Part shown: positions 1 through 53,648 of the stretch, one piece after another | How positions within the stretch are numbered: the first letter of the stretch is position 1 | How the letters are laid out: each line of letters begins with the position of its first letter | From: Candidatus Zixiibacteriota bacterium | GTDB taxonomy: Bacteria; Zixibacteria; MSB-5A5; WJJR01; JAJRUJ01 | Assembly: GCA_020051695.1 (NCBI GenBank) | Contig: JAGVQM010000029.1 | Location: forward strand, 1 to 53,648 | DNA length: 53,648 nt | Direction: 5' to 3' | Program-made: the position numbers and the translations under genes | Notes under the pieces: model-generated | The model's database searches: none | Seen by the model: only the letters and a program-made list of their open reading frames with translations | Told to the model about the DNA's origin: nothing

Positions 1-1437
1 GCAGGTCACGAAGTTGACACTGTGAAATGGGGCGCGGCCGTCCCGCAAATACAAATCGGAACTGCCGGCCAGCCGCGAGGCCAGCGCGCCGACCTGGGCG
101 CGTTCGGCGTTCCAGAAGCGGCGGACATCATCGCGGAACCGGCCGTTCCACTCCGCCCAGCGGCCGCCGGGAAACGAGCCGACTTGATACGCCCCGGCGG
201 CATCCCAAGCCTCGGCAATGATCTTGGTCCCCCGCAAAATCGGGTCTTCCGCGATCCGTTCGACCAGCGGCGGGTTGGGGATTAGGTTGCCGTCCCGATC
301 GCGGCCCAGGATTGAGGCTAGATCGAAACGAAAGCCGTCCACATGCATGTTCAATACCCAGTAATGCAGGCAGTCCACGATGAAATCGCGCACCACCGGA
401 TGGTTGCAATTCAGGGTGTTGCCGCAGCCGGAATAATTACGATAAAACCGCTTGTCGTGCTCGAGCATGTAATAGATGACGTTGTCGATACCCCGAAAGG
501 AAATCGTCGGGCCGTCTTCGTTGCCTTCGGCCGTGTGATTAAACACGATATCGAGGATGACCTCGATGCCTGCGCGGTGCAACTCCCGCACCATTGCCTT
601 GAATTCCACCACCTGCTGCCCAGCGTCACCGGAGGCCGAATAGCGGCTGTTCGGCGCAAAAAAAGCAACCGTCGCATACCCCCAATAGTTGCGCAGCGGT
701 TCGTGGGTTCGGGGGTTGGAGCGGTAGAGGTCCCATTCGTGGAATTCCTGAACGGGCAAAAATTCCACGGCAGTAATGCCCAGTTGCTGCAAGTACGGAA
801 TCATCTCGATGACTCCGCGAAATGTCCCGGGGGCCGCCGTTCCGGCCGAGGGGTGGCAGGTCAGGCCGCGGACATGTGTTTCGTAGATCACACTCCGGCT
901 GAGCGGGATCTGCAGCGGCCGGTCACCCTGCCAGTCGAACGTGTCGTCGACCACGATACAGCGCGGGATCGGCCGCACAAATGAACTGCTGTCCCCCGTA
1001 TGATAAGCGGGAACGGCGCGAGTGAGCGCTTTGGCATACGGATCAAGCAGACAGGTCGTACCGTCAAAACGGTGCCCGTCCTCCGGCCGATAGGGGCCAT
1101 CCACGCGATAGAGATACGCCTGGCCCGGCTTCACTCCCGGGACAGTAAAGTGCCAGATATCTCCGATCCTATTGGCCAGCGGATCAAAAGGAATCTCACG
1201 ACTGGGCAAACGATCGTCGGGTTGGTCAAACAGCAGCAGGGTCACGGCAGTCGCATGCCGGCTGAACAGGGCAAACCGCACACCCGCAGGACACTGGTTC
1301 GCCCCCAGCGCCGTGGTCAGGGGATAATCGGTACAGACCGGCACTCCACCGCCCTGCCCGGGAACAGCAGGTGCTCCGGGATTGCCGTATACTCCGCTAC
1401 GCTCGCCCATGATCGTCGATGTTTTACGCACGCCCAT
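1..1437 (-). CDS. glgX: Glycogen debranching enzyme GlgX (3' part outside window)
   Basis: Isoamylase-type debranching enzyme (GH13) that hydrolyses alpha-1,6 branches of glycogen in the cytoplasm. The minus strand is open from ATG 1437 to the window edge (479 codons), so the C-terminal part lies outside. The translation shows an N-terminal beta-sandwich (GVRFALFSRHATAVTLLLFD), then GH13 barrel motifs: YETHVRGLT, ILDIVFNHTAEG (conserved region I), GFRFDLASILG (region II, catalytic Asp), KIIAEAWD (region III, catalytic Glu) and HSVNFVT at the edge. ATG 1437 overlaps the glgP stop by 14 nt, which suggests translational coupling; ATG 1410 is an alternative and neither has a clear Shine-Dalgarno sequence. 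With glgP upstream it forms a glycogen breakdown pair. The family is typically about 700 aa, so about two thirds is present. I see no lesion in the visible part. Confidence 0.93.
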   Translation of the reverse strand, partial: MGVRKTSTIMGERSGVYGNPGAPAVPGQGGGVPVCTDYPLTTALGANQCPAGVRFALFSRHATAVTLLLFDQPDDRLPSREIPFDPLANRIGDIWHFTVPGVKPGQAYLYRVDGPYRPEDGHRFDGTTCLLDPYAKALTRAVPAYHTGDSSSFVRPIPRCIVVDDTFDWQGDRPLQIPLSRSVIYETHVRGLTCHPSAGTAAPGTFRGVIEMIPYLQQLGITAVEFLPVQEFHEWDLYRSNPRTHEPLRNYWGYATVAFFAPNSRYSASGDAGQQVVEFKAMVRELHRAGIEVILDIVFNHTAEGNEDGPTISFRGIDNVIYYMLEHDKRFYRNYSGCGNTLNCNHPVVRDFIVDCLHYWVLNMHVDGFRFDLASILGRDRDGNLIPNPPLVERIAEDPILRGTKIIAEAWDAAGAYQVGSFPGGRWAEWNGRFRDDVRRFWNAERAQVGALASRLAGSSDLYLRDGRAPFHSVNFVTC

Positions 1438-4042
1438 GATAGGCATATTGCGGTGCCGACTTCACCGGCGGATCGTCATGGTCGCCGTTGGCCCAGCAGA
1501 TCAAACCCGGCTCAAAGGGTGTGACCAGTTCGGGATGGAACGGCAATACCCGCGCGGAATAGCCAAACCGGCCGCTTTGCCGGCAGATCGTCGTGGCCGC
1601 AAACTCCCAGACGCCATTGAGGGGCTGCCCCACGGCCGACATGGGAATCGGCATCGCCTCGATGATCTGTTGTTCGCTATCCATCCGCCCCAGATATGCC
1701 TGCACCAAAACATCGTCCGGGACCAGCGCACCCAGTTGCACATGAATTTTGATGGAAATGGGCGTGCCCACCGAGATCGGGCCCTGGCTGTCGGAGGCCA
1801 TATCGACGATGCGGATATAAGCCCACTGGCTGCGAACCTTGTCGATCCACTGTTGATAGCTCTTGATCGCCGCGGTGCCGCTCTCCGAAAACCGCCGATA
1901 CCGTTCGTATGCCGGCAGATAATATTTCTCGGTGTATTCCTTGACCATGCGGTTGGTATTGAATACCGGACACAAATCACGCATGGAATTTTTCATCTTG
2001 GTGATCCAGCCGCGCGGCAGCCCGTCCCGCCCCCGGTCGTAATATAGTGGGGCAATCTCTTTTTCCAAAAGATCGTAAATGGCGCTGGCCTCGATGTCAT
2101 CCTGATGCTGGAGGTCGTCGTACTCCTCCCCATTGCCGATGGCCCAGCCACGGTTTGGCGCGTACCCCTCCACCCACCAGCCGTCAAGGACCGAAAGGTT
2201 CAGCCCCCCGTTAAACAGGACTTTCATTCCGCTGGTCCCGCTGGCCTCCAGGGGGCGGCGAGGGTTGTTCAACCAGACATCCACGCCCTGCACCAGGTAG
2301 CGAGCGATGGTGATATCGTAGTTTTCCAGAAAAACGATCCGCCGCCGCAGGTCCTCGGCCCGCGCGAAATGGACAATGTGTTTGATCAGCTCCTTGCCGG
2401 CGTTGTCCGCCGGGTGGGCTTTCCCGGCAAAAATAAGCTGCACGGGGCGAGTCGAGCTGGTCAGTATCCTGCGCAGTCGTTCCGGGTCGCGGAAAATCAG
2501 CGCCGCCCGTTTGTAGGTCGCAAAACGCCGGGCAAAGCCGATGGTCAACGCCTCGGGGTCCAGGGCTTCTGATGCTGCCTGAATTTCAAGGTCGCGTGCC
2601 CCGCGCCGCCGCAGCTGGTAGGCCAGCCGGCGCCGGGTGAAAGCCACCAGCCGTTCGCGGCGGCGTTCATGGGTCCGCCAGAGCTCTTCATCGGGGATCG
2701 AATCGATTCCCTCCCAGATGGACTGGTCGGCGGGTTTCGAGGACCAGTCCGGACCGAGATAGCGGTCGAACAACTGCCCCATTTCCGCAGGAATCCAGCT
2801 CCGTGTATTGACCCCATTGGTGATACTTTCGATGGGGACTTCATCTACCGGAACACCGGGCCAGCGGTTTTTCCACATCCGCCGCGAGATCGCACCGTGC
2901 AATTGCGAAACCCCGTTGACGTACGGCGCAAGGTGCAAGGCGAGGTATGCCATGTTAAACGGCTCGGATTCATCGCCGGCGTTACGCCGGCCCATCGCCA
3001 GAAATTCCGACCAGCCGATCCGCAGTTCGGGGTAATAATCGCCGAAATACTTGCCCATCAAGATCGGGGGGAATTCATCGATGCCCGCCGGAACCGGCGT
3101 ATGGGTCGTGAATACCGTGCTTTTCCCGGAGATGGCCAGGGCCTCACCGAAAGACAGGTTGCTTTCGGCCATGATCATGCGGATGCGTTCCAGTCCCAAA
3201 AAGGCGCTGTGACCTTCGTTCATATGGCAGACCGCGGGAACAATCCCTGCGGCCCGCAACGCCCGGATGCCGCCGATACCGAGAATGATTTCCTGCCTGA
3301 GCCGATTTTCGTTGTCGCCGCCGTATAATTCGGCAGTGATGCGTCGATCATCCGGCGTGTTTTCGTCGATATTGGTATCAAGCAGCAACAACGGCACGCG
3401 ACCGACCTGCACGCGCCAGACCCGGGCGTAGACTTTGCGGCCGGGAAAGGCAACCGAAATTTTCAACAGCCGACCATCAGTCGATTCTTCCGGCCATATG
3501 GGCAGGTTATAGAAATCATTCTCCGGATAGAACTCCTGCTGCCAACCGTCGGCATTGAGATATTGCTGGAAATACCCCTTTTGATACATCAATCCCACGC
3601 CGACCAGCGGCACGCCCAGGTCACTCGCCGATTTCAAATGGTCGCCGGCGAGGATGCCCAATCCCCCGGAATAGACTTTCAGGCATTCAGTCAGTCCGAA
3701 TTCGGCGGAAAAATACGCGATGACCGGCGTATTCGCAGCAAAATGCGTCTTGGAAAACCAGGTGGCAGCCTTTTCGTACGACTGAAACGCATGATGTACC
3801 CGTTCCAGATGCGCCAGGTAGGCGTCATCATTTGCTGCGCGGTCCAGTTTTTCCTGCGCGATGGTCCCCAGGAGCAATACGGGATTATGGTACGTCTTTT
3901 CCCACAGCTCCCGGTCCAGGCGACGGAATAATTCGACCGCCTCCAATTGCCAGCTCCACAAAATATTGTAGGCAATCTCCCGTAACGGTTCCAGTCGATC
4001 GGGCAATGCCGGGCGAATCTCCAGCGTCCTGATTGCTTTCAT
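1424..4042 (-). CDS. glgP: Alpha-glucan (glycogen/maltodextrin) phosphorylase
   Basis: GT35 phosphorylase releasing glucose-1-phosphate from alpha-1,4 glucans, using pyridoxal phosphate. The 872 aa product matches the bacterial/archaeal alpha-glucan phosphorylase branch with an N-terminal DUF3417-like region (roughly residues 13-125, NILWSWQLEAVELFRRLD) rather than the E. coli MalP branch. The PLP-lysine motif EASGTSGMK is present, with the lysine at about residue 607. LSVYSGGLG-type residues (KVYSGGLGILAGDH) and the substrate-loop segment VCHMNEGHSAFLGLERI are intact. ATG 4042 is preceded by AGAGGA about 10 nt upstream. The last codons (HGRA, stop 1424-1426) overlap the start of glgX. pckA lies upstream on the same strand, with a long hairpin between them, so the genes may be transcribed together or separately. 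I infer a role in using stored glycogen. Confidence 0.95.
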   Translation of the reverse strand: MKAIRTLEIRPALPDRLEPLREIAYNILWSWQLEAVELFRRLDRELWEKTYHNPVLLLGTIAQEKLDRAANDDAYLAHLERVHHAFQSYEKAATWFSKTHFAANTPVIAYFSAEFGLTECLKVYSGGLGILAGDHLKSASDLGVPLVGVGLMYQKGYFQQYLNADGWQQEFYPENDFYNLPIWPEESTDGRLLKISVAFPGRKVYARVWRVQVGRVPLLLLDTNIDENTPDDRRITAELYGGDNENRLRQEIILGIGGIRALRAAGIVPAVCHMNEGHSAFLGLERIRMIMAESNLSFGEALAISGKSTVFTTHTPVPAGIDEFPPILMGKYFGDYYPELRIGWSEFLAMGRRNAGDESEPFNMAYLALHLAPYVNGVSQLHGAISRRMWKNRWPGVPVDEVPIESITNGVNTRSWIPAEMGQLFDRYLGPDWSSKPADQSIWEGIDSIPDEELWRTHERRRERLVAFTRRRLAYQLRRRGARDLEIQAASEALDPEALTIGFARRFATYKRAALIFRDPERLRRILTSSTRPVQLIFAGKAHPADNAGKELIKHIVHFARAEDLRRRIVFLENYDITIARYLVQGVDVWLNNPRRPLEASGTSGMKVLFNGGLNLSVLDGWWVEGYAPNRGWAIGNGEEYDDLQHQDDIEASAIYDLLEKEIAPLYYDRGRDGLPRGWITKMKNSMRDLCPVFNTNRMVKEYTEKYYLPAYERYRRFSESGTAAIKSYQQWIDKVRSQWAYIRIVDMASDSQGPISVGTPISIKIHVQLGALVPDDVLVQAYLGRMDSEQQIIEAMPIPMSAVGQPLNGVWEFAATTICRQSGRFGYSARVLPFHPELVTPFEPGLICWANGDHDDPPVKSAPQYAYHGRA

Positions 4043-4084
4043 TGAATGATATCCTCTGCCATTAGACGATTCCGCATCCGCTGA

Positions 4085-4127
4085 GGAGGTCGAGTTCCGC
4101 TTGCAAGCGGTGTTCCACTCGACCTCC
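4085..4127. repeat. Long double-stem palindrome between pckA and glgP
   Basis: A perfect 11-bp inverted repeat (4085-4095 with 4117-4127) encloses a second perfect 6-bp stem with a 2-nt loop (4097-4102 with 4105-4110). The result is one extended hairpin covering most of the 121-bp gap between the pckA stop and the glgP start. No T-tract follows it on the minus strand, so it is not a classical intrinsic terminator. It could be an attenuator, an mRNA stabiliser for the upstream pckA message, or a dispersed palindromic element. Confidence 0.6.
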
Positions 4128-4163
4128 CCTCATGATTTTGCCGGCACATTTCCGGTTGGCTTT

Positions 4164-5765
4164 TTATGCTTCAGGCCCGGCCTGGCGCACTTCAGCGGAG
4201 GCCTCATCCTCAAATTGCCTGAAATTCTCCTTGAATTTGCGCGCCAGATCCGCCGCCTGACGATCGTACGCTGCCTTATCTTTCCAGCTGTTCCGTGGAT
4301 CAAGTACCTCCGGCGGGACATCCGGACAACTTTCCGGCATACTGATCTTGAACACCGGATGCGGTTTGAAACTCACGTTTTTCAATTTTCCATCCAGCGC
4401 CGCTTTAACCATGGCCCTGGTATAGCTGATTTTCATCCGCTGGCCGACGCCATACGGACCACCCGACCAACCGGTGTTGATCAGCCAGCAATCGACATTC
4501 CCGGCCCTCACTTTTTCGTTAAGCAATGTGGCATATTTGAACGGATGCAGGGCCATAAACGGTGCCCCGAAACAAGCTGAGAAAGCGGCTTGCGGTTCGG
4601 CGCCGAGACCTTTCTCCGTCCCGGCCAGCTTGGCCGTATACCCGGAGATAAAATGGTACATGGCTTGTTCCGGAGTCAACCTGGCAATCGGGGGCAACAC
4701 GCCAAACGCGTCGGCGGTGAGCATAATGACGTTCTGTGGAGTACCCGCCCGCCCCGTGCGAATTGCGCCGGGAATGTGGGTGATCGGATATGCCGCACGA
4801 GTGTTTTCGGTCAGCGAGGCATCGTCCAGATCCAGCCGCCGGGTCAGCGGCTCATAAGCTACATTTTCCAGGATGGTGCCGAAGCGCCGGGTGCACGCGT
4901 AAATCTCCGGTTCGGATTCCCGGGAAAGCCGGATGACTTTGGCATAGCAGCCGCCTTCAAAGTTGAATACACCCTGGTCGCTCCAGCCATGCTCATCGTC
5001 GCCGATCAAACGCCGGTCGGGATCGGCCGAAAGCGTGGTCTTCCCGGTCCCGGACAAACCAAAAAACAGTGCGACATCATCGTCGGGCCCGACGTTTGCC
5101 GAGCAGTGCATGGACAACACCTTTTCCTGCGGCAGCAAATAATTCAAGACAGTAAATATCGATTTTTTAATCTCCCCGGCATAGCTGGTACCGCCGATCA
5201 CGACCAGTTTCCTCGCCAGGTTGATAATGATGAATGTCTCCGAGTTGGTGCCGTCGACTTCCGGAAAGGCATGGAAATTAGGCACGTGCAAAATGGTGAA
5301 ATCGGGCCGGAACCGCTCCAAGTCCTCCCGGGTCGTGCGCGCAAACATCGTTCGGGCAAAAAGACTATGCCATGCCGTCTCGGTGATTACCCGCACGGCA
5401 ATGCGATAGCGCGGATCGGCGCCGCCGAAGACGTCCTGGACGAATAAATCCCGCCCCTGCAGGTACGCGCAAATCCGGCGGTAGATGGCCTCGAAACGCT
5501 GCGGTTCAAACGGCGGATTACTCTTGCCCCACCACACCTTGTCTGAGGATTCCTCATCGCGCACAATGAACTTGTCGCCAGCGGCCCGCCCGGTATGCGA
5601 CCCGGTGCGGACAACCAACGGGCCCAGATGGGCTATTTCCCCTTCACGACGGCGGACAACTTGTTCGTACAATGCCGGAGTGGTGAGATTCCAGTACACC
5701 CGTCCCACATTGCGCAAATTGAGCGGGTCGGCCGCGTGATCATGCGGGTTAACCTGTGCAGTCAT
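4164..5765 (-). CDS. pckA: Phosphoenolpyruvate carboxykinase (ATP)
   Basis: Cytoplasmic gluconeogenic enzyme converting oxaloacetate and ATP to PEP, ADP and CO2. Visible motifs are the oxaloacetate-binding segment RTGSHTGRAAGDKF, the P-loop GLSGTGKTTLSADP (lysine at about residue 242 from the chosen start), the kinase-2/metal region IGDDEHGWSDQGVFNFEGG and the adenine-side GGPYGVG. I chose ATG 5765 because GGAGGAG sits 8 nt upstream and the resulting 533 aa is the usual family length. The frame stays open to 5849; ATG 5828 also has a purine-rich upstream stretch and would add 21 residues. The gene leads a minus-strand block with glgP and glgX, suggesting coordinated carbohydrate storage and gluconeogenesis. 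The GTP-dependent family is excluded by the motif set. Confidence 0.96.
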   Translation of the reverse strand: MTAQVNPHDHAADPLNLRNVGRVYWNLTTPALYEQVVRRREGEIAHLGPLVVRTGSHTGRAAGDKFIVRDEESSDKVWWGKSNPPFEPQRFEAIYRRICAYLQGRDLFVQDVFGGADPRYRIAVRVITETAWHSLFARTMFARTTREDLERFRPDFTILHVPNFHAFPEVDGTNSETFIIINLARKLVVIGGTSYAGEIKKSIFTVLNYLLPQEKVLSMHCSANVGPDDDVALFFGLSGTGKTTLSADPDRRLIGDDEHGWSDQGVFNFEGGCYAKVIRLSRESEPEIYACTRRFGTILENVAYEPLTRRLDLDDASLTENTRAAYPITHIPGAIRTGRAGTPQNVIMLTADAFGVLPPIARLTPEQAMYHFISGYTAKLAGTEKGLGAEPQAAFSACFGAPFMALHPFKYATLLNEKVRAGNVDCWLINTGWSGGPYGVGQRMKISYTRAMVKAALDGKLKNVSFKPHPVFKISMPESCPDVPPEVLDPRNSWKDKAAYDRQAADLARKFKENFRQFEDEASAEVRQAGPEA

Positions 5766-6127
5766 CTGCCGTTCTCCTCCGGCCATTGAGCCGGCAACTT
5801 GATTACTGATCGCGGTGGTGGTTGCCATTGACCTCTCTCTTTCGACCAACGGTACGCGGCAAATTGCTGCCGTGTTCCAGGTTAACGATCCCTACGGGTA
5901 ATTGTTGGCCGATACCGGAAGATTGCTGTTCTTGCGTTGGGAACCAACGACAAAATCACACGCCCCATTCTTTCAACAGCCCTGTCTCGGCCTGATATAT
6001 CTAATTTTCGGCTGATTTGGCTGTTTCTGCACCGGTGGGGTACTGGGTGTACTCATCCAAAACGAGGTCTATCTTACACTTGAATTTCGCCGGCCGGCAC
6101 TGTTCCTTACTTTTTGGGAGTAAAAGT
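5766..6127. other. Divergent intergenic region pckA / recX
   Basis: About 360 bases separate the divergent pckA and recX starts and must carry both promoters. The part nearest pckA may be 5' coding if an upstream start (5828 or 5849) is used. A short perfect palindrome (6-bp arms 5935-5940 and 5944-5949, 3-nt loop) is the only structure I see. I found no convincing -35/-10 pair. Confidence 0.4.
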
Positions 6128-6748
6128 ATGGGACGAATCACAAAATTGGAAAGGCAGAAGGGCGCAGTCGCCCGCATTTCCGTGTTTGTCGACGATCTGT
6201 TCCTGGCCGGATTATCGGCCAAGGCCATCCGCGACTTAGACTTGACTTTAGGAATGGAGATTTTCTCCGAATTTCGGTCTCGGATTATCCAGGAGGCCGC
6301 CCGCGAGTCTGCGCTATTGTCGCTGGCCCGGCGCGAGCACTGTCGGGCCGAGTTGGCCGCCAAACTCAGGCAAAAACGGTTCCCCGATGCCACGGTTAAA
6401 ACCGTGTTGGATCGGCTGGAGGCGCTGGGCCAGTTGGATGATCGGCGGTTTGCCCGGGCCTGGGTTGAACGGCGCAAGGCCTACCATCCACGCGGCCGCC
6501 AAATGCTGGTTTTGGAATTGAAGCAGAAGGGTGTCTCTCAGGACGTCATAAACGACGTCCTGGACGAGATGCTGGGCCCCACCGACGAGGAAAAACTCCT
6601 CATCGAGCTGATCCGCAAACGAGTCCAGTCGTCCGATCGGTCCGACCCGGACCGGTTCAAAAACCGATTACTGGGTTTCCTGGCGCGGCGTGGCTTCACC
6701 TATGATGATATCCGTCGAATATTGAACATGTATTATCCCGAAATCTGA
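6128..6748 (+). CDS. recX: RecX regulatory protein
   Basis: Modulator of RecA that inhibits filament growth and recombinase activity. The 206 aa all-helical product shows the family's tandem three-helix repeats, with REHCRAELAAKLRQKRFP, LGQLDDRRFARAWVERR and RGRQMLVLELKQKGV characteristic of RecX repeat 1-2, and a C-terminal repeat FLARRGFTYDDIRRIL. ATG 6128 follows GGGAG with normal spacing; the frame extends to 6017 but the added residues do not resemble the family. It has a charged N-terminal extension of about 50 residues before the repeats, common in long RecX proteins. recX next to alaS is a recurrent bacterial arrangement, often with recA just upstream; recA itself is not in the window. 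Confidence 0.9.
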   Translation: MGRITKLERQKGAVARISVFVDDLFLAGLSAKAIRDLDLTLGMEIFSEFRSRIIQEAARESALLSLARREHCRAELAAKLRQKRFPDATVKTVLDRLEALGQLDDRRFARAWVERRKAYHPRGRQMLVLELKQKGVSQDVINDVLDEMLGPTDEEKLLIELIRKRVQSSDRSDPDRFKNRLLGFLARRGFTYDDIRRILNMYYPEI

Positions 6749-6889
6749 CAAACTGCGCCCCCGGGAAACCGCAAGGCCGCTCCCGGCGGTGAAACTGGCT
6801 TGCCCAACTGATGATATACATGTTACATTGCAACATTGAGGCCTGCGCCGCCGATCGGCGTGTGGCCGCCTGACATAGGACTTAAGACA

Positions 6890-9484
6890 ATGAAATCTGC
6901 GGAAATCAGGCGCTCCTTTTTGGATTTTTTTGTCGCCCACGGACATACCGAGGTGGCCTCATCATCGATTTTGATCAAGGACGATCCCACCCTGTTGTTC
7001 ACCAATGCCGGGATGAACCAGTTTAAATCGGTATTCCTTGGTTCGGAAAAACGGCCATATTCGCGCGCTACCACATCCCAAAAGTGCTTCCGGGTTTCCG
7101 GCAAACATAACGACCTGGAAAATGTCGGGCAGACCTCGCGCCACCATACTTTCTTCGAGATGCTGGGCAATTTCTCTTTCGGCAATTATTTCAAAGCCGA
7201 CGCCATTGCCTATGGCTGGGAGTGGGTGACCAAAACGCTCGGGTTGCCGAAAGACCGGCTGTATACCACGGTGTATACCGACGACGACGAGGCCTTTGCG
7301 CTGTGGGAAAAAATAGACCCGGCCTTGAAAGGCCGCGTGCTGCGTTTTGGGCAAAAAGAAAACTACTGGAGTATGGGCGATGTCGGCCCCTGCGGTCCCT
7401 GCACGGAAATCCATTATGACCGCGGGGCGCAGTACAGTTGCGGCCGGCCGGAGTGTTCGGTCAACTGCGAATGTGACCGCTATCTTGAATTATGGAACCT
7501 CGTGTTCATGCAGTTCAGCCGGGCGGCGGACGGCACCATCTCACCCCTGCCCAAACCGTCGGTCGATACCGGCGGCGGACTAGAGCGCTTTGCCGCCGTA
7601 CTGCAGGATACGCCGTCAAACTACGAAACCGACTTATTTATGCCGCTGATCAATCAGGTCGAAAAACTCTCCGGCATAACTTATACACCCGGCGCCGGGG
7701 GGATGTCGCACCGGGTGGCGGCCGACCATATTCGCGCGCTGGGCTTTGCCATTGCTGACGGCGGTCTGCCCTCCAATGACGGCGCGGGGTATGTGTTACG
7801 GCGTATTCTCCGGCGCGCGGCACGGCACGGCAAAGTATTGGGGTTGGAAAAACCATATTTGTATCAATTGGTCCCGCCGCTGGTCAAGTTGATGGGTCCG
7901 GTCTATCCGGATTTGTCCGCGCGACAGGAACATATCACGACGGTCATCAAATCCGAGGAAGAACGTTTCGCCGAAACGCTTGATGCCGGGCTAGCGCAAT
8001 TCGAACGGATTCGCGAGCAGTTAAAAAAATCGAATACCAATGTCATTTCGGGGAAAGACGTGTTCAAATTGTTCGACACCTACGGCTTTCCCCTGGATTT
8101 GACCGAGGTCATGGCCCGGGAAGAGGGATTAACCGTCGATTTAGCGGGTTACCAGGCGGCCCTGGACGAACAACGGACCCGCTCGCGCCAGGCCAGCACA
8201 TTCGCCGTCGATCTTACTGTCCCTCAGGAATGCCGGGAGGCCGGCCCGACAGAATTTGTCTATGACTCATTCGAGATTACGGCAACTGTCCTGTGGGCCT
8301 CCGACCAGCAGGGCGCGGTCGTCCTGGACCGCACGCCGTTTTATGCCGAATCCGGCGGACAAGTCGATGACCTCGGGGTCATTGAATGTGAAAACTGCCG
8401 CTTTGTAATCGAGCACATGAACAAAAGAGGCGACACCGTTTTTCATCTCGGGCGGTTTGAATTGGGCGATGCCGCGGAGTTGTGCGGCAAAACAGTGATA
8501 GCCCGCATCGACGAGCGGCGGCGGCGGAGTATCATGCGTAACCATACGGCCACGCACCTGCTGCACCGGGCGTTGCGCGATGTCCTGGGTGAGCACGTGC
8601 ACCAGGCGGGATCACTGGTAGAACCGGAACGGTTGCGTTTCGACTTCTCGCATTTCAAACCGCCGGAACCGGACGAATTGCTCCGCGTCGAACAGCAGGT
8701 GAATGCGCATATTTTGGCGAATACTGCGCTGGTTACCGATCATACCAGCTATGATATTGCGGTCAAATCCGGCGCCATGGCGTTGTTCGGCGAGAAATAC
8801 GGCGATGAGGTGCGCGTAGTGAAGATCGGCAACGTCTCCGCCGAATTGTGCGGCGGCACACATGTGAAATCCACCGGTGAAATCGGGCAACTGCGGATTA
8901 TTGCCGAAACCGGTGTGGCCGCGGGCGTGCGCAGGATCGAAGCCATTACCGGGGAACAGGCCTATAAGCAGGCCGTGTACCATGAAGAGATGATCCATCA
9001 GGCCGCCCAATTGCTGGGCACGGCGCCCGACAAGGCCCCTGACCGGCTGCAGGAACGTTTGGAGGAAATCCGCCGGCTGCAGCAGGAGAATAAGAAATTG
9101 CGCGAGCGGCTGATGGCCGGGGCTTCCGCCGGGCCAATGCCGTCAGCGCGGGACTTTGACGGCAAAACTTTGCACCTGCTCTATGAAAAAATCCCTGATT
9201 ATTCGGCGGACGATCTCATCGCCCTGGCCGACCGCTGGCAAAAGGAAAATGCGCCGACCATCATTTTCCTGGCCAATGATGCCGGAATTCTCGTTTCAGC
9301 GGCCAACCAAGCCGCGATCAAATTGGGCGCACATGCGGGAAACCTGATGAAAGCGACCGCCGGCGCTCTGGGCGGCGGCGGCGGCGGCAAACCCAATTTC
9401 GCCCAGGGCAAGGGCAAAAACCTGTCGGAATGGGATAAAACCAAAGACCGCTGGATGGCGGCCATCGCAGAAATGGTCAAATAG
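6890..9484 (+). CDS. alaS: Alanyl-tRNA synthetase
   Basis: Class II aminoacyl-tRNA synthetase charging tRNA-Ala. The 864 aa protein has the full bacterial architecture: catalytic core from residue 1 (IRRSFLDFFVAHGH, FTNAGMNQFK, RHHTFFEMLGNFSFG), editing domain with the zinc-binding HTATHLLH (from about residue 552) and CGGTHV (cysteine about residue 654), then the C-Ala/DHHA1 domain ending in a glycine-rich GGGGGGKPNFAQG. I took ATG 6890 because translation from there begins MKSAEIRRSFLDFF, the standard AlaS N-terminus; an open frame from 6836 adds unrelated residues. The GGGP synthase gene starts 1 nt after the stop, so they are probably co-transcribed. No oddity is visible. Confidence 0.98.
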   Translation: MKSAEIRRSFLDFFVAHGHTEVASSSILIKDDPTLLFTNAGMNQFKSVFLGSEKRPYSRATTSQKCFRVSGKHNDLENVGQTSRHHTFFEMLGNFSFGNYFKADAIAYGWEWVTKTLGLPKDRLYTTVYTDDDEAFALWEKIDPALKGRVLRFGQKENYWSMGDVGPCGPCTEIHYDRGAQYSCGRPECSVNCECDRYLELWNLVFMQFSRAADGTISPLPKPSVDTGGGLERFAAVLQDTPSNYETDLFMPLINQVEKLSGITYTPGAGGMSHRVAADHIRALGFAIADGGLPSNDGAGYVLRRILRRAARHGKVLGLEKPYLYQLVPPLVKLMGPVYPDLSARQEHITTVIKSEEERFAETLDAGLAQFERIREQLKKSNTNVISGKDVFKLFDTYGFPLDLTEVMAREEGLTVDLAGYQAALDEQRTRSRQASTFAVDLTVPQECREAGPTEFVYDSFEITATVLWASDQQGAVVLDRTPFYAESGGQVDDLGVIECENCRFVIEHMNKRGDTVFHLGRFELGDAAELCGKTVIARIDERRRRSIMRNHTATHLLHRALRDVLGEHVHQAGSLVEPERLRFDFSHFKPPEPDELLRVEQQVNAHILANTALVTDHTSYDIAVKSGAMALFGEKYGDEVRVVKIGNVSAELCGGTHVKSTGEIGQLRIIAETGVAAGVRRIEAITGEQAYKQAVYHEEMIHQAAQLLGTAPDKAPDRLQERLEEIRRLQQENKKLRERLMAGASAGPMPSARDFDGKTLHLLYEKIPDYSADDLIALADRWQKENAPTIIFLANDAGILVSAANQAAIKLGAHAGNLMKATAGALGGGGGGKPNFAQGKGKNLSEWDKTKDRWMAAIAEMVK

Positions 9485-9485
9485 C

Positions 9486-10259
9486 ATGCACCAGACGCGA
9501 ATCTATACTGATCTGACTGAGCGCCACAACGGCTGCGGCTTTTTCTGGCTGATCGACCCAACCCGGGTCATGCCGGAGATGGTCGATCCGCGCTGGGAAC
9601 GCGCGCGCGCAGCCGGTGTCAGTGCGCTGCTGATCGGGACCAGTTCCGGGTATTCCCCAGCCGCCGAGGCGACGATTAAAAATATCCGTACGCATACCGA
9701 CCTGCCGCTGATCCTGTTTCCCGGTTCGGCGATCCAGGTCAATCGTTTTGTCGATGCGATATTATTTATCTCGCTGGTCTCGGGCCGCAACCCGCGGTAT
9801 TTGATCGGCGAACAGGTCGACGGTGCGCCGATGATCAGGTCTTTCGGTATCGAACCGATCCCGACCGCCTATTTGCTGATCGAATCGGGCGCGACCACTG
9901 CCGTGCAGTTCATCAGCCAGACGCTGCCCATTCCCGCCGACAAACCGGATATCGCCAAGGTGCACGCGCTGGCGGCTGAATATATGGGGATGAAATTCGT
10001 CTACCTCGAAGCCGGTTCGGGCGCCCCACGCCCGGTGCCGCTGGAAATGATCAGGCAGGTCCGGGAATATATCACGATTCCGCTGATCGTCGGCGGGGGA
10101 TTGACTTCCCCGCAGCAAGTGGCTGAGGCCGCCGAGGCGGGGGCCGATTATGTCGTGGTGGGCAGTGCGCTGGAATTCAATCCCACGACCGGTTTCTTGA
10201 AGGAAATGGCGGCTGCGGCGCGCCCGGCGGCCGCCAAAACTCAACGGAACAATGGCTGA
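9486..10259 (+). CDS. Geranylgeranylglyceryl phosphate synthase (group II, PcrB-like)
   Basis: TIM-barrel prenyltransferase family that joins a polyprenyl diphosphate to glycerol-1-phosphate, the first committed ether bond of archaeal-type lipids. Family signatures run in order: ILFPGSAIQVN, NPRYLIGEQV, GIEPIPTAYLLIESG, MKFVYLEAGSGAPRPV, IPLIVGGGLTSP and AGADYVVVGSALE (phosphate-binding end of the barrel). The 257 aa length fits. The pattern resembles group II enzymes known from Bacteroidetes and some archaea more than the short Bacillus PcrB. ATG 9486 follows the alaS stop immediately, and the stop overlaps the gmhA start by 8 nt, so it sits in an alaS-GGGPS-gmhA operon. The family call is firm; the prenyl chain length and a physiological role in ether lipids are inference. 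Confidence 0.9.
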   Translation: MHQTRIYTDLTERHNGCGFFWLIDPTRVMPEMVDPRWERARAAGVSALLIGTSSGYSPAAEATIKNIRTHTDLPLILFPGSAIQVNRFVDAILFISLVSGRNPRYLIGEQVDGAPMIRSFGIEPIPTAYLLIESGATTAVQFISQTLPIPADKPDIAKVHALAAEYMGMKFVYLEAGSGAPRPVPLEMIRQVREYITIPLIVGGGLTSPQQVAEAAEAGADYVVVGSALEFNPTTGFLKEMAAAARPAAAKTQRNNG

Positions 10260-10845
10260 ACAAAATTCGCTTGTCGAACACCTGCGGGTGCTGGCCGAGG
10301 ATAATTATTCGGTCAAACAGAAGTTTATCGATCAATGTGGTGAGCAGTTTTCGCTGTTACTGGAAAAAATCGCCGAAATCTTCGAGTCCGGTCATCGCCT
10401 GTATATCTGCGGCAACGGCGGTTCGGCCGGTGATGCCCAGCATCTGGCCACCGAACTGGTCGTGCGGCTGGATGCCTCACAAAAGCGTGATCCTCTGCCC
10501 GCAATCGCCTTAACCACCGATACGTCGATTTTAACCGCCACGGCCAATGATTTTGGTTTTGAATATATTTTTTCGCGACAGATTGAAGCCTTGGGGCGGC
10601 CGGGTGATGGATTATTGATACTTTCGACTTCGGGGAATTCCAACAACCTCGTGATGGCAGCGAACAAGGCGCATGAATTGCATCTGCCGGTTCTGGCGTT
10701 GCTGGGCAAAGGCGGCGGCCGGGTGCTCGAACTGGCGGACCTCGCGGTGGTCATTCCCTCGCAGAACACGCAGCGGATTCAGGAAACCCACCTGTTCTGC
10801 CTGCATGCATTGTGCGAATTTCTGGAAGAGCGATTTGCGCCGTAG
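10252..10845 (+). CDS. gmhA: Phosphoheptose isomerase (sedoheptulose-7-phosphate isomerase)
   Basis: SIS-domain isomerase making D-glycero-D-manno-heptose 7-phosphate for the LPS inner core. The 197 aa protein has the SIS core (ICGNGGSAGDAQHLATEL, with the catalytic-type Glu), phosphate-binding STSGNSNN, and the C-terminal QETHLFCLHALCEFLEE with the conserved catalytic/metal histidine pattern. The start ATG 10252 overlaps the GGGP synthase stop by 8 nt, implying translational coupling. A family 9 glycosyltransferase and an LpxL-like acyltransferase elsewhere in the window support LPS production. DiaA-like SIS proteins are the main alternative, but the C-terminal histidine motif favours GmhA. 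Confidence 0.88.
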   Translation: MAEQNSLVEHLRVLAEDNYSVKQKFIDQCGEQFSLLLEKIAEIFESGHRLYICGNGGSAGDAQHLATELVVRLDASQKRDPLPAIALTTDTSILTATANDFGFEYIFSRQIEALGRPGDGLLILSTSGNSNNLVMAANKAHELHLPVLALLGKGGGRVLELADLAVVIPSQNTQRIQETHLFCLHALCEFLEERFAP

Positions 10846-10884
10846 GGAACCGGCAGGAATGCAGAGCCTTGCTCAGGATCGGTT

Positions 10885-11586
10885 TTACTCGCTGCATCGT
10901 CGGGTGACGTACACGCCATAGCGCAGTTCCGGGACATCTGCCGCGCCGGTTTTCGACATCATCGTCAATTCTTTCAATTTCTCAAATCTGCAGTCCCGCA
11001 GGAGCTTTGCGATATATTCTCTTTTGTGCATAAAGACTATTCCTCCGCCCACCATCCTGCTGGAATAATCTTCATCTCCCTCGACCGGCGAGACAATGAT
11101 ATAAGTAAATAGGCCGCCCGGCTTGATGATCCGGGCCGTCTCGGCAAATATCGGCTTCAGTTCGCCAAAAAAATGCAGGACCCCGCAGCAAATTATATGA
11201 TCAAAAAGGTGATCGGTGTATGGGAAAGGTGTGTTCCGCAGGTCAAACTGCCGTAGTTCCTTGGCCATGTTCTTCGTCCGACAGATTTTCAACATCTCGG
11301 CCGAACCATCTATGCCGTAAATTTCCACCCCCACCCCGGCAAACGGCAGTGACGCCAGTCCGGTACCGATGCCAAGGTCCAGCAGGCGGTCACCGGCTTG
11401 CATATATTCATGGCACATGCCGAAAATTACATCATGGCCATGCCACTCATATTCTTTGACCTGCCGGTCGTAGGCGGCGGCCTCTTGATCGTGGATTTTT
11501 ATACTATCTTCCGTGTCCAACAATTCACCTGCCGACAATTGCCGCGATCCATACTGTACACACCAATCGTCTACAGCGGAATCCAC
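10885..11586 (-). CDS. SAM-dependent methyltransferase, class I
   Basis: Rossmann-fold methyltransferase of unknown substrate, 233 aa. Motif I is LLDLGIGTGLASLPFA (about residues 68-83), motif II acidic end EIYGIDGS, then FDHIICCGVLHFF (motif IV position) and IIKPGGLFTYIIVSP, typical of the methyltransferase 11/25 type. The first possible start is GTG 11586, which overlaps the nucleoside phosphorylase stop by 16 nt; in-frame TTG codons near 11510-11520 follow an AGGTG stretch and would give a shorter protein. It is the last gene of the cdd-deoC-phosphorylase operon, but nothing in the sequence ties it to nucleoside metabolism. Small-molecule methylation is the likeliest class; the target cannot be called. 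Confidence 0.75.
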   Translation of the reverse strand: MDSAVDDWCVQYGSRQLSAGELLDTEDSIKIHDQEAAAYDRQVKEYEWHGHDVIFGMCHEYMQAGDRLLDLGIGTGLASLPFAGVGVEIYGIDGSAEMLKICRTKNMAKELRQFDLRNTPFPYTDHLFDHIICCGVLHFFGELKPIFAETARIIKPGGLFTYIIVSPVEGDEDYSSRMVGGGIVFMHKREYIAKLLRDCRFEKLKELTMMSKTGAADVPELRYGVYVTRRCSE

Positions 11587-12893
11587 CGCCCGTCAAACCG
11601 CGAGTGAATCAACTTCTGCGGCCTGGTCCTCGTTGCGCCAATACTCAGCGACGCGGCAACTTCCCTGGCCACCAAAGCAAACGTACGGCGTGAGCGGCCC
11701 ATGATAGTACCTACACTTTCGCCTTCGGCTACCCGGTCGCCGATCTTTTTCGACAACAGCAAACCTGCCGATATGTCGATATCATCATCCGGTTTTTTCC
11801 GTCCCACGCCCAGTTCAACCAGCGCCCAGCCGATGCGGCGGGTATCGATTTTTTGGAGATACCCGCTGCGCGGAGCTTTGATTTCATTATGGTGAGCGGC
11901 CTGGGGCGACAATTCCGGATTATCGACCACTCGCGGGTCTCCGCCCTGCGCCTGAATCAACCGGCGGAATTTCTCCAATGCCGCGCCGCTGTCGATGGCC
12001 TGTTCCAATTGCGCAGCAGCGGCAGTGCGCGAACGGAACGATCCGGCGAGCATAAGCATCTCAACCGCGAGGGTTTTAGTGATCTGATATAAGTCCTCGG
12101 GTTTTTTCAAGCGTAGACAATCGATGGCCTCGCGGACTTCGCAGACATTGCCCGCCGCGCAGCCGGTCGGCTGGTCCATGGCGGTCAAAAGCGCCACCGC
12201 CTTTTTGCCGGATTTGATGGCGGTCTTGACCAGTGATTCGGCCAGCGCTTTGGCGCGCCTGATCTCCGGCATGAAAGCACCCGAACCATACTTGACATCG
12301 AAGACAAAACCATCCGCGCCCTCGGCGATTTTCTTCGAGAGGATGCTGGCGGTAATCAGCGGGACCGATTCGACTGTGCCGGTGGCATCGCGCAATGCAT
12401 ACATTCGGCGATCGGCGGGGGCGATATTTTCGGTGGCCGCCAGCATCGCCACACCGATTTTTTTCAGTTGGGAAATCGTACGCTTTTTAGTGAGAGAAGT
12501 CGAAAACCCCGGAATCGCCGCCAGCTTATCCAGCGTGCCGCCGGTATGACCCAGCCCCCGGCCCGACATCATCGGCACCGCCACGCCGCAAGCCGCCACC
12601 CACGGCGCCAGCACCAGCGAGACTTTGTCGCCCACGCCGCCGGTGGAATGTTTATCGATGGTCGGTTGGGGAACCGACGAGAGATCCCAAACATCTCCCG
12701 AAGCAGTCATTGACCTGGTCAGCGCCGCAGTCTCGGCCGTAGTCATCCCCTGCAGGAAAACGGCCATCAGAAACGCCGCCATTTGCTCGTCGGTGAATCC
12801 CCCGGTCAAATACGCGGCAATCAACTGCTCGATTTCAGCGGCGGTCAATTCCCCGCCATCCCGCTTTTTGGCGATCAGTTGATAGGGGATCAT
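11571..12893 (-). CDS. deoA: Pyrimidine-nucleoside / thymidine phosphorylase
   Basis: Phosphorolysis of thymidine, deoxyuridine or uridine to base plus (deoxy)ribose-1-phosphate. The 440 aa protein carries the N-terminal helical domain (QLIAKKRDGGELTAAEI), the phosphate-binding KHSTGGVGDKVS, the family signature SGRGLGHTGGTLDKL, and the C-terminal domain (APRSGYLQKIDTRRIGWA). ATG 12893 overlaps the deoC stop as ATGA. The frame opens at 12920, but MIPYQLIAKKRDGG is the family N-terminus. Length and signature suit both DeoA and Pdp, so substrate range is undecided. Its place behind deoC and cdd defines a deoxynucleoside salvage operon: deaminate cytidines, phosphorolyse, then cleave deoxyribose-5-phosphate. 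A phosphopentomutase is needed to link the steps and is not in the window. Confidence 0.93.
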   Translation of the reverse strand: MIPYQLIAKKRDGGELTAAEIEQLIAAYLTGGFTDEQMAAFLMAVFLQGMTTAETAALTRSMTASGDVWDLSSVPQPTIDKHSTGGVGDKVSLVLAPWVAACGVAVPMMSGRGLGHTGGTLDKLAAIPGFSTSLTKKRTISQLKKIGVAMLAATENIAPADRRMYALRDATGTVESVPLITASILSKKIAEGADGFVFDVKYGSGAFMPEIRRAKALAESLVKTAIKSGKKAVALLTAMDQPTGCAAGNVCEVREAIDCLRLKKPEDLYQITKTLAVEMLMLAGSFRSRTAAAAQLEQAIDSGAALEKFRRLIQAQGGDPRVVDNPELSPQAAHHNEIKAPRSGYLQKIDTRRIGWALVELGVGRKKPDDDIDISAGLLLSKKIGDRVAEGESVGTIMGRSRRTFALVAREVAASLSIGATRTRPQKLIHSRFDGRWIPL

Positions 12894-13570
12894 CTCAGGC
12901 CCCCATACAATTTCATCCATTCGCGGTGGATAGCCACTGCCGAGGAGGTGCCGATGCGCTCGGCGCCGGCTTCGATCATGGCTCTGGCCTCGGCGGCGGT
13001 GCGGATCCCCCCTGAGGCCTTGATCTTTGCTTCCCCCTTCACCGCCTCGCGAACTAATCGGACATGCCCCGGCGCGGTGGGACCCTGGGTGCCCGTGGCG
13101 GTTTTGACATAATCGGCGCCGTTATATGCGGCAATTTCCGCGGCCCGGCTGATCAACTCCGTCGGCAACAGCGGCGCCTCAATAATGACTTTGAAAACAA
13201 CTGCGGTCGGGATCACCTCGCGCACGGCCTTGATGTCCCGCGCGTAATCATCGAAGCGTTCATCGACCAGCAAACAGGAAGCCGCGACCATATCGATCTC
13301 CTCGGCGCCGTCATCCAGCAGCCGCTCGGCTTCCATTACTTTAACACGAGTAGTGTGCGCGCCGGTGGGAAAACCGACCACTGATCCGGCATGCACCGCG
13401 CTGCCGGCCAGAAATTCCCGCGCATGGCGGACCCATAGCGGATAGACAAACACGCAGGCAAATTCACCGGCGCGGGCTTCATCACATAGTTGTTGTACTT
13501 GGGCGATTCCCCCCGCGGGGGCCAGCATCGTATGGTCCAGCATCGAAGCGATCGATCGGGGCAAATCCAT
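12890..13570 (-). CDS. deoC: Deoxyribose-phosphate aldolase
   Basis: Class I aldolase cleaving 2-deoxyribose-5-phosphate to acetaldehyde and glyceraldehyde-3-phosphate. The 226 aa TIM barrel shows the Schiff-base lysine in YVKTATG (about residue 156), the second conserved lysine in IKASGGI, the aspartate in EEIDMV, and the phosphate-binding ERIGTSSAV. The loop after EEIDMV (AASCLLVDERFDDYA) and the strand after KVIIE (APLLP) differ from the more common sequences, but active-site residues are kept. It starts 17 nt after the cdd stop and ends with a 4-nt overlap into the nucleoside phosphorylase. It is the catabolic end of the deoxynucleoside operon. Confidence 0.94.
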   Translation of the reverse strand: MDLPRSIASMLDHTMLAPAGGIAQVQQLCDEARAGEFACVFVYPLWVRHAREFLAGSAVHAGSVVGFPTGAHTTRVKVMEAERLLDDGAEEIDMVAASCLLVDERFDDYARDIKAVREVIPTAVVFKVIIEAPLLPTELISRAAEIAAYNGADYVKTATGTQGPTAPGHVRLVREAVKGEAKIKASGGIRTAAEARAMIEAGAERIGTSSAVAIHREWMKLYGGLR

Positions 13571-13587
13571 GGTTACCTCATCTTAGA

Positions 13588-14013
13588 CTATTGATCATCG
13601 GGGTCGAAAGCAAAACGGTCGGGCAGCAGTGTCTTGATATCGGTTTTGACGATCATGCCGGTTTGGCTGATCGCCAGCACGGTCATCTCGGGTGAAAATT
13701 CCGCCAACACCTGACGGCAGGCGCCGCAGGGATACCAGATACGGTTATCCGGCGAGGCCACGGCCACAGCGATCAACTCCCGGTCACCAGCGGTAACTGC
13801 GTTGAACACCGCCACCCGCTCGGCACAGACGGTCAAGCCATATGAGCCGCTCTCGACATTGACCCCCGGATATATTTCTCCGGACTTGGATAACACCGCC
13901 GCCCCGACCTGCTTCCCGGAATACCGGGCATAGGCATTCAGGCGTATATCCTGCGCGGCCCGGAGTAATTTGCGCTCGGCGGCAGTCAGTTGGATTTTGG
14001 GATTATTATCCAT
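13588..14013 (-). CDS. cdd: Cytidine deaminase
   Basis: Zinc hydrolase deaminating cytidine and deoxycytidine to uridines, cytoplasmic. The 141 aa product is the length of tetrameric CDAs. Zinc and catalytic motifs are intact: TVCAERVAVFNAV (Cys and catalytic Glu) and WYPCGACRQVLAEF (two Cys). The nucleoside-binding GVNVESGSYG is in place. It leads the deoC-phosphorylase-methyltransferase operon. A bidirectional hairpin terminator just upstream (14060-14097) isolates it from the tRNA-Leu gene, so its promoter must lie in the short stretch between 14014 and 14059 or within the terminator. Confidence 0.94.
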   Translation of the reverse strand: MDNNPKIQLTAAERKLLRAAQDIRLNAYARYSGKQVGAAVLSKSGEIYPGVNVESGSYGLTVCAERVAVFNAVTAGDRELIAVAVASPDNRIWYPCGACRQVLAEFSPEMTVLAISQTGMIVKTDIKTLLPDRFAFDPDDQ

Positions 14014-14059
14014 GCCGGATTATGCGGAGAGCGAGTATCGGAATCAATCGATAACACAC

Positions 14060-14097
14060 AAAAAACCGGGTGGTCGTCCGATGACCGCCCCGGTTTT
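14060..14097 (-). terminator. Intrinsic terminator of the tRNA-Leu gene
   Basis: On the minus strand the RNA folds into a strong stem (arms ACCGGG...CCCGGT with an inner GGTC/GACC pairing) directly followed by six U residues. It starts a few bases past the CCA end of tRNA-Leu. A T-run also follows on the plus strand, so it could act in both directions. Confidence 0.85.
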
Positions 14098-14103
14098 GAA
14101 TTT

Positions 14104-14190
14104 TGGTGCCGAAGGTGGGAGTCGAACCCACACGCCCGTAAGGACACGGCGCCCTGAACACCGCGTGTCTGCCAGTTCCACCACTTCGGC
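14104..14190 (-). tRNA. tRNA-Leu (anticodon CAG)
   Basis: 87-nt class II tRNA read on the minus strand. The acceptor stem GCCGAAG pairs with CTTCGGC, followed by discriminator A and an encoded CCA. The D-arm (GTGGAACTGGCAGACAC), anticodon loop TTCAGGG with anticodon CAG, a long variable arm (TGTCCTTACGGGCG) and T-loop GGTTCGACTCC are all present. The CAG anticodon reads CUG. The encoded CCA matches processing without nucleotidyl addition. Confidence 0.97.
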
Positions 14191-14198
14191 CCAACGCC

Positions 14199-14227
14199 AT
14201 TGTACACGATTTTTTCATTTTCGGCAA
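14199..14227 (-). promoter_or_regulatory. Sigma-70-type promoter of tRNA-Leu
   Basis: Minus strand: -35 TTGCCG (14222-14227), exactly 17 nt spacer, -10 TACAAT (14199-14204). The expected start point lies 1-3 nt before the mature tRNA 5' end at 14190, so the leader is almost absent. The match to a housekeeping consensus is good, and no other gene lies between it and the tRNA. Confidence 0.75.
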
Positions 14228-14312
14228 GATCGAAACGTCAAATTCAGCAGGCGCCATCAGTTACGCGCAATACAATCATAACACATTGCCGGACATAACG
14301 ATAACGTAATTA

Positions 14313-15443
14313 TCAGAATTGCAGGTCCGTCGAAAGTTGATAGCGCACTATCCGATTATTATACGAATCGGCCACGTAAAGGACACCCTCCCCCCAGGCG
14401 ATACCGTGCGGCCCGTTAAATTGTCCCGGCTCCGCCCCCGGGCCGCCGAATTTCAAGTCAAATGCCCCATGTTTATCGAATTGATAAACCTCGTTGGCGG
14501 TCGTAGCTACCACCAGGAAATTCCCCAAACCATCCCGGGTGATTTGTTTGTGTCCCGCCGGCAACATACTGTAAATGTCGCCGTCATCGAGGACAACATC
14601 CTCAAATGCCGGGCTGCGGACAATCCGCACCCCGCCGTATCGTGACATTTGCGTGAACACAATGTTGTAGGAATCCTCACCGGTGGCATAGGTCATGATC
14701 CCCACCGGATTTTCCGCGGGCGGCCGGGCATAGGCACGGAAAATGTCTCCGGCCAAGCCGTGGTCCGCAACATTTAGAATGGAGATGATATCGCGGGTCG
14801 TGTCGGGGACAAAATAGTACCGATCGGTCGCCGGTGAGGCAGCGATCCCCAGAAAGCCGGTCGGCACGCGCACCAAAACCGTATCGGTGATCACAACCTG
14901 AATCTCCACCCAGACTGATTCCACCCAGGCGGTGTCAACATACAACGAATCATAAAAGAGTGAATCCACACCCATGTGCTGCGTTTCGATAAAAACGCCC
15001 AGCGAATCCCGGAACAACGCCGTGTCAAACTCCCCGCCGCCGAAATACGCCCGGCGATAAGCGACGTTTTCGCCGTTGACACACAGCAAATTCAACTGGC
15101 GGTCCTGGGTAATCTGCACCGGGTGCGGGACGGAATATTCCTCGACATATTCCCCGGTCACATTCAACCGCACGACTCGATCATTATCGGTGTCACAGAT
15201 GTACACCGAATGATCATAGCCGAACGCCACGCCGCGCGGATGATTGAACTCCAGCCCCCCGGCAGTTGTCCACAGTGGCTGCATGACAACATACGTTGTA
15301 TCGGTCGGTTTGCCGGTGCCGTCGGAGCCGGGCAGAGCGGTAGGATATTCAGTCCTGCCGATGCAGCCGAAAGCCATCAGTGCAGCCGCTGCCAAAACAA
15401 CCAGCCCGCGGCAACCGTTGCTCATCTTGATCATCATTTTCAT
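14313..15443 (-). CDS. NHL-repeat beta-propeller lipoprotein
   Basis: 376 aa secreted protein. The N-terminus has a signal peptide with hydrophobic core (GLVVLAAAALMAFGC) and a cysteine at about residue 27 that fits an imperfect lipobox, so outer-membrane or surface lipidation is likely. NHL/6-bladed propeller motifs are clear at both ends: FNHPRGVAFGYDHSVYICDT plus DNDRVVRLN, and FNGPHGIAWGEGVLYVADSY plus NNRIVRY. The middle holds a divergent insertion with many Asp/Thr/Tyr (DSLFYDSLYVDTAWVESVW). ATG 15443 lies 3 bp after the TonB-receptor stop, so the two are co-transcribed and probably translationally linked. By analogy with propeller lipoproteins capping TonB receptors in Bacteroidetes it may be the ligand-capturing lid; that is inference. 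Confidence 0.8.
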   Translation of the reverse strand: MKMMIKMSNGCRGLVVLAAAALMAFGCIGRTEYPTALPGSDGTGKPTDTTYVVMQPLWTTAGGLEFNHPRGVAFGYDHSVYICDTDNDRVVRLNVTGEYVEEYSVPHPVQITQDRQLNLLCVNGENVAYRRAYFGGGEFDTALFRDSLGVFIETQHMGVDSLFYDSLYVDTAWVESVWVEIQVVITDTVLVRVPTGFLGIAASPATDRYYFVPDTTRDIISILNVADHGLAGDIFRAYARPPAENPVGIMTYATGEDSYNIVFTQMSRYGGVRIVRSPAFEDVVLDDGDIYSMLPAGHKQITRDGLGNFLVVATTANEVYQFDKHGAFDLKFGGPGAEPGQFNGPHGIAWGEGVLYVADSYNNRIVRYQLSTDLQF

Positions 15444-15446
15444 GCC

Positions 15447-18215
15447 CTACCAGCCGAACCGCACGCCCAGCCGGACAGTGCGCGGATTCTCAAACCGTGA
15501 CGGATCATCCCAGATCGGCAGATTGTATCCCGGCGGCGGCAACTCAAACAGATTCCCCCCCGTCGGAATCTGATCCCCCTCGGTGAACACCTCGCCGGTC
15601 AGTGGATTGATGAGTGTCACATTGCTATGGTCCAGCAGGTTGACGATTTCCAGATACACGGTCCAGCGGTACCGGCCCACGGCAAAATATTTCTGCAGTG
15701 CGAAATCCAGCGAACTGCGGTACGGCCCCAGTGCTGAATTGGTTTCCCCGGTCGGGGAATAACTGATCTGCTCGCCAAATAACGGATCGATCGTCGTGTC
15801 GGCCCGATATGGCGTATACCGCTTCCCCGCTTCGGCCCACCAGGCAATATTCAGGTTCCAGTCGGCAGGCAGAGTCACACCCAGAATTTCAGGCCGAGTA
15901 TGTTGATCGGCGGCGAAATTTGCCTGCAGACTCACCCGCCATGGCCGGTCCCAATCGAAACTGATTTCCTCGTACAACAGGTCGGCTTCCCGCCCCCGGA
16001 TACCGCGCAAAATGTCGGTCGGCAACGACCGTTCGCCGATTGACCGCGAGAACGTCACCGCCGCCGACCCGGCAAACCAGTTGCCCACGCGGTTCTCATA
16101 AGATAGTTCGACCCCCGTCGATTTGGCCAAATCGCGGTTGAAATAAATATAGTAATATTCATCCATGTAATTCGAATCGGGAATAAACACCGAGGCGGAA
16201 ATATAATCACGGATGTCTTTTTGATAGCCGACCAGTTGAATGGCGTTATCCGCCGACAGCAGGTATTTGATCCCCAGTTCCATGGTCGTGGTCTTCTCAG
16301 GATTTAACGCCGGGTTGCCGAATAATTGGAATGTCGCCTGCGAACTTGAATTCAGTTTGGCATACAGATACCGGGGGTTTGGTTTTTGGGCCAGTCGATT
16401 ATAGGAGGCAAACAAGCTGACATTCGGGCCGAGGATAAACGAAAAACCCATCCGTGGCAGCAGCCAGCTCTTGGCCCGCCCCCCGAAAAACGAAAACGAT
16501 TCGTCAGCAAAAGCATCACGCATACCCTGGGTGATCATCGGGCGCGTCGTATCGGCCAGCGACTCCTCGATATATGACCCCGGGTACCAGATTGTCCCGC
16601 GCAGCCCCAGGTAAATCGCGGCGCCCCCCAGATTAAAATTCACCTGTGCGTACGCCGCCCCGGTCGTGGAAGTAACGTCGTAGACATCATAGTCCAAACC
16701 GTACCCGGCATTCCCCAGCCACGGTTGAAAGATATCGATCATCTGCAGGCGCTGCCGCTCGCCGGTGATCCCCCCGGAATAAGTGAAGTTCGATTTCGCC
16801 CGCCGTGAAAAATCGGCTTTAAGCGACGTGGTCGCGGTGTAATGATCATACCAGGTATCGCCGTCCCCGCCGTCATAAAAACCGTCCCCCCGACCAATGA
16901 TGAAATAAGCCGAGTCCGCGCTCAGCTCATGAACGACCGGCAGAGTATCCACCGGTGCAGTGTATTCGTTCCAGTGTTTGCCGGCAACATCGGAGCGCAG
17001 CTGCGAGACGAACCGGCCGAAAACAATGCTCCACCGGGTGCGGTCGGAAGGCCGAAGGTCCCACTGAAACGTCTGCGCCTCCGATCTATGCGTGAACGTG
17101 TTGTAGGAATCCAGCATCTTGCTGTATTCAAACGGGTGGCCGTGGCTGTAGGTCACCGACCGCACCCGCGTATCCAACTGGTCCCGGTCCTGGTTGATCG
17201 TCGCCGAGCCGGAAAGCGATAAGGCCAGCTTGTGTTTGACCGCCGGCCGCCAGGAGACTTTGCCCAGCCAGCGATACTGGTTGTCCTCCCGCAAGGCCAG
17301 GGAAGTGCCGCCGAAGCTGGATGAATACAATTGATCGGCGTGCCCGAGATACGAATCCCCGGCGCGCACCTGCAGGTCCAGCAGGTAAGTCGGCGGCATC
17401 AGGCCGCCGGAAACCGGCAGCGGCCCGGACACGTACAACGCCAGATCGTCGGTGTTGAACCCCGCGCCACCCGAAAGATGGTCGGTCTTGTATGTCAGCG
17501 AACCGTGATGTTCAGCGGTCCCCTCGCCGGTCTTGATTTCAATGACTCCGGCATTCGCTTCGCCGAATTCGGCTTTAATGCCACCGGTATGGATTTCCAG
17601 GGATTCCACTGCATCGGCCGATGGGGTAATCCCATATCCTTGCCGCAGGTACGGATCGGTGACGGAAATACCGTCGACGACATAGAGGTTTTCATATGTC
17701 CGTCCGCCCCGGACATGCAGCTCGTTTTCCAACTGGACCACGCCGGGCTGCGCGGCGACAATTTCAGACAACTCGACGATCGTACCCCGCCGCATTGCTG
17801 CGGGGTCCACGGCCCGCTGCGTGGCCGGGACATCCAGGTGCAGCAGGGGTTTGCGCCCCACGACGACCACTTCCTCGCCCAGCGGCAGCACCGTACTCGA
17901 CAGCGCGGCATCCACGACAGTCGTATCTCCGCCGCCGAGCTTGACACTTAAACGCTGCTCGATTTTATAGCCGATTGAGGCAAATTCGACGGTATACAAT
18001 CCGGGAATGATTTCCGCAAAACGGTAACGCCCTTCGGTATCGGTGGAAATCCCTTTGCCCAATTCCCGAATATAGACCGTTGCCCCCGGGAGCGGCGAAT
18101 TGTCTTCGGCGCTGGTCACCGTTCCGCGGAGCGTCCCCCGTTCGGCTGCCGTAGCCGGAGACGTGCCGAAAAGGATTGCCGGGAGCAGCCACAACAACAG
18201 CAGCCCGACCCGCAT
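15447..18215 (-). CDS. TonB-dependent outer-membrane receptor with carboxypeptidase-regulatory-like domain
   Basis: Outer-membrane beta-barrel importing an unknown ligand through TonB. From the chosen start (ATG 18215) there is a signal peptide (MRVGLLLLWLLPAILFG...ATA) after a GGGAAAG stretch. Next comes a carboxypeptidase-regulatory-like Ig domain (LRGTVTSAEDNSPLPGATVY, GRYRFAEIIPGLYTV), a TonB plug (LHVRGGRTYENLYVVDGISV, GGIKAEFGEANAGVIEIKTG) and a roughly 700 aa barrel ending in an aromatic residue (VRLGVRFGW). The frame remains open to 18335, but those 40 extra residues would precede the signal peptide. The NHL lipoprotein follows 3 bp downstream. No riboswitch or Fur-like box is evident upstream, so ligand class is unknown. 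Confidence 0.9.
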   Translation of the reverse strand: MRVGLLLLWLLPAILFGTSPATAAERGTLRGTVTSAEDNSPLPGATVYIRELGKGISTDTEGRYRFAEIIPGLYTVEFASIGYKIEQRLSVKLGGGDTTVVDAALSSTVLPLGEEVVVVGRKPLLHLDVPATQRAVDPAAMRRGTIVELSEIVAAQPGVVQLENELHVRGGRTYENLYVVDGISVTDPYLRQGYGITPSADAVESLEIHTGGIKAEFGEANAGVIEIKTGEGTAEHHGSLTYKTDHLSGGAGFNTDDLALYVSGPLPVSGGLMPPTYLLDLQVRAGDSYLGHADQLYSSSFGGTSLALREDNQYRWLGKVSWRPAVKHKLALSLSGSATINQDRDQLDTRVRSVTYSHGHPFEYSKMLDSYNTFTHRSEAQTFQWDLRPSDRTRWSIVFGRFVSQLRSDVAGKHWNEYTAPVDTLPVVHELSADSAYFIIGRGDGFYDGGDGDTWYDHYTATTSLKADFSRRAKSNFTYSGGITGERQRLQMIDIFQPWLGNAGYGLDYDVYDVTSTTGAAYAQVNFNLGGAAIYLGLRGTIWYPGSYIEESLADTTRPMITQGMRDAFADESFSFFGGRAKSWLLPRMGFSFILGPNVSLFASYNRLAQKPNPRYLYAKLNSSSQATFQLFGNPALNPEKTTTMELGIKYLLSADNAIQLVGYQKDIRDYISASVFIPDSNYMDEYYYIYFNRDLAKSTGVELSYENRVGNWFAGSAAVTFSRSIGERSLPTDILRGIRGREADLLYEEISFDWDRPWRVSLQANFAADQHTRPEILGVTLPADWNLNIAWWAEAGKRYTPYRADTTIDPLFGEQISYSPTGETNSALGPYRSSLDFALQKYFAVGRYRWTVYLEIVNLLDHSNVTLINPLTGEVFTEGDQIPTGGNLFELPPPGYNLPIWDDPSRFENPRTVRLGVRFGW

Positions 18216-18499
18216 GGCAATTCTTTCCCATGCTGATCCGCAGAACAGGCGAGGCCGCCCGAGGGGCGTAACCCGCTGAAAGGCCGGCATGGTTTTCATC
18301 CGGCGATATATATGTCTGTAATCCATTCCGATCAAGGTCTACTCCGGCCCGGCTGAGAAAATACAAAAATACTACCGGCATATTCCCCACAAAAGTGTAA
18401 AAAAACTTGAGTTGGCCGGGGCAGAGTTCTACATTCCCCCCCGGGGGGAGCGCTGGAGTACCGCGAGTGCCGCCGGCCAACGGTACGGGTAGTGTGATT

Positions 18500-18979
18500 A
18501 TGGCAACCAGGCAGACAAAACCGGCCGCCAATGAACGGTTGGTGACTTCCAACCGCAAGGCCCGCCATAACTATCTCATCCTGGAAACCATCGAGGCGGG
18601 ACTGGTCCTGGTGGGTACCGAAGTGAAGTCACTGCGGTTGGGCAAATGCAACCTGATGGACTCCTATGCCCGGATCGTCGGCGAGGAAGTCTTTCTGGAA
18701 AAAATGAATATTTCCCCCTATGACCAGGGCAACCGTTTTAATCATGACCCTACCCGGACGCGGAAACTGCTGTTGAATCGCCGCGAAATCCGCCGGCTGA
18801 TCGGCAAAATTCAGGAAAAAGGGCTGACCCTGATTCCCTTACGCGTCTATTTCAAGGACCGCACCGCCAAAGTGGAACTGGGGTTGGCGCGCGGGAAACG
18901 ATTATACGATAAACGTGAGGCGATTTCACGGCGGGAGTCCGATCGTGAGCTGCAACGTGCAACTTTTCGCCGCCGCTGA
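18500..18979 (+). CDS. smpB: SsrA-binding protein SmpB
   Basis: tmRNA partner that brings SsrA to stalled ribosomes for trans-translation. The 159 aa protein has the family core [40 protein letters not shown], the [20 protein letters not shown] segment, [20 protein letters not shown] and a basic C-terminal tail ([15 protein letters not shown]) that enters the mRNA channel. ATG 18500 gives the family N-terminus; the frame opens earlier at 18407 without support. The amidase gene follows about 50 bp downstream. The 164-bp gap upstream is shared with the divergent TonB receptor and contains a C-run/G-run palindrome near 18436-18448. Confidence 0.95.
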
Positions 18980-19027
18980 ACCGGGGTTTTGTTTACACAA
19001 ATCACAAGCAAACGTGCACCGGGTGCA

Positions 19028-20533
19028 ATGGTGAGACAACCGACGGTGAGAATATTGCAGACAGTTGTACTCGCCTTGACCTGTGCGCTGCTCCAAGTCC
19101 TCGCCCCTGCCGGTCCCGCCGCGGCCGACATTACGCTGTCCTCGGCAGGAAAACGCATCAATATCCGGTCGGTGGAGTTAAAATCAGGGATTCATGTCTC
19201 GGCGATCGAACTGTTCGAGGCCCTCGGCGGCCGGATCGAGTGGGGGGCGCTGGACAAATCGTTGAACGTGGAACTGGCCGGACACCACTGGCTTTTCCAT
19301 TTGTTCTCCAGTTTTGTCGGCGTGGACGGCGATGCGCACAACCTGATATATCCGGTGGCCTACGATGACGGCGATATCATGGTCTCCATCGCGACGGTGG
19401 CGCCGATCCTGGATTTTGCCTTTCCCCGGCGAATCGTCTGGGACCGGGAGACAACGACGCTCGCCATCGAGACTGATAAATTCAACGTCGTCGAATATGC
19501 CGTCCATGAAAAGAAAAACGGTTTGCTGCTGGAACTCATCCTGCGCCGGCCGCTGAAATTCGAGGCCTTCAGCTCCGAGGGCAACTGGTTGAATATTTCG
19601 CTGCAGGAAGGCCGGCTTGAACCGGCGGAATTCAACCAGCGCGACCGCCAGGGAGTGGTAAGCGAGATCAAGGCCTATCAATTCGCTAATTCGGCGCAGA
19701 TCTCTTTTCGATTCGCCCGTGACCTCGGGCCGTTCGTCACCGCCACCGAGACCACGCCCGATCGGATACAAATCATCTATGAGGATTCCACGTATTTCCC
19801 GGACTATCCGGTACCCGGCGAAACCCGGATTACCGCCACTCCCGATCCGATCGACCTGATTATCATCGATCCGGGCCACGGCGGACGGGACGCCGGCGCG
19901 ATCGGCCCCCATAAAAACACGAAGGAAAAAGAGATCGTGCTGAACATCGCCCGGTATCTCAAAGAACTGATCGACGACGATCCCGAATTGACGGCCATCA
20001 TGACCCGTTCCACCGATGTTTTTGTCCCGTTGGAAACACGGGCCCAGATCGCCAATGATGCGGGGGCGGACCTGTTTATCTCCATCCACGCCAATGCCTC
20101 GAAAAAAACCAAACCGTGCGGGAGCCAGACGTTTTTCCTGGCCCACGCCAAGAACAACGATGCGCGCGCCGTGGCCCAGCTGGAAAACGCGGCCCTGCAG
20201 TACGAGGACCGCGACCCCGATGATACCTCTGTGGTCGATTTCATTCTGCTCGATATGATCCAAACCGAATTCCAGCGGGAATCGGCCGACCTGGCCGAAC
20301 TGACCCAGGACCAGCTCGAACAGGAATTGAAGATACCCTCCCGCGGCGTGGACCAGGCGGGATTCGTTGTGCTCAACAAGGCCTATATGCCCTCGGTGCT
20401 GGTGGAAACTGCGTTTATCTCCAATGAAAAAGAAGAGAAAGAACTGCGGAAAAAATCATTTCAGAAAGACGTCGCCAAGGCAATCTACCGCAGCATCCTG
20501 GCGTTCAAAGCCAGATACGATCCGGCGTATTGA
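19028..20533 (+). CDS. Periplasmic N-acetylmuramoyl-L-alanine amidase (amidase_3)
   Basis: Zinc amidase that cuts the bond between MurNAc and L-Ala in peptidoglycan. ATG 19028 starts a signal peptide (VRILQTVVLALTCALLQVL...AAA). The first 270 residues look like a copper-amine-oxidase-like/AMIN-type beta-rich targeting region. The amidase_3 domain follows (about residues 275-500): IIIDPGHGGRDAGAIG with zinc-binding His, KEKEIVLNIARYL with Glu, LFISIHANAS with His, and SVLVETAFISN with the catalytic Glu. An open frame to a TTG at 18989 adds 13 residues before the signal peptide. An intrinsic terminator follows at 20575. Likely role is cell separation or wall turnover. Confidence 0.9.
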   Translation: MVRQPTVRILQTVVLALTCALLQVLAPAGPAAADITLSSAGKRINIRSVELKSGIHVSAIELFEALGGRIEWGALDKSLNVELAGHHWLFHLFSSFVGVDGDAHNLIYPVAYDDGDIMVSIATVAPILDFAFPRRIVWDRETTTLAIETDKFNVVEYAVHEKKNGLLLELILRRPLKFEAFSSEGNWLNISLQEGRLEPAEFNQRDRQGVVSEIKAYQFANSAQISFRFARDLGPFVTATETTPDRIQIIYEDSTYFPDYPVPGETRITATPDPIDLIIIDPGHGGRDAGAIGPHKNTKEKEIVLNIARYLKELIDDDPELTAIMTRSTDVFVPLETRAQIANDAGADLFISIHANASKKTKPCGSQTFFLAHAKNNDARAVAQLENAALQYEDRDPDDTSVVDFILLDMIQTEFQRESADLAELTQDQLEQELKIPSRGVDQAGFVVLNKAYMPSVLVETAFISNEKEEKELRKKSFQKDVAKAIYRSILAFKARYDPAY

Positions 20534-20574
20534 CACGCCCGGCCGGGAAACTCGGAATCAACTGCTATTCACAT

Positions 20575-20608
20575 AAAAAAGCCCCCGCAACGGCGGGGGC
20601 ATTTTTTC
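20575..20608 (+). terminator. Bidirectional intrinsic terminator after the amidase
   Basis: Perfect 8-bp GC stem (20581-20588 with 20593-20600, loop AACG) flanked by A6 on the left and, one base after the stem, T6 on the right. It therefore has the T-tract needed in both directions. It sits between the convergent amidase (plus) and the four-repeat protein (minus) genes. Confidence 0.93.
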
Positions 20609-20633
20609 AACCGGCGAAAAGCGCGAATGGTGG

Positions 20634-22388
20634 CTATTTAACCTCAGTGATTACGATCCCCCACGAGAACGGATTGTCCGGGGAATCGGCGTTCCAATCA
20701 TTACAGGAATGTGACCCGTCGGTCACATAATATACAATGTACGACCCTTTATCCAGCAGGATCTGCTGGTCGACTTCACGGTTCTTTTTGGCACCGCCGG
20801 CGTATCGGGTCTTGCGGAAGGTCATTTCCCACGCAATGGTGCCGTCATTGGCGTCCTCAATCCAGCCGTAATCATACATCTCGTCGTCATCGCCCTCGCC
20901 CAGGGCCTGGATCCGGACACGCGTAACTTTCTCCAGCGTGAAACGCTGCTTGCGCCGTTCGTCATCGCCGACACAGGTAAGGGCAACCAGCGCGTCGCTG
21001 GGGCCTTCGGATGGTTCAAAGCGGGTGAAAATGTTTTTATCCACGTTTCCGCCGGCCAGGGAAAGGGTCACCCCATACGACTTCTGGTCGTACGGTGGTG
21101 ACGTGTTCCAGTCACAATACGAGTGCGAACCGTCGCTCACGTAATGAATGATATATTCGCCTTCTTCAAGGGTAATCACATCATCGAACATCCTGTTCTT
21201 TTCCGCGCCGCCGGCATACCTGGTGTTGTCATCATCCATGACCCAGATCCGTTCGCCGGTCTTGGCCTCGTTGATCCAGGCATAATCCGCCAGCCCGTCG
21301 TTGTACCGATCATCTTCACCGATGGCGTAAAGATGCACGTCGGCCGTCGTGCTTAATCGGAAACCCTCAGAGAAAAACTCGTTGTCACAAACCTGCGTGA
21401 TCGCGATGAAGGCAATTTCATCGAGGCCGACGTCCGCGGGACGGATAACTGCCGCATCGGCGGGCGAAACCGCGCTGATGCGCAACCCCCACGCCTCCGG
21501 GTCGTACGGCGGACTGTCATTCCACTGTCCGTACGTATGTGAATCGTCGGTGACATAGTATGCGATATACCTGCCGGCCGGCAGGGTTACCTGTTCGCGC
21601 GAGACCCGGTTTTTCTCCGCGCCGCCGGCCCAGTCGCTGTTCCAGCGGTCCATCTCCCACACCCGTTCCCGATCGTCCGCATCGGCAATCCAACCCCAGT
21701 CGACCGCAACATCCGACCATTCCGAATATTCACCGGCAGCGTACACCTGGACTTCGATTTCACGGTCCAGAACGAAGCCGGCCTGCAAATACTGATCGTT
21801 ATCCGGATGGATCAGTTCCACGGCGGCCGCGGCCGGTCCCGGGACCTGGGGGAGCTTACTGAAAGTGTCGGAATCGCTGGTCAGTTCGACATAACATTCA
21901 TCAACCAGCTCCCGGTCGGAGAGCTGTTCATCCGCTTTGCCGAACCAGTCCTTGACCAGCTCCTTCAAATCGCCGAGGTCTTCGATTTTCAGGTTGCTGC
22001 CGAAATACCGCAGCCGCCCGGCAAAGTAGTACAACTCATATGTGCCCCGCGGCAGCCGGATATCATCCTCCATCTTGTAGAGATACGGACTGCCGGTGCG
22101 ACGGGAACTGAATCCCTTTTCCATGGCCCAGACAACTTCCCGCGTCGTGGCATCGATCAGCCAGGGGTAAGCAAACATCCAATCGGCATTACGGTGCCGC
22201 CCCCCTACGGCATCGATATGCACATCCATGTCTTCGCTGACAACAAACGCGACGGCCTTCAGGTCATCCGGGCGCATGCTGCGAATATCCGCAATGGTAT
22301 ACTCACCCGCGAAAGCTGTTGTCCCGGCGACCAGCATCATTCCCAAAAACAACGGCACCGCACCACAGGCCCACGTTTTGGAAATCAT
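20634..22388 (-). CDS. Secreted four-repeat protein of unknown function
   Basis: 584 aa protein with a signal peptide (GAVPLFLGMMLVAGTTAFAGE) and no recognised enzyme motif. It consists of one degenerate and three clear copies of a roughly 120 aa unit (about residues 40-145, 190-320, 325-450, 455-584). Each good copy has a strand like VRIQALGEGDD..YDYGWI, an acidic DA.DG..VWEM segment, TRYAGGAEKNR, a LEEGEYIIHYVSDGSHSY strand and a DWN.SPPYD..SWGI end. Conserved aromatics, Asp and Gly suggest a beta-sandwich module, possibly binding a ligand or metal; this is inference. ATG 22388 follows GGAAGGAG. It ends just before the shared terminator. The neighbouring TldD/TldE genes upstream do not clarify the function. 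Confidence 0.75.
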   Translation of the reverse strand: MISKTWACGAVPLFLGMMLVAGTTAFAGEYTIADIRSMRPDDLKAVAFVVSEDMDVHIDAVGGRHRNADWMFAYPWLIDATTREVVWAMEKGFSSRRTGSPYLYKMEDDIRLPRGTYELYYFAGRLRYFGSNLKIEDLGDLKELVKDWFGKADEQLSDRELVDECYVELTSDSDTFSKLPQVPGPAAAAVELIHPDNDQYLQAGFVLDREIEVQVYAAGEYSEWSDVAVDWGWIADADDRERVWEMDRWNSDWAGGAEKNRVSREQVTLPAGRYIAYYVTDDSHTYGQWNDSPPYDPEAWGLRISAVSPADAAVIRPADVGLDEIAFIAITQVCDNEFFSEGFRLSTTADVHLYAIGEDDRYNDGLADYAWINEAKTGERIWVMDDDNTRYAGGAEKNRMFDDVITLEEGEYIIHYVSDGSHSYCDWNTSPPYDQKSYGVTLSLAGGNVDKNIFTRFEPSEGPSDALVALTCVGDDERRKQRFTLEKVTRVRIQALGEGDDDEMYDYGWIEDANDGTIAWEMTFRKTRYAGGAKKNREVDQQILLDKGSYIVYYVTDGSHSCNDWNADSPDNPFSWGIVITEVK

Positions 22389-22543
22389 GTCGCTCCTTCC
22401 GTTGCCTCAGCCATATTCCATCCCTTCCACTTATGCTCTACGGAAAGGGCGCAGATGAAGTTTCATAATACGCAACCCCGCCGGGTATAATGTCACAATC
22501 CTTCCGGCGAGATATATGTATGCCCGGCAATTAGTTGCGCCGA

Positions 22544-23896
22544 TTAAAAGTCGGTTTTGCCGGTGAACTTGAACGATCCGAGCCGCATCGCCGGCGCCGT
22601 GATACACCCCAGCGCATCCCACCAGGAGCTGACCAGCTCCCGTTCCTTCGCAATCCCCCGAATGTCGGAAAACGCACGCAACATACTATCGGTGAACCGC
22701 AGGTTTTTCACGCCCCCGCGGAGTTTGCCGTTTTTGATCCGCATCAACCCGTCACGGGTCATGCCGGTCAATACCGCATTCGGGGTATCGATATAGCCGT
22801 TGATATAGTGAAACCGGGTCACCAGCAGGCCGTTTTCCACGCCGCCAATGAGGTCATCGACCGAGTCGTTGCCGCCGGCGACGAATAAGTTAAGCGCCAG
22901 TCCACCCTCGCCTGAATAATTCGGGGTCAGCGCGTGGCCGGTCGATTGCTTATGCTCCCTGGCGGCGGATATTGAATCGTAAACCGCGCCTTTGGCTACG
23001 CCGTTGGTAATCAGCTCGACCTTCCGTTTGGGCACACCCTCAAAATCAAAGGGAAAGGCCACACCTGCTTCATCCGTGGCATCGTCGCATACGGTAAAAC
23101 GTTCGCCGGTGATTTTCTGCCCGATCTTCCCGGAAAGGAAACTGGTCTGTTCCTGAAAGGGTTTCGAACCGAACCCAATGTAATTGATCCATTCCAACAA
23201 GGCCGCCACCGCCGCCGGTTCGAGCACGACTTCGTAATTCCCCGGTTCGATATCCCTGGGATTGCGGCAGCGGTGTGCGCGCTTGATCGCCCGTTCACCG
23301 ATGCTCCGAATATCCAGGTCGGCAACATTGCGTGAAAGCCCCTGCGCAAAACCCGAGCTGGTATCGGTCATGGCGATAACGCCCACGTTCGCGGACGAGA
23401 ACGGCTGGTAAGCCGCAACGCCCGCGGAATTGACAATGGCCAGTTCCCCGGAACCGGTGGAAAACGATCCGGCAAGGTTCATCTCTTTGCCGGCTGCTTT
23501 TTTGAAAATAGCTTTCAGTTTGGTCGCCCGTTGCCGGGGGGTAAAACGGGCGGTCGGCTCATCAAGCGTCTGCAACGCCGGGTATTGCGCCCTGGCCGGG
23601 ATGGCTGAAAAATGCGGGTTGTCCTGCTGGTTTTTGGCGATTTGCATCGCGTTTTTCAAGGCACGCCGCAAGTCGGTCGCCGAAAATGCATTCGTCGACG
23701 CCACCCCGATTTTTTGGCCCAGCGCCACGCGGAAAAACACCTTGCTGTTGGTTTCGGCCACGTTCTGATGAATATAATTATTGGCAAAACGGGTCAGCCC
23801 CGATTCCCCGCCGATAAACACCGCCTCGGTATGATCGGCCGCGGATGATTGGACTGCTTTGCCCAGCGTATCAAGAATGCGGTCTTTGCCGATCAT
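22544..23896 (-). CDS. tldE: TldE/PmbA-family protein
   Basis: Non-catalytic partner of the TldD/TldE metalloprotease, which trims unfolded or leader peptides in the cytoplasm. The 450 aa product has the family fold: N-terminal domain with ESGLTRFANNYIHQNV, the ALPAR-like PGNYEVVLEPAAVAALLEWI linker, and the C-terminal GVENGLLVTRFHYINGY...DTPNAVLTGMTRDGLM block. It lacks a HExxxH zinc motif, as expected for TldE. Start ATG 23896 overlaps the tldD stop as ATGA, so the two are made together. In other bacteria the pair processes microcin B17 or antitoxin CcdA; no such substrate gene is visible nearby. Confidence 0.9.
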   Translation of the reverse strand: MIGKDRILDTLGKAVQSSAADHTEAVFIGGESGLTRFANNYIHQNVAETNSKVFFRVALGQKIGVASTNAFSATDLRRALKNAMQIAKNQQDNPHFSAIPARAQYPALQTLDEPTARFTPRQRATKLKAIFKKAAGKEMNLAGSFSTGSGELAIVNSAGVAAYQPFSSANVGVIAMTDTSSGFAQGLSRNVADLDIRSIGERAIKRAHRCRNPRDIEPGNYEVVLEPAAVAALLEWINYIGFGSKPFQEQTSFLSGKIGQKITGERFTVCDDATDEAGVAFPFDFEGVPKRKVELITNGVAKGAVYDSISAAREHKQSTGHALTPNYSGEGGLALNLFVAGGNDSVDDLIGGVENGLLVTRFHYINGYIDTPNAVLTGMTRDGLMRIKNGKLRGGVKNLRFTDSMLRAFSDIRGIAKERELVSSWWDALGCITAPAMRLGSFKFTGKTDF

Positions 23897-25335
23897 TGCA
23901 TCACCCCCACTTCGAGGTTGCGGAACCGGGCCGGCGCCGCGCCGTGCGCCACATGTGCCGTCTGCATCGGCTCACCTTTGCCACAGTTGGGCACCCCCCA
24001 GACATGCCAGTGGTTTCTATTGCAGATGGCGTCACAACTATTCCAGAACTGCGGTGTGATCCCGGTATACAGGGGGTTTTTATAGATTTGCCCTTTTTTG
24101 CCGCCTTTGATTTCCCAGGCAATTTCGACACCGAATTGGAAATTCAACCGCTGGTCGTCAATCGACCAGGATTTATTGGTCTCCAACAGCAAGCCCCCCT
24201 CGGTATCGGCCAATAAATCGTCGAACCCGACATTACCCGGTTCGAGGTTGATATTAGTCATCCGAATTAGCGGGATGCGGTTCCAGCTGTCGGCGCGCAT
24301 CGCCCCGTTCGATTGCCGGTTGATCACCGGCGCGGTCTCCCGTGAACTGAGATACCCGACAAACAGCCCATTCCGGACAATGAAATCCCGCATGGCGGGA
24401 ATACCCTCGTCGTCGTAGCCGAACGTACCCAGCCCGCCGGGGGTCGTGGCATCGGCCACGATGTTGACGATTTTCGAACCGTACTGCAGCCTGTTGAGTT
24501 TTTCCGGTTGCAGGAAACTCCCCCCGGCCAGCGAAATCTCGGTGCCCAGCACCCGGTCCAATTCGATGGGGTGGCCGCAGGATTCGTGGACTTGCAAAGC
24601 CAGTTGTGAGGCGCCGATAACCACATCCCGTTTTCCGGCGGGCAACGGCGGCGCGCTCAACAGGGCAATGGCCTCCTCGCGCACCCGTTCGGCATGGTCC
24701 AACAGATTCATGCGTTCGACAAATTCAAACCCGCCGGTGCCATAATCGCCGCCGTGCGAATTTGGATACGAACGCCGTTGTACTTCCGAGCCGTCAACCG
24801 CCGTCGCGGTATATCCGGCGCCCGATTCCAGCAGATTCTGTTCGATTTCCGCGCCTTCGGTGGAACAGAACAATTTATACGTTTTAAAAAAATCCATCGA
24901 GGATTCGGCGACCTTGATCCGCTTATCTTTGGCCAGAATTTTATTGGCCTTGAGCAACAAGGCGATTTTGGGTTTGAGTTTCACTCCAAACGGGTCGGTC
25001 ACGAACGGCGTGGAATATGTTCCCACCTGCGGTTGGGCTTCAGCCAGCCGGACGTCTTCTTTTTTGGTCATGGCCGAGGCCTTGGCGATAGTAATCGCGC
25101 GGTTGGCGATTTTGCGCATCTCCGCGGCCGTGCAAATCGAGGACGAGGCAAAACCCCACGCCCCGTCGGCGATCACCCGAATACCGAACCCCTGATCGAC
25201 GTCCTTGCTCAGCGAGTTGACTGTTTCGTCGTTGACTTTGATCGACTCGGTTTCCCTCCGCACATAGCGGATGTCGCCGTAATCGACCCCCCTCGACTTC
25301 AGGTAATCAATGGTGGTTTTCAGTTTATCCTTCAT
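23893..25335 (-). CDS. tldD: TldD-family metalloprotease
   Basis: Catalytic subunit of the TldD/TldE heterodimeric protease. The zinc motif HESCGHPIELD (HExxxH) is present in the middle of the 480 aa protein, followed by LGTEISLAGGSFL and the GTFGYDDEGIPAMRDFIV segment typical of the family. I chose ATG 25335, which follows GGGAGG closely and gives the family N-terminus MKDKLKTTIDYLKSRGVDYGD (21 residues, shortened in family comparisons); the open frame to 25419 adds unrelated residues. The gene overlaps tldE by 4 nt. It lies downstream of the envelope operon with a 270-bp repeat-containing gap. Confidence 0.92.
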   Translation of the reverse strand: MKDKLKTTIDYLKSRGVDYGDIRYVRRETESIKVNDETVNSLSKDVDQGFGIRVIADGAWGFASSSICTAAEMRKIANRAITIAKASAMTKKEDVRLAEAQPQVGTYSTPFVTDPFGVKLKPKIALLLKANKILAKDKRIKVAESSMDFFKTYKLFCSTEGAEIEQNLLESGAGYTATAVDGSEVQRRSYPNSHGGDYGTGGFEFVERMNLLDHAERVREEAIALLSAPPLPAGKRDVVIGASQLALQVHESCGHPIELDRVLGTEISLAGGSFLQPEKLNRLQYGSKIVNIVADATTPGGLGTFGYDDEGIPAMRDFIVRNGLFVGYLSSRETAPVINRQSNGAMRADSWNRIPLIRMTNINLEPGNVGFDDLLADTEGGLLLETNKSWSIDDQRLNFQFGVEIAWEIKGGKKGQIYKNPLYTGITPQFWNSCDAICNRNHWHVWGVPNCGKGEPMQTAHVAHGAAPARFRNLEVGVMQ

Positions 25336-25508
25336 AATCCTCCCTGAGTGCTGTTTTACTATATCAAATCCCGTACGGGAACCGGGCGCAGGACCACCCC
25401 GGCCGCCCTCTTCCAACACCGGTCAAACTACACGAAAACCACAGTGGTGTCAATCGCTTTGGGAAGGCACCTAACTTGAACGGGAATCATCGAGTAGGCA
25501 CCCACGTG

Positions 25509-25529
25509 GCATGGCCGTCTCGGCCATGC
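25509..25529. repeat. Short perfect palindrome
   Basis: 9-bp arms (25509-25517 and 25521-25529) around a 3-nt loop in the gap between the glycosyltransferase and tldD. No T-tract follows the minus-strand arm, so it is more likely an interspersed palindrome or mRNA hairpin than a terminator. Confidence 0.6.
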
Positions 25530-25593
25530 AGATCATGGGCAAGATGTTTCTCCTCCGGTGTCTAAACGTTATTTAGATAATTCTATTACTCAG

Positions 25594-25679
25594 AGTAGGG
25601 CAGGACCCTTTAGCGGTCCGGCCATTTCCCCAGGATCGATGGGCAGGATCGCTTCGCTGCGCTCGGATCCTGCCCTACT
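25594..25679. repeat. Composite palindromic (BIME-like) element overlapping a gene end
   Basis: Outer 12-bp inverted arms (25594-25605 and 25668-25679) bracket two inner hairpins: GGACC/GGTCC arms at 25603-25607 and 25615-25619, and a 10-bp stem (25641-25650 with 25666-25675). The family 9 glycosyltransferase stop codon (25610-25612) lies inside the first loop, so the last 22 codons of that gene are made of this element. The layout resembles paired REP units in inverted orientation. Confidence 0.75.
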
Positions 25680-26713
25680 AGTCTGACTATTTCGTCGTAC
25701 ACCTCATCAACACCAATAAGCTCCAAACACTCCAGCGGTTTGTCTTTGCGCCAGCAGTAATTCTTATAACACGGCTTGCAGAAAATTCCTTTCGCAATCG
25801 TAATGGCTTTGTCGCTGTAAGGCGCGACTTCTGTCTGATCCCCGGGGCCGGAGAGAATGACCGACCGTGTATCGACTGCCGCCGCGACATGCGCCAACCC
25901 CGAATCATTGCCAACAAACACCGCCGCCCGGCGGATAATTTCCGCGGTATGCAAAAGTGATCCGGTGCCGACAAGATTGGCAATGTCAACCCGACCGGAC
26001 GACTTCACAATTTTCCCGGCCAATTCACATTCGGCCGGGCCGCCGACCAACACCACCGGTGTGCCGGCATCGATCAGCCGTTGCGCCAATTCGGCGAAGC
26101 GTTCCGGCAGCCACATCTTGTTCGGCTGCGCCGCGCCGGGGGCAATTGCGACATAAGGCAATGACGGGTCGACGCCGCGCTCCGCCATCATGCCGGTAAT
26201 CGCTGCGGCGATTTCACCGGGGATTGTCAACGACAACTTCCTGTCGAATATCGGCGCAATAACCGCCAGTTTCAACAATTCGAGATAACACTCCACTCGG
26301 TGCGGGCGTTTGCCTTTCTCGGGAAAGGGCAGCGAACCCGTAAGCAACGGCCGCCGCCAGTCACCGCGATACCCAAACCGCTGCGGAATCCGCGCCAGCC
26401 AAAAAATCATCGCCGCCGATAACGAATTAGGCAGCGAGAACGCCAGATCAAAACGTTCCCGGCGCAAACGCACCGCGTTCAAGCGAATCGCGGGCCACCC
26501 TGAGCGACCGCGCGATTCATCGAGTTCGAGGATATGATTGATGTTCGGATTATGCCTGAAGATATCGGCGACCATTGGGCGACACAAGCACGTGATCGTT
26601 GCTTTGGGGAATGTCCGGCGCAATGACGCAAAGAACGGCGTGCCCATCGCCGCATCCCCCACCCAATTGGGCGCGCGCACGATAATCGAATCGGTTTTCA
26701 CCAGCGACATCAT
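25610..26713 (-). CDS. Family 9 glycosyltransferase (heptosyltransferase-like)
   Basis: Adds a heptose or related sugar to the LPS core from the cytoplasmic face. The 367 aa GT-B enzyme shows the N-terminal IIVRAPNWVGDAAMGTPF (WaaF-type nucleotide-sugar glycosyltransferase signature), the C-terminal domain VAIAPGAAQPNKMWLPERFA and the donor-site VFVGNDSGLAHVAAAVDTRS. It best resembles heptosyltransferase II (WaaF). ATG 26713 overlaps the LpxL-like stop as ATGA. The final 22 residues (from about GQDPSAAKRSCPS) are encoded by a palindromic repeat and are probably not ancestral; the family fold ends before them. A CxxC-containing stretch (FCKPCYKNYCWRKD) near the C-terminus is a common feature of this branch. 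Confidence 0.87.
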   Translation of the reverse strand: MMSLVKTDSIIVRAPNWVGDAAMGTPFFASLRRTFPKATITCLCRPMVADIFRHNPNINHILELDESRGRSGWPAIRLNAVRLRRERFDLAFSLPNSLSAAMIFWLARIPQRFGYRGDWRRPLLTGSLPFPEKGKRPHRVECYLELLKLAVIAPIFDRKLSLTIPGEIAAAITGMMAERGVDPSLPYVAIAPGAAQPNKMWLPERFAELAQRLIDAGTPVVLVGGPAECELAGKIVKSSGRVDIANLVGTGSLLHTAEIIRRAAVFVGNDSGLAHVAAAVDTRSVILSGPGDQTEVAPYSDKAITIAKGIFCKPCYKNYCWRKDKPLECLELIGVDEVYDEIVRLVGQDPSAAKRSCPSILGKWPDR

Positions 26714-27594
26714 GGCACATTTTTCCAGCGCCGATGGGTCCACAGCCATTGCTCGGGCCGGCGGCGAATGTATTCTTCAAGTTTAGTGGTATACAACTGT
26801 GTGAGAGCCATGATATCCTGATCTGTATCACCGCTCGGCGAATACTGCAGCGGCCCTTCGCAGATCGCCCGGTGGCGGTCGTCCGGCTGCCGCACGAAAA
26901 CACCATGATAAATCGGGCAGCCCAGTTTCAAGGCAATGGCCGCCGGACCGCGATGCGTGGCGGTCGTGCGGCCGAAAAATTTCACCGGCACGCCGTCATT
27001 ACCGGCATATTGATCGGCCAGGATCGCCACCAAACGATTATTCTTCAATGAAACGATGATTTGTCTGCTGGCTTTTTGGGTGGGGATGATCCCGACACCG
27101 GTGGCGCGCCGCAGGTCATTATAGAACTCATCGGCGGATTGGTTGCGCTGCGGCTTGACCACGACATCGATGGGATACCCCCGCGCGGCAATCCAGGCCG
27201 CGAACATCTCCCAATTGCCGAAATGCGCCGACAGCAAAATCGCGCCCTTGCCCTCCACCAGTGCCTCATCGAACATCCCCGGATTATCACAATCGACTTT
27301 GGCCAATAGTTCTTCCCTGCGCAGTGATGGAAAGCGAAAGACCTCGATGGCGGTCCGGCCGATGTTTTGAAATACCTCCCGAGTAATTCTATCGACCTCC
27401 GACGGCGCAAGCTCATCCCCCAGGGCCCGCTGCAGATTATCCGCCGCTACCTGTCGGCGAAACCCGGCCAGATGATACCCGATCACCCCCAGACTCCGCC
27501 CGAGTTCGTATGCCGATTTCTCGGGCAGCGCGCGCGCCAGCGCTGCCGCCGCTTTCAATCCGATGGTCTGCAGTGTATAATTTAATGTACTCAT
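26710..27594 (-). CDS. Lipid A biosynthesis (lysophospholipid) acyltransferase, LpxL-like
   Basis: Inner-membrane acyltransferase of the LpxL/HtrB family that adds secondary acyl chains to lipid A. The 294 aa product has the catalytic HFGNWEM block (HxxxxE type), the downstream ILADQYAGNDGVPVKFFG motif and the C-terminal RPEQWLWTHRRWK signature. It lacks an obvious long N-terminal transmembrane helix, with only a weak hydrophobic stretch (GLKAAAALARAL). It starts 58 nt after the peptidase MA-like gene and overlaps the glycosyltransferase by 4 nt. Acyl chain specificity cannot be told; acylation of another phospholipid-like acceptor is possible. Confidence 0.88.
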   Translation of the reverse strand: MSTLNYTLQTIGLKAAAALARALPEKSAYELGRSLGVIGYHLAGFRRQVAADNLQRALGDELAPSEVDRITREVFQNIGRTAIEVFRFPSLRREELLAKVDCDNPGMFDEALVEGKGAILLSAHFGNWEMFAAWIAARGYPIDVVVKPQRNQSADEFYNDLRRATGVGIIPTQKASRQIIVSLKNNRLVAILADQYAGNDGVPVKFFGRTTATHRGPAAIALKLGCPIYHGVFVRQPDDRHRAICEGPLQYSPSGDTDQDIMALTQLYTTKLEEYIRRRPEQWLWTHRRWKNVP

Positions 27595-27652
27595 GCACAG
27601 GACCGGGGAGGTAGATAACTCATGAACAATAATGCTGCCGCCTCGACAATAC

Positions 27653-28633
27653 TCATTGCTGACCGATTCCCGGGTATTCCTGATCTTTCCGCTCTCCCGC
27701 GGGATAAAAAATATCGTCCGTCGGTGTCGCGCGTTCCCATTCCTCGACTTTTTTCTTCACGTGGCGGCGCTTGAATAAATACAACAGCAACAGCAACAAC
27801 ACAATGACAATCCAGAACAACATCGTATCCGACAGCAGGGTGGCCCAGTTGTACTTGGTTTTGAGATATGCGGCGTATTCATCCTGAAATCCGGCATAAT
27901 CCAGGCCGACCGCAGCCATGAACGCGGGATCGAGCTGGTTGTGGCGGCGCAGCTCACTGATAAATAATAAAAATGAATCCCAGCCATATTCATCTAGCAG
28001 ATATTTCATCCCCAGATAAGATTGACCGTACGCCAGGTGGGCTTTCCCTTCGCCGAAACGATTGAGCGCATCGATTTCATGCAGCGTCAATTCTTCCCCG
28101 GTAAGCACCGCGCGGCCGACTTGCCAGTCATCTCCGAACCGCCACTGGTGGCCGATCAACATGGCGAACCCCTCGTCCATCCAGCGCGGCAGCCGCGACC
28201 AGCCGGCCAGCCGGTGCAGATACAGATGCGCCAGCTCATGGCGCAGGACTTCCGCAAGTTCAATCTGATACGGATACAGGAATGGAGACAAAATGATCAT
28301 GGTGTTCAACTCGGGAATGGCGCACCCCACCCCCCAGTCGGGAAACCGTCCACCGACCACCGAATCGAATTGTTCATGGCGGGTGGCCACCAGCACCACA
28401 ATCGTATCGGCAAATGCGATGCCGCCATACGCGGCCAATTGCCGGTCAGCCGCAGTGAGGATCGAATCAATCGTCTGCTTCAGTTGGGGCTGGGCATCCC
28501 GGATTTCAAAGACGGGATGAATAATCGGCCTGGCGTCGGTACCCCGGGCCGGACGTGACATGACCAGACAACACGCCAGGAGAAAAAAAACAATGCTCAA
28601 TGGGCGTTGGATTGTAATCCGACGCAGCATCAT
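27653..28633 (-). CDS. Membrane-anchored peptidase MA-like metallopeptidase
   Basis: 326 aa gluzincin-type zinc peptidase. It begins with a signal/anchor segment (PLSIVFFLLACCLVMS). The zinc motif HELAH lies in EVLRHELAHLYLHRLAG, and the third ligand Glu follows in RWMDEGFAML, the pattern of the peptidase MA family. A C-terminal transmembrane helix (TMLFWIVIVLLLLLLYLF) and a basic tail follow, so the catalytic domain likely faces the periplasm. ATG 28633 overlaps the AsmA-like stop by 4 nt. Linkage to lipid A and AsmA-like genes suggests a role in envelope assembly; the substrate is unknown. Confidence 0.82.
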   Translation of the reverse strand: MMLRRITIQRPLSIVFFLLACCLVMSRPARGTDARPIIHPVFEIRDAQPQLKQTIDSILTAADRQLAAYGGIAFADTIVVLVATRHEQFDSVVGGRFPDWGVGCAIPELNTMIILSPFLYPYQIELAEVLRHELAHLYLHRLAGWSRLPRWMDEGFAMLIGHQWRFGDDWQVGRAVLTGEELTLHEIDALNRFGEGKAHLAYGQSYLGMKYLLDEYGWDSFLLFISELRRHNQLDPAFMAAVGLDYAGFQDEYAAYLKTKYNWATLLSDTMLFWIVIVLLLLLLYLFKRRHVKKKVEEWERATPTDDIFYPAGERKDQEYPGIGQQ

Positions 28634-31035
28634 TTCCTCCGCCGCGTCTGGTCCAGCAGATTTTTGGCGTTGTCCCGGAGGTTGTCTTCAAAACGCCGGC
28701 GGTTATTTTTGGTGTCCAGGGCAATTACCGGATTGGCGTATGTGCCGGTCAGCGCGAGATCCAGCGCGATACCGCCTGCGCCGCCGAATAAATCGCCCAA
28801 CTGTGAAAGCAGGCCGGAACCACCACCCTGTTTCGGCAGTTGAAGCTGGACACGATAATCCAGCGAACCGTCAAAACCGACCGAACCGGCGATATCATAC
28901 ATGATGCCCTCCGAGGTAAACCGCCAGTCCCGGCAGTACAACCGCCCCTGCTCGATCCAATAATGGGCGGTCATGTCTTTGATCGGTCCGGAATCTTTGA
29001 TATCGGCGATCTGTGCCCGGCCGGCCAGTGTAGAAAGGAACGCCAGACCCGCAAACCGTCCCTCACGCATCGTGACATCACCGGTCGCAGTCAGCGAGCG
29101 GAAAACATCGCCCCCCTCGACACCGGCTCCCCCAAATGTCCCTGACAGGTTTATTCTGCCGAACAGATGCCCGCCGAACCCGGTGAAATCGCTCAGGAAC
29201 TCGTTGGCCTCGATTTGTTGGCTTTCAGTTTTCAGTTCAAACACCGGCCGAGTGAAATCGGTGAAGTCGACCTGGGCGTTTCCGGTCATTGTCCCGCCAT
29301 AAACTCGGCCGTTGATCTCACTGATCGCCAAAATCCAATCGGCATAGGTGATCCTGCCGGTGACGCCGCCGAACGGCACACCGAAATAGACAGCCGAGTC
29401 CACTTGCATCACACCCTCGGCGATCATATCGACCAGCGGCAGCGGCGGCGGAACAGATGAGGTATCGTCTTCCGGGAACATCTGATCCAGATCAATGAAA
29501 GGTGAGTGCAGTTCGAAATCAAAGCGGGGTTTGGCGACATCCTTGAATCCATGCAACAGGTAAGGCACCAATTCATGAATCCGCCCCTTGATTTCCACCG
29601 TCGATGGCCCGGAACGCAGCGTAAACCGCTCGACACTCGCCTCCCGACCCGTGAACCTGATCATGCCGGAAACATCATCAAGCGGCATAACCGTCGTATC
29701 CGCCGAACGCCAGCGCACATTTTGCAACGCCACCTGGCCGTTGACACTCATTGTTTGCCAGTTTTTCAATGCCCCAAAACCGGAAAGTGCGATCGCAATC
29801 TGCCCCCCGGTTTCGGCTGTGCCGGGGTACTTCAACACATTAACAAGTCGGGCCATCTCGATGGTACAATTGATTCCACCGGAGACATTCGGACTGGCGA
29901 ATTGGTCGACTGCCACATTGGCGCTTACCGGAATATCAGCGACGTTCATTGATTGCGTGGTCACTGACGCCACTGTCTTGTTCAACCGGATATCCAGCCC
30001 GCCGATGGCGAAGGGGAGTTTTCGCTCACCCAAGCTGCCGTTCAAATTGGACAGGAGGATTTTGCCCTCCGCGTAGGGAAACGTGCCTCCCGGCGGGGGC
30101 GACGATATCCCGACCTCCGCCTGCAATTCACCGGTGGGCGGGCCGTCCGGAAAGACGGTAGATCGCAGTGTATCGGGCAGGATGTCGAAAATCCGGCCCA
30201 ATGCTGTCTGCTCGATCATGATCTCGATGGCATAGACTGCCGAATCGCCCGGGTTTTTGAGAGTGCCGCTGAGCGTAACGGGAATGCCGAATGCGGTTAA
30301 TGTTGCCTGCTCCCAGGCGAAAGATTTATCCATCAGGCCCATCCGGAGATCAAAATCGAGTCCGGGCCTGGCCTTGGTTAAATCGAGATCAAATGTCCCG
30401 GTATGGAATTTCCCGCTGTCAACGGTAATCCGGCCGTGGGCCCGGGCGGTGAGTTCCTCTTCCTGCGCGGTCAATTCCAACCGCCCGTTGGTCTGCGCCA
30501 ATTCGAAAGATGTCTCGGCCGCATAATCATCCAGCGAAACAGTGATCCCGATGAACTCCATATCCCCGGCAACCGGGATCCGCGGCAACGCGGCGATGGC
30601 GCTGTCAACCGGCGTGACCGGGACTGTTGTTGTGTCGGGCTTGACAATGTTGGTCCAGTTGTTGCCATGAGCATCGCGCTCCAACCGCAATTCACCGGGA
30701 CCGATTAACACACGATCCAAAACAACATCACCGGACAACAACGGCCAAAACCGCACTTTGACATCTAACTCGTCCAGATGCAAAAACACGGGTCGGGTAA
30801 AGCCCGGCGCGTTGCCGAGGGTGACTTGTTCCAAGCGGACACCCAGACCGCCCCAGAATGATATCTTGGCGCTTTGAATGTCGATTTCGCGGTTGAGGTT
30901 CTGCTCCAGTTGCGGCCGTACCGTGGCGAGGATTTTCTCATCGGTGAAATACAACCGAGCGAAAACAAGCGCCAGGACAAACGCCACGGCCAGCGTGCCG
31001 GCCAGAATCAACACCACACGGATCAGACGATTCAT
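28630..31035 (-). CDS. AsmA-family envelope biogenesis protein
   Basis: 801 aa protein anchored by one N-terminal transmembrane helix (VVLILAGTLAVAFVLALVFA), with a very long beta-rich periplasmic part. The N-terminal pattern (INREIDIQSAKISFWGGLGV-like, LDELDVKVRFWPLLSGDVVLDR) is the AsmA chorein-like signature, and the C-terminal AsmA_2-like region ends with DIKDSGPIKDMTAHYWIEQG and the GSVGFDGSLDYRVQLQLP strand. Such proteins are thought to shuttle phospholipids between membranes. ATG 31035 follows GGAG with 8-nt spacing; GTG 31044 is the alternative. It lies 30 bp after the UPF0173 gene and overlaps the peptidase gene. Confidence 0.85.
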   Translation of the reverse strand: MNRLIRVVLILAGTLAVAFVLALVFARLYFTDEKILATVRPQLEQNLNREIDIQSAKISFWGGLGVRLEQVTLGNAPGFTRPVFLHLDELDVKVRFWPLLSGDVVLDRVLIGPGELRLERDAHGNNWTNIVKPDTTTVPVTPVDSAIAALPRIPVAGDMEFIGITVSLDDYAAETSFELAQTNGRLELTAQEEELTARAHGRITVDSGKFHTGTFDLDLTKARPGLDFDLRMGLMDKSFAWEQATLTAFGIPVTLSGTLKNPGDSAVYAIEIMIEQTALGRIFDILPDTLRSTVFPDGPPTGELQAEVGISSPPPGGTFPYAEGKILLSNLNGSLGERKLPFAIGGLDIRLNKTVASVTTQSMNVADIPVSANVAVDQFASPNVSGGINCTIEMARLVNVLKYPGTAETGGQIAIALSGFGALKNWQTMSVNGQVALQNVRWRSADTTVMPLDDVSGMIRFTGREASVERFTLRSGPSTVEIKGRIHELVPYLLHGFKDVAKPRFDFELHSPFIDLDQMFPEDDTSSVPPPLPLVDMIAEGVMQVDSAVYFGVPFGGVTGRITYADWILAISEINGRVYGGTMTGNAQVDFTDFTRPVFELKTESQQIEANEFLSDFTGFGGHLFGRINLSGTFGGAGVEGGDVFRSLTATGDVTMREGRFAGLAFLSTLAGRAQIADIKDSGPIKDMTAHYWIEQGRLYCRDWRFTSEGIMYDIAGSVGFDGSLDYRVQLQLPKQGGGSGLLSQLGDLFGGAGGIALDLALTGTYANPVIALDTKNNRRRFEDNLRDNAKNLLDQTRRRK

Positions 31036-31065
31036 CGGCAACACTCCGGGGAAGCTGCAGTCATA

Positions 31066-31749
31066 TTAGAATTCGTACTCTCCGCCGACTTCCAGCACGA
31101 CGACCTTCGCGCCTTTCTTGCGCGCTTCGGCGGCAAAAGCATGCGGGTCCTGCTTAATCAGGCCGAAGGTGTCATAGTGCATGGGGATGACCGTTTTGGG
31201 CGCCAGAAGTTCCACAGCTTTAACCGCATCGGCCGGCCCCATCGTAAAATTATCGCCGATCGGCAGCAGGGCAACATCCACCGGATGCATCTCGCCGATA
31301 AGTTTCATATCGTAGAAAACCCCGGTATCGCCCGCGTGATAAATTGTTTTGCCCTCGGAGAAAACCAAAAACCCACAGGGATTACCCAGATACAACGTAC
31401 CGTCATCCCCACCGCCGGAGCCATGATGAGCAATCGTCAGTTTGACCCGGCCAAAATCAAAATCCCATCCGCCGCCAATATGCATGGGGTGCACGGTGGC
31501 GCCCTGGCGATTACAATAGACCGCTAACTCGTTGGGCGCGACAATCGTAGCTCCGGAGGATTTGGCGATAGCCAGCCCGTCCCCCAGATGGTCGCCGTGC
31601 CCGTGGGTCAGCAGGATATAATCGGGCCTTAGCATTTCGGGGTTTTCCCTGGCTAGCGGATTCCCACTTAAGAACGGGTCGATTAAGATTTTTTTGCCCC
31701 CGGCCTCCAGCCAAAAGCAGCTATGTGACAACCAGCGAAGTTTCGGCAT
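31066..31749 (-). CDS. UPF0173-family metal-dependent hydrolase
   Basis: 227 aa metallo-beta-lactamase-fold protein of the UPF0173 group (UlaG/RNase-Z-like). The metal motif THGHGDHLGD, the later TIAHHGSGGG, IYHAGDTGVF (Asp ligand) and the C-terminal VIPMHYDTFG (His) are intact. The family substrate is not known. ATG 31749 starts with the usual MPKLRWLSHSCFWLE. It is the first gene of the minus-strand envelope operon, with the restriction-modification gene divergent across a 176-bp gap. Confidence 0.9.
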   Translation of the reverse strand: MPKLRWLSHSCFWLEAGGKKILIDPFLSGNPLARENPEMLRPDYILLTHGHGDHLGDGLAIAKSSGATIVAPNELAVYCNRQGATVHPMHIGGGWDFDFGRVKLTIAHHGSGGGDDGTLYLGNPCGFLVFSEGKTIYHAGDTGVFYDMKLIGEMHPVDVALLPIGDNFTMGPADAVKAVELLAPKTVIPMHYDTFGLIKQDPHAFAAEARKKGAKVVVLEVGGEYEF

Positions 31750-31925
31750 ATGTACCTCCTTGCCCTATTATACGCATTTCCCCCGCCGGGCAATATATCC
31801 CTCCGGCGGGGGAAGGCAAGGGGGATTGGTAACCCAAAAAATGATTGCAGGATACGGCACTGGCCCTTACTTTATTTTGGTCTGTTTATGATCGGTCGTA
31901 TGGGTTTAATGAGATAGACAAGACA

Positions 31926-34900
31926 ATGAATCCGAATCAGGAAACCCTCTTCCCCCGGGATCATAAAGCACGCTATGGCGAAAACCGCCTGCAACGCAGT
32001 CTTTTTCTCCCCAAATTATTGAAAATCGATTCCGCCGATACCCGGTTGGAGGATGAAACTCAAAAACAGGCGTTCAAAATCATTGAAAAATGGGCCAACC
32101 TTGAAGAAAGCGGCAAATTGGCTAAAAAGAATGAGACCGCCCTGGAAGGTGAGTTCCTGACCGACGTTTTCGGCAAGGCGCTGGGTTATACCTTGTTTTC
32201 GGAAAATTTGCGGGAATGGAACCTGAATCCTAAGTATTCCATTAATGGCGGGATTGCAGACGCGGCAATCGGTTTGTTCAATAACGACACTCCGGCAACC
32301 CCGTTGGCTGTGATCGAACTGAAAGGACCGCAGACCAACCTGGACCGGGATCGCTTCAATGGACGGACCGCTATCCAACAATGCTGGGATTACATGAATG
32401 CTCTACCCGGTTGCCAATGGGGGATCGTATCAAACTATGTGAGTATCAGGTTATATCACCGTTCCGTTTCTTCTAAAATATATCAACTTTTTGTTCTGCA
32501 GGAACTCCGCGAACTATCGGTATTCCGCCAATTTTACTATGTCATGGAAAAAGGCGGGCTGCTGCCTTCACCTGACCGTGAAATTCCCCGCGCCGTAAAC
32601 TTGCTGCGGAAAACCGATGAAAGACAGCGGGAAGTCGGTGATGAACTGTACAATGAGTATGACCGCAAGCGTTATGATCTAATTGTCCACTTGATTGGAA
32701 AAAGACATAAGAGGGCCGTCGACAAAGCTATTCGCATTGCCCAAAAAATTCTTGACCGCATAATTTTCATCGCTTTCTGTGAAGACCGCGACTTGCTGCC
32801 GGCAGATTCCATTCTCAAGGCATACAATAGGGTCGCGGCATATCACGAGATGACCAATCCACGGTGGCAAAACTTCTTACACCTGTTTAGTAAAATTGAT
32901 AAAGGAGACAGGGCATTAGGCATTTCCCCATATGACGGCGGACTATTTCGCGTCGATGACGACATTGACAAATTGAACCTGGATGATGAATGGACTGGCT
33001 TTTTTAATTCCATCGGGGAGTATGATTTCCGCCATGAAATCGACGTCGACATCCTGGGACATATTTTCGAAAGATCAATCAATGACGTGGAGGTGATCCG
33101 TCGTGGGGGGTTCTTTGAACCGGGACCGGTGGACGATTCCACTCCCAAAATGCTCAAATCGGCCGAGCGCAAAAAATTCGGCATCTTCTACACCCCGCCC
33201 GAATTCACGTCATTAATCGTGGCCAACACGGTAACGAGAATAATCGATGATCGGTTCGAGGCCCTGGCGCATCAATACGGCGGAAAGCGAACGGACTTTG
33301 AAACGGGCGAACCCGCCCCCCACAAGGCAAAATACTGGAAAGGGTGCCTCGAAATTCTGCAAAACTTGAGAATCGTCGATCCGGCCTGCGGCAGCGGTGC
33401 ATTTCTCATCGCCGCGTATGAGGCATTGGACGATAAATATAATTATGTGACAGGGTACTTATCCCATCATGGCGGCACCAACGTCCCCGACCCGTTGGAA
33501 GACATTCCAGATATTATCGTTAAAAACAATCTGTACGGTGTGGATTTGTCGAAAGAAGCAGTTGAGATCACGCAACTGTCATTATGGCTTCGCACCGCGC
33601 GCAAGGGCAGATCACTTGCAGACTTGTCCCAAAATATCGTGCAGGGTAATAGTCTGGTTTCTGACCGAAATGTGCACCCGCTGGCACTGGATTGGGAAAA
33701 CGTCTTTCCCGGCGTATTCAAAAAAGAAAATCCGGGGTTCGATTGTGTCATCGGTAATCCGCCGTGGGAGCGGATCAAACTGCAGGAACGCGAATTTTTC
33801 GACGCCGGTGCGCCGGAGATCGCCTCCACGGTTAACGCCGCCAAACGCCGGCAATTAATCGACAAACTGAAGAAAACCGACCCCGGACTGTACGACCGTT
33901 ATCTTACGGCCAGAAACGATGCTGATGCAACACTATCATATATTCGTGCTTCCGGCGTCTACCCCTTGACCGGCCAGGGGGATATTAACACATATGCTGT
34001 ATTTGCCGAATTGGCCAATAACCTTGTTTCATCTGAGGGGCGAGTGGGATTGTTGGTGCCATCGGGAATTGCCACGGATCATACTACAAAAGAAATTTTT
34101 GAAGAATTATTGAATTCTAAACGTCTCTCCGGCTTATTCGATTTTGAAAATCGTCAGAAAATATTCCCGGACGTAGACGGGCGATTTAAATTTTGTGTCC
34201 TGCTTTTCGGCGGGACCCAGATGACAACTTCCAACGTGGATTTTGTGTTTTTTGCCCATCACATGGAAGACCTGCAAGACAAAACCCGGCACATCAAGCT
34301 AAGCCCGGCAGATATTGAATTATTTAATCCCAACACAAAAACATGCCCGATTTTCCGTTCGCCCCGGGACGCAGCTTTGACCAAAGTGATCTACCAACGC
34401 GTGCCCATTCTGGTCGACGAACGACGAAAATCAGGTGGTAATCCGTGGGGCATTAGATTCTTCACCATGTTCCACCAGACAAATGATGCAGAATTATTCA
34501 AAACGGCAGAAGATTTGAAATCTGCCAAATTCAAATTGCATGGTTCACGCTGGAAAAAAGGCAAGACCGAGTTTCTTCCACTTTACGAAGCGAAGATGAT
34601 CCAGATGTACGATCACCGGGCTGCGAGTGTAGTCATCGAAGAAAAAAACTGGATGCGCCAGGGACAAACTGAAGAGACCGTTCAAGTACAACATCAAAAT
34701 CCGGAATTTACCGTGATTCCACGGTGGTGGGTCCAGAAAGAGGAAATCCTTAAACGGCTGCTCGACGTCGAAATTCCTGGTTTCATATGCATTAAAGACG
34801 TAACCAGCGCAACCAACCGACGAACAATGATCGCCGCGTATTTGCCTCTCGTCGGGACTCTTAATTCCGCGCCGATTATATTTACCGGGCAGGACATTGC

Positions 34901-35375
34901 TCCTCGAAGACTATTATGCATGTTAGCCAATTTGAATAGCCTTCCCCTGGATTTTATTGCTCGTCAGAAAGTGGGCGGAGTACATCTAAATTTCTTTATC
35001 GTTGAGCAATTACCTATTTTCAATCCGGATTTTTATGCCGAACGCTGCCCGTGGGATAAGCGGCAGACGCTGGAAAAATGGATTTCCGACCGCGTTTTGA
35101 AACTTACTTGCACCAACGAAGAAATGCGGCCATTGGCCGAGGCAGCGGGATTTGATCCCCCGATCCACAAATGGAATCCGCGAGATCGAGTTAACTTGTC
35201 GGCAGAACTTGATGCGGCCTATTTCCTGCTCTATGGCATAACACGTGACGATGTCGAATATATCCTCTCCACGTTCAGCGGAGTAGGCAAGACTGACAAG
35301 GATTTATTCGAGGCGGCTGGAGTCGTCCCCCAAATTCTCAAACATTACGACGCATTGAGACAAAAATCTGCTTAA
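31926..35375 (+). CDS. Single-chain type IIG-like restriction-modification enzyme (Eco57I class)
   Basis: 1149 aa fused endonuclease-methyltransferase. The N-terminal region has a PD-(D/E)xK arrangement (Asp 112, Glu 131, Lys 133 in VIELKG). Then come N6-adenine methyltransferase motif I DPACGSGAF (from residue 485) and motif IV NPPW (residue 611), as in the Eco57I methylase family. The C-terminal part (WWVQKEEILKRLL, FIARQKVGGVHLNFFIVEQL) fits a target-recognition domain. ATG 31926 is the best start; the frame opens at 31845. Base composition looks more AT-rich than the flanking genes, suggesting horizontal transfer, but no integrase or specificity subunit lies nearby. It is probably self-sufficient. 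Methylation-only activity is possible if the nuclease part is inactive. Confidence 0.85.
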   Translation: MNPNQETLFPRDHKARYGENRLQRSLFLPKLLKIDSADTRLEDETQKQAFKIIEKWANLEESGKLAKKNETALEGEFLTDVFGKALGYTLFSENLREWNLNPKYSINGGIADAAIGLFNNDTPATPLAVIELKGPQTNLDRDRFNGRTAIQQCWDYMNALPGCQWGIVSNYVSIRLYHRSVSSKIYQLFVLQELRELSVFRQFYYVMEKGGLLPSPDREIPRAVNLLRKTDERQREVGDELYNEYDRKRYDLIVHLIGKRHKRAVDKAIRIAQKILDRIIFIAFCEDRDLLPADSILKAYNRVAAYHEMTNPRWQNFLHLFSKIDKGDRALGISPYDGGLFRVDDDIDKLNLDDEWTGFFNSIGEYDFRHEIDVDILGHIFERSINDVEVIRRGGFFEPGPVDDSTPKMLKSAERKKFGIFYTPPEFTSLIVANTVTRIIDDRFEALAHQYGGKRTDFETGEPAPHKAKYWKGCLEILQNLRIVDPACGSGAFLIAAYEALDDKYNYVTGYLSHHGGTNVPDPLEDIPDIIVKNNLYGVDLSKEAVEITQLSLWLRTARKGRSLADLSQNIVQGNSLVSDRNVHPLALDWENVFPGVFKKENPGFDCVIGNPPWERIKLQEREFFDAGAPEIASTVNAAKRRQLIDKLKKTDPGLYDRYLTARNDADATLSYIRASGVYPLTGQGDINTYAVFAELANNLVSSEGRVGLLVPSGIATDHTTKEIFEELLNSKRLSGLFDFENRQKIFPDVDGRFKFCVLLFGGTQMTTSNVDFVFFAHHMEDLQDKTRHIKLSPADIELFNPNTKTCPIFRSPRDAALTKVIYQRVPILVDERRKSGGNPWGIRFFTMFHQTNDAELFKTAEDLKSAKFKLHGSRWKKGKTEFLPLYEAKMIQMYDHRAASVVIEEKNWMRQGQTEETVQVQHQNPEFTVIPRWWVQKEEILKRLLDVEIPGFICIKDVTSATNRRTMIAAYLPLVGTLNSAPIIFTGQDIAPRRLLCMLANLNSLPLDFIARQKVGGVHLNFFIVEQLPIFNPDFYAERCPWDKRQTLEKWISDRVLKLTCTNEEMRPLAEAAGFDPPIHKWNPRDRVNLSAELDAAYFLLYGITRDDVEYILSTFSGVGKTDKDLFEAAGVVPQILKHYDALRQKSA

Positions 35376-35393
35376 GCTGGACGCAGGCAGATG

Positions 35394-36083
35394 CTACTTC
35401 GTCGACAGCCCCAACTTGGCCAGCGTGTCGGGGTAACGGCGTTGCAGGTCGGTGCGGATTTTCTTGCGGGCACGGTGCAAATACCAGCGGACTGTCGCCT
35501 GCGGCATCCCCATGATGCTGGAGATTTCGTCGATGCTCAACCCCTTGACATCTTTATTTAAAAAGGCGACCCGCTGCTTGTCGTTGAGTTTCTCGGCGGC
35601 TTCCATCACATAGTTCTTCAACTCTTTAAGCTGGAACAACTGCTCGGGGTTCTTGATGTTGACTTCCTTGGATTCCTTGATATCGTCCAGCTCTTCAAAC
35701 TTGTGCTTGCGGAACTTGCGGACATAGTCGATTGAGGCGTTGACCGCAATACGGTACAGCCAGGTCGAAAACCGCTTGCTGGTATCGAACCGCTCGAGGT
35801 TGTAATAGGTCTTCACGAAGACCATCTGCGTGATGTCCTTGGCGTCGTCGTAATCGCCGACCATTTTGTAGGCGATCCCGGCCACCTGGTTGCGGTAGCG
35901 GCCGACCAGCTCGGAATACAGTTCCTTGTGGCCGGCCTGGATTTCGGCAATAATCCGCTTGGTGTCGGCCTCCTGCCGCTCCCGGGCCTCGTCGTTGAGC
36001 TCATCGGCCGTTTTTTCGACCTCGATCAGCTCCGGCTCGTCAGCGGCAGCAACTGATTTATCTATTTTCCGCGGTCTGGCCAC
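35394..36083 (-). CDS. ECF-family RNA polymerase sigma factor with acidic N-terminal extension
   Basis: 229 aa. Sigma region 2 spans about residues 60-125 (VGRYRNQVAGIAYKMVGDYD, ITQMVFVKTYYNLERF, FSTWLYRIAVNASIDYVRK), and region 4 about 165-215 (LNDKQRVAFLNKDVKGLSID, ATVRWYLHRARKKIR). A roughly 45 aa acidic extension (EPELIEVEKTADELNDEARE) precedes region 2, longer than usual. No anti-sigma gene is adjacent. The gene is convergent with the restriction-modification gene and lies 306 bp downstream of the M23 peptidase gene on the same strand. Target promoters cannot be inferred. Confidence 0.9.
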   Translation of the reverse strand: MARPRKIDKSVAAADEPELIEVEKTADELNDEARERQEADTKRIIAEIQAGHKELYSELVGRYRNQVAGIAYKMVGDYDDAKDITQMVFVKTYYNLERFDTSKRFSTWLYRIAVNASIDYVRKFRKHKFEELDDIKESKEVNIKNPEQLFQLKELKNYVMEAAEKLNDKQRVAFLNKDVKGLSIDEISSIMGMPQATVRWYLHRARKKIRTDLQRRYPDTLAKLGLSTK

Positions 36084-36389
36084 AATCCTACCCTTTACCC
36101 GGTTCCCCGATACACTGCACCCTGCTTCGCCAAGTTACTAAGAAAATGAGACAGATGATACAACAATCGGCTCAGAAAACGGCAATTTGCGTCTTAACAT
36201 CACCAAAAACGACCTTTCCATCGCAAAAATGCCCCATTCCGCCCCGAACAAACGCCCTAATACTATACGAATATAGTAAGATTTGGTTCCGAACAAGCGC
36301 ATAACAAATTGTCGTATAGGCACTTTGCAACAGACATGGCAGGTAGTTCCCCAAGCGCCTAATCTTCAGTCGGCGGGGCGATCATTTGA
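36084..36389. other. Intergenic region upstream of the ECF sigma gene
   Basis: About 306 bases between the M23 peptidase stop and the sigma start. The stretch is AT-rich near 36240-36300 and contains a perfect 7-bp palindrome with a 4-nt loop (36261-36267 with 36272-36278) about 180 bases upstream of the sigma start. I see no convincing small gene. It probably carries the sigma gene's promoter. Confidence 0.4.
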
Positions 36390-37322
36390 TCACATGCTTG
36401 CATACGAGGGAGTGGATAAGTCGAAAATATATTTCATCGGGTCAACTGGATCGCCGTCCACGTGGATTTCGTAATGCAGGTGCGGGCCGGTTATCAACAG
36501 GCCGGTCCGACCGATGACTGCAATAGTGTCGCGACGTTTAACCTCTTGCCCGACTTTTACTTTAGTGTCTTTGAGATGTCCGTAGAGAGTCTGCAATCCA
36601 AAGCCGTGGTCGATTACCAACGTTTTGCCCAACGCCTTGCTGTACCAGATATTAACGACTCTGCCGTCCGCGGGCGCCCGGACCGGAGTGCCGATACTCG
36701 CGGCAAAATCAACACCATTGTGCATGGTCCGCGCGCCGGTAACCGGGTGGCGATTCCGCATCCCAAATGCCCCCGAATACAACCCCTGACAGGGCCGGAT
36801 CGACGGCGTATGATCGAGTTGATTTTTTCGTGTATGCAGCGAATCAAGAATCGCCCGGAAATTTTCCCGTTCAAAGCCCGCTTTGCGCAGCAGGTTCGAC
36901 AAATCGACTTCGGTATCGTAGGACAGCAGTTCATAGGCGCTCAGACTATCGGTAGTGCTGGGAAAACCGCCGATACCCAGCGCCCGCTCCGCAGGGTCCA
37001 CATCCGGGAAGCCGAAAACCTGCCGGATGTCGTCCTCACGCTGTTCGATTTCACTTAAATAGTTGCCGAATGTCGCCATGGAAGACCGCATCCCGGCCAG
37101 ACGGCTTTGTAAAAATGCATTTTCAACCTGCAGCGCCTGCAACTGCACCCGGGCCTCCTGGCGATTAAGATGGCCCAGCATAAAATAGCCGAAAAGCAAA
37201 ACCACACAGACCAGCGAAAAACCGAGCAGCGATACGACAAATTGAGGGATTCTAAACTGGATGGTCTCACCCGAATTCGGCGGGACAATCAAGACATTAA
37301 ATTTCTTCTTTTTGCCTGCCAA
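36390..37322 (-). CDS. M23 family peptidoglycan endopeptidase (LytM-like), membrane anchored
   Basis: About 310 aa. A short basic N-terminus (GKKKKFNVLIVPP) is followed by one transmembrane helix (VVSLLGFSLVCVVLLFGYF), a coiled-coil (RQEARVQLQALQVENAFLQ...LSEIEQREDD) and a C-terminal LytM/M23 domain. Zinc ligands appear in MHNGVDFAA (His and Asp) and GPHLHYEIH, so the domain looks catalytically competent. I prefer TTG 37322, which has GGAGG 6 nt upstream; a TTG at 37343 adds seven residues. No EnvC/NlpD-type LysM domain is present. The ECF sigma gene lies downstream on the same strand. Confidence 0.87.
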   Translation of the reverse strand: MAGKKKKFNVLIVPPNSGETIQFRIPQFVVSLLGFSLVCVVLLFGYFMLGHLNRQEARVQLQALQVENAFLQSRLAGMRSSMATFGNYLSEIEQREDDIRQVFGFPDVDPAERALGIGGFPSTTDSLSAYELLSYDTEVDLSNLLRKAGFERENFRAILDSLHTRKNQLDHTPSIRPCQGLYSGAFGMRNRHPVTGARTMHNGVDFAASIGTPVRAPADGRVVNIWYSKALGKTLVIDHGFGLQTLYGHLKDTKVKVGQEVKRRDTIAVIGRTGLLITGPHLHYEIHVDGDPVDPMKYIFDLSTPSYASM

Positions 37323-37528
37323 TGCCGTCCTCCATGAGGCCAATCCGTCTCCGGGTCCGCCAAAACTTGCGAGACGATAGGGGGGGCAGACGCCAATGTC
37401 AAGGATATAATTAGCTCACCGGCCACATTACTTGCGGCCCCGGCCGGTTTTTGACTGCGACCCTAAAAACCCGAGGACTGTTCCCGTTCCTCCCTGAACG
37501 GTGGTTTTCCGGCAATTCCCAAACCCGC

Positions 37529-37669
37529 TTACTTGATCAGCAGAAAATGCCTTTTCAAGATCTTGTCCACGACTTTGATGAATTTTTCCGGATTCAGATT
37601 CTGCAGGCTGTACAGGTGCCAATACGTCTTTTCCGGCAGTTTCAGCCCGTCTTTTTTGCCCTTCCGCAT
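37529..37669 (-). CDS. Small basic protein, 46 aa, unknown
   Basis: A short frame with strong translation signals: ATG 37669 preceded by GGAGGA about 9-10 nt upstream, ending at TAA 37529-37531. The product begins MRKGKKDGLKLPEKTYWHLY and ends in a basic amphipathic helix (FIKVVDKILKRHFLLIK). No cysteine pairs, signal peptide or known domain are visible. It stands alone between the M23 peptidase and the divergent ECF sigma gene. The longer overlapping frame on the same strand (37428-37757) has no such start signal and an implausible composition. Confidence 0.5.
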   Translation of the reverse strand: MRKGKKDGLKLPEKTYWHLYSLQNLNPEKFIKVVDKILKRHFLLIK

Positions 37670-38144
37670 CGCGATTGTTCCTCCGGGCTAACCGAATTCC
37701 CCGGAGGCGACCGCAAGGGCATATTTTCCCTCCGGGGGAATTATCGGCGAATGTCAAAAATCTTTAACGCGTTTTGAAATATTGTAACAGCAATTGTGCT
37801 GCCGGTCGGCATCTTAGGCCCTGCTCTGCGATGTATTCTTTTGCCTTATAATGCATTAAGGGGGTGATCGCTTTGGGACTCGTCGGCTGAATATTCATAA
37901 ATATCGTGGACACCTCCCCGGAGTATGGGATGTCCGCCATTCCAAGAGAGACAAAAAAATGAAAATGACGGCGATTCAGCGAGATTGAATATAAGTGTTT
38001 CAATTGTGGCAAAACTTTGAGGGGGAATTATACAGAAATGAAACGTATTGACGCCAAATGGAGTTTTCCCTTGGGGGAAAGTGCGTTGCCGCATATTTTG
38101 GGGCAATTGCGCCCGGACCGCAACCCGGCGGATCGGGCGTTCGT
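37670..38144. other. Long intergenic region upstream of the second ECF sigma gene
   Basis: About 475 bases, more AT-rich than the neighbours. It must carry promoters for the small 46 aa gene (minus) and the sigma gene (plus). An 82-codon minus-strand frame (37764-38012) has only a TTG start and no Shine-Dalgarno sequence, so I do not call it. No clear RNA structure was recognised. Confidence 0.4.
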
Positions 38145-38738
38145 ATGGACAGAAAGGAACAGTCGGTGGTCGAAAATACCGACGAAGAACTGATCAAAGG
38201 CGCCCTGCAGGGCAATCAGGAGGCCTATAAAAAGCTCCTGGAACGGCACCGCCACGCGATCTTCCATATTGCGTACAAAATCGTACGCAACTCCGAGGAA
38301 GCGGCGGACCTGGTCCAGGAGACATTCATGAAGGCCTTTGCGTCGCTGTCGTCCTACCGGTTCGAATACCGGTTTTCGACCTGGCTGTACCGGATCGCGG
38401 CGAACAATGCCATCGATCTGTTGCGCAAACGCAAGATCGAGGCCTTATCGCTCGACCGCCCGGTGGAGACCAAAGACGGCTCGGTGGAATTGCAGCTCCC
38501 CGATTGGACGCACAATCCGGAGTTCGATTTCACCCGCAAGCAACAGCGGATTTCGATTGAGGAGGCCATTGCCACGTTACCGAGCAAATACCGCGAGGTA
38601 ATTGTCTACCGGCACAGCGAGGACAAGTCCTACGACGAAATCGCCCGCATCCTGGATATCCCGGTGGGGACAGTCAAAGCGCGGATTTTTCGCGCGCGAG
38701 AGTTGCTGAAAAAGAAATTGAAAAACCCGATGATGTGA
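38145..38738 (+). CDS. ECF-family RNA polymerase sigma factor
   Basis: About 197 aa sigma factor. Region 2: HRHAIFHIAYKIVRNSEEAA, LVQETFMKAFASLSSYRFE, FSTWLYRIAANNAIDLLRKR. Region 4: LPSKYREVIVYRHSEDKSYD and GTVKARIFRARELLKKKL. ATG 38145 gives MDRKEQSVVENTDEEL; GTG 38166 has a better Shine-Dalgarno match (AAGGAA) and may be the real start. The bactofilin-like membrane protein starts 1 nt after the stop, in the position where ECF operons usually carry an anti-sigma factor. I infer that the downstream product controls, or is controlled by, this sigma factor. Confidence 0.9.
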   Translation: MDRKEQSVVENTDEELIKGALQGNQEAYKKLLERHRHAIFHIAYKIVRNSEEAADLVQETFMKAFASLSSYRFEYRFSTWLYRIAANNAIDLLRKRKIEALSLDRPVETKDGSVELQLPDWTHNPEFDFTRKQQRISIEEAIATLPSKYREVIVYRHSEDKSYDEIARILDIPVGTVKARIFRARELLKKKLKNPMM

Positions 38739-38739
38739 C

Positions 38740-40275
38740 ATGGCAGGCCGGCGACCGAAAAGGCGTGATCGTGCGATGAGAATGCTTCAATCCGATTTTT
38801 TCATGACGTTATGCCTGGTCCTGCTTTGCCTGCCGGCAGCCGCCCAGACTGATCCACCCCGGCCGGACACCGCCAAACACGCCGCTCCCCCGGCCCCCAA
38901 AACCTACTTCATTCCCGGCGATACCCTGGAGGATGAGGAACTCCTGCGCATCGAAAAAGAACGCAGGAAAAGCGAACTTGACCTGCGCGAAAAACTCGAA
39001 TCGCTTAAATCATTGGATGCCCTGAAAGACCTGGACAATCTCGAGGTATTGGACGCACTTGACGCACTCGAAGCCGTGAAAGCGCCCTCCGAGGAATCGC
39101 GGGCGGCGCTCGAAAAGGCACGCCGACAGCTTGAAGGGCTGGTGATTGCCACACCCCGGGTGGGGGACATCGGCGGGGAAATCATCCTGCCCGATACGGT
39201 CTACACCACCGAAATAACCATCGGCCCGACCGGCATTGAATTTTACGATACGGCCGGCACGCCCGTGTTCATCCTTGGCGAACCAAAAGGACTGGGGGAC
39301 GTGTATGTATTCTCTGACGAGGGCAATCTAATTTCAACCGAAGATATCGTCCAGATCGGCACGAGTGTTACCGTCGACAAAAACGAACGCGTGGAAGGCA
39401 ACGTGGTGGTTTTCGGTGGCGATGTGCACGTCACAGGTGAAGTCAAAGGCGACGCGGTAGCTATTTTCGGCGATGTGATCGTCGACGGTTACGTGCACGG
39501 CTCGGCGGTCGCACCCCTGGGCGAAGTGGAGGTGACTTCGACCGGGCGCGTGCGCAAGGACGTCGTCGGCGGGACGATTACTCTTGCGCCGGGTTCGATG
39601 GTCGGCGGGAAGCGGGAACGCACCAATGTCCGGATCCCCGTTCGTCCGCAACTGTTTCAGGGTATCTACCTGGCGATTTTCTTCATTTATTTGGGCGTGG
39701 CGGTGTTCGTGATCTTCCTAACCCTGCTGGCGCATGCTTTCGGGGCGAAAAACATCAAAACCGTCGGTACACGGGTCGCCGAATCGGGAGTCAAATCCTT
39801 TTTCGTCGGGCTGGTATCCATGCTGCTGGGTGTGCCGCTGGCGTTCGTTTTGCTGATTATCACAGTGATCGGGATCCCGGTGGCAATTCTGGTCTTGCCG
39901 CTGGCGGTGTTTTTGGCCAAGGTCATGGGGTACGCCGCGGTCGGTCTGCGTTTTGGGGGAAAACTTGCGGAGAATACGGTTTTCAAAGCCAGGTCCCAAT
40001 TGGCGCAGACCCTGTTGGGGACGGCCGGGCTGCTGATGATCACGATGATCGGCTGCACATTAATCATTATTCCGACCACGCCGATTCAGGTCATCGGCTG
40101 GATTTTGTTCGGCATTGGTATTGCGGTATCGTTTGTCGCGACGACGACCGGTATCGGCGCGGTCGTCCTCACCCGGTTCGGCACACGATTGCATAAGAAC
40201 GGGACCTCTCGACCCACTCCCTCGGCCATCCCCCCTCCCCCAAGTTCCATCCAACCTGGTACTACAACGGCGTAA
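38740..40275 (+). CDS. Polytopic membrane protein with bactofilin-like beta-helix
   Basis: 511 aa. A signal peptide (LQSDFFMTLCLVLLCLPAAA) is followed by a Pro-rich spacer, a Leu/Asp/Glu-rich coiled-coil (about residues 60-130, LDALKDLDNLEVLDALDALE), a right-handed beta-helix of bactofilin/polymer-forming type (about 210-300, RVEGNVVVFGGDVHVTGEVK, GDAVAIFGDVIVDGYVHG) and then four or five transmembrane helices (IFFIYLGVAVFVIFLTLLA, GVPLAFVLLIITVIGIPVA, GLLMITMIGCTLIIIP, VIGWILFGIGIAV). The C-tail is Pro/Ser-rich. It starts 1 nt after the sigma stop (ATG 38740; ATG 38776 would remove a basic stretch). The beta-helix would be periplasmic, unlike cytoplasmic bactofilins. Function unknown; sensing or scaffolding is a guess. 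Confidence 0.75.
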   Translation: MAGRRPKRRDRAMRMLQSDFFMTLCLVLLCLPAAAQTDPPRPDTAKHAAPPAPKTYFIPGDTLEDEELLRIEKERRKSELDLREKLESLKSLDALKDLDNLEVLDALDALEAVKAPSEESRAALEKARRQLEGLVIATPRVGDIGGEIILPDTVYTTEITIGPTGIEFYDTAGTPVFILGEPKGLGDVYVFSDEGNLISTEDIVQIGTSVTVDKNERVEGNVVVFGGDVHVTGEVKGDAVAIFGDVIVDGYVHGSAVAPLGEVEVTSTGRVRKDVVGGTITLAPGSMVGGKRERTNVRIPVRPQLFQGIYLAIFFIYLGVAVFVIFLTLLAHAFGAKNIKTVGTRVAESGVKSFFVGLVSMLLGVPLAFVLLIITVIGIPVAILVLPLAVFLAKVMGYAAVGLRFGGKLAENTVFKARSQLAQTLLGTAGLLMITMIGCTLIIIPTTPIQVIGWILFGIGIAVSFVATTTGIGAVVLTRFGTRLHKNGTSRPTPSAIPPPPSSIQPGTTTA

Positions 40276-40359
40276 AGAAATCAGCAAGAAATATGTGGGC
40301 GGTCCGCCGTGGCGGGCCGGGCACAGCCTCATCATTTCCCTTGAGGGGGATCATAGTAG

Positions 40360-40441
40360 GTCAAAACCCCTATGGTTTTGACATACGCCCGAAGGGCGTT
40401 CAAATGAAGTCCAACCGTTTATCGAAACCTCGGGGGTTTCG
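40360..40441. repeat. Paired inverted palindromic units (BIME-like)
   Basis: Three hairpins in a row between convergent genes: 9-bp arms 40360-40368/40374-40382, 5-bp arms 40386-40390/40394-40398, and 7-bp arms 40423-40429/40435-40441. The first and third units are related to each other in opposite orientation (core AGGTC(A/G)AAACCCC). This is the pattern of paired REP units rather than of an intrinsic terminator; no T-tract is present. Confidence 0.7.
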
Positions 40442-40454
40442 ACCTGCTGACTGA

Positions 40455-42143
40455 TCACGCCTGAATTCCCAAAAGCGATCTGATTGGTTTTGACAAGCAT
40501 TCGGGAATATCCTTCTCCTTCGCTTGGGCCAACAGCCCCAGGGCATTATCGATCTTCTCACCTTCATCTTTGGGAAGCCCCATAGATGATTCGAAATCTG
40601 GCTCAAGCCAAAACGTGCGATCCCCGCCAGCAACATCAAGGATCGCCTTGTTCCACCTCTCGTGTTTGGTATTCTTATCCTGTTGCTCTTTTTTGCGATT
40701 ATCCGACCATGCGTTTTCAATATCCTTAACGTCTCGGTCGGCCAAAACCACGAATGGTATCTTGAAAGCATCGGCAGTGCGCGCAAATAGGGGTATCTTA
40801 GTTTTTCCACCACATTCAATCACAGACACATTCTCTTTGTTGACATCAATCCCAAGTGCTTTGAACGCTAAGGGAAGTGCTACTTTTTCCGTGTTTCCCT
40901 CCACAAACATCACACGACGAGCGAAGAAGAATTCGCTCCTTTGCGCATCAAACTCTGTCAGAAGCCGCAGAGCTCTTCTATCGTTATCCGCAAGATCGAC
41001 TTTCATTGCTTGATTAACTTCCGTGCCGGAATCTGCCTGCCGTCTGACCACCGCGATGGCCTCAGGTTCATGGAGTTGGACGAATATCGGAGAATGCGTC
41101 GTGAGAAACACCTGGTTGCCCCGTTCAGAAAGGCCCCGAAGAACGGACGCAAAGTAGCGTGCCTTTTGCGGGTGAAGGAAAACCTCCGGCTCCTCGATTG
41201 CGAATACCGCCCCCTCCTTTTTCAGTTCCTCATAGGTCCGGAATATCGCCACAACAATAGCGCTCTGTAGCCCCGCGCCAACGTCTCCAGCAGGACTTCG
41301 AATCCCCATCTCGTCGACGTAAAGCTGGAGCGATTTAAAAGCGTTGGTAGGGTCATGCGTCTCAAAATGCAGCTCAACCTTGCTTTTCCCCGCGTCCAAT
41401 CCCATCTGTTGAATCGCGTTCTGCGCAAGTTTGCATTCGATTTCCTCGAAAGTCTCAGTACGGAGGTATTTGTAAGCATCTTTCACCGACTCTTCGAACG
41501 CCTCTCTTCTTGTCATTTTTACCGAGCTGCCGTCTGGGCGTGTCACTTCGATCAGGGTCTTATTGTTCAAGAACTCTGTATTTACCTCATTGAACAGTCG
41601 CCGGAGGACGGACCAACGGTTGCCGGGGGTTTGTCGATTGTAATCCCGCAACACGTCGACGTAGATGGAGGGGAGTTGCTCCCGAATGTCCTTGGTAACC
41701 CGGTAAGGCACCCATTGCCCACTATACTTCTTACCCTTTTCCAACTTCTCTGCAGGGTAGGAAATCGTCTTGCCAGCACTGTTGATACAGACGTAGTCTG
41801 TGGTGAGTGTGCCGGCCGGCTTGCCCTTCACCTTGATTTTGTATGCCTTGCAGCGGAGCTCGATCCCGGCGATCTCCATCTTGAAGTTGTTCCGCCATTC
41901 CTCCGCGACCTCGTCGAAGAACACCTGAATAACGATGTCATTAGAAGTGTCCTGGTTATAGAAATCCTCGTCGGAGAACATGCGTTCAGTCGGCCACGTT
42001 TCTCCGAGTGCAATGGAAAGGGCACGAAGGATATTCGATTTCCCGGAATTATTTTCACCAATCAAAACGCAGTAGAGTGCAGGTTCGAAATCCAATACCC
42101 TAATTGAACGATAATGTTCAATATGTACGTGAAGAATCCGCAT
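40455..42143 (-). CDS. OLD-family ATPase/Toprim nuclease
   Basis: 562 aa. The N-terminal ABC-type ATPase has Walker A GENNSGKS (residues 29-36), signature-like GDVGAGLQS, Walker B VFAIEEPEVFLHP and H-loop TTHS. The C-terminal Toprim domain has the metal-binding Glu in VMFVEGNTEKVAL and DxD in VVLADRDVKD. This is the overcoming-lysogenization-defect architecture, related to GajA of Gabija; the group includes anti-phage nucleases. No UvrD-like helicase partner (GajB) or reverse transcriptase follows, so this is a stand-alone class 1-like OLD. ATG 42143 follows GGGAGG. A repeat-flanked membrane protein gene precedes it on the same strand. Composition looks different from flanking genes, suggesting an acquired gene. 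Confidence 0.87.
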   Translation of the reverse strand: MRILHVHIEHYRSIRVLDFEPALYCVLIGENNSGKSNILRALSIALGETWPTERMFSDEDFYNQDTSNDIVIQVFFDEVAEEWRNNFKMEIAGIELRCKAYKIKVKGKPAGTLTTDYVCINSAGKTISYPAEKLEKGKKYSGQWVPYRVTKDIREQLPSIYVDVLRDYNRQTPGNRWSVLRRLFNEVNTEFLNNKTLIEVTRPDGSSVKMTRREAFEESVKDAYKYLRTETFEEIECKLAQNAIQQMGLDAGKSKVELHFETHDPTNAFKSLQLYVDEMGIRSPAGDVGAGLQSAIVVAIFRTYEELKKEGAVFAIEEPEVFLHPQKARYFASVLRGLSERGNQVFLTTHSPIFVQLHEPEAIAVVRRQADSGTEVNQAMKVDLADNDRRALRLLTEFDAQRSEFFFARRVMFVEGNTEKVALPLAFKALGIDVNKENVSVIECGGKTKIPLFARTADAFKIPFVVLADRDVKDIENAWSDNRKKEQQDKNTKHERWNKAILDVAGGDRTFWLEPDFESSMGLPKDEGEKIDNALGLLAQAKEKDIPECLSKPIRSLLGIQA

Positions 42144-42177
42144 GAATCATCCTCCCCTTGTATCGCGCAACGTGCTG

Positions 42178-42206
42178 TGTGGGTGGCAGATGTCCACATC
42201 TGCCCC
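42178..42206. repeat. Dispersed palindromic repeat, copy 1
   Basis: 29-nt unit built on a near-perfect hairpin (9-bp arms 42185-42193 and 42196-42204, 2-nt loop). The same unit occurs at 42780-42808 in the same orientation with three base changes. It lies between the OLD nuclease and the small membrane-protein genes. Confidence 0.75.
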
Positions 42207-42268
42207 ACATCAATATCAAACCAGTAAAGCCATAGTGGCCTCCGTGCATGACTCACTTCGATTGAGCA

Positions 42269-42703
42269 TTATCCTTTTTGTCGGTCCTGAGGCATACTTA
42301 AACCTCTGCCAGCGGCAACGCCTTTTGCTATCGCAAATCCAGATACCCCTGATAATATGGGAAGACCTGCTTCTGCTGAAATCGTCTTAGTCATCAGCAA
42401 TATGCTCAGCACGATCACGATTAGAACCGCAATAAGAACTTGACCATATGATGTCCAGAATTCGTTGCGCCGTTGAAGATATTCCGTATAACTATCATGA
42501 AGATATCGCGGAATATCATCATAAGTGCGTGGTGAATTCATCAAGTGATGATGAATTATTTCCTCCCAAAAGGGATGACGACCCGGAAACCATTTCTCGA
42601 ATTGATGTCTGGATAGCACAAATCCAAACCAAACGACCCCGGCGATCACGACCAGGCCGATCAATGATACGAGAACACAGGCCCAGAATACGAAATCATA
42701 CAT
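42269..42703 (-). CDS. Small membrane protein, unknown
   Basis: 144 aa with one long N-terminal hydrophobic helix (FVFWACVLVSLIGLVVIAGV), a central soluble segment rich in His/Tyr/Trp (WEEIIHHHLMNSPRTYDDIP) and two C-terminal hydrophobic stretches (VLIAVLIVIVLSILLM; PILSGVSGFAIAKG). ATG 42703 has a clear GAGGAGG upstream. No family is recognised. It precedes the OLD nuclease gene by about 125 bp on the same strand, and both its flanks carry the same 29-nt palindromic repeat, so the two genes could have been acquired together. A membrane effector paired with the nuclease is possible but unproven. Confidence 0.65.
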   Translation of the reverse strand: MYDFVFWACVLVSLIGLVVIAGVVWFGFVLSRHQFEKWFPGRHPFWEEIIHHHLMNSPRTYDDIPRYLHDSYTEYLQRRNEFWTSYGQVLIAVLIVIVLSILLMTKTISAEAGLPILSGVSGFAIAKGVAAGRGLSMPQDRQKG

Positions 42704-42779
42704 TGTATCGAATCCTCCTCATATAATTGATATCGCATATTGCCTTTATTCGCCCTTACGGCTGGCCGACATCCGACAT

Positions 42780-42808
42780 TGTGGGCGGCACATGTCCACA
42801 TATGCCCC
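42780..42808. repeat. Dispersed palindromic repeat, copy 2
   Basis: Second copy of the 29-nt hairpin unit (arms 42787-42795 and 42798-42806 with one mismatch), same orientation as copy 1 at 42178-42206. The rest of the 42704-42975 gap shows no gene. Confidence 0.75.
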
Positions 42809-42975
42809 GGCGAGAAAAACCATTCTGGCCTTTGGGAATTCTGCCATTTAGGCGCATCCCCCCAGCGAAAGTGTTTTGCCTGCATCTTCTTCTGATCAAA
42901 CGAAATATGTATTCCCCAGCCACCTTTGTCAACGGAAAAGAGCGGCCTTTTTGCCGCCACCCCCCACATCATCAC

Positions 42976-43011
42976 AAAAAAAAACCGCCCCGCGGTTACG
43001 CAGGGCGGCTT
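42976..43011 (-). terminator. Intrinsic terminator after the RpoD-family sigma gene
   Basis: On the minus strand a CCGCCC/GGGCGG stem with extra inner pairing is followed by nine U residues. It lies about 30 nt past the sigma stop at 43041 and would also end the htrA-sigma transcript. Confidence 0.9.
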
Positions 43012-43040
43012 GATCATGTGCTTTTTACAGGTGATCCCGG

Positions 43041-43892
43041 TCAATCAAGATATGCCCGGAGCGACTTGGAGCGCGAAGCATGGCGCAAACGGCGGATCGC
43101 TTTCTCTTTAATCTGGCGGACCCGCTCGCGGGTCAGCGAAAAGCGCACGCCGATTTCCTCCAGGGTCAGGGCTTTTTCATGGTGCAACCCGAAATACAGG
43201 TTGATCACCTCGGCCTCACGCGGGGTGAGGGTATCCAACGCCTTTTCGATCTCCGAACGCAGTGAATCACTCAACAGCGTTTCGTCGGGCGCGGGCTGCA
43301 TCTCATCTTCCAACACGTCGATTAAGCTGTTGTCCTCGGACGTCGCAAACGGCGCATCCAGCGACAAATGCGAGTTCGAGATCTTCAGCGTGTCGGAAAC
43401 CTCGGCAGAGGTGAGTTCCAGTTTGTCGGCGATTTCATCAGCCGTGGGTTCCCTCCCGAACACCTGTTCGAGTGAGCTGGAAATCTTGCCGATCTTATGC
43501 AGCGTGCCCACGCGGTTCAACGGCAGGCGCACGATCCGTGACTGCTCCGCCAGGGACTGCAAAATCGCCTGGCGAATCCACCACACGGCGTAGGAGATGA
43601 ACTTGAACCCCCGGGTTTCGTCGAACCGCTTTGCCGCTTTGATCAATCCGATATTGCCCTCATTAATCAAATCCGCCAGGGACAAACCCTGGTTTTGATA
43701 TTGTTTGGCCACGGATACCACAAAGCGCAAATTCGCCTTGGTCAACCGCTCCAAAGCGTCCTGATCACCCTCCCGGATTCGCTTGGCCAGCGATACTTCC
43801 TGTTTAGGTGTCAGCAGCGGCGTTTCGCCGATTTCCTTCAGGTACAAGTCCAGGGACCGGTCTTCATCCCGGTACTTGCGGGACGATCGCAC
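43041..43892 (-). CDS. RpoD-family RNA polymerase sigma factor (short, no region 1.1)
   Basis: 283 aa. Regions 1.2 ([20 protein letters not shown]), 2 ([58 protein letters not shown]), 3 and 4 ([40 protein letters not shown]) are all complete. The length and lack of region 1.1 match the primary sigma factor typical of Bacteroidetes and other FCB phyla, though a group 2 stationary-phase paralog is possible. GTG 43892 with a G-rich Shine-Dalgarno sequence about 10 nt upstream gives the family N-terminus. It lies 36 bp behind htrA and is followed by a strong terminator. Confidence 0.92.
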
Positions 43893-43928
43893 TGCGATTA
43901 TTCCACCCCCTTACCAGCAGGTTACGGG

Positions 43929-45380
43929 TCATTCCGGACGGACCGCAATATACCCGGTATTGCCCCGCCGATCGTAGACCAGCAGGGATACTGCCTTCTT
44001 GCGGTCGGTCAGCGAACCGACCACCGTGTTATAATCCGTAATATCTTCGACAACCTGATGATCGATCTCCCCGATCACCATCCCCGGCCGGATGCCCTTC
44101 TCATACGCGGGGCCGTCGGGGTCGATATTTATCACCAGCACACCCGGCTGGTACGTTGAATTCATCCGCTCGGCGATTTGTGGGGTGCTAGTTTCCACCT
44201 CCAGCCCCAGCCAGCGCTGGGCCGGGGCGACGGCCGAAGTGTCCTGCCGGCTGCTCACCGCCAGCAGTCCCGCATCCCGATCGCTTAAACGCACAGGGAT
44301 CTCCAATTGCCGGCCGCGGCGAATGACCGCAAGGTTGACCACCGCGTCGGGCTTGGCCATCCAGATCAGCCGCATGAAATGCTGCGCGTCGGTGATTTTC
44401 TCATGATCAAAACCGACGATCACGTCCCCGGGGGTCAACCCGGCTGCCTCAGCCGGAGTATTCTCGAACACCCGGTTGATCAGCACGCCGTCGGCCGAGG
44501 GCAGACTTTCCGCCTCGACATCATCCCAGGTGATATCGCGTGGTTCGATACCCAGCCAACCCCGGTTGACCCTGCCCGATGACTGCAAGTCCGGGATAAC
44601 CACTTTGGCGAAATTGATCGGAATGGCGAAACCGATCCCGACATTCGATCCGGTGGGGCTGGCAATTGCCGAATTTATCCCCACTACCCGGCCCGACAAA
44701 CTGACCAGCGGTCCGCCGGAATTCCCGGGATTGATCGAGGCGTCGGTCTGGATATAATTTTGATAAGTCGGCGTGCCTTCCATAAAATTCAAATCAGTCC
44801 GCCCCAGCGCCGAAATTACCCCCACCGTCACTGTCCGGTCAAGCCCCTGCTGCGGGAAGGGGTTGCCGATGGCAATCACCCAATCGCCGACCAAAAGCGA
44901 GTCGGAATCGCCGAATTCCAAATAGGATACCACATGATCGGCTTTGATCCGCAAGAGCGCCAGGTCAGTGGCGTCATCGACACCGACCAATTCGGCGGTA
45001 AATTCGCTTTTGTCCGAAAGACGGACGGTGATTTCATCGGCGCCTGCCACCACATGGTTGTTCGTCAGGATATAGCCGTCGGCCGAGATCAAAAAACCCG
45101 ATCCCAGCGACCTCTGGCGTTGCTCGCCGTGCCAGGGGAATAACTCATCAAATAGTGAACCGAAAGGATTAGTTTGATCCTGCTCGGTTTGTTTGAGTTC
45201 GGCGGAAATGTTGACCACCGCGTCCTTAACCCGGCGGACCACCTCGACAAAGGGCGAATGCCCCTCGGCGGTCAACGGCAGGTTTTGCGCTGCGGCGTCC
45301 CCGCCCACAGCGCTAAAGACAAAAACAGCCGCGATAACGGCTGATATTCCTCTGCTCAAAATCCCGGCGCCCCACATCAT
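43929..45380 (-). CDS. degP: Periplasmic serine protease HtrA/DegP
   Basis: 483 aa envelope quality-control protease. A signal peptide (AVIAAVFVFSAVGGDAAAQ) precedes a trypsin-like domain with the catalytic triad His109 (TNNHVV), Asp139 (DDATDLALL) and Ser221 (NPGNSGGPL). Two PDZ domains follow (about residues 260-360, GWLGIEPRD...; and 385-480, RWLGLEVETS, GPAYEKGIRPGMVIGEID). Family length is standard. It is co-oriented with the RpoD-family sigma gene 36 bp downstream. A TTGACT/TAACTT pair with a 17-nt spacer about 60 bases upstream is a weak promoter candidate; stress control cannot be shown from sequence. Confidence 0.94.
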   Translation of the reverse strand: MMWGAGILSRGISAVIAAVFVFSAVGGDAAAQNLPLTAEGHSPFVEVVRRVKDAVVNISAELKQTEQDQTNPFGSLFDELFPWHGEQRQRSLGSGFLISADGYILTNNHVVAGADEITVRLSDKSEFTAELVGVDDATDLALLRIKADHVVSYLEFGDSDSLLVGDWVIAIGNPFPQQGLDRTVTVGVISALGRTDLNFMEGTPTYQNYIQTDASINPGNSGGPLVSLSGRVVGINSAIASPTGSNVGIGFAIPINFAKVVIPDLQSSGRVNRGWLGIEPRDITWDDVEAESLPSADGVLINRVFENTPAEAAGLTPGDVIVGFDHEKITDAQHFMRLIWMAKPDAVVNLAVIRRGRQLEIPVRLSDRDAGLLAVSSRQDTSAVAPAQRWLGLEVETSTPQIAERMNSTYQPGVLVINIDPDGPAYEKGIRPGMVIGEIDHQVVEDITDYNTVVGSLTDRKKAVSLLVYDRRGNTGYIAVRPE

Positions 45381-45632
45381 TTGGATATCACGAATCGCTC
45401 GCTATATACGACAAACAAGAAAGTTACCCGAAAGGTCAATCAAAGTCAAGGACTCGAAAAAATAATGACAGTAATCGCGGATTCGCCAATCCCCCCTTCT
45501 CGCTCAAAAACCACACTTTATACGCTTGAGGTTAGGACATGTTGCAGCAAATAAAACAGTAATGCCATTTTCGGGCCGACTGCGGTACCTCGAAGGCGAC
45601 GGTTCCGTGCCGGACGGGGGCGGGACGCCGAC

Positions 45633-47738
45633 CTACCCCTTGCTGACAAAAAACATATGCGAATCACCGGGCCGGATCGGGAGGGACAACCCGGCGGCCA
45701 ATTCTGCCTGGGCGACCTTGATTTCCTGCTCGGTGTAAATGTCCATCATTTTGAGGCGTTTGGACTTAATTCCTGCCGCAGCCAGGTCCGCCCATACAAT
45801 CACCGGGCGGGCGTCTGTTGAATCATCCTGCCAATCGGCAATATGGGCGGAATTCTCGATGATATACAACAATCCGCATTTGTCACTAGTGTGCAGAACC
45901 ACACTTACCGCGCTGTCGGGTGAGCCGACCAGGGGCTTGAGTTGGTGGCTGGGCCATAATGATGAGAAAAACTGCCCATGTGAGGGGTCCCCGGAGGACG
46001 CAGGATCAAAAGTCAACATGTGCCAGAGACCCTGGCCCAGTTTGCCGACTGTGCCATAGATTTTTGCCCCCGATTTGACCAGCGCTTTGGCCCGCGTGGG
46101 CAAGCGGCGAATGTTACCATACACCTGCGAGACAAACGGTCCGGCAGGAGTATCCAACACGCAAATCCGGTAATCCGGCGTGGTCCGCACACCGAGGGCT
46201 TTGGCCAGGATATCGCAGGGTTCCATGTTATCGTCGAACCGCGGCATCAAGCCATAAAACACCATTCCCACTCCGCCCCGCAACAATTCGACCAAGGTGG
46301 TTTGGGCCTCAGCCGACATATATTCGGCGAGCGGCACAATCAAGACCTTATAGTTGCCCAACGTTTCGGGTACGGTCAGGTCCCAAATCCGATAATCAAA
46401 GCCGCACCGCATCAGGTCGCGGCCAATAGCTTCAAAACCGTGCCCAACCAGATCGGGCAAATATGAGAATGGCCCACTCCGCCCCAGAACCATGCCGCGC
46501 AGGTAGGGCCGATAACGCAGCAGACAAATCGAGGCGAAATGACGCATTTTCTCGAATTCGATTTTAGCCAATTGAAAATTCACCCGGCGGATGATTTCAT
46601 ATGACGGGCCGATCGCGCCCGATTCGGAGAGGGCCGCACCATACCAGCGGTCCCGGCCGACAAACATACTGAAATTCATGCCCTTGACCCCGGAAGCCAG
46701 TGCGGCGGTCAATTGCCGTTTAACTTCGCGCTCGGTAATCGGCCGGAATTTTTCCGAAACATCGGGGTTGGGCGAGGCCCGCCCCACTCCAAAGCTGGAA
46801 ACAAATCCCATCTCCTGGCCATCGGAGATCGATCGTCCCCGGTCCATTATTTTATCCAGCGGCGAATCCAGGGAGATATTGGTCGTGAAAATCGTCCGTT
46901 CAGCGGTACGGGCATCGGCCAAATCCGGGAAATTATATCCGCCGTTCCACGCGCACGCGCGGGAAAACATCGCCGACATCTCCGCGCCCGAAAGCAGCTC
47001 GGCGATGGAATCGGCATAGCGGTTGACCAAATGTTCGCGGAATGCAATCCAATCCAGATGCGGCACCACCTGCGCCGGGTCTTTGGCCTCGAATTCCCGC
47101 GGCGGGATGACTTCCGCGAAATCCTTGTATTTTGTCTTGTAAATTTTATTCAGTTGTTCAATGGACGCGTGTTTCACTTCCAGAAATTTGGGGAACAGAC
47201 TGCGGACGACATATTCATTGTAGTCACCGGAGTAGGGGTCGAAATTATGACAAAACGACGGTTCATGGTCGATTTCAATCAGGAACACCGGGCCGCGCGG
47301 GTAGATGTAATTTTTCACAACTTCGGAAAAGACGGAAAAATAATGGCGCAGCAGGATTTGAAAACGAGTATGCAGATATGACGGCGTCAGCCCCCCGATC
47401 GCTCCGACATCGGCTTTGGCGGCCAGCGGTTCACCGTCTTTATTTTTGGCGGCCGTCTCCGGGTGCCGAAAAACGAAATCGGGGATCCCGCCATTGTCCC
47501 ACTGGGCCATAATCCACGGCCCCGGCTTGAGAATTATCTTAAACCCAAACTCCCGCGAAAGCTCCAAAAAAACGACCAGGTCTTTGGCTGGGTCCGATCG
47601 GCCCGAAAAATCGAATTCCCCCTGGCGCGGCTCGTGCAGGTTCCAGGGAACGGCAGTTGAGATAATGCGGAAGCCCGCCTTGCGGATGCGTTCAAAGCAA
47701 ATTGACCAGTATCGCTTGGACACGCGGAAATAGTGCAT
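45633..47738 (-). CDS. GH35/GH42-like beta-galactosidase-type glycosidase
   Basis: At least 701 aa. The TIM-barrel start (HYFRVSKRYWSICFERIRKA, STAVPWNLHEPRQGEFDFSG, ILKPGPWIMAQWDNGGIPDF) is typical of GH35; the acid/base region appears as LIEIDHEPSF. A GH42-like trimerisation (amidotransferase-like) domain follows (YKVLIVPLAEYMSAEAQTTL). No signal peptide is visible. ATG 47738 is the first canonical start, but it cuts beta-strand 1: the frame continues upstream without a stop to about 47850 and encodes the conserved lead-in VIGKEEYAPFAAE. No ATG, GTG or TTG exists there; AAGGAGG at 47851-47857 points to AUA 47843 or AUU 47840. True substrate is unknown. Confidence 0.8.
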   Translation of the reverse strand: MHYFRVSKRYWSICFERIRKAGFRIISTAVPWNLHEPRQGEFDFSGRSDPAKDLVVFLELSREFGFKIILKPGPWIMAQWDNGGIPDFVFRHPETAAKNKDGEPLAAKADVGAIGGLTPSYLHTRFQILLRHYFSVFSEVVKNYIYPRGPVFLIEIDHEPSFCHNFDPYSGDYNEYVVRSLFPKFLEVKHASIEQLNKIYKTKYKDFAEVIPPREFEAKDPAQVVPHLDWIAFREHLVNRYADSIAELLSGAEMSAMFSRACAWNGGYNFPDLADARTAERTIFTTNISLDSPLDKIMDRGRSISDGQEMGFVSSFGVGRASPNPDVSEKFRPITEREVKRQLTAALASGVKGMNFSMFVGRDRWYGAALSESGAIGPSYEIIRRVNFQLAKIEFEKMRHFASICLLRYRPYLRGMVLGRSGPFSYLPDLVGHGFEAIGRDLMRCGFDYRIWDLTVPETLGNYKVLIVPLAEYMSAEAQTTLVELLRGGVGMVFYGLMPRFDDNMEPCDILAKALGVRTTPDYRICVLDTPAGPFVSQVYGNIRRLPTRAKALVKSGAKIYGTVGKLGQGLWHMLTFDPASSGDPSHGQFFSSLWPSHQLKPLVGSPDSAVSVVLHTSDKCGLLYIIENSAHIADWQDDSTDARPVIVWADLAAAGIKSKRLKMMDIYTEQEIKVAQAELAAGLSLPIRPGDSHMFFVSKG

Positions 47739-47837
47739 TTCCGCGGCAAAAGGCGCATATTCTTCCTTGCCGATGACGAACTTATTATCGACAATCTTAA
47801 GTGCGGTCCGCGAACTCTTTGCGCTACCAGCTGTTAC

Positions 47838-47857
47838 AATTATGGCGACGCCTCCTT
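47838..47857 (-). promoter_or_regulatory. Strong RBS before AUA/AUU of the glycosidase
   Basis: AAGGAGG on the minus strand (47851-47857) sits 7 nt before AUA (47841-47843) and 10 nt before AUU (47838-47840), in frame with the glycosidase and 35 codons ahead of its first ATG. No better start codon exists in this open stretch. A sequence error or a non-canonical initiation codon explains it. Confidence 0.55.
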
Positions 47858-48013
47858 GGCGAAATTACTCGAACCTGCCCCAAAATCAACTAAGCAAGTA
47901 TTAAACTCTTTAGAGGGGGTGAAGTCAAGATATTTCTTCTAACCTATTGGGAGATAATGAGGAACAAAACCGGAGGGCAAAATCGCGCCAAATCGCGGGG
48001 CGGTCGGCTTCTT

Positions 48014-48958
48014 TTACTTCAGTAGGAGCATTTTTCGCATTTGCTGGTGGTCTCCGGCAGCGAGGCGATAAAAATAGATCCCCGAGCCAACCCGTTCACC
48101 CCGATAGTCTTCGCCATTCCAAAATGCCTGTTGCCGACCCGCATTCTTTGGGCCGTCGACAAGCGTGATGACGCTCCGCCCCAGAATGTCAAAGACCTCC
48201 AAACGGACAATTCCCGGTTGCGGCAGGGAAAACTCAATGTGTGTGCCGGCGTTGAACGGATTGGGGTAGTTTTGCGCCAGCTCGAATTCCAGCGGGATTG
48301 CATCATCCGCGTCCAGAATACCCCCGGGTGATGCAATAGTAATGATACCTTTGGTAAAGACAACTTCATCGGTTCCACTGGGGCCATGGTCAACCGGGGG
48401 CAACCCGCCGTCAATCAAGCTCACGGTTTGAAGGGCGGTCGTGAAGCAGGAGGTATCGATTTCGAATTTTCCGGGTTGCTCAGTAACCGCAAATGTGATC
48501 GTAACAATCGCCCGCCCCAGAGGTTGGGGGGCGGCGCCCAGCAATGCCCCAAGCGCATTGATCGCCAAATGGTCCGGCGATACCCCTTCATAGTTATCAT
48601 GATAAGCAGATACACAACGATTACCTTGCGGGATCCCGGCAATCGGCCTAACCTCCTCAACCATATACGCCCATGGCGTAACCCAATTCCAGGTCACTCC
48701 CTGTGCATACGGATGGTTTGAGGCATTGGCTCCGGTGTCATAGGGTAGCGGACCGGCCCAAAACGAGCCGGGATCAATCTCGCGCACGACCAGAGGGACG
48801 GTCAAGCCCAGCAACGTATTATCCCAGGCCACTGTGAAATCCACGGTCACGTCGGTTTGCCCCGGCTCGACGGTCCTGCTGGCCACATCGACGCGCCATT
48901 CGGCCCCGGCGGGAACGGCCAGAAAAACGAATACGACAAACAATCCGACGCGCCGCAC
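48014..48958 (-). CDS. Secreted protein with C-terminal sorting/FlgD-like Ig domain (paralog 1)
   Basis: About 314 aa from GTG 48958, which has GGGAG 8 nt upstream and directly begins a signal peptide (RRVGLFVVFVFLAVPAGAEW). ATG 49024 would add 22 residues. The N-terminal beta-sandwich (RTVEPGQTDVTVDFTVAWDN, LTVPLVVREIDPGSFW, LPYDTG) is shared with the two paralogs upstream. The domain ends VDHGPSGTDEVVFTKGIITI. A C-terminal YPNPFN-type domain ([20 protein letters not shown] ... [13 protein letters not shown]) closes the protein. Unlike the other two it has no thrombospondin type 3 repeats. Likely exported and anchored by the C-terminal domain. Confidence 0.82.
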   Translation of the reverse strand: MRRVGLFVVFVFLAVPAGAEWRVDVASRTVEPGQTDVTVDFTVAWDNTLLGLTVPLVVREIDPGSFWAGPLPYDTGANASNHPYAQGVTWNWVTPWAYMVEEVRPIAGIPQGNRCVSAYHDNYEGVSPDHLAINALGALLGAAPQPLGRAIVTITFAVTEQPGKFEIDTSCFTTALQTVSLIDGGLPPVDHGPSGTDEVVFTKGIITIASPGGILDADDAIPLEFELAQNYPNPFNAGTHIEFSLPQPGIVRLEVFDILGRSVITLVDGPKNAGRQQAFWNGEDYRGERVGSGIYFYRLAAGDHQQMRKMLLLK

Positions 48959-49105
48959 AACAGAAACTCCCGGCCCCCGGCGGCTGCCGGACAATCCTGT
49001 CTTAGTCACCCCACCTCTTTGCATAATGGCTGCTCGATGATGAGACTTCCCTGCCGCTGGTATACGATTAAATGTACGAGCGAGAAATTTGACTGGCGCC
49101 CCGAA

Positions 49106-50287
49106 TTATTTCATCAGAACCATTTTCTTCATCTCGGAAAAATCCGACGTGGTCAGTCGATAGAAATAGATCCCCGAGGCCACATTCTTACCGTCCCGGT
49201 CTGTGCCGTCCCAGACGGCCTGCTGCTGTCCGGCCGCGCGATATCCCTCGGCCAGAGTGGCCACATTTCGCCCAAGAATATCGTATACATCGAGTTGAAC
49301 ATGACCTCCTCTCGACAGAACAAATTCAATCAAAGTGCGGGCATTAAATGGATTCGGGTAGTTTTGCAGCAGCGCATATTTTTCGGGCACCGCGTCCTGC
49401 TGCTCGAAAATGGCGTTGGTATCGCAATCGGACGGATTCTGCTCCGGATTATACAGATCCGGGCAGACATCGCAAGAATCCCCGAACAGGTCGCCGTCGC
49501 TGTCTTCCTGTAGTGGATTCGGCGTCAGCAGACAATTATCGCAGGCATCGCCGACACTATCCGCATCCGTATCCTCCTGGCTAATGTTGTAGATAAGCGG
49601 ACAATTATCCTGGTCATCGGGGAAGCCGTCTTCATCGGTGTCTTTCCAGAGAGTGACGACACCTTTATTAAAAACAGTCTCTCCGGTCCCCTTGGGGCCG
49701 TGATCGACGGCGATCATGGCATTATCGATCATGTAAATAGTGCTGTTGGATGTCGACACACACGCGGTGTCGAACTCGAACCGCCCGGCGGTGTTGGTCA
49801 CATCGAAGGTTAATGTGAGAACCACTCGGCCGGCGGGTTGGGCGTCAGCGTAAAGCCCCGAACTGGAAGCGCTTACCACCAACTGATCGGGGGGCTGGCC
49901 GTTATAAAAGCTGTCGGCCGGCGGATTGCACAGAAAGTCGAATGGAATTTTTAAGGCCGGCCGGACCTCCTCATTAAGATTGGCCCACGGTGCGGCCCAG
50001 TTCCAGGCGGCACCGTATTGGTAGGGATGCCAAAACCCGTTCCCGCCGGTATCGTAGGGCAAATTGCCCGTCCAGAAGGCGCCAGAATCAATCTGTCTGA
50101 CGATTAGCGGCAAAGAGAAGCTGGCAAGCGGAATATCCCAGTATACGGTGATATCCAGGGTCACCCCGGTCTGGCCGGCGTCCACGGTCTTGGTTTCAAT
50201 ATCAATGCGCCACTCGGCCCGGCCCGGCGCCGCACAGCATGCCATCAGTACCATCATGATTGCGGTGCAATACAACATCGCTTTCAT
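49106..50287 (-). CDS. Secreted protein with thrombospondin type 3 repeats and C-terminal sorting domain (paralog 2)
   Basis: About 393 aa from ATG 50287, which follows AAGGAG with 7-nt spacing; the open frame to 50383 adds unrelated residues. Order: signal peptide ([20 protein letters not shown]), the family N-terminal beta-sandwich ([40 protein letters not shown]), then three to four calcium-binding thrombospondin type 3 repeats ([45 protein letters not shown]) and the YPNPFN-type sorting domain ending [20 protein letters not shown]. No catalytic motif. A surface, possibly calcium-stabilised, adhesin or matrix protein is likely. Confidence 0.85.
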
Positions 50288-50649
50288 TCCCATTCTCCTT
50301 GCCCCTGCGGACGTGCGGCCCGCCCCTTGTTTCGGCTGCGACGCGTCGTGCCAGCGAATCGGCGCGGCATCAGCCGTTGTCATGCGGCAAGATACCGCAT
50401 TTCTTCACCGGTGCGTATGACAAAATCCCCCTGATATTTTACCCCAAAAACCGCGAATTATCTGAATCGCCAGCTGATAGATCAGCGCATTGCCAAGCAT
50501 GTGTGGAAAATTCGAGACCGCCCATCCCACCCCAAAGCATTCAACCGCCTGCCACAATTAATTGACCTCTGCCTTTAAACGTCAGACGCGTTCACCCTGA
50601 CGGCTGTTTCAGATCAACTAATTGCTCTGTTGCGATTGCGCCTCCCCGG

Positions 50650-50704
50650 GACTATCCCGATCAGATACTTCAAGTTATAATATAACTCAAACCCCGGGAT
50701 AGTC
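50650..50704. repeat. Nested inverted repeat upstream of paralog 2
   Basis: Perfect 10-bp arms (50650-50659 and 50695-50704) enclose a second 6-bp inverted repeat (50673-50678 and 50682-50687) in AT-rich sequence containing TATAAT-like stretches. It could be an operator, an mRNA leader hairpin for paralog 2, or a dispersed element. Confidence 0.6.
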
Positions 50705-50785
50705 AAGCCCTTTTGGTCTGATTCAGCCAACATTCTGGCCAAACAACGCGCATGGACCGCCGTAATCCGTTGCCTTGTAATATAT

Positions 50786-50818
50786 TAAAAAATCCCCCGC
50801 CGACAACCGACGGGGGAT
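50786..50818 (-). terminator. Intrinsic terminator after paralog 3
   Basis: On the minus strand ATCCCCC...GGGGGAT arms with an inner CGG/CCG pairing are followed by a run of six U residues. It lies 22 nt past the stop of the gene at 50840. Confidence 0.88.
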
Positions 50819-50839
50819 GAGAATTCAATTTCGCTGCAG

Positions 50840-52033
50840 CTACTTCATCAGAACCATTTTCTTCATCTCCGTGAAATCACCCGCAGACAACCGGTAGAAA
50901 TACATCCCCGAACTCACCGTCCGCCCTCTGGCGTCCTTCCCGGTCCAGGCCACCTGCTTGCGCCCCGAGGACAGGTATTCATCCACCAGAGTCGTGACTT
51001 TCTGGCCCAGGATATCATACACTTCGAGTCGGACATACCCACCTTCCCGCAACGCAAATTCTATTACCGTGTTGGCGTTAAACGGGTTGGGGTAATTTTG
51101 CATCAGTGAGTAATCCCCCGGGACCGCGTCATCAATTTCAAGAATGCCGCTCGGGCAATCTTCCGGTCTTTGTTCCGGGTTATATAGGAACGGGCAATTG
51201 TCACAGGAATCGCCGTACGCGTCGGTGCCGTTGGTATCGCTGTTTTCCTGCTCCGGGTTGTAGGTCAGCTGGCAATTATCGCAGACATTGCCCACGCTAT
51301 CTGCATCATCATCTTCCTGGGCGGGATTGTGGACCAGCCAGCAGTTGTCCAAATGGTCGGGGATACCGTCTTCATCGGTGTCCTTATTAATCGTGACCAC
51401 ACCCTTGGTGAAGGTGGCTTCGCCGGTCCCCAAAGAAGCATGGTCCACGGGGGGAAACGCATCATCGATGAGATATAAAGTTTTCAGCTGCAAATTCACG
51501 CATGCAGTATCAAACTCAAACCTGCCGCCCACGTCGGTAACATCGAAGGTTATTGTACAATATTTGCGACCGTTGGGAGTTGCCGGACATGGCGGCGCAC
51601 CGGTCCCGGCGGCCGCGAGCATAAAATTGTCGGGCGGCACGCCGTTGTAGAGCGTATCGGCCATCGGTGTGCACGGATTAAATTTGGCGTCCTTGTCAGA
51701 TGGAAATAACCCTTCAGTCAAAGTCGCCCATGGCGAAGCCCAGCTCCATGCCACATGATACGGATACGGATGATAGAAACCCGTGGCATCTCCGGTATCG
51801 TACGGCAATACTCCGGTCCAGAATGCGCCTTCATCGACCTCGCGGACGACAAGCGGTAGCGATACTGCTGACAACGCCAAATCCCAGTACGCGGTGAAAT
51901 CGAGCGTGACGCCCGTCGCCCCCGCTTCGACAGTCTTGCTTTCGATTTCCACCGCCCATTTGGCCGATGCACCGACGGCAAAACTGAGAATGACGAGAGT
52001 CACTACTACAGCGATACGTGAAATAAATCTCAT
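50840..52033 (-). CDS. Secreted protein with thrombospondin type 3 repeats and C-terminal sorting domain (paralog 3)
   Basis: 397 aa, closest to paralog 2. Signal peptide (AVVVTLVILSFAVGASAKW), family beta-sandwich (KTVEAGATGVTLDFTAYWDL, SLPLVVREVDEGAFWTGVLP), [18 protein letters not shown], thrombospondin type 3 repeats (DTDEDGIPDHLDNCW, DDDADSVGNVCDNC, DAYGDSCDNC) and the YPNPFN C-terminal domain ending GMYFYRLSAGDFTEMKKM. ATG 52033 is preceded by AGGAGG at 9-nt spacing. It ends with its own terminator, so it is a separate transcription unit from paralog 2. Sequence similarity over the whole length indicates tandem duplication. Confidence 0.87.
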   Translation of the reverse strand: MRFISRIAVVVTLVILSFAVGASAKWAVEIESKTVEAGATGVTLDFTAYWDLALSAVSLPLVVREVDEGAFWTGVLPYDTGDATGFYHPYPYHVAWSWASPWATLTEGLFPSDKDAKFNPCTPMADTLYNGVPPDNFMLAAAGTGAPPCPATPNGRKYCTITFDVTDVGGRFEFDTACVNLQLKTLYLIDDAFPPVDHASLGTGEATFTKGVVTINKDTDEDGIPDHLDNCWLVHNPAQEDDDADSVGNVCDNCQLTYNPEQENSDTNGTDAYGDSCDNCPFLYNPEQRPEDCPSGILEIDDAVPGDYSLMQNYPNPFNANTVIEFALREGGYVRLEVYDILGQKVTTLVDEYLSSGRKQVAWTGKDARGRTVSSGMYFYRLSAGDFTEMKKMVLMK

Positions 52034-52381
52034 CCTCCCCTGCCTCCTATGCTTTGTATTTTGATATGATTATTTTCAGTTTCCGGTCTCCACGAACCAC
52101 ACCACACCCCCACTAATATAAACATTGCCTCCACGGGAGGGCTTTGTCAAATGAAAAAAGCGGTCTGCGGGAAAAAAATGAAGCCGCCGGCCCGGCTGAG
52201 GCCGGGGGAGGCCGCCACCCGCCCACAAAATCCACCGTTGCACCACGGCCCGTGGGCTTCCGAAGGCTGTGGCCGCACATGGGCGATCCGGCATCCCCCC
52301 CCGGGCGCGGTGACAAAAAAAGGACGAGAGGCAGTGCCTCTCGTCCTCCATACTACAGTGTTGCAACAGCAGTCGTCGTGA
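52034..52381. other. Intergenic region between paralog 3 and the dockerin-like gene
   Basis: About 350 bases with a GC-rich middle (52180-52310). It contains the terminator of the dockerin-like gene and must carry the promoter for paralog 3. A TTGACA-like hexamer lies near 52143-52148 on the minus strand but no matching -10 stands at the right distance. Confidence 0.45.
52315..52347 (-). terminator. Intrinsic terminator of the dockerin-like gene
   Basis: A perfect 13-bp palindrome (52321-52333 with 52335-52347) is followed on the minus strand by U6-7. It lies 34 nt past the dockerin gene stop. Confidence 0.93.
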
Positions 52382-53648
52382 TTACGGACACTGCACGCAC
52401 AAAGCGTCCTGACTCTTGTACACGTATTTCACGAGGAACTGCACGTCAAGCGGTGTCGTCCCGCCGTCACAGTTGACGTCACCCTTGCCCCACGGACAAG
52501 ACGGATACAGGTACAACGCATCCTGACTCTTGTACACATACTTCACCAGGAACTGGACGTCCAGAGGAGTCGTTCCCAGGTCGTGGTTCACATCACCCTT
52601 CATCCCGCAATCGCAGGTCTGGGCAACATGAATGTCAAAGGTAAGGTCGTCGGTCTGTGAAGCGCAGAGGTCCGCCACGCGGACGGTGACTGTATAATCA
52701 CCTTCTGGCGTAGCAGTGGTCTGCAGGTGGGCTTTGCAATCGTCGTCGTCGACCAGCGTGATCGTGGCCGTAGCCGGGACCACACTGACCAGCGTGAAGT
52801 TGCAGCCGCAGCAGCCGCCGCTGAGACCGCCGAAATGAGTACCGGTGGCGTTCAGGTACAGCGCAGCCGTCGGACCCATGTTGTACGGATACTCGCCGAA
52901 CGCGGCGTTGACCGCAAAATCACCGCACCAGCCGAAGGCCTTCTTCCACGCCTTCTTGGTGGTGTTGATCAGGTCGGTGACATAACCGTCATAAGACCCG
53001 CCGTGATACACGGAGGCTTCCACATCCTCTTGCGCCTGAGTCGAGGACACCAATCCGACGTGGAATACATGACCGCCGTTGGCAGCGTATGGATCTTCAA
53101 CCAGCGTCACCTGGGGGAAAGCAATGATCGAATGGATGTCGTCAACGTAGTCGTCGCTGCCGTCATCATCTTCGCCCAGATCCCACCAGATGGTGGTGCC
53201 GTTGGAATCCAGCTCGGCATAAATATACTGGTCCGGGTACCCGCCGTCCGGATAGACGTAATTCCGGTTGCTCTGTACGACCATCCGCTTGGCCGGAGAG
53301 CAGGTCAGAGCGGTGATACCGGCCGCATACTGCGTGGTGACATCGACGGTATCGGGCTGGGCAATCAGCGTATCCTGCTCAGTGCCGTGCTGGTAGACCA
53401 GGTTGTAGTTGGAAATGACCCCGCCGAGGTCGCCGTTGCTCGTGCCGTTCGGTGTCGTGGTCCCAACGTCAAGGTCAGAAGCCACACCAACGATCAGGTC
53501 CGGATCGAAAATCGTGTTGGTGTAGATTTTGTACTTGATGTGGACGAATTCGCAACTGTCTTCGTCCTGCGGGAACAGGTACTGCACCGTCACGCCAATG
53601 GTCGAGTCGACAGTCACCTGGTTGGCCACGCCGACCGATTCATCGTCC
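52382..53648 (-). CDS. Secreted dockerin-like protein (5' end outside window)
   Basis: The frame is open from the window edge to the stop at 52382, so only the last 422 codons are visible and no start can be set. The visible part is rich in Asp, Thr and Gly. It includes an Ig-like/cadherin-type segment (VVPATATITLVDDDDCKAHL, GDYTVTVRVADLC) with several cysteines, and a C-terminal pair of dockerin-type repeats: MKGDVNHDLGTTPLDVQFLV and WGKGDVNCDGGTTPLDVQFL, each followed by KYVYKSQDAL. The calcium-loop D-x-N-x-D pattern is only partly kept (GDVNHD, GDVNCD). Dockerins bind cohesins; no canonical cohesin is visible, but the three neighbouring secreted paralogs have a similar beta-sandwich. Function unknown. 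Confidence 0.85.
   Translation of the reverse strand, partial: DDESVGVANQVTVDSTIGVTVQYLFPQDEDSCEFVHIKYKIYTNTIFDPDLIVGVASDLDVGTTTPNGTSNGDLGGVISNYNLVYQHGTEQDTLIAQPDTVDVTTQYAAGITALTCSPAKRMVVQSNRNYVYPDGGYPDQYIYAELDSNGTTIWWDLGEDDDGSDDYVDDIHSIIAFPQVTLVEDPYAANGGHVFHVGLVSSTQAQEDVEASVYHGGSYDGYVTDLINTTKKAWKKAFGWCGDFAVNAAFGEYPYNMGPTAALYLNATGTHFGGLSGGCCGCNFTLVSVVPATATITLVDDDDCKAHLQTTATPEGDYTVTVRVADLCASQTDDLTFDIHVAQTCDCGMKGDVNHDLGTTPLDVQFLVKYVYKSQDALYLYPSCPWGKGDVNCDGGTTPLDVQFLVKYVYKSQDALCVQCP

Follow-up and report, generated by a model that had tools for sequence, protein, structure and literature searches.

A GH35-type glycosidase on the minus strand of the window, i.e., the whole stretch of 53,648 nt of Candidatus Zixiibacteriota DNA that was analyzed, is most probably translated from an AUA codon at position 47843 by fMet-tRNA that is anchored by a perfect Shine-Dalgarno (SD) sequence, with reduced output. 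The nearest orthologue is found in JAJRUJ010000093.1 (Candidatus Zixiibacteriota bacterium isolate Dive96_bin10.176, here G001), a genome of the same family but of another genus, and it has the same ATA and the same SD. As judged from this comparison, the arrangement is very likely to be real biology and not an assembly error. The positions of the gene and of its start region are listed in Table 1.

The minus-strand frame is open from position 47864 to the stop TAG at 45635–45633 and is closed on its 5' side by an in-frame TAA. After this TAA the minus strand reads TTT CGC CAA GGA GGC GTC GCC ATA ATT GTA ACA GCT. No ATG, GTG or TTG is present in the frame from 47864 downward to the ATG at 47738. 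The segment 5' of that ATG encodes ...RTALKIVDNKFVIGKEEYAPFAAE, which is conserved among orthologues, and the 35 codons that precede it represent the conserved lead-in ALKIVDNKFVIGKEEYAPFAAE, also present in orthologues. The original prediction had placed the GH35 lead-in upstream of the first ATG, in an open frame without ATG, GTG or TTG, with AAGGAGG 7 nt before AUA and 10 nt before AUU. A direct reading of the letters confirms the frame and both gaps, and the orthologues bear out the lead-in.

Table 1. Features of the glycosidase gene and its start region, in window positions
Feature	Positions	Strand	Basis or remark
GH35-type glycosidase coding sequence from AUA	45633..47843	-	736 aa + stop TAG; open frame, Pfam, orthologues
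AUA start codon (proposed)	47841..47843	-	Sole start-like codon common to both family members at usual SD spacing
Perfect Shine-Dalgarno AAGGAGG	47851..47857	-	Complementary to 16S 3' end; kept in G001
ATT, codon 2, rejected as start	47838..47840	-	GCT in G001
In-frame TAA, bars starts farther upstream	47865..47867	-	Sequence
First ATG, internal, codon 36	47736..47738	-	Automatic gene finder's choice; without SD; after conserved lead-in
Likely sigma-70-type promoter	47900..47928	-	Inferred; read by eye and same place in G001

By sequence comparison the protein is a GH35-type, GlmA-like glycosidase. It matches Pfam Glyco_hydro_35 (1.6e-29, 103.9 bits against a curated cut-off of 27) and, in addition, Glyco_hydro_42 (GH42, 2e-15) and GLMA_2nd, the GlmA second domain (2e-13). 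The best solved relative is the exo-beta-D-glucosaminidase 5gsm (E 1.9e-51), and GH35 beta-galactosidases are also near. The window glycosidase resembles GlmA (PDB 5gsm) and the GH35 beta-galactosidases in the catalytic-domain stretch and in the GLMA-like second domain, and the Glu of the motif DHEPS (Glu201 of the window protein) aligns with DEPS of 5gsm. In contrast to these enzymes, the putative acid/base Glu is not kept in every class orthologue of the window gene. It is maintained in the order and in some other relatives; several class orthologues differ, e.g., with Tyr or Gly at this position. Catalysis may thus have been lost or changed in some orthologues of this widely conserved gene. 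Of 58 relative genomes, 51 contain an orthologue, in most cases a single copy. A comparison of the window with G001 gives a dN of 0.24, a dS of 2.2 and a dN/dS of ~0.11, values that clearly point to purifying selection on the glycosidase.

The window genome and G001 are the two genomes of the family in the collections, and conservation within the family is therefore a matter of this one comparison. The two glycosidases share 67% protein identity and 67% nucleotide identity. At the homologous codon G001 reads AAGGAGG-GCCATC-ATA-GCT-GTA-ACA, i.e., with 6 nt between the SD and ATA; codon 2 is ATT in the window vs GCT in G001 and codon 3 (GUA) is common to both. ATA represents 9.7% of the Ile codons in a 436 kb sample of the window genome. 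The glycosidase has two other ATA codons, and G001 keeps neither of them. Codons are identical at 20 of 27 synonymous sites in codons 2–35 and at 202 of 448 in the rest of the gene (Fisher p = 0.005). Such high codon identity fits a region where translation starts; it may also be a small local effect. Because codon positions 1 and 3 are equally conserved in codons 2–35 (0.74 each, window vs G001), the first dozen codons by themselves lack a clear coding signature.

Start positions in the orthologues were counted in codons from the KFVIG anchor. A total of 39 orthologues matched the anchor, 37 of them outside the family, and nine further orthologue fragments without an anchor match were left out of the scoring. 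In the window genome and in G001 the ATA is at -20. All 37 orthologues outside the family have ATG, TTG or GTG before the anchor, at positions other than that of the ATA: the six order relatives (six of six) display ATG at -28, i.e., 8 codons upstream of the family ATA, nearly all class relatives have ATG (once TTG) at -7, and one orthologue has GTG at -23. A canonical start situated solely after the lead-in was not found among these 37. The original prediction had proposed a comparison with relatives for a normal start; in the relatives neither ATG nor GTG occurs at the AUA position.

A likely promoter upstream of the SD consists of TTGACT (47928–47923) and TTTAAT (47905–47900), separated by 17 nt. 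The transcript is predicted to start at ~47893, with a leader of ~50 nt. A consensus promoter scanner did not report it, as the second base of the -10 element must be A under its rule. G001 displays TTGACT-17-TAAGAT at the matching place; TTGACT aligns between both sequences and the leaders are ~40–50 nt. No stable structure was detected in the 5' leader (z = 0.02 and 0.57). In G001 the in-frame canonical codons upstream of the ATA are just two TTGs, at -32 and -47, both without an SD. The TTG at -47 is part of the TTGACT -35 hexamer itself, and a gene finder that uses the longest TTG starts the G001 glycosidase in its own -35 hexamer and produces a wrong 766-residue protein (L003:1390–1504). 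The other TTG, 12 codons upstream of the ATA, was rejected as a start: it has no SD, it is near the predicted transcript start, and the window has a stop there. The locus appears to be syntenic between the window and G001 because the upstream genes are alike, with a Por/FlgD-tail type protein also upstream in G001. The window has two genes for FlgD-Ig/Por secretion-tail proteins upstream (positions 48014–49024 and 49106–50383, minus strand), one of which has thrombospondin type 3 repeats.

Assembly error was the main alternative in the original prediction. In this reading an assembly or sequencing error has either replaced a true ATG or, through an indel, concealed a normal start farther upstream. 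A single-base change would give ATG, and G001 is a metagenome-assembled genome, as the window genome probably is also. The same error would be needed twice, however, as separate assemblies of two genera agree on ATA and the SD. Since G001 carries the same ATA and AAGGAGG, this explanation is very unlikely. The upstream frames differ between the window genome and G001, which leaves a hidden upstream start common to both without support. A frameshift or alternative-frame start was also considered and rejected. G001 has an out-of-frame ATG just 5' of the SD, but this frame ends after ~21 codons, and the window genome has no equivalent of it; whichever frame is read, it has no ATG close to the SD. 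The gene could instead be decaying, with its start codon lost and its product hardly or no longer made. The start is indeed shifted relative to the order relatives, whose ATG sits 8 codons upstream, but in both genera the frame runs intact through 736 codons behind a perfect SD and the dN/dS is low (~0.11), and decay is hardly credible.

Translation from another codon of the same frame was also weighed. AUU at 47840 (codon 2) is 10 nt from the SD, and rsfS in the window genome uses AUU 8 nt from its SD. AUU is a classical rare start, as in infC and pcnB. Codon 2 is GCU in G001, however, and AUU is excluded as the start for this reason; where the original prediction left the choice between AUA and AUU, AUA is the one shared with G001. 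GUA at 47837 (codon 3) is common to both genomes, but it is a poorer near-cognate start, and its distance of 12–13 nt to the SD exceeds the 5–8 observed for the sampled full-SD genes. A start at AUU or GUA in place of AUA is thus improbable, and several near-cognate codons may be used side by side. The ATG at 47738 is the first canonical start and the gene finder's pick, and would produce a 701-residue form. Such a start has a very low probability: this ATG has no SD, it would drop the conserved lead-in (the orthologues start at a distance of 7 to 28 codons from the KFVIG anchor), and it would leave a strong conserved SD without a start codon.

The 3' end of the 16S rRNA of the window genome is GGATCACCTCCTTTCT, with an intact anti-SD complementary to AAGGAGG. 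An altered initiator tRNA anticodon is excluded in that the stem-loop, GGGCTCATAACCC, reads CAU, and loss of IF3 is likewise excluded, as the IF3 gene is present in the window genome. With the anti-SD and initiator stem-loop normal and IF3 encoded, no special decoding is needed. For initiation at AUA, the perfect 7-base SD would anchor the 30S subunit on the near-cognate codon, where the ordinary initiator fMet-tRNA (CAU) would be accepted despite the third-position mismatch. IF3 would discriminate against the CAU–AUA pair, and the glycosidase yield is expected to lie roughly between one tenth and one third of the AUG level and to respond to the level of IF3. This lower output and IF3 sensitivity are suggested by analogy to known systems. 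The AUA start probably keeps the glycosidase scarce, and selection would maintain the low dosage.

The pattern AAGGAGG-N5-8-ATA occurs at 7 sites in the whole 3.53 Mb genome (30 sites for the reversed control pattern), and of these 7 the glycosidase site alone is followed by a long conserved frame that lacks a normal start. The broader pattern AAGGAGG-N5-8-ATH has 37 genome sites and three credible starts, glycosidase (ATA), infC (ATC) and rsfS (ATT); infC and rsfS are the sole gene starts with AAGGAGG before AUY. The same three ATH-start genes occur in G001. Whole-genome scans for AAGGAGG or AGGAGG before ATA revealed no second convincing AUA-start gene (for AGGAGG, among the matches listed, 30 of 38). 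A gene survey of the 436 kb sample accepted 289 coding ORFs and shows the glycosidase as the sole ORF without a usable canonical start; two others that were flagged have an ATG slightly inward. The glycosidase and rsfS are the only convincing AUH starts in this sample, in which the full AAGGAGG precedes 5 of 228 canonical starts, at a spacing of 5–8 for the full-SD genes. AUH starts are rare but not unique in the window genome.

The infC gene (C32:127531) starts with AUC behind AAGGAGG in this family, and AUC or AUU is likely in most order relatives. The rsfS gene (Iojap, ribosomal silencing factor; C14:196909) starts with AUU in the window genome and in G001. Eight order genomes were read, and the rsfS start is ATT in 4 and ATA in 4, preceded by AAGGAGG or a near match. 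The AUH assignment is firm because ATG or TTG occupies the same codon in other class families. The rsfS loci L126, L132, L135 and L147 of family f4 seem to use AUA too. To our knowledge an AUH start is not classical for rsfS, and a paper search found nothing on it. The order-wide AUH start of rsfS may be a more interesting lead than the glycosidase.

Starts at AUU, AUC or AUA in infC serve the autoregulation of IF3 in E. coli, Streptomyces and S. aureus, and the infC starts of this family and order show this classical layout. The glycosidase is similar to infC in having an AUH start that IF3 would discriminate against, and infC of the window genome has its own AUH start behind the same SD motif. 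However, infC encodes IF3 and its start closes a feedback loop, and the glycosidase has no such loop. The AUU start of E. coli pcnB is a non-canonical start that holds a product other than that of infC low. Streptomyces sigR has a GTC start, which IF3 represses (PMC5472188). These two cases are similar to the glycosidase in that a non-canonical start is present on a gene other than infC and the product is kept low, in sigR via IF3, but the codon and the gene are different, and the low-dosage function demonstrated for them is only presumed for the glycosidase.

The closest parallel in codon is in Staphylococcus aureus, where the AUA starts of infC, ccpN and citZ are known from ribosome profiling (retapamulin) and/or luciferase reporters; those of ccpN and citZ have ~10% of the activity of AUG, with up to 30% for ccpN in rich medium, and cvfC1 starts at AUU (PMC13009471). 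The likeness extends to the extended SDs of infC and ccpN, to the strong conservation of the ccpN start and to citZ, which encodes a central metabolic enzyme. The original prediction regarded such a start as unusual for a metabolic gene, which is fair, but citZ and ccpN provide a precedent (PMC13009471). The S. aureus starts were shown by experiment, whereas the window glycosidase, from another phylum and another gene family, is known from its sequence.

The window glycosidase adds to a known but rare kind of gene, with conserved AUA starts and extended SDs as in S. aureus. Gene finders overlook natural AUA starts, which are very rare. In the present case gene finders would shorten the enzyme to 701 residues. 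A common response of the glycosidase, infC and rsfS to IF3 is possible. It is a tentative and rather doubtful proposal that infC (AUC), rsfS (AUU/AUA) and the GH35 gene (AUA, in this family) represent an IF3-sensitive translational regulon in this order of Zixibacteria. If true, the level of IF3 or the growth state would be linked to a carbohydrate enzyme, to ribosome silencing and to the fidelity of initiation. A conserved AUA case in an uncultured phylum, beside infC and rsfS with similar starts in the same genomes, implies that genes other than infC also use AUH starts, and the three genes would provide a concrete set for testing IF3-dependent start selection.
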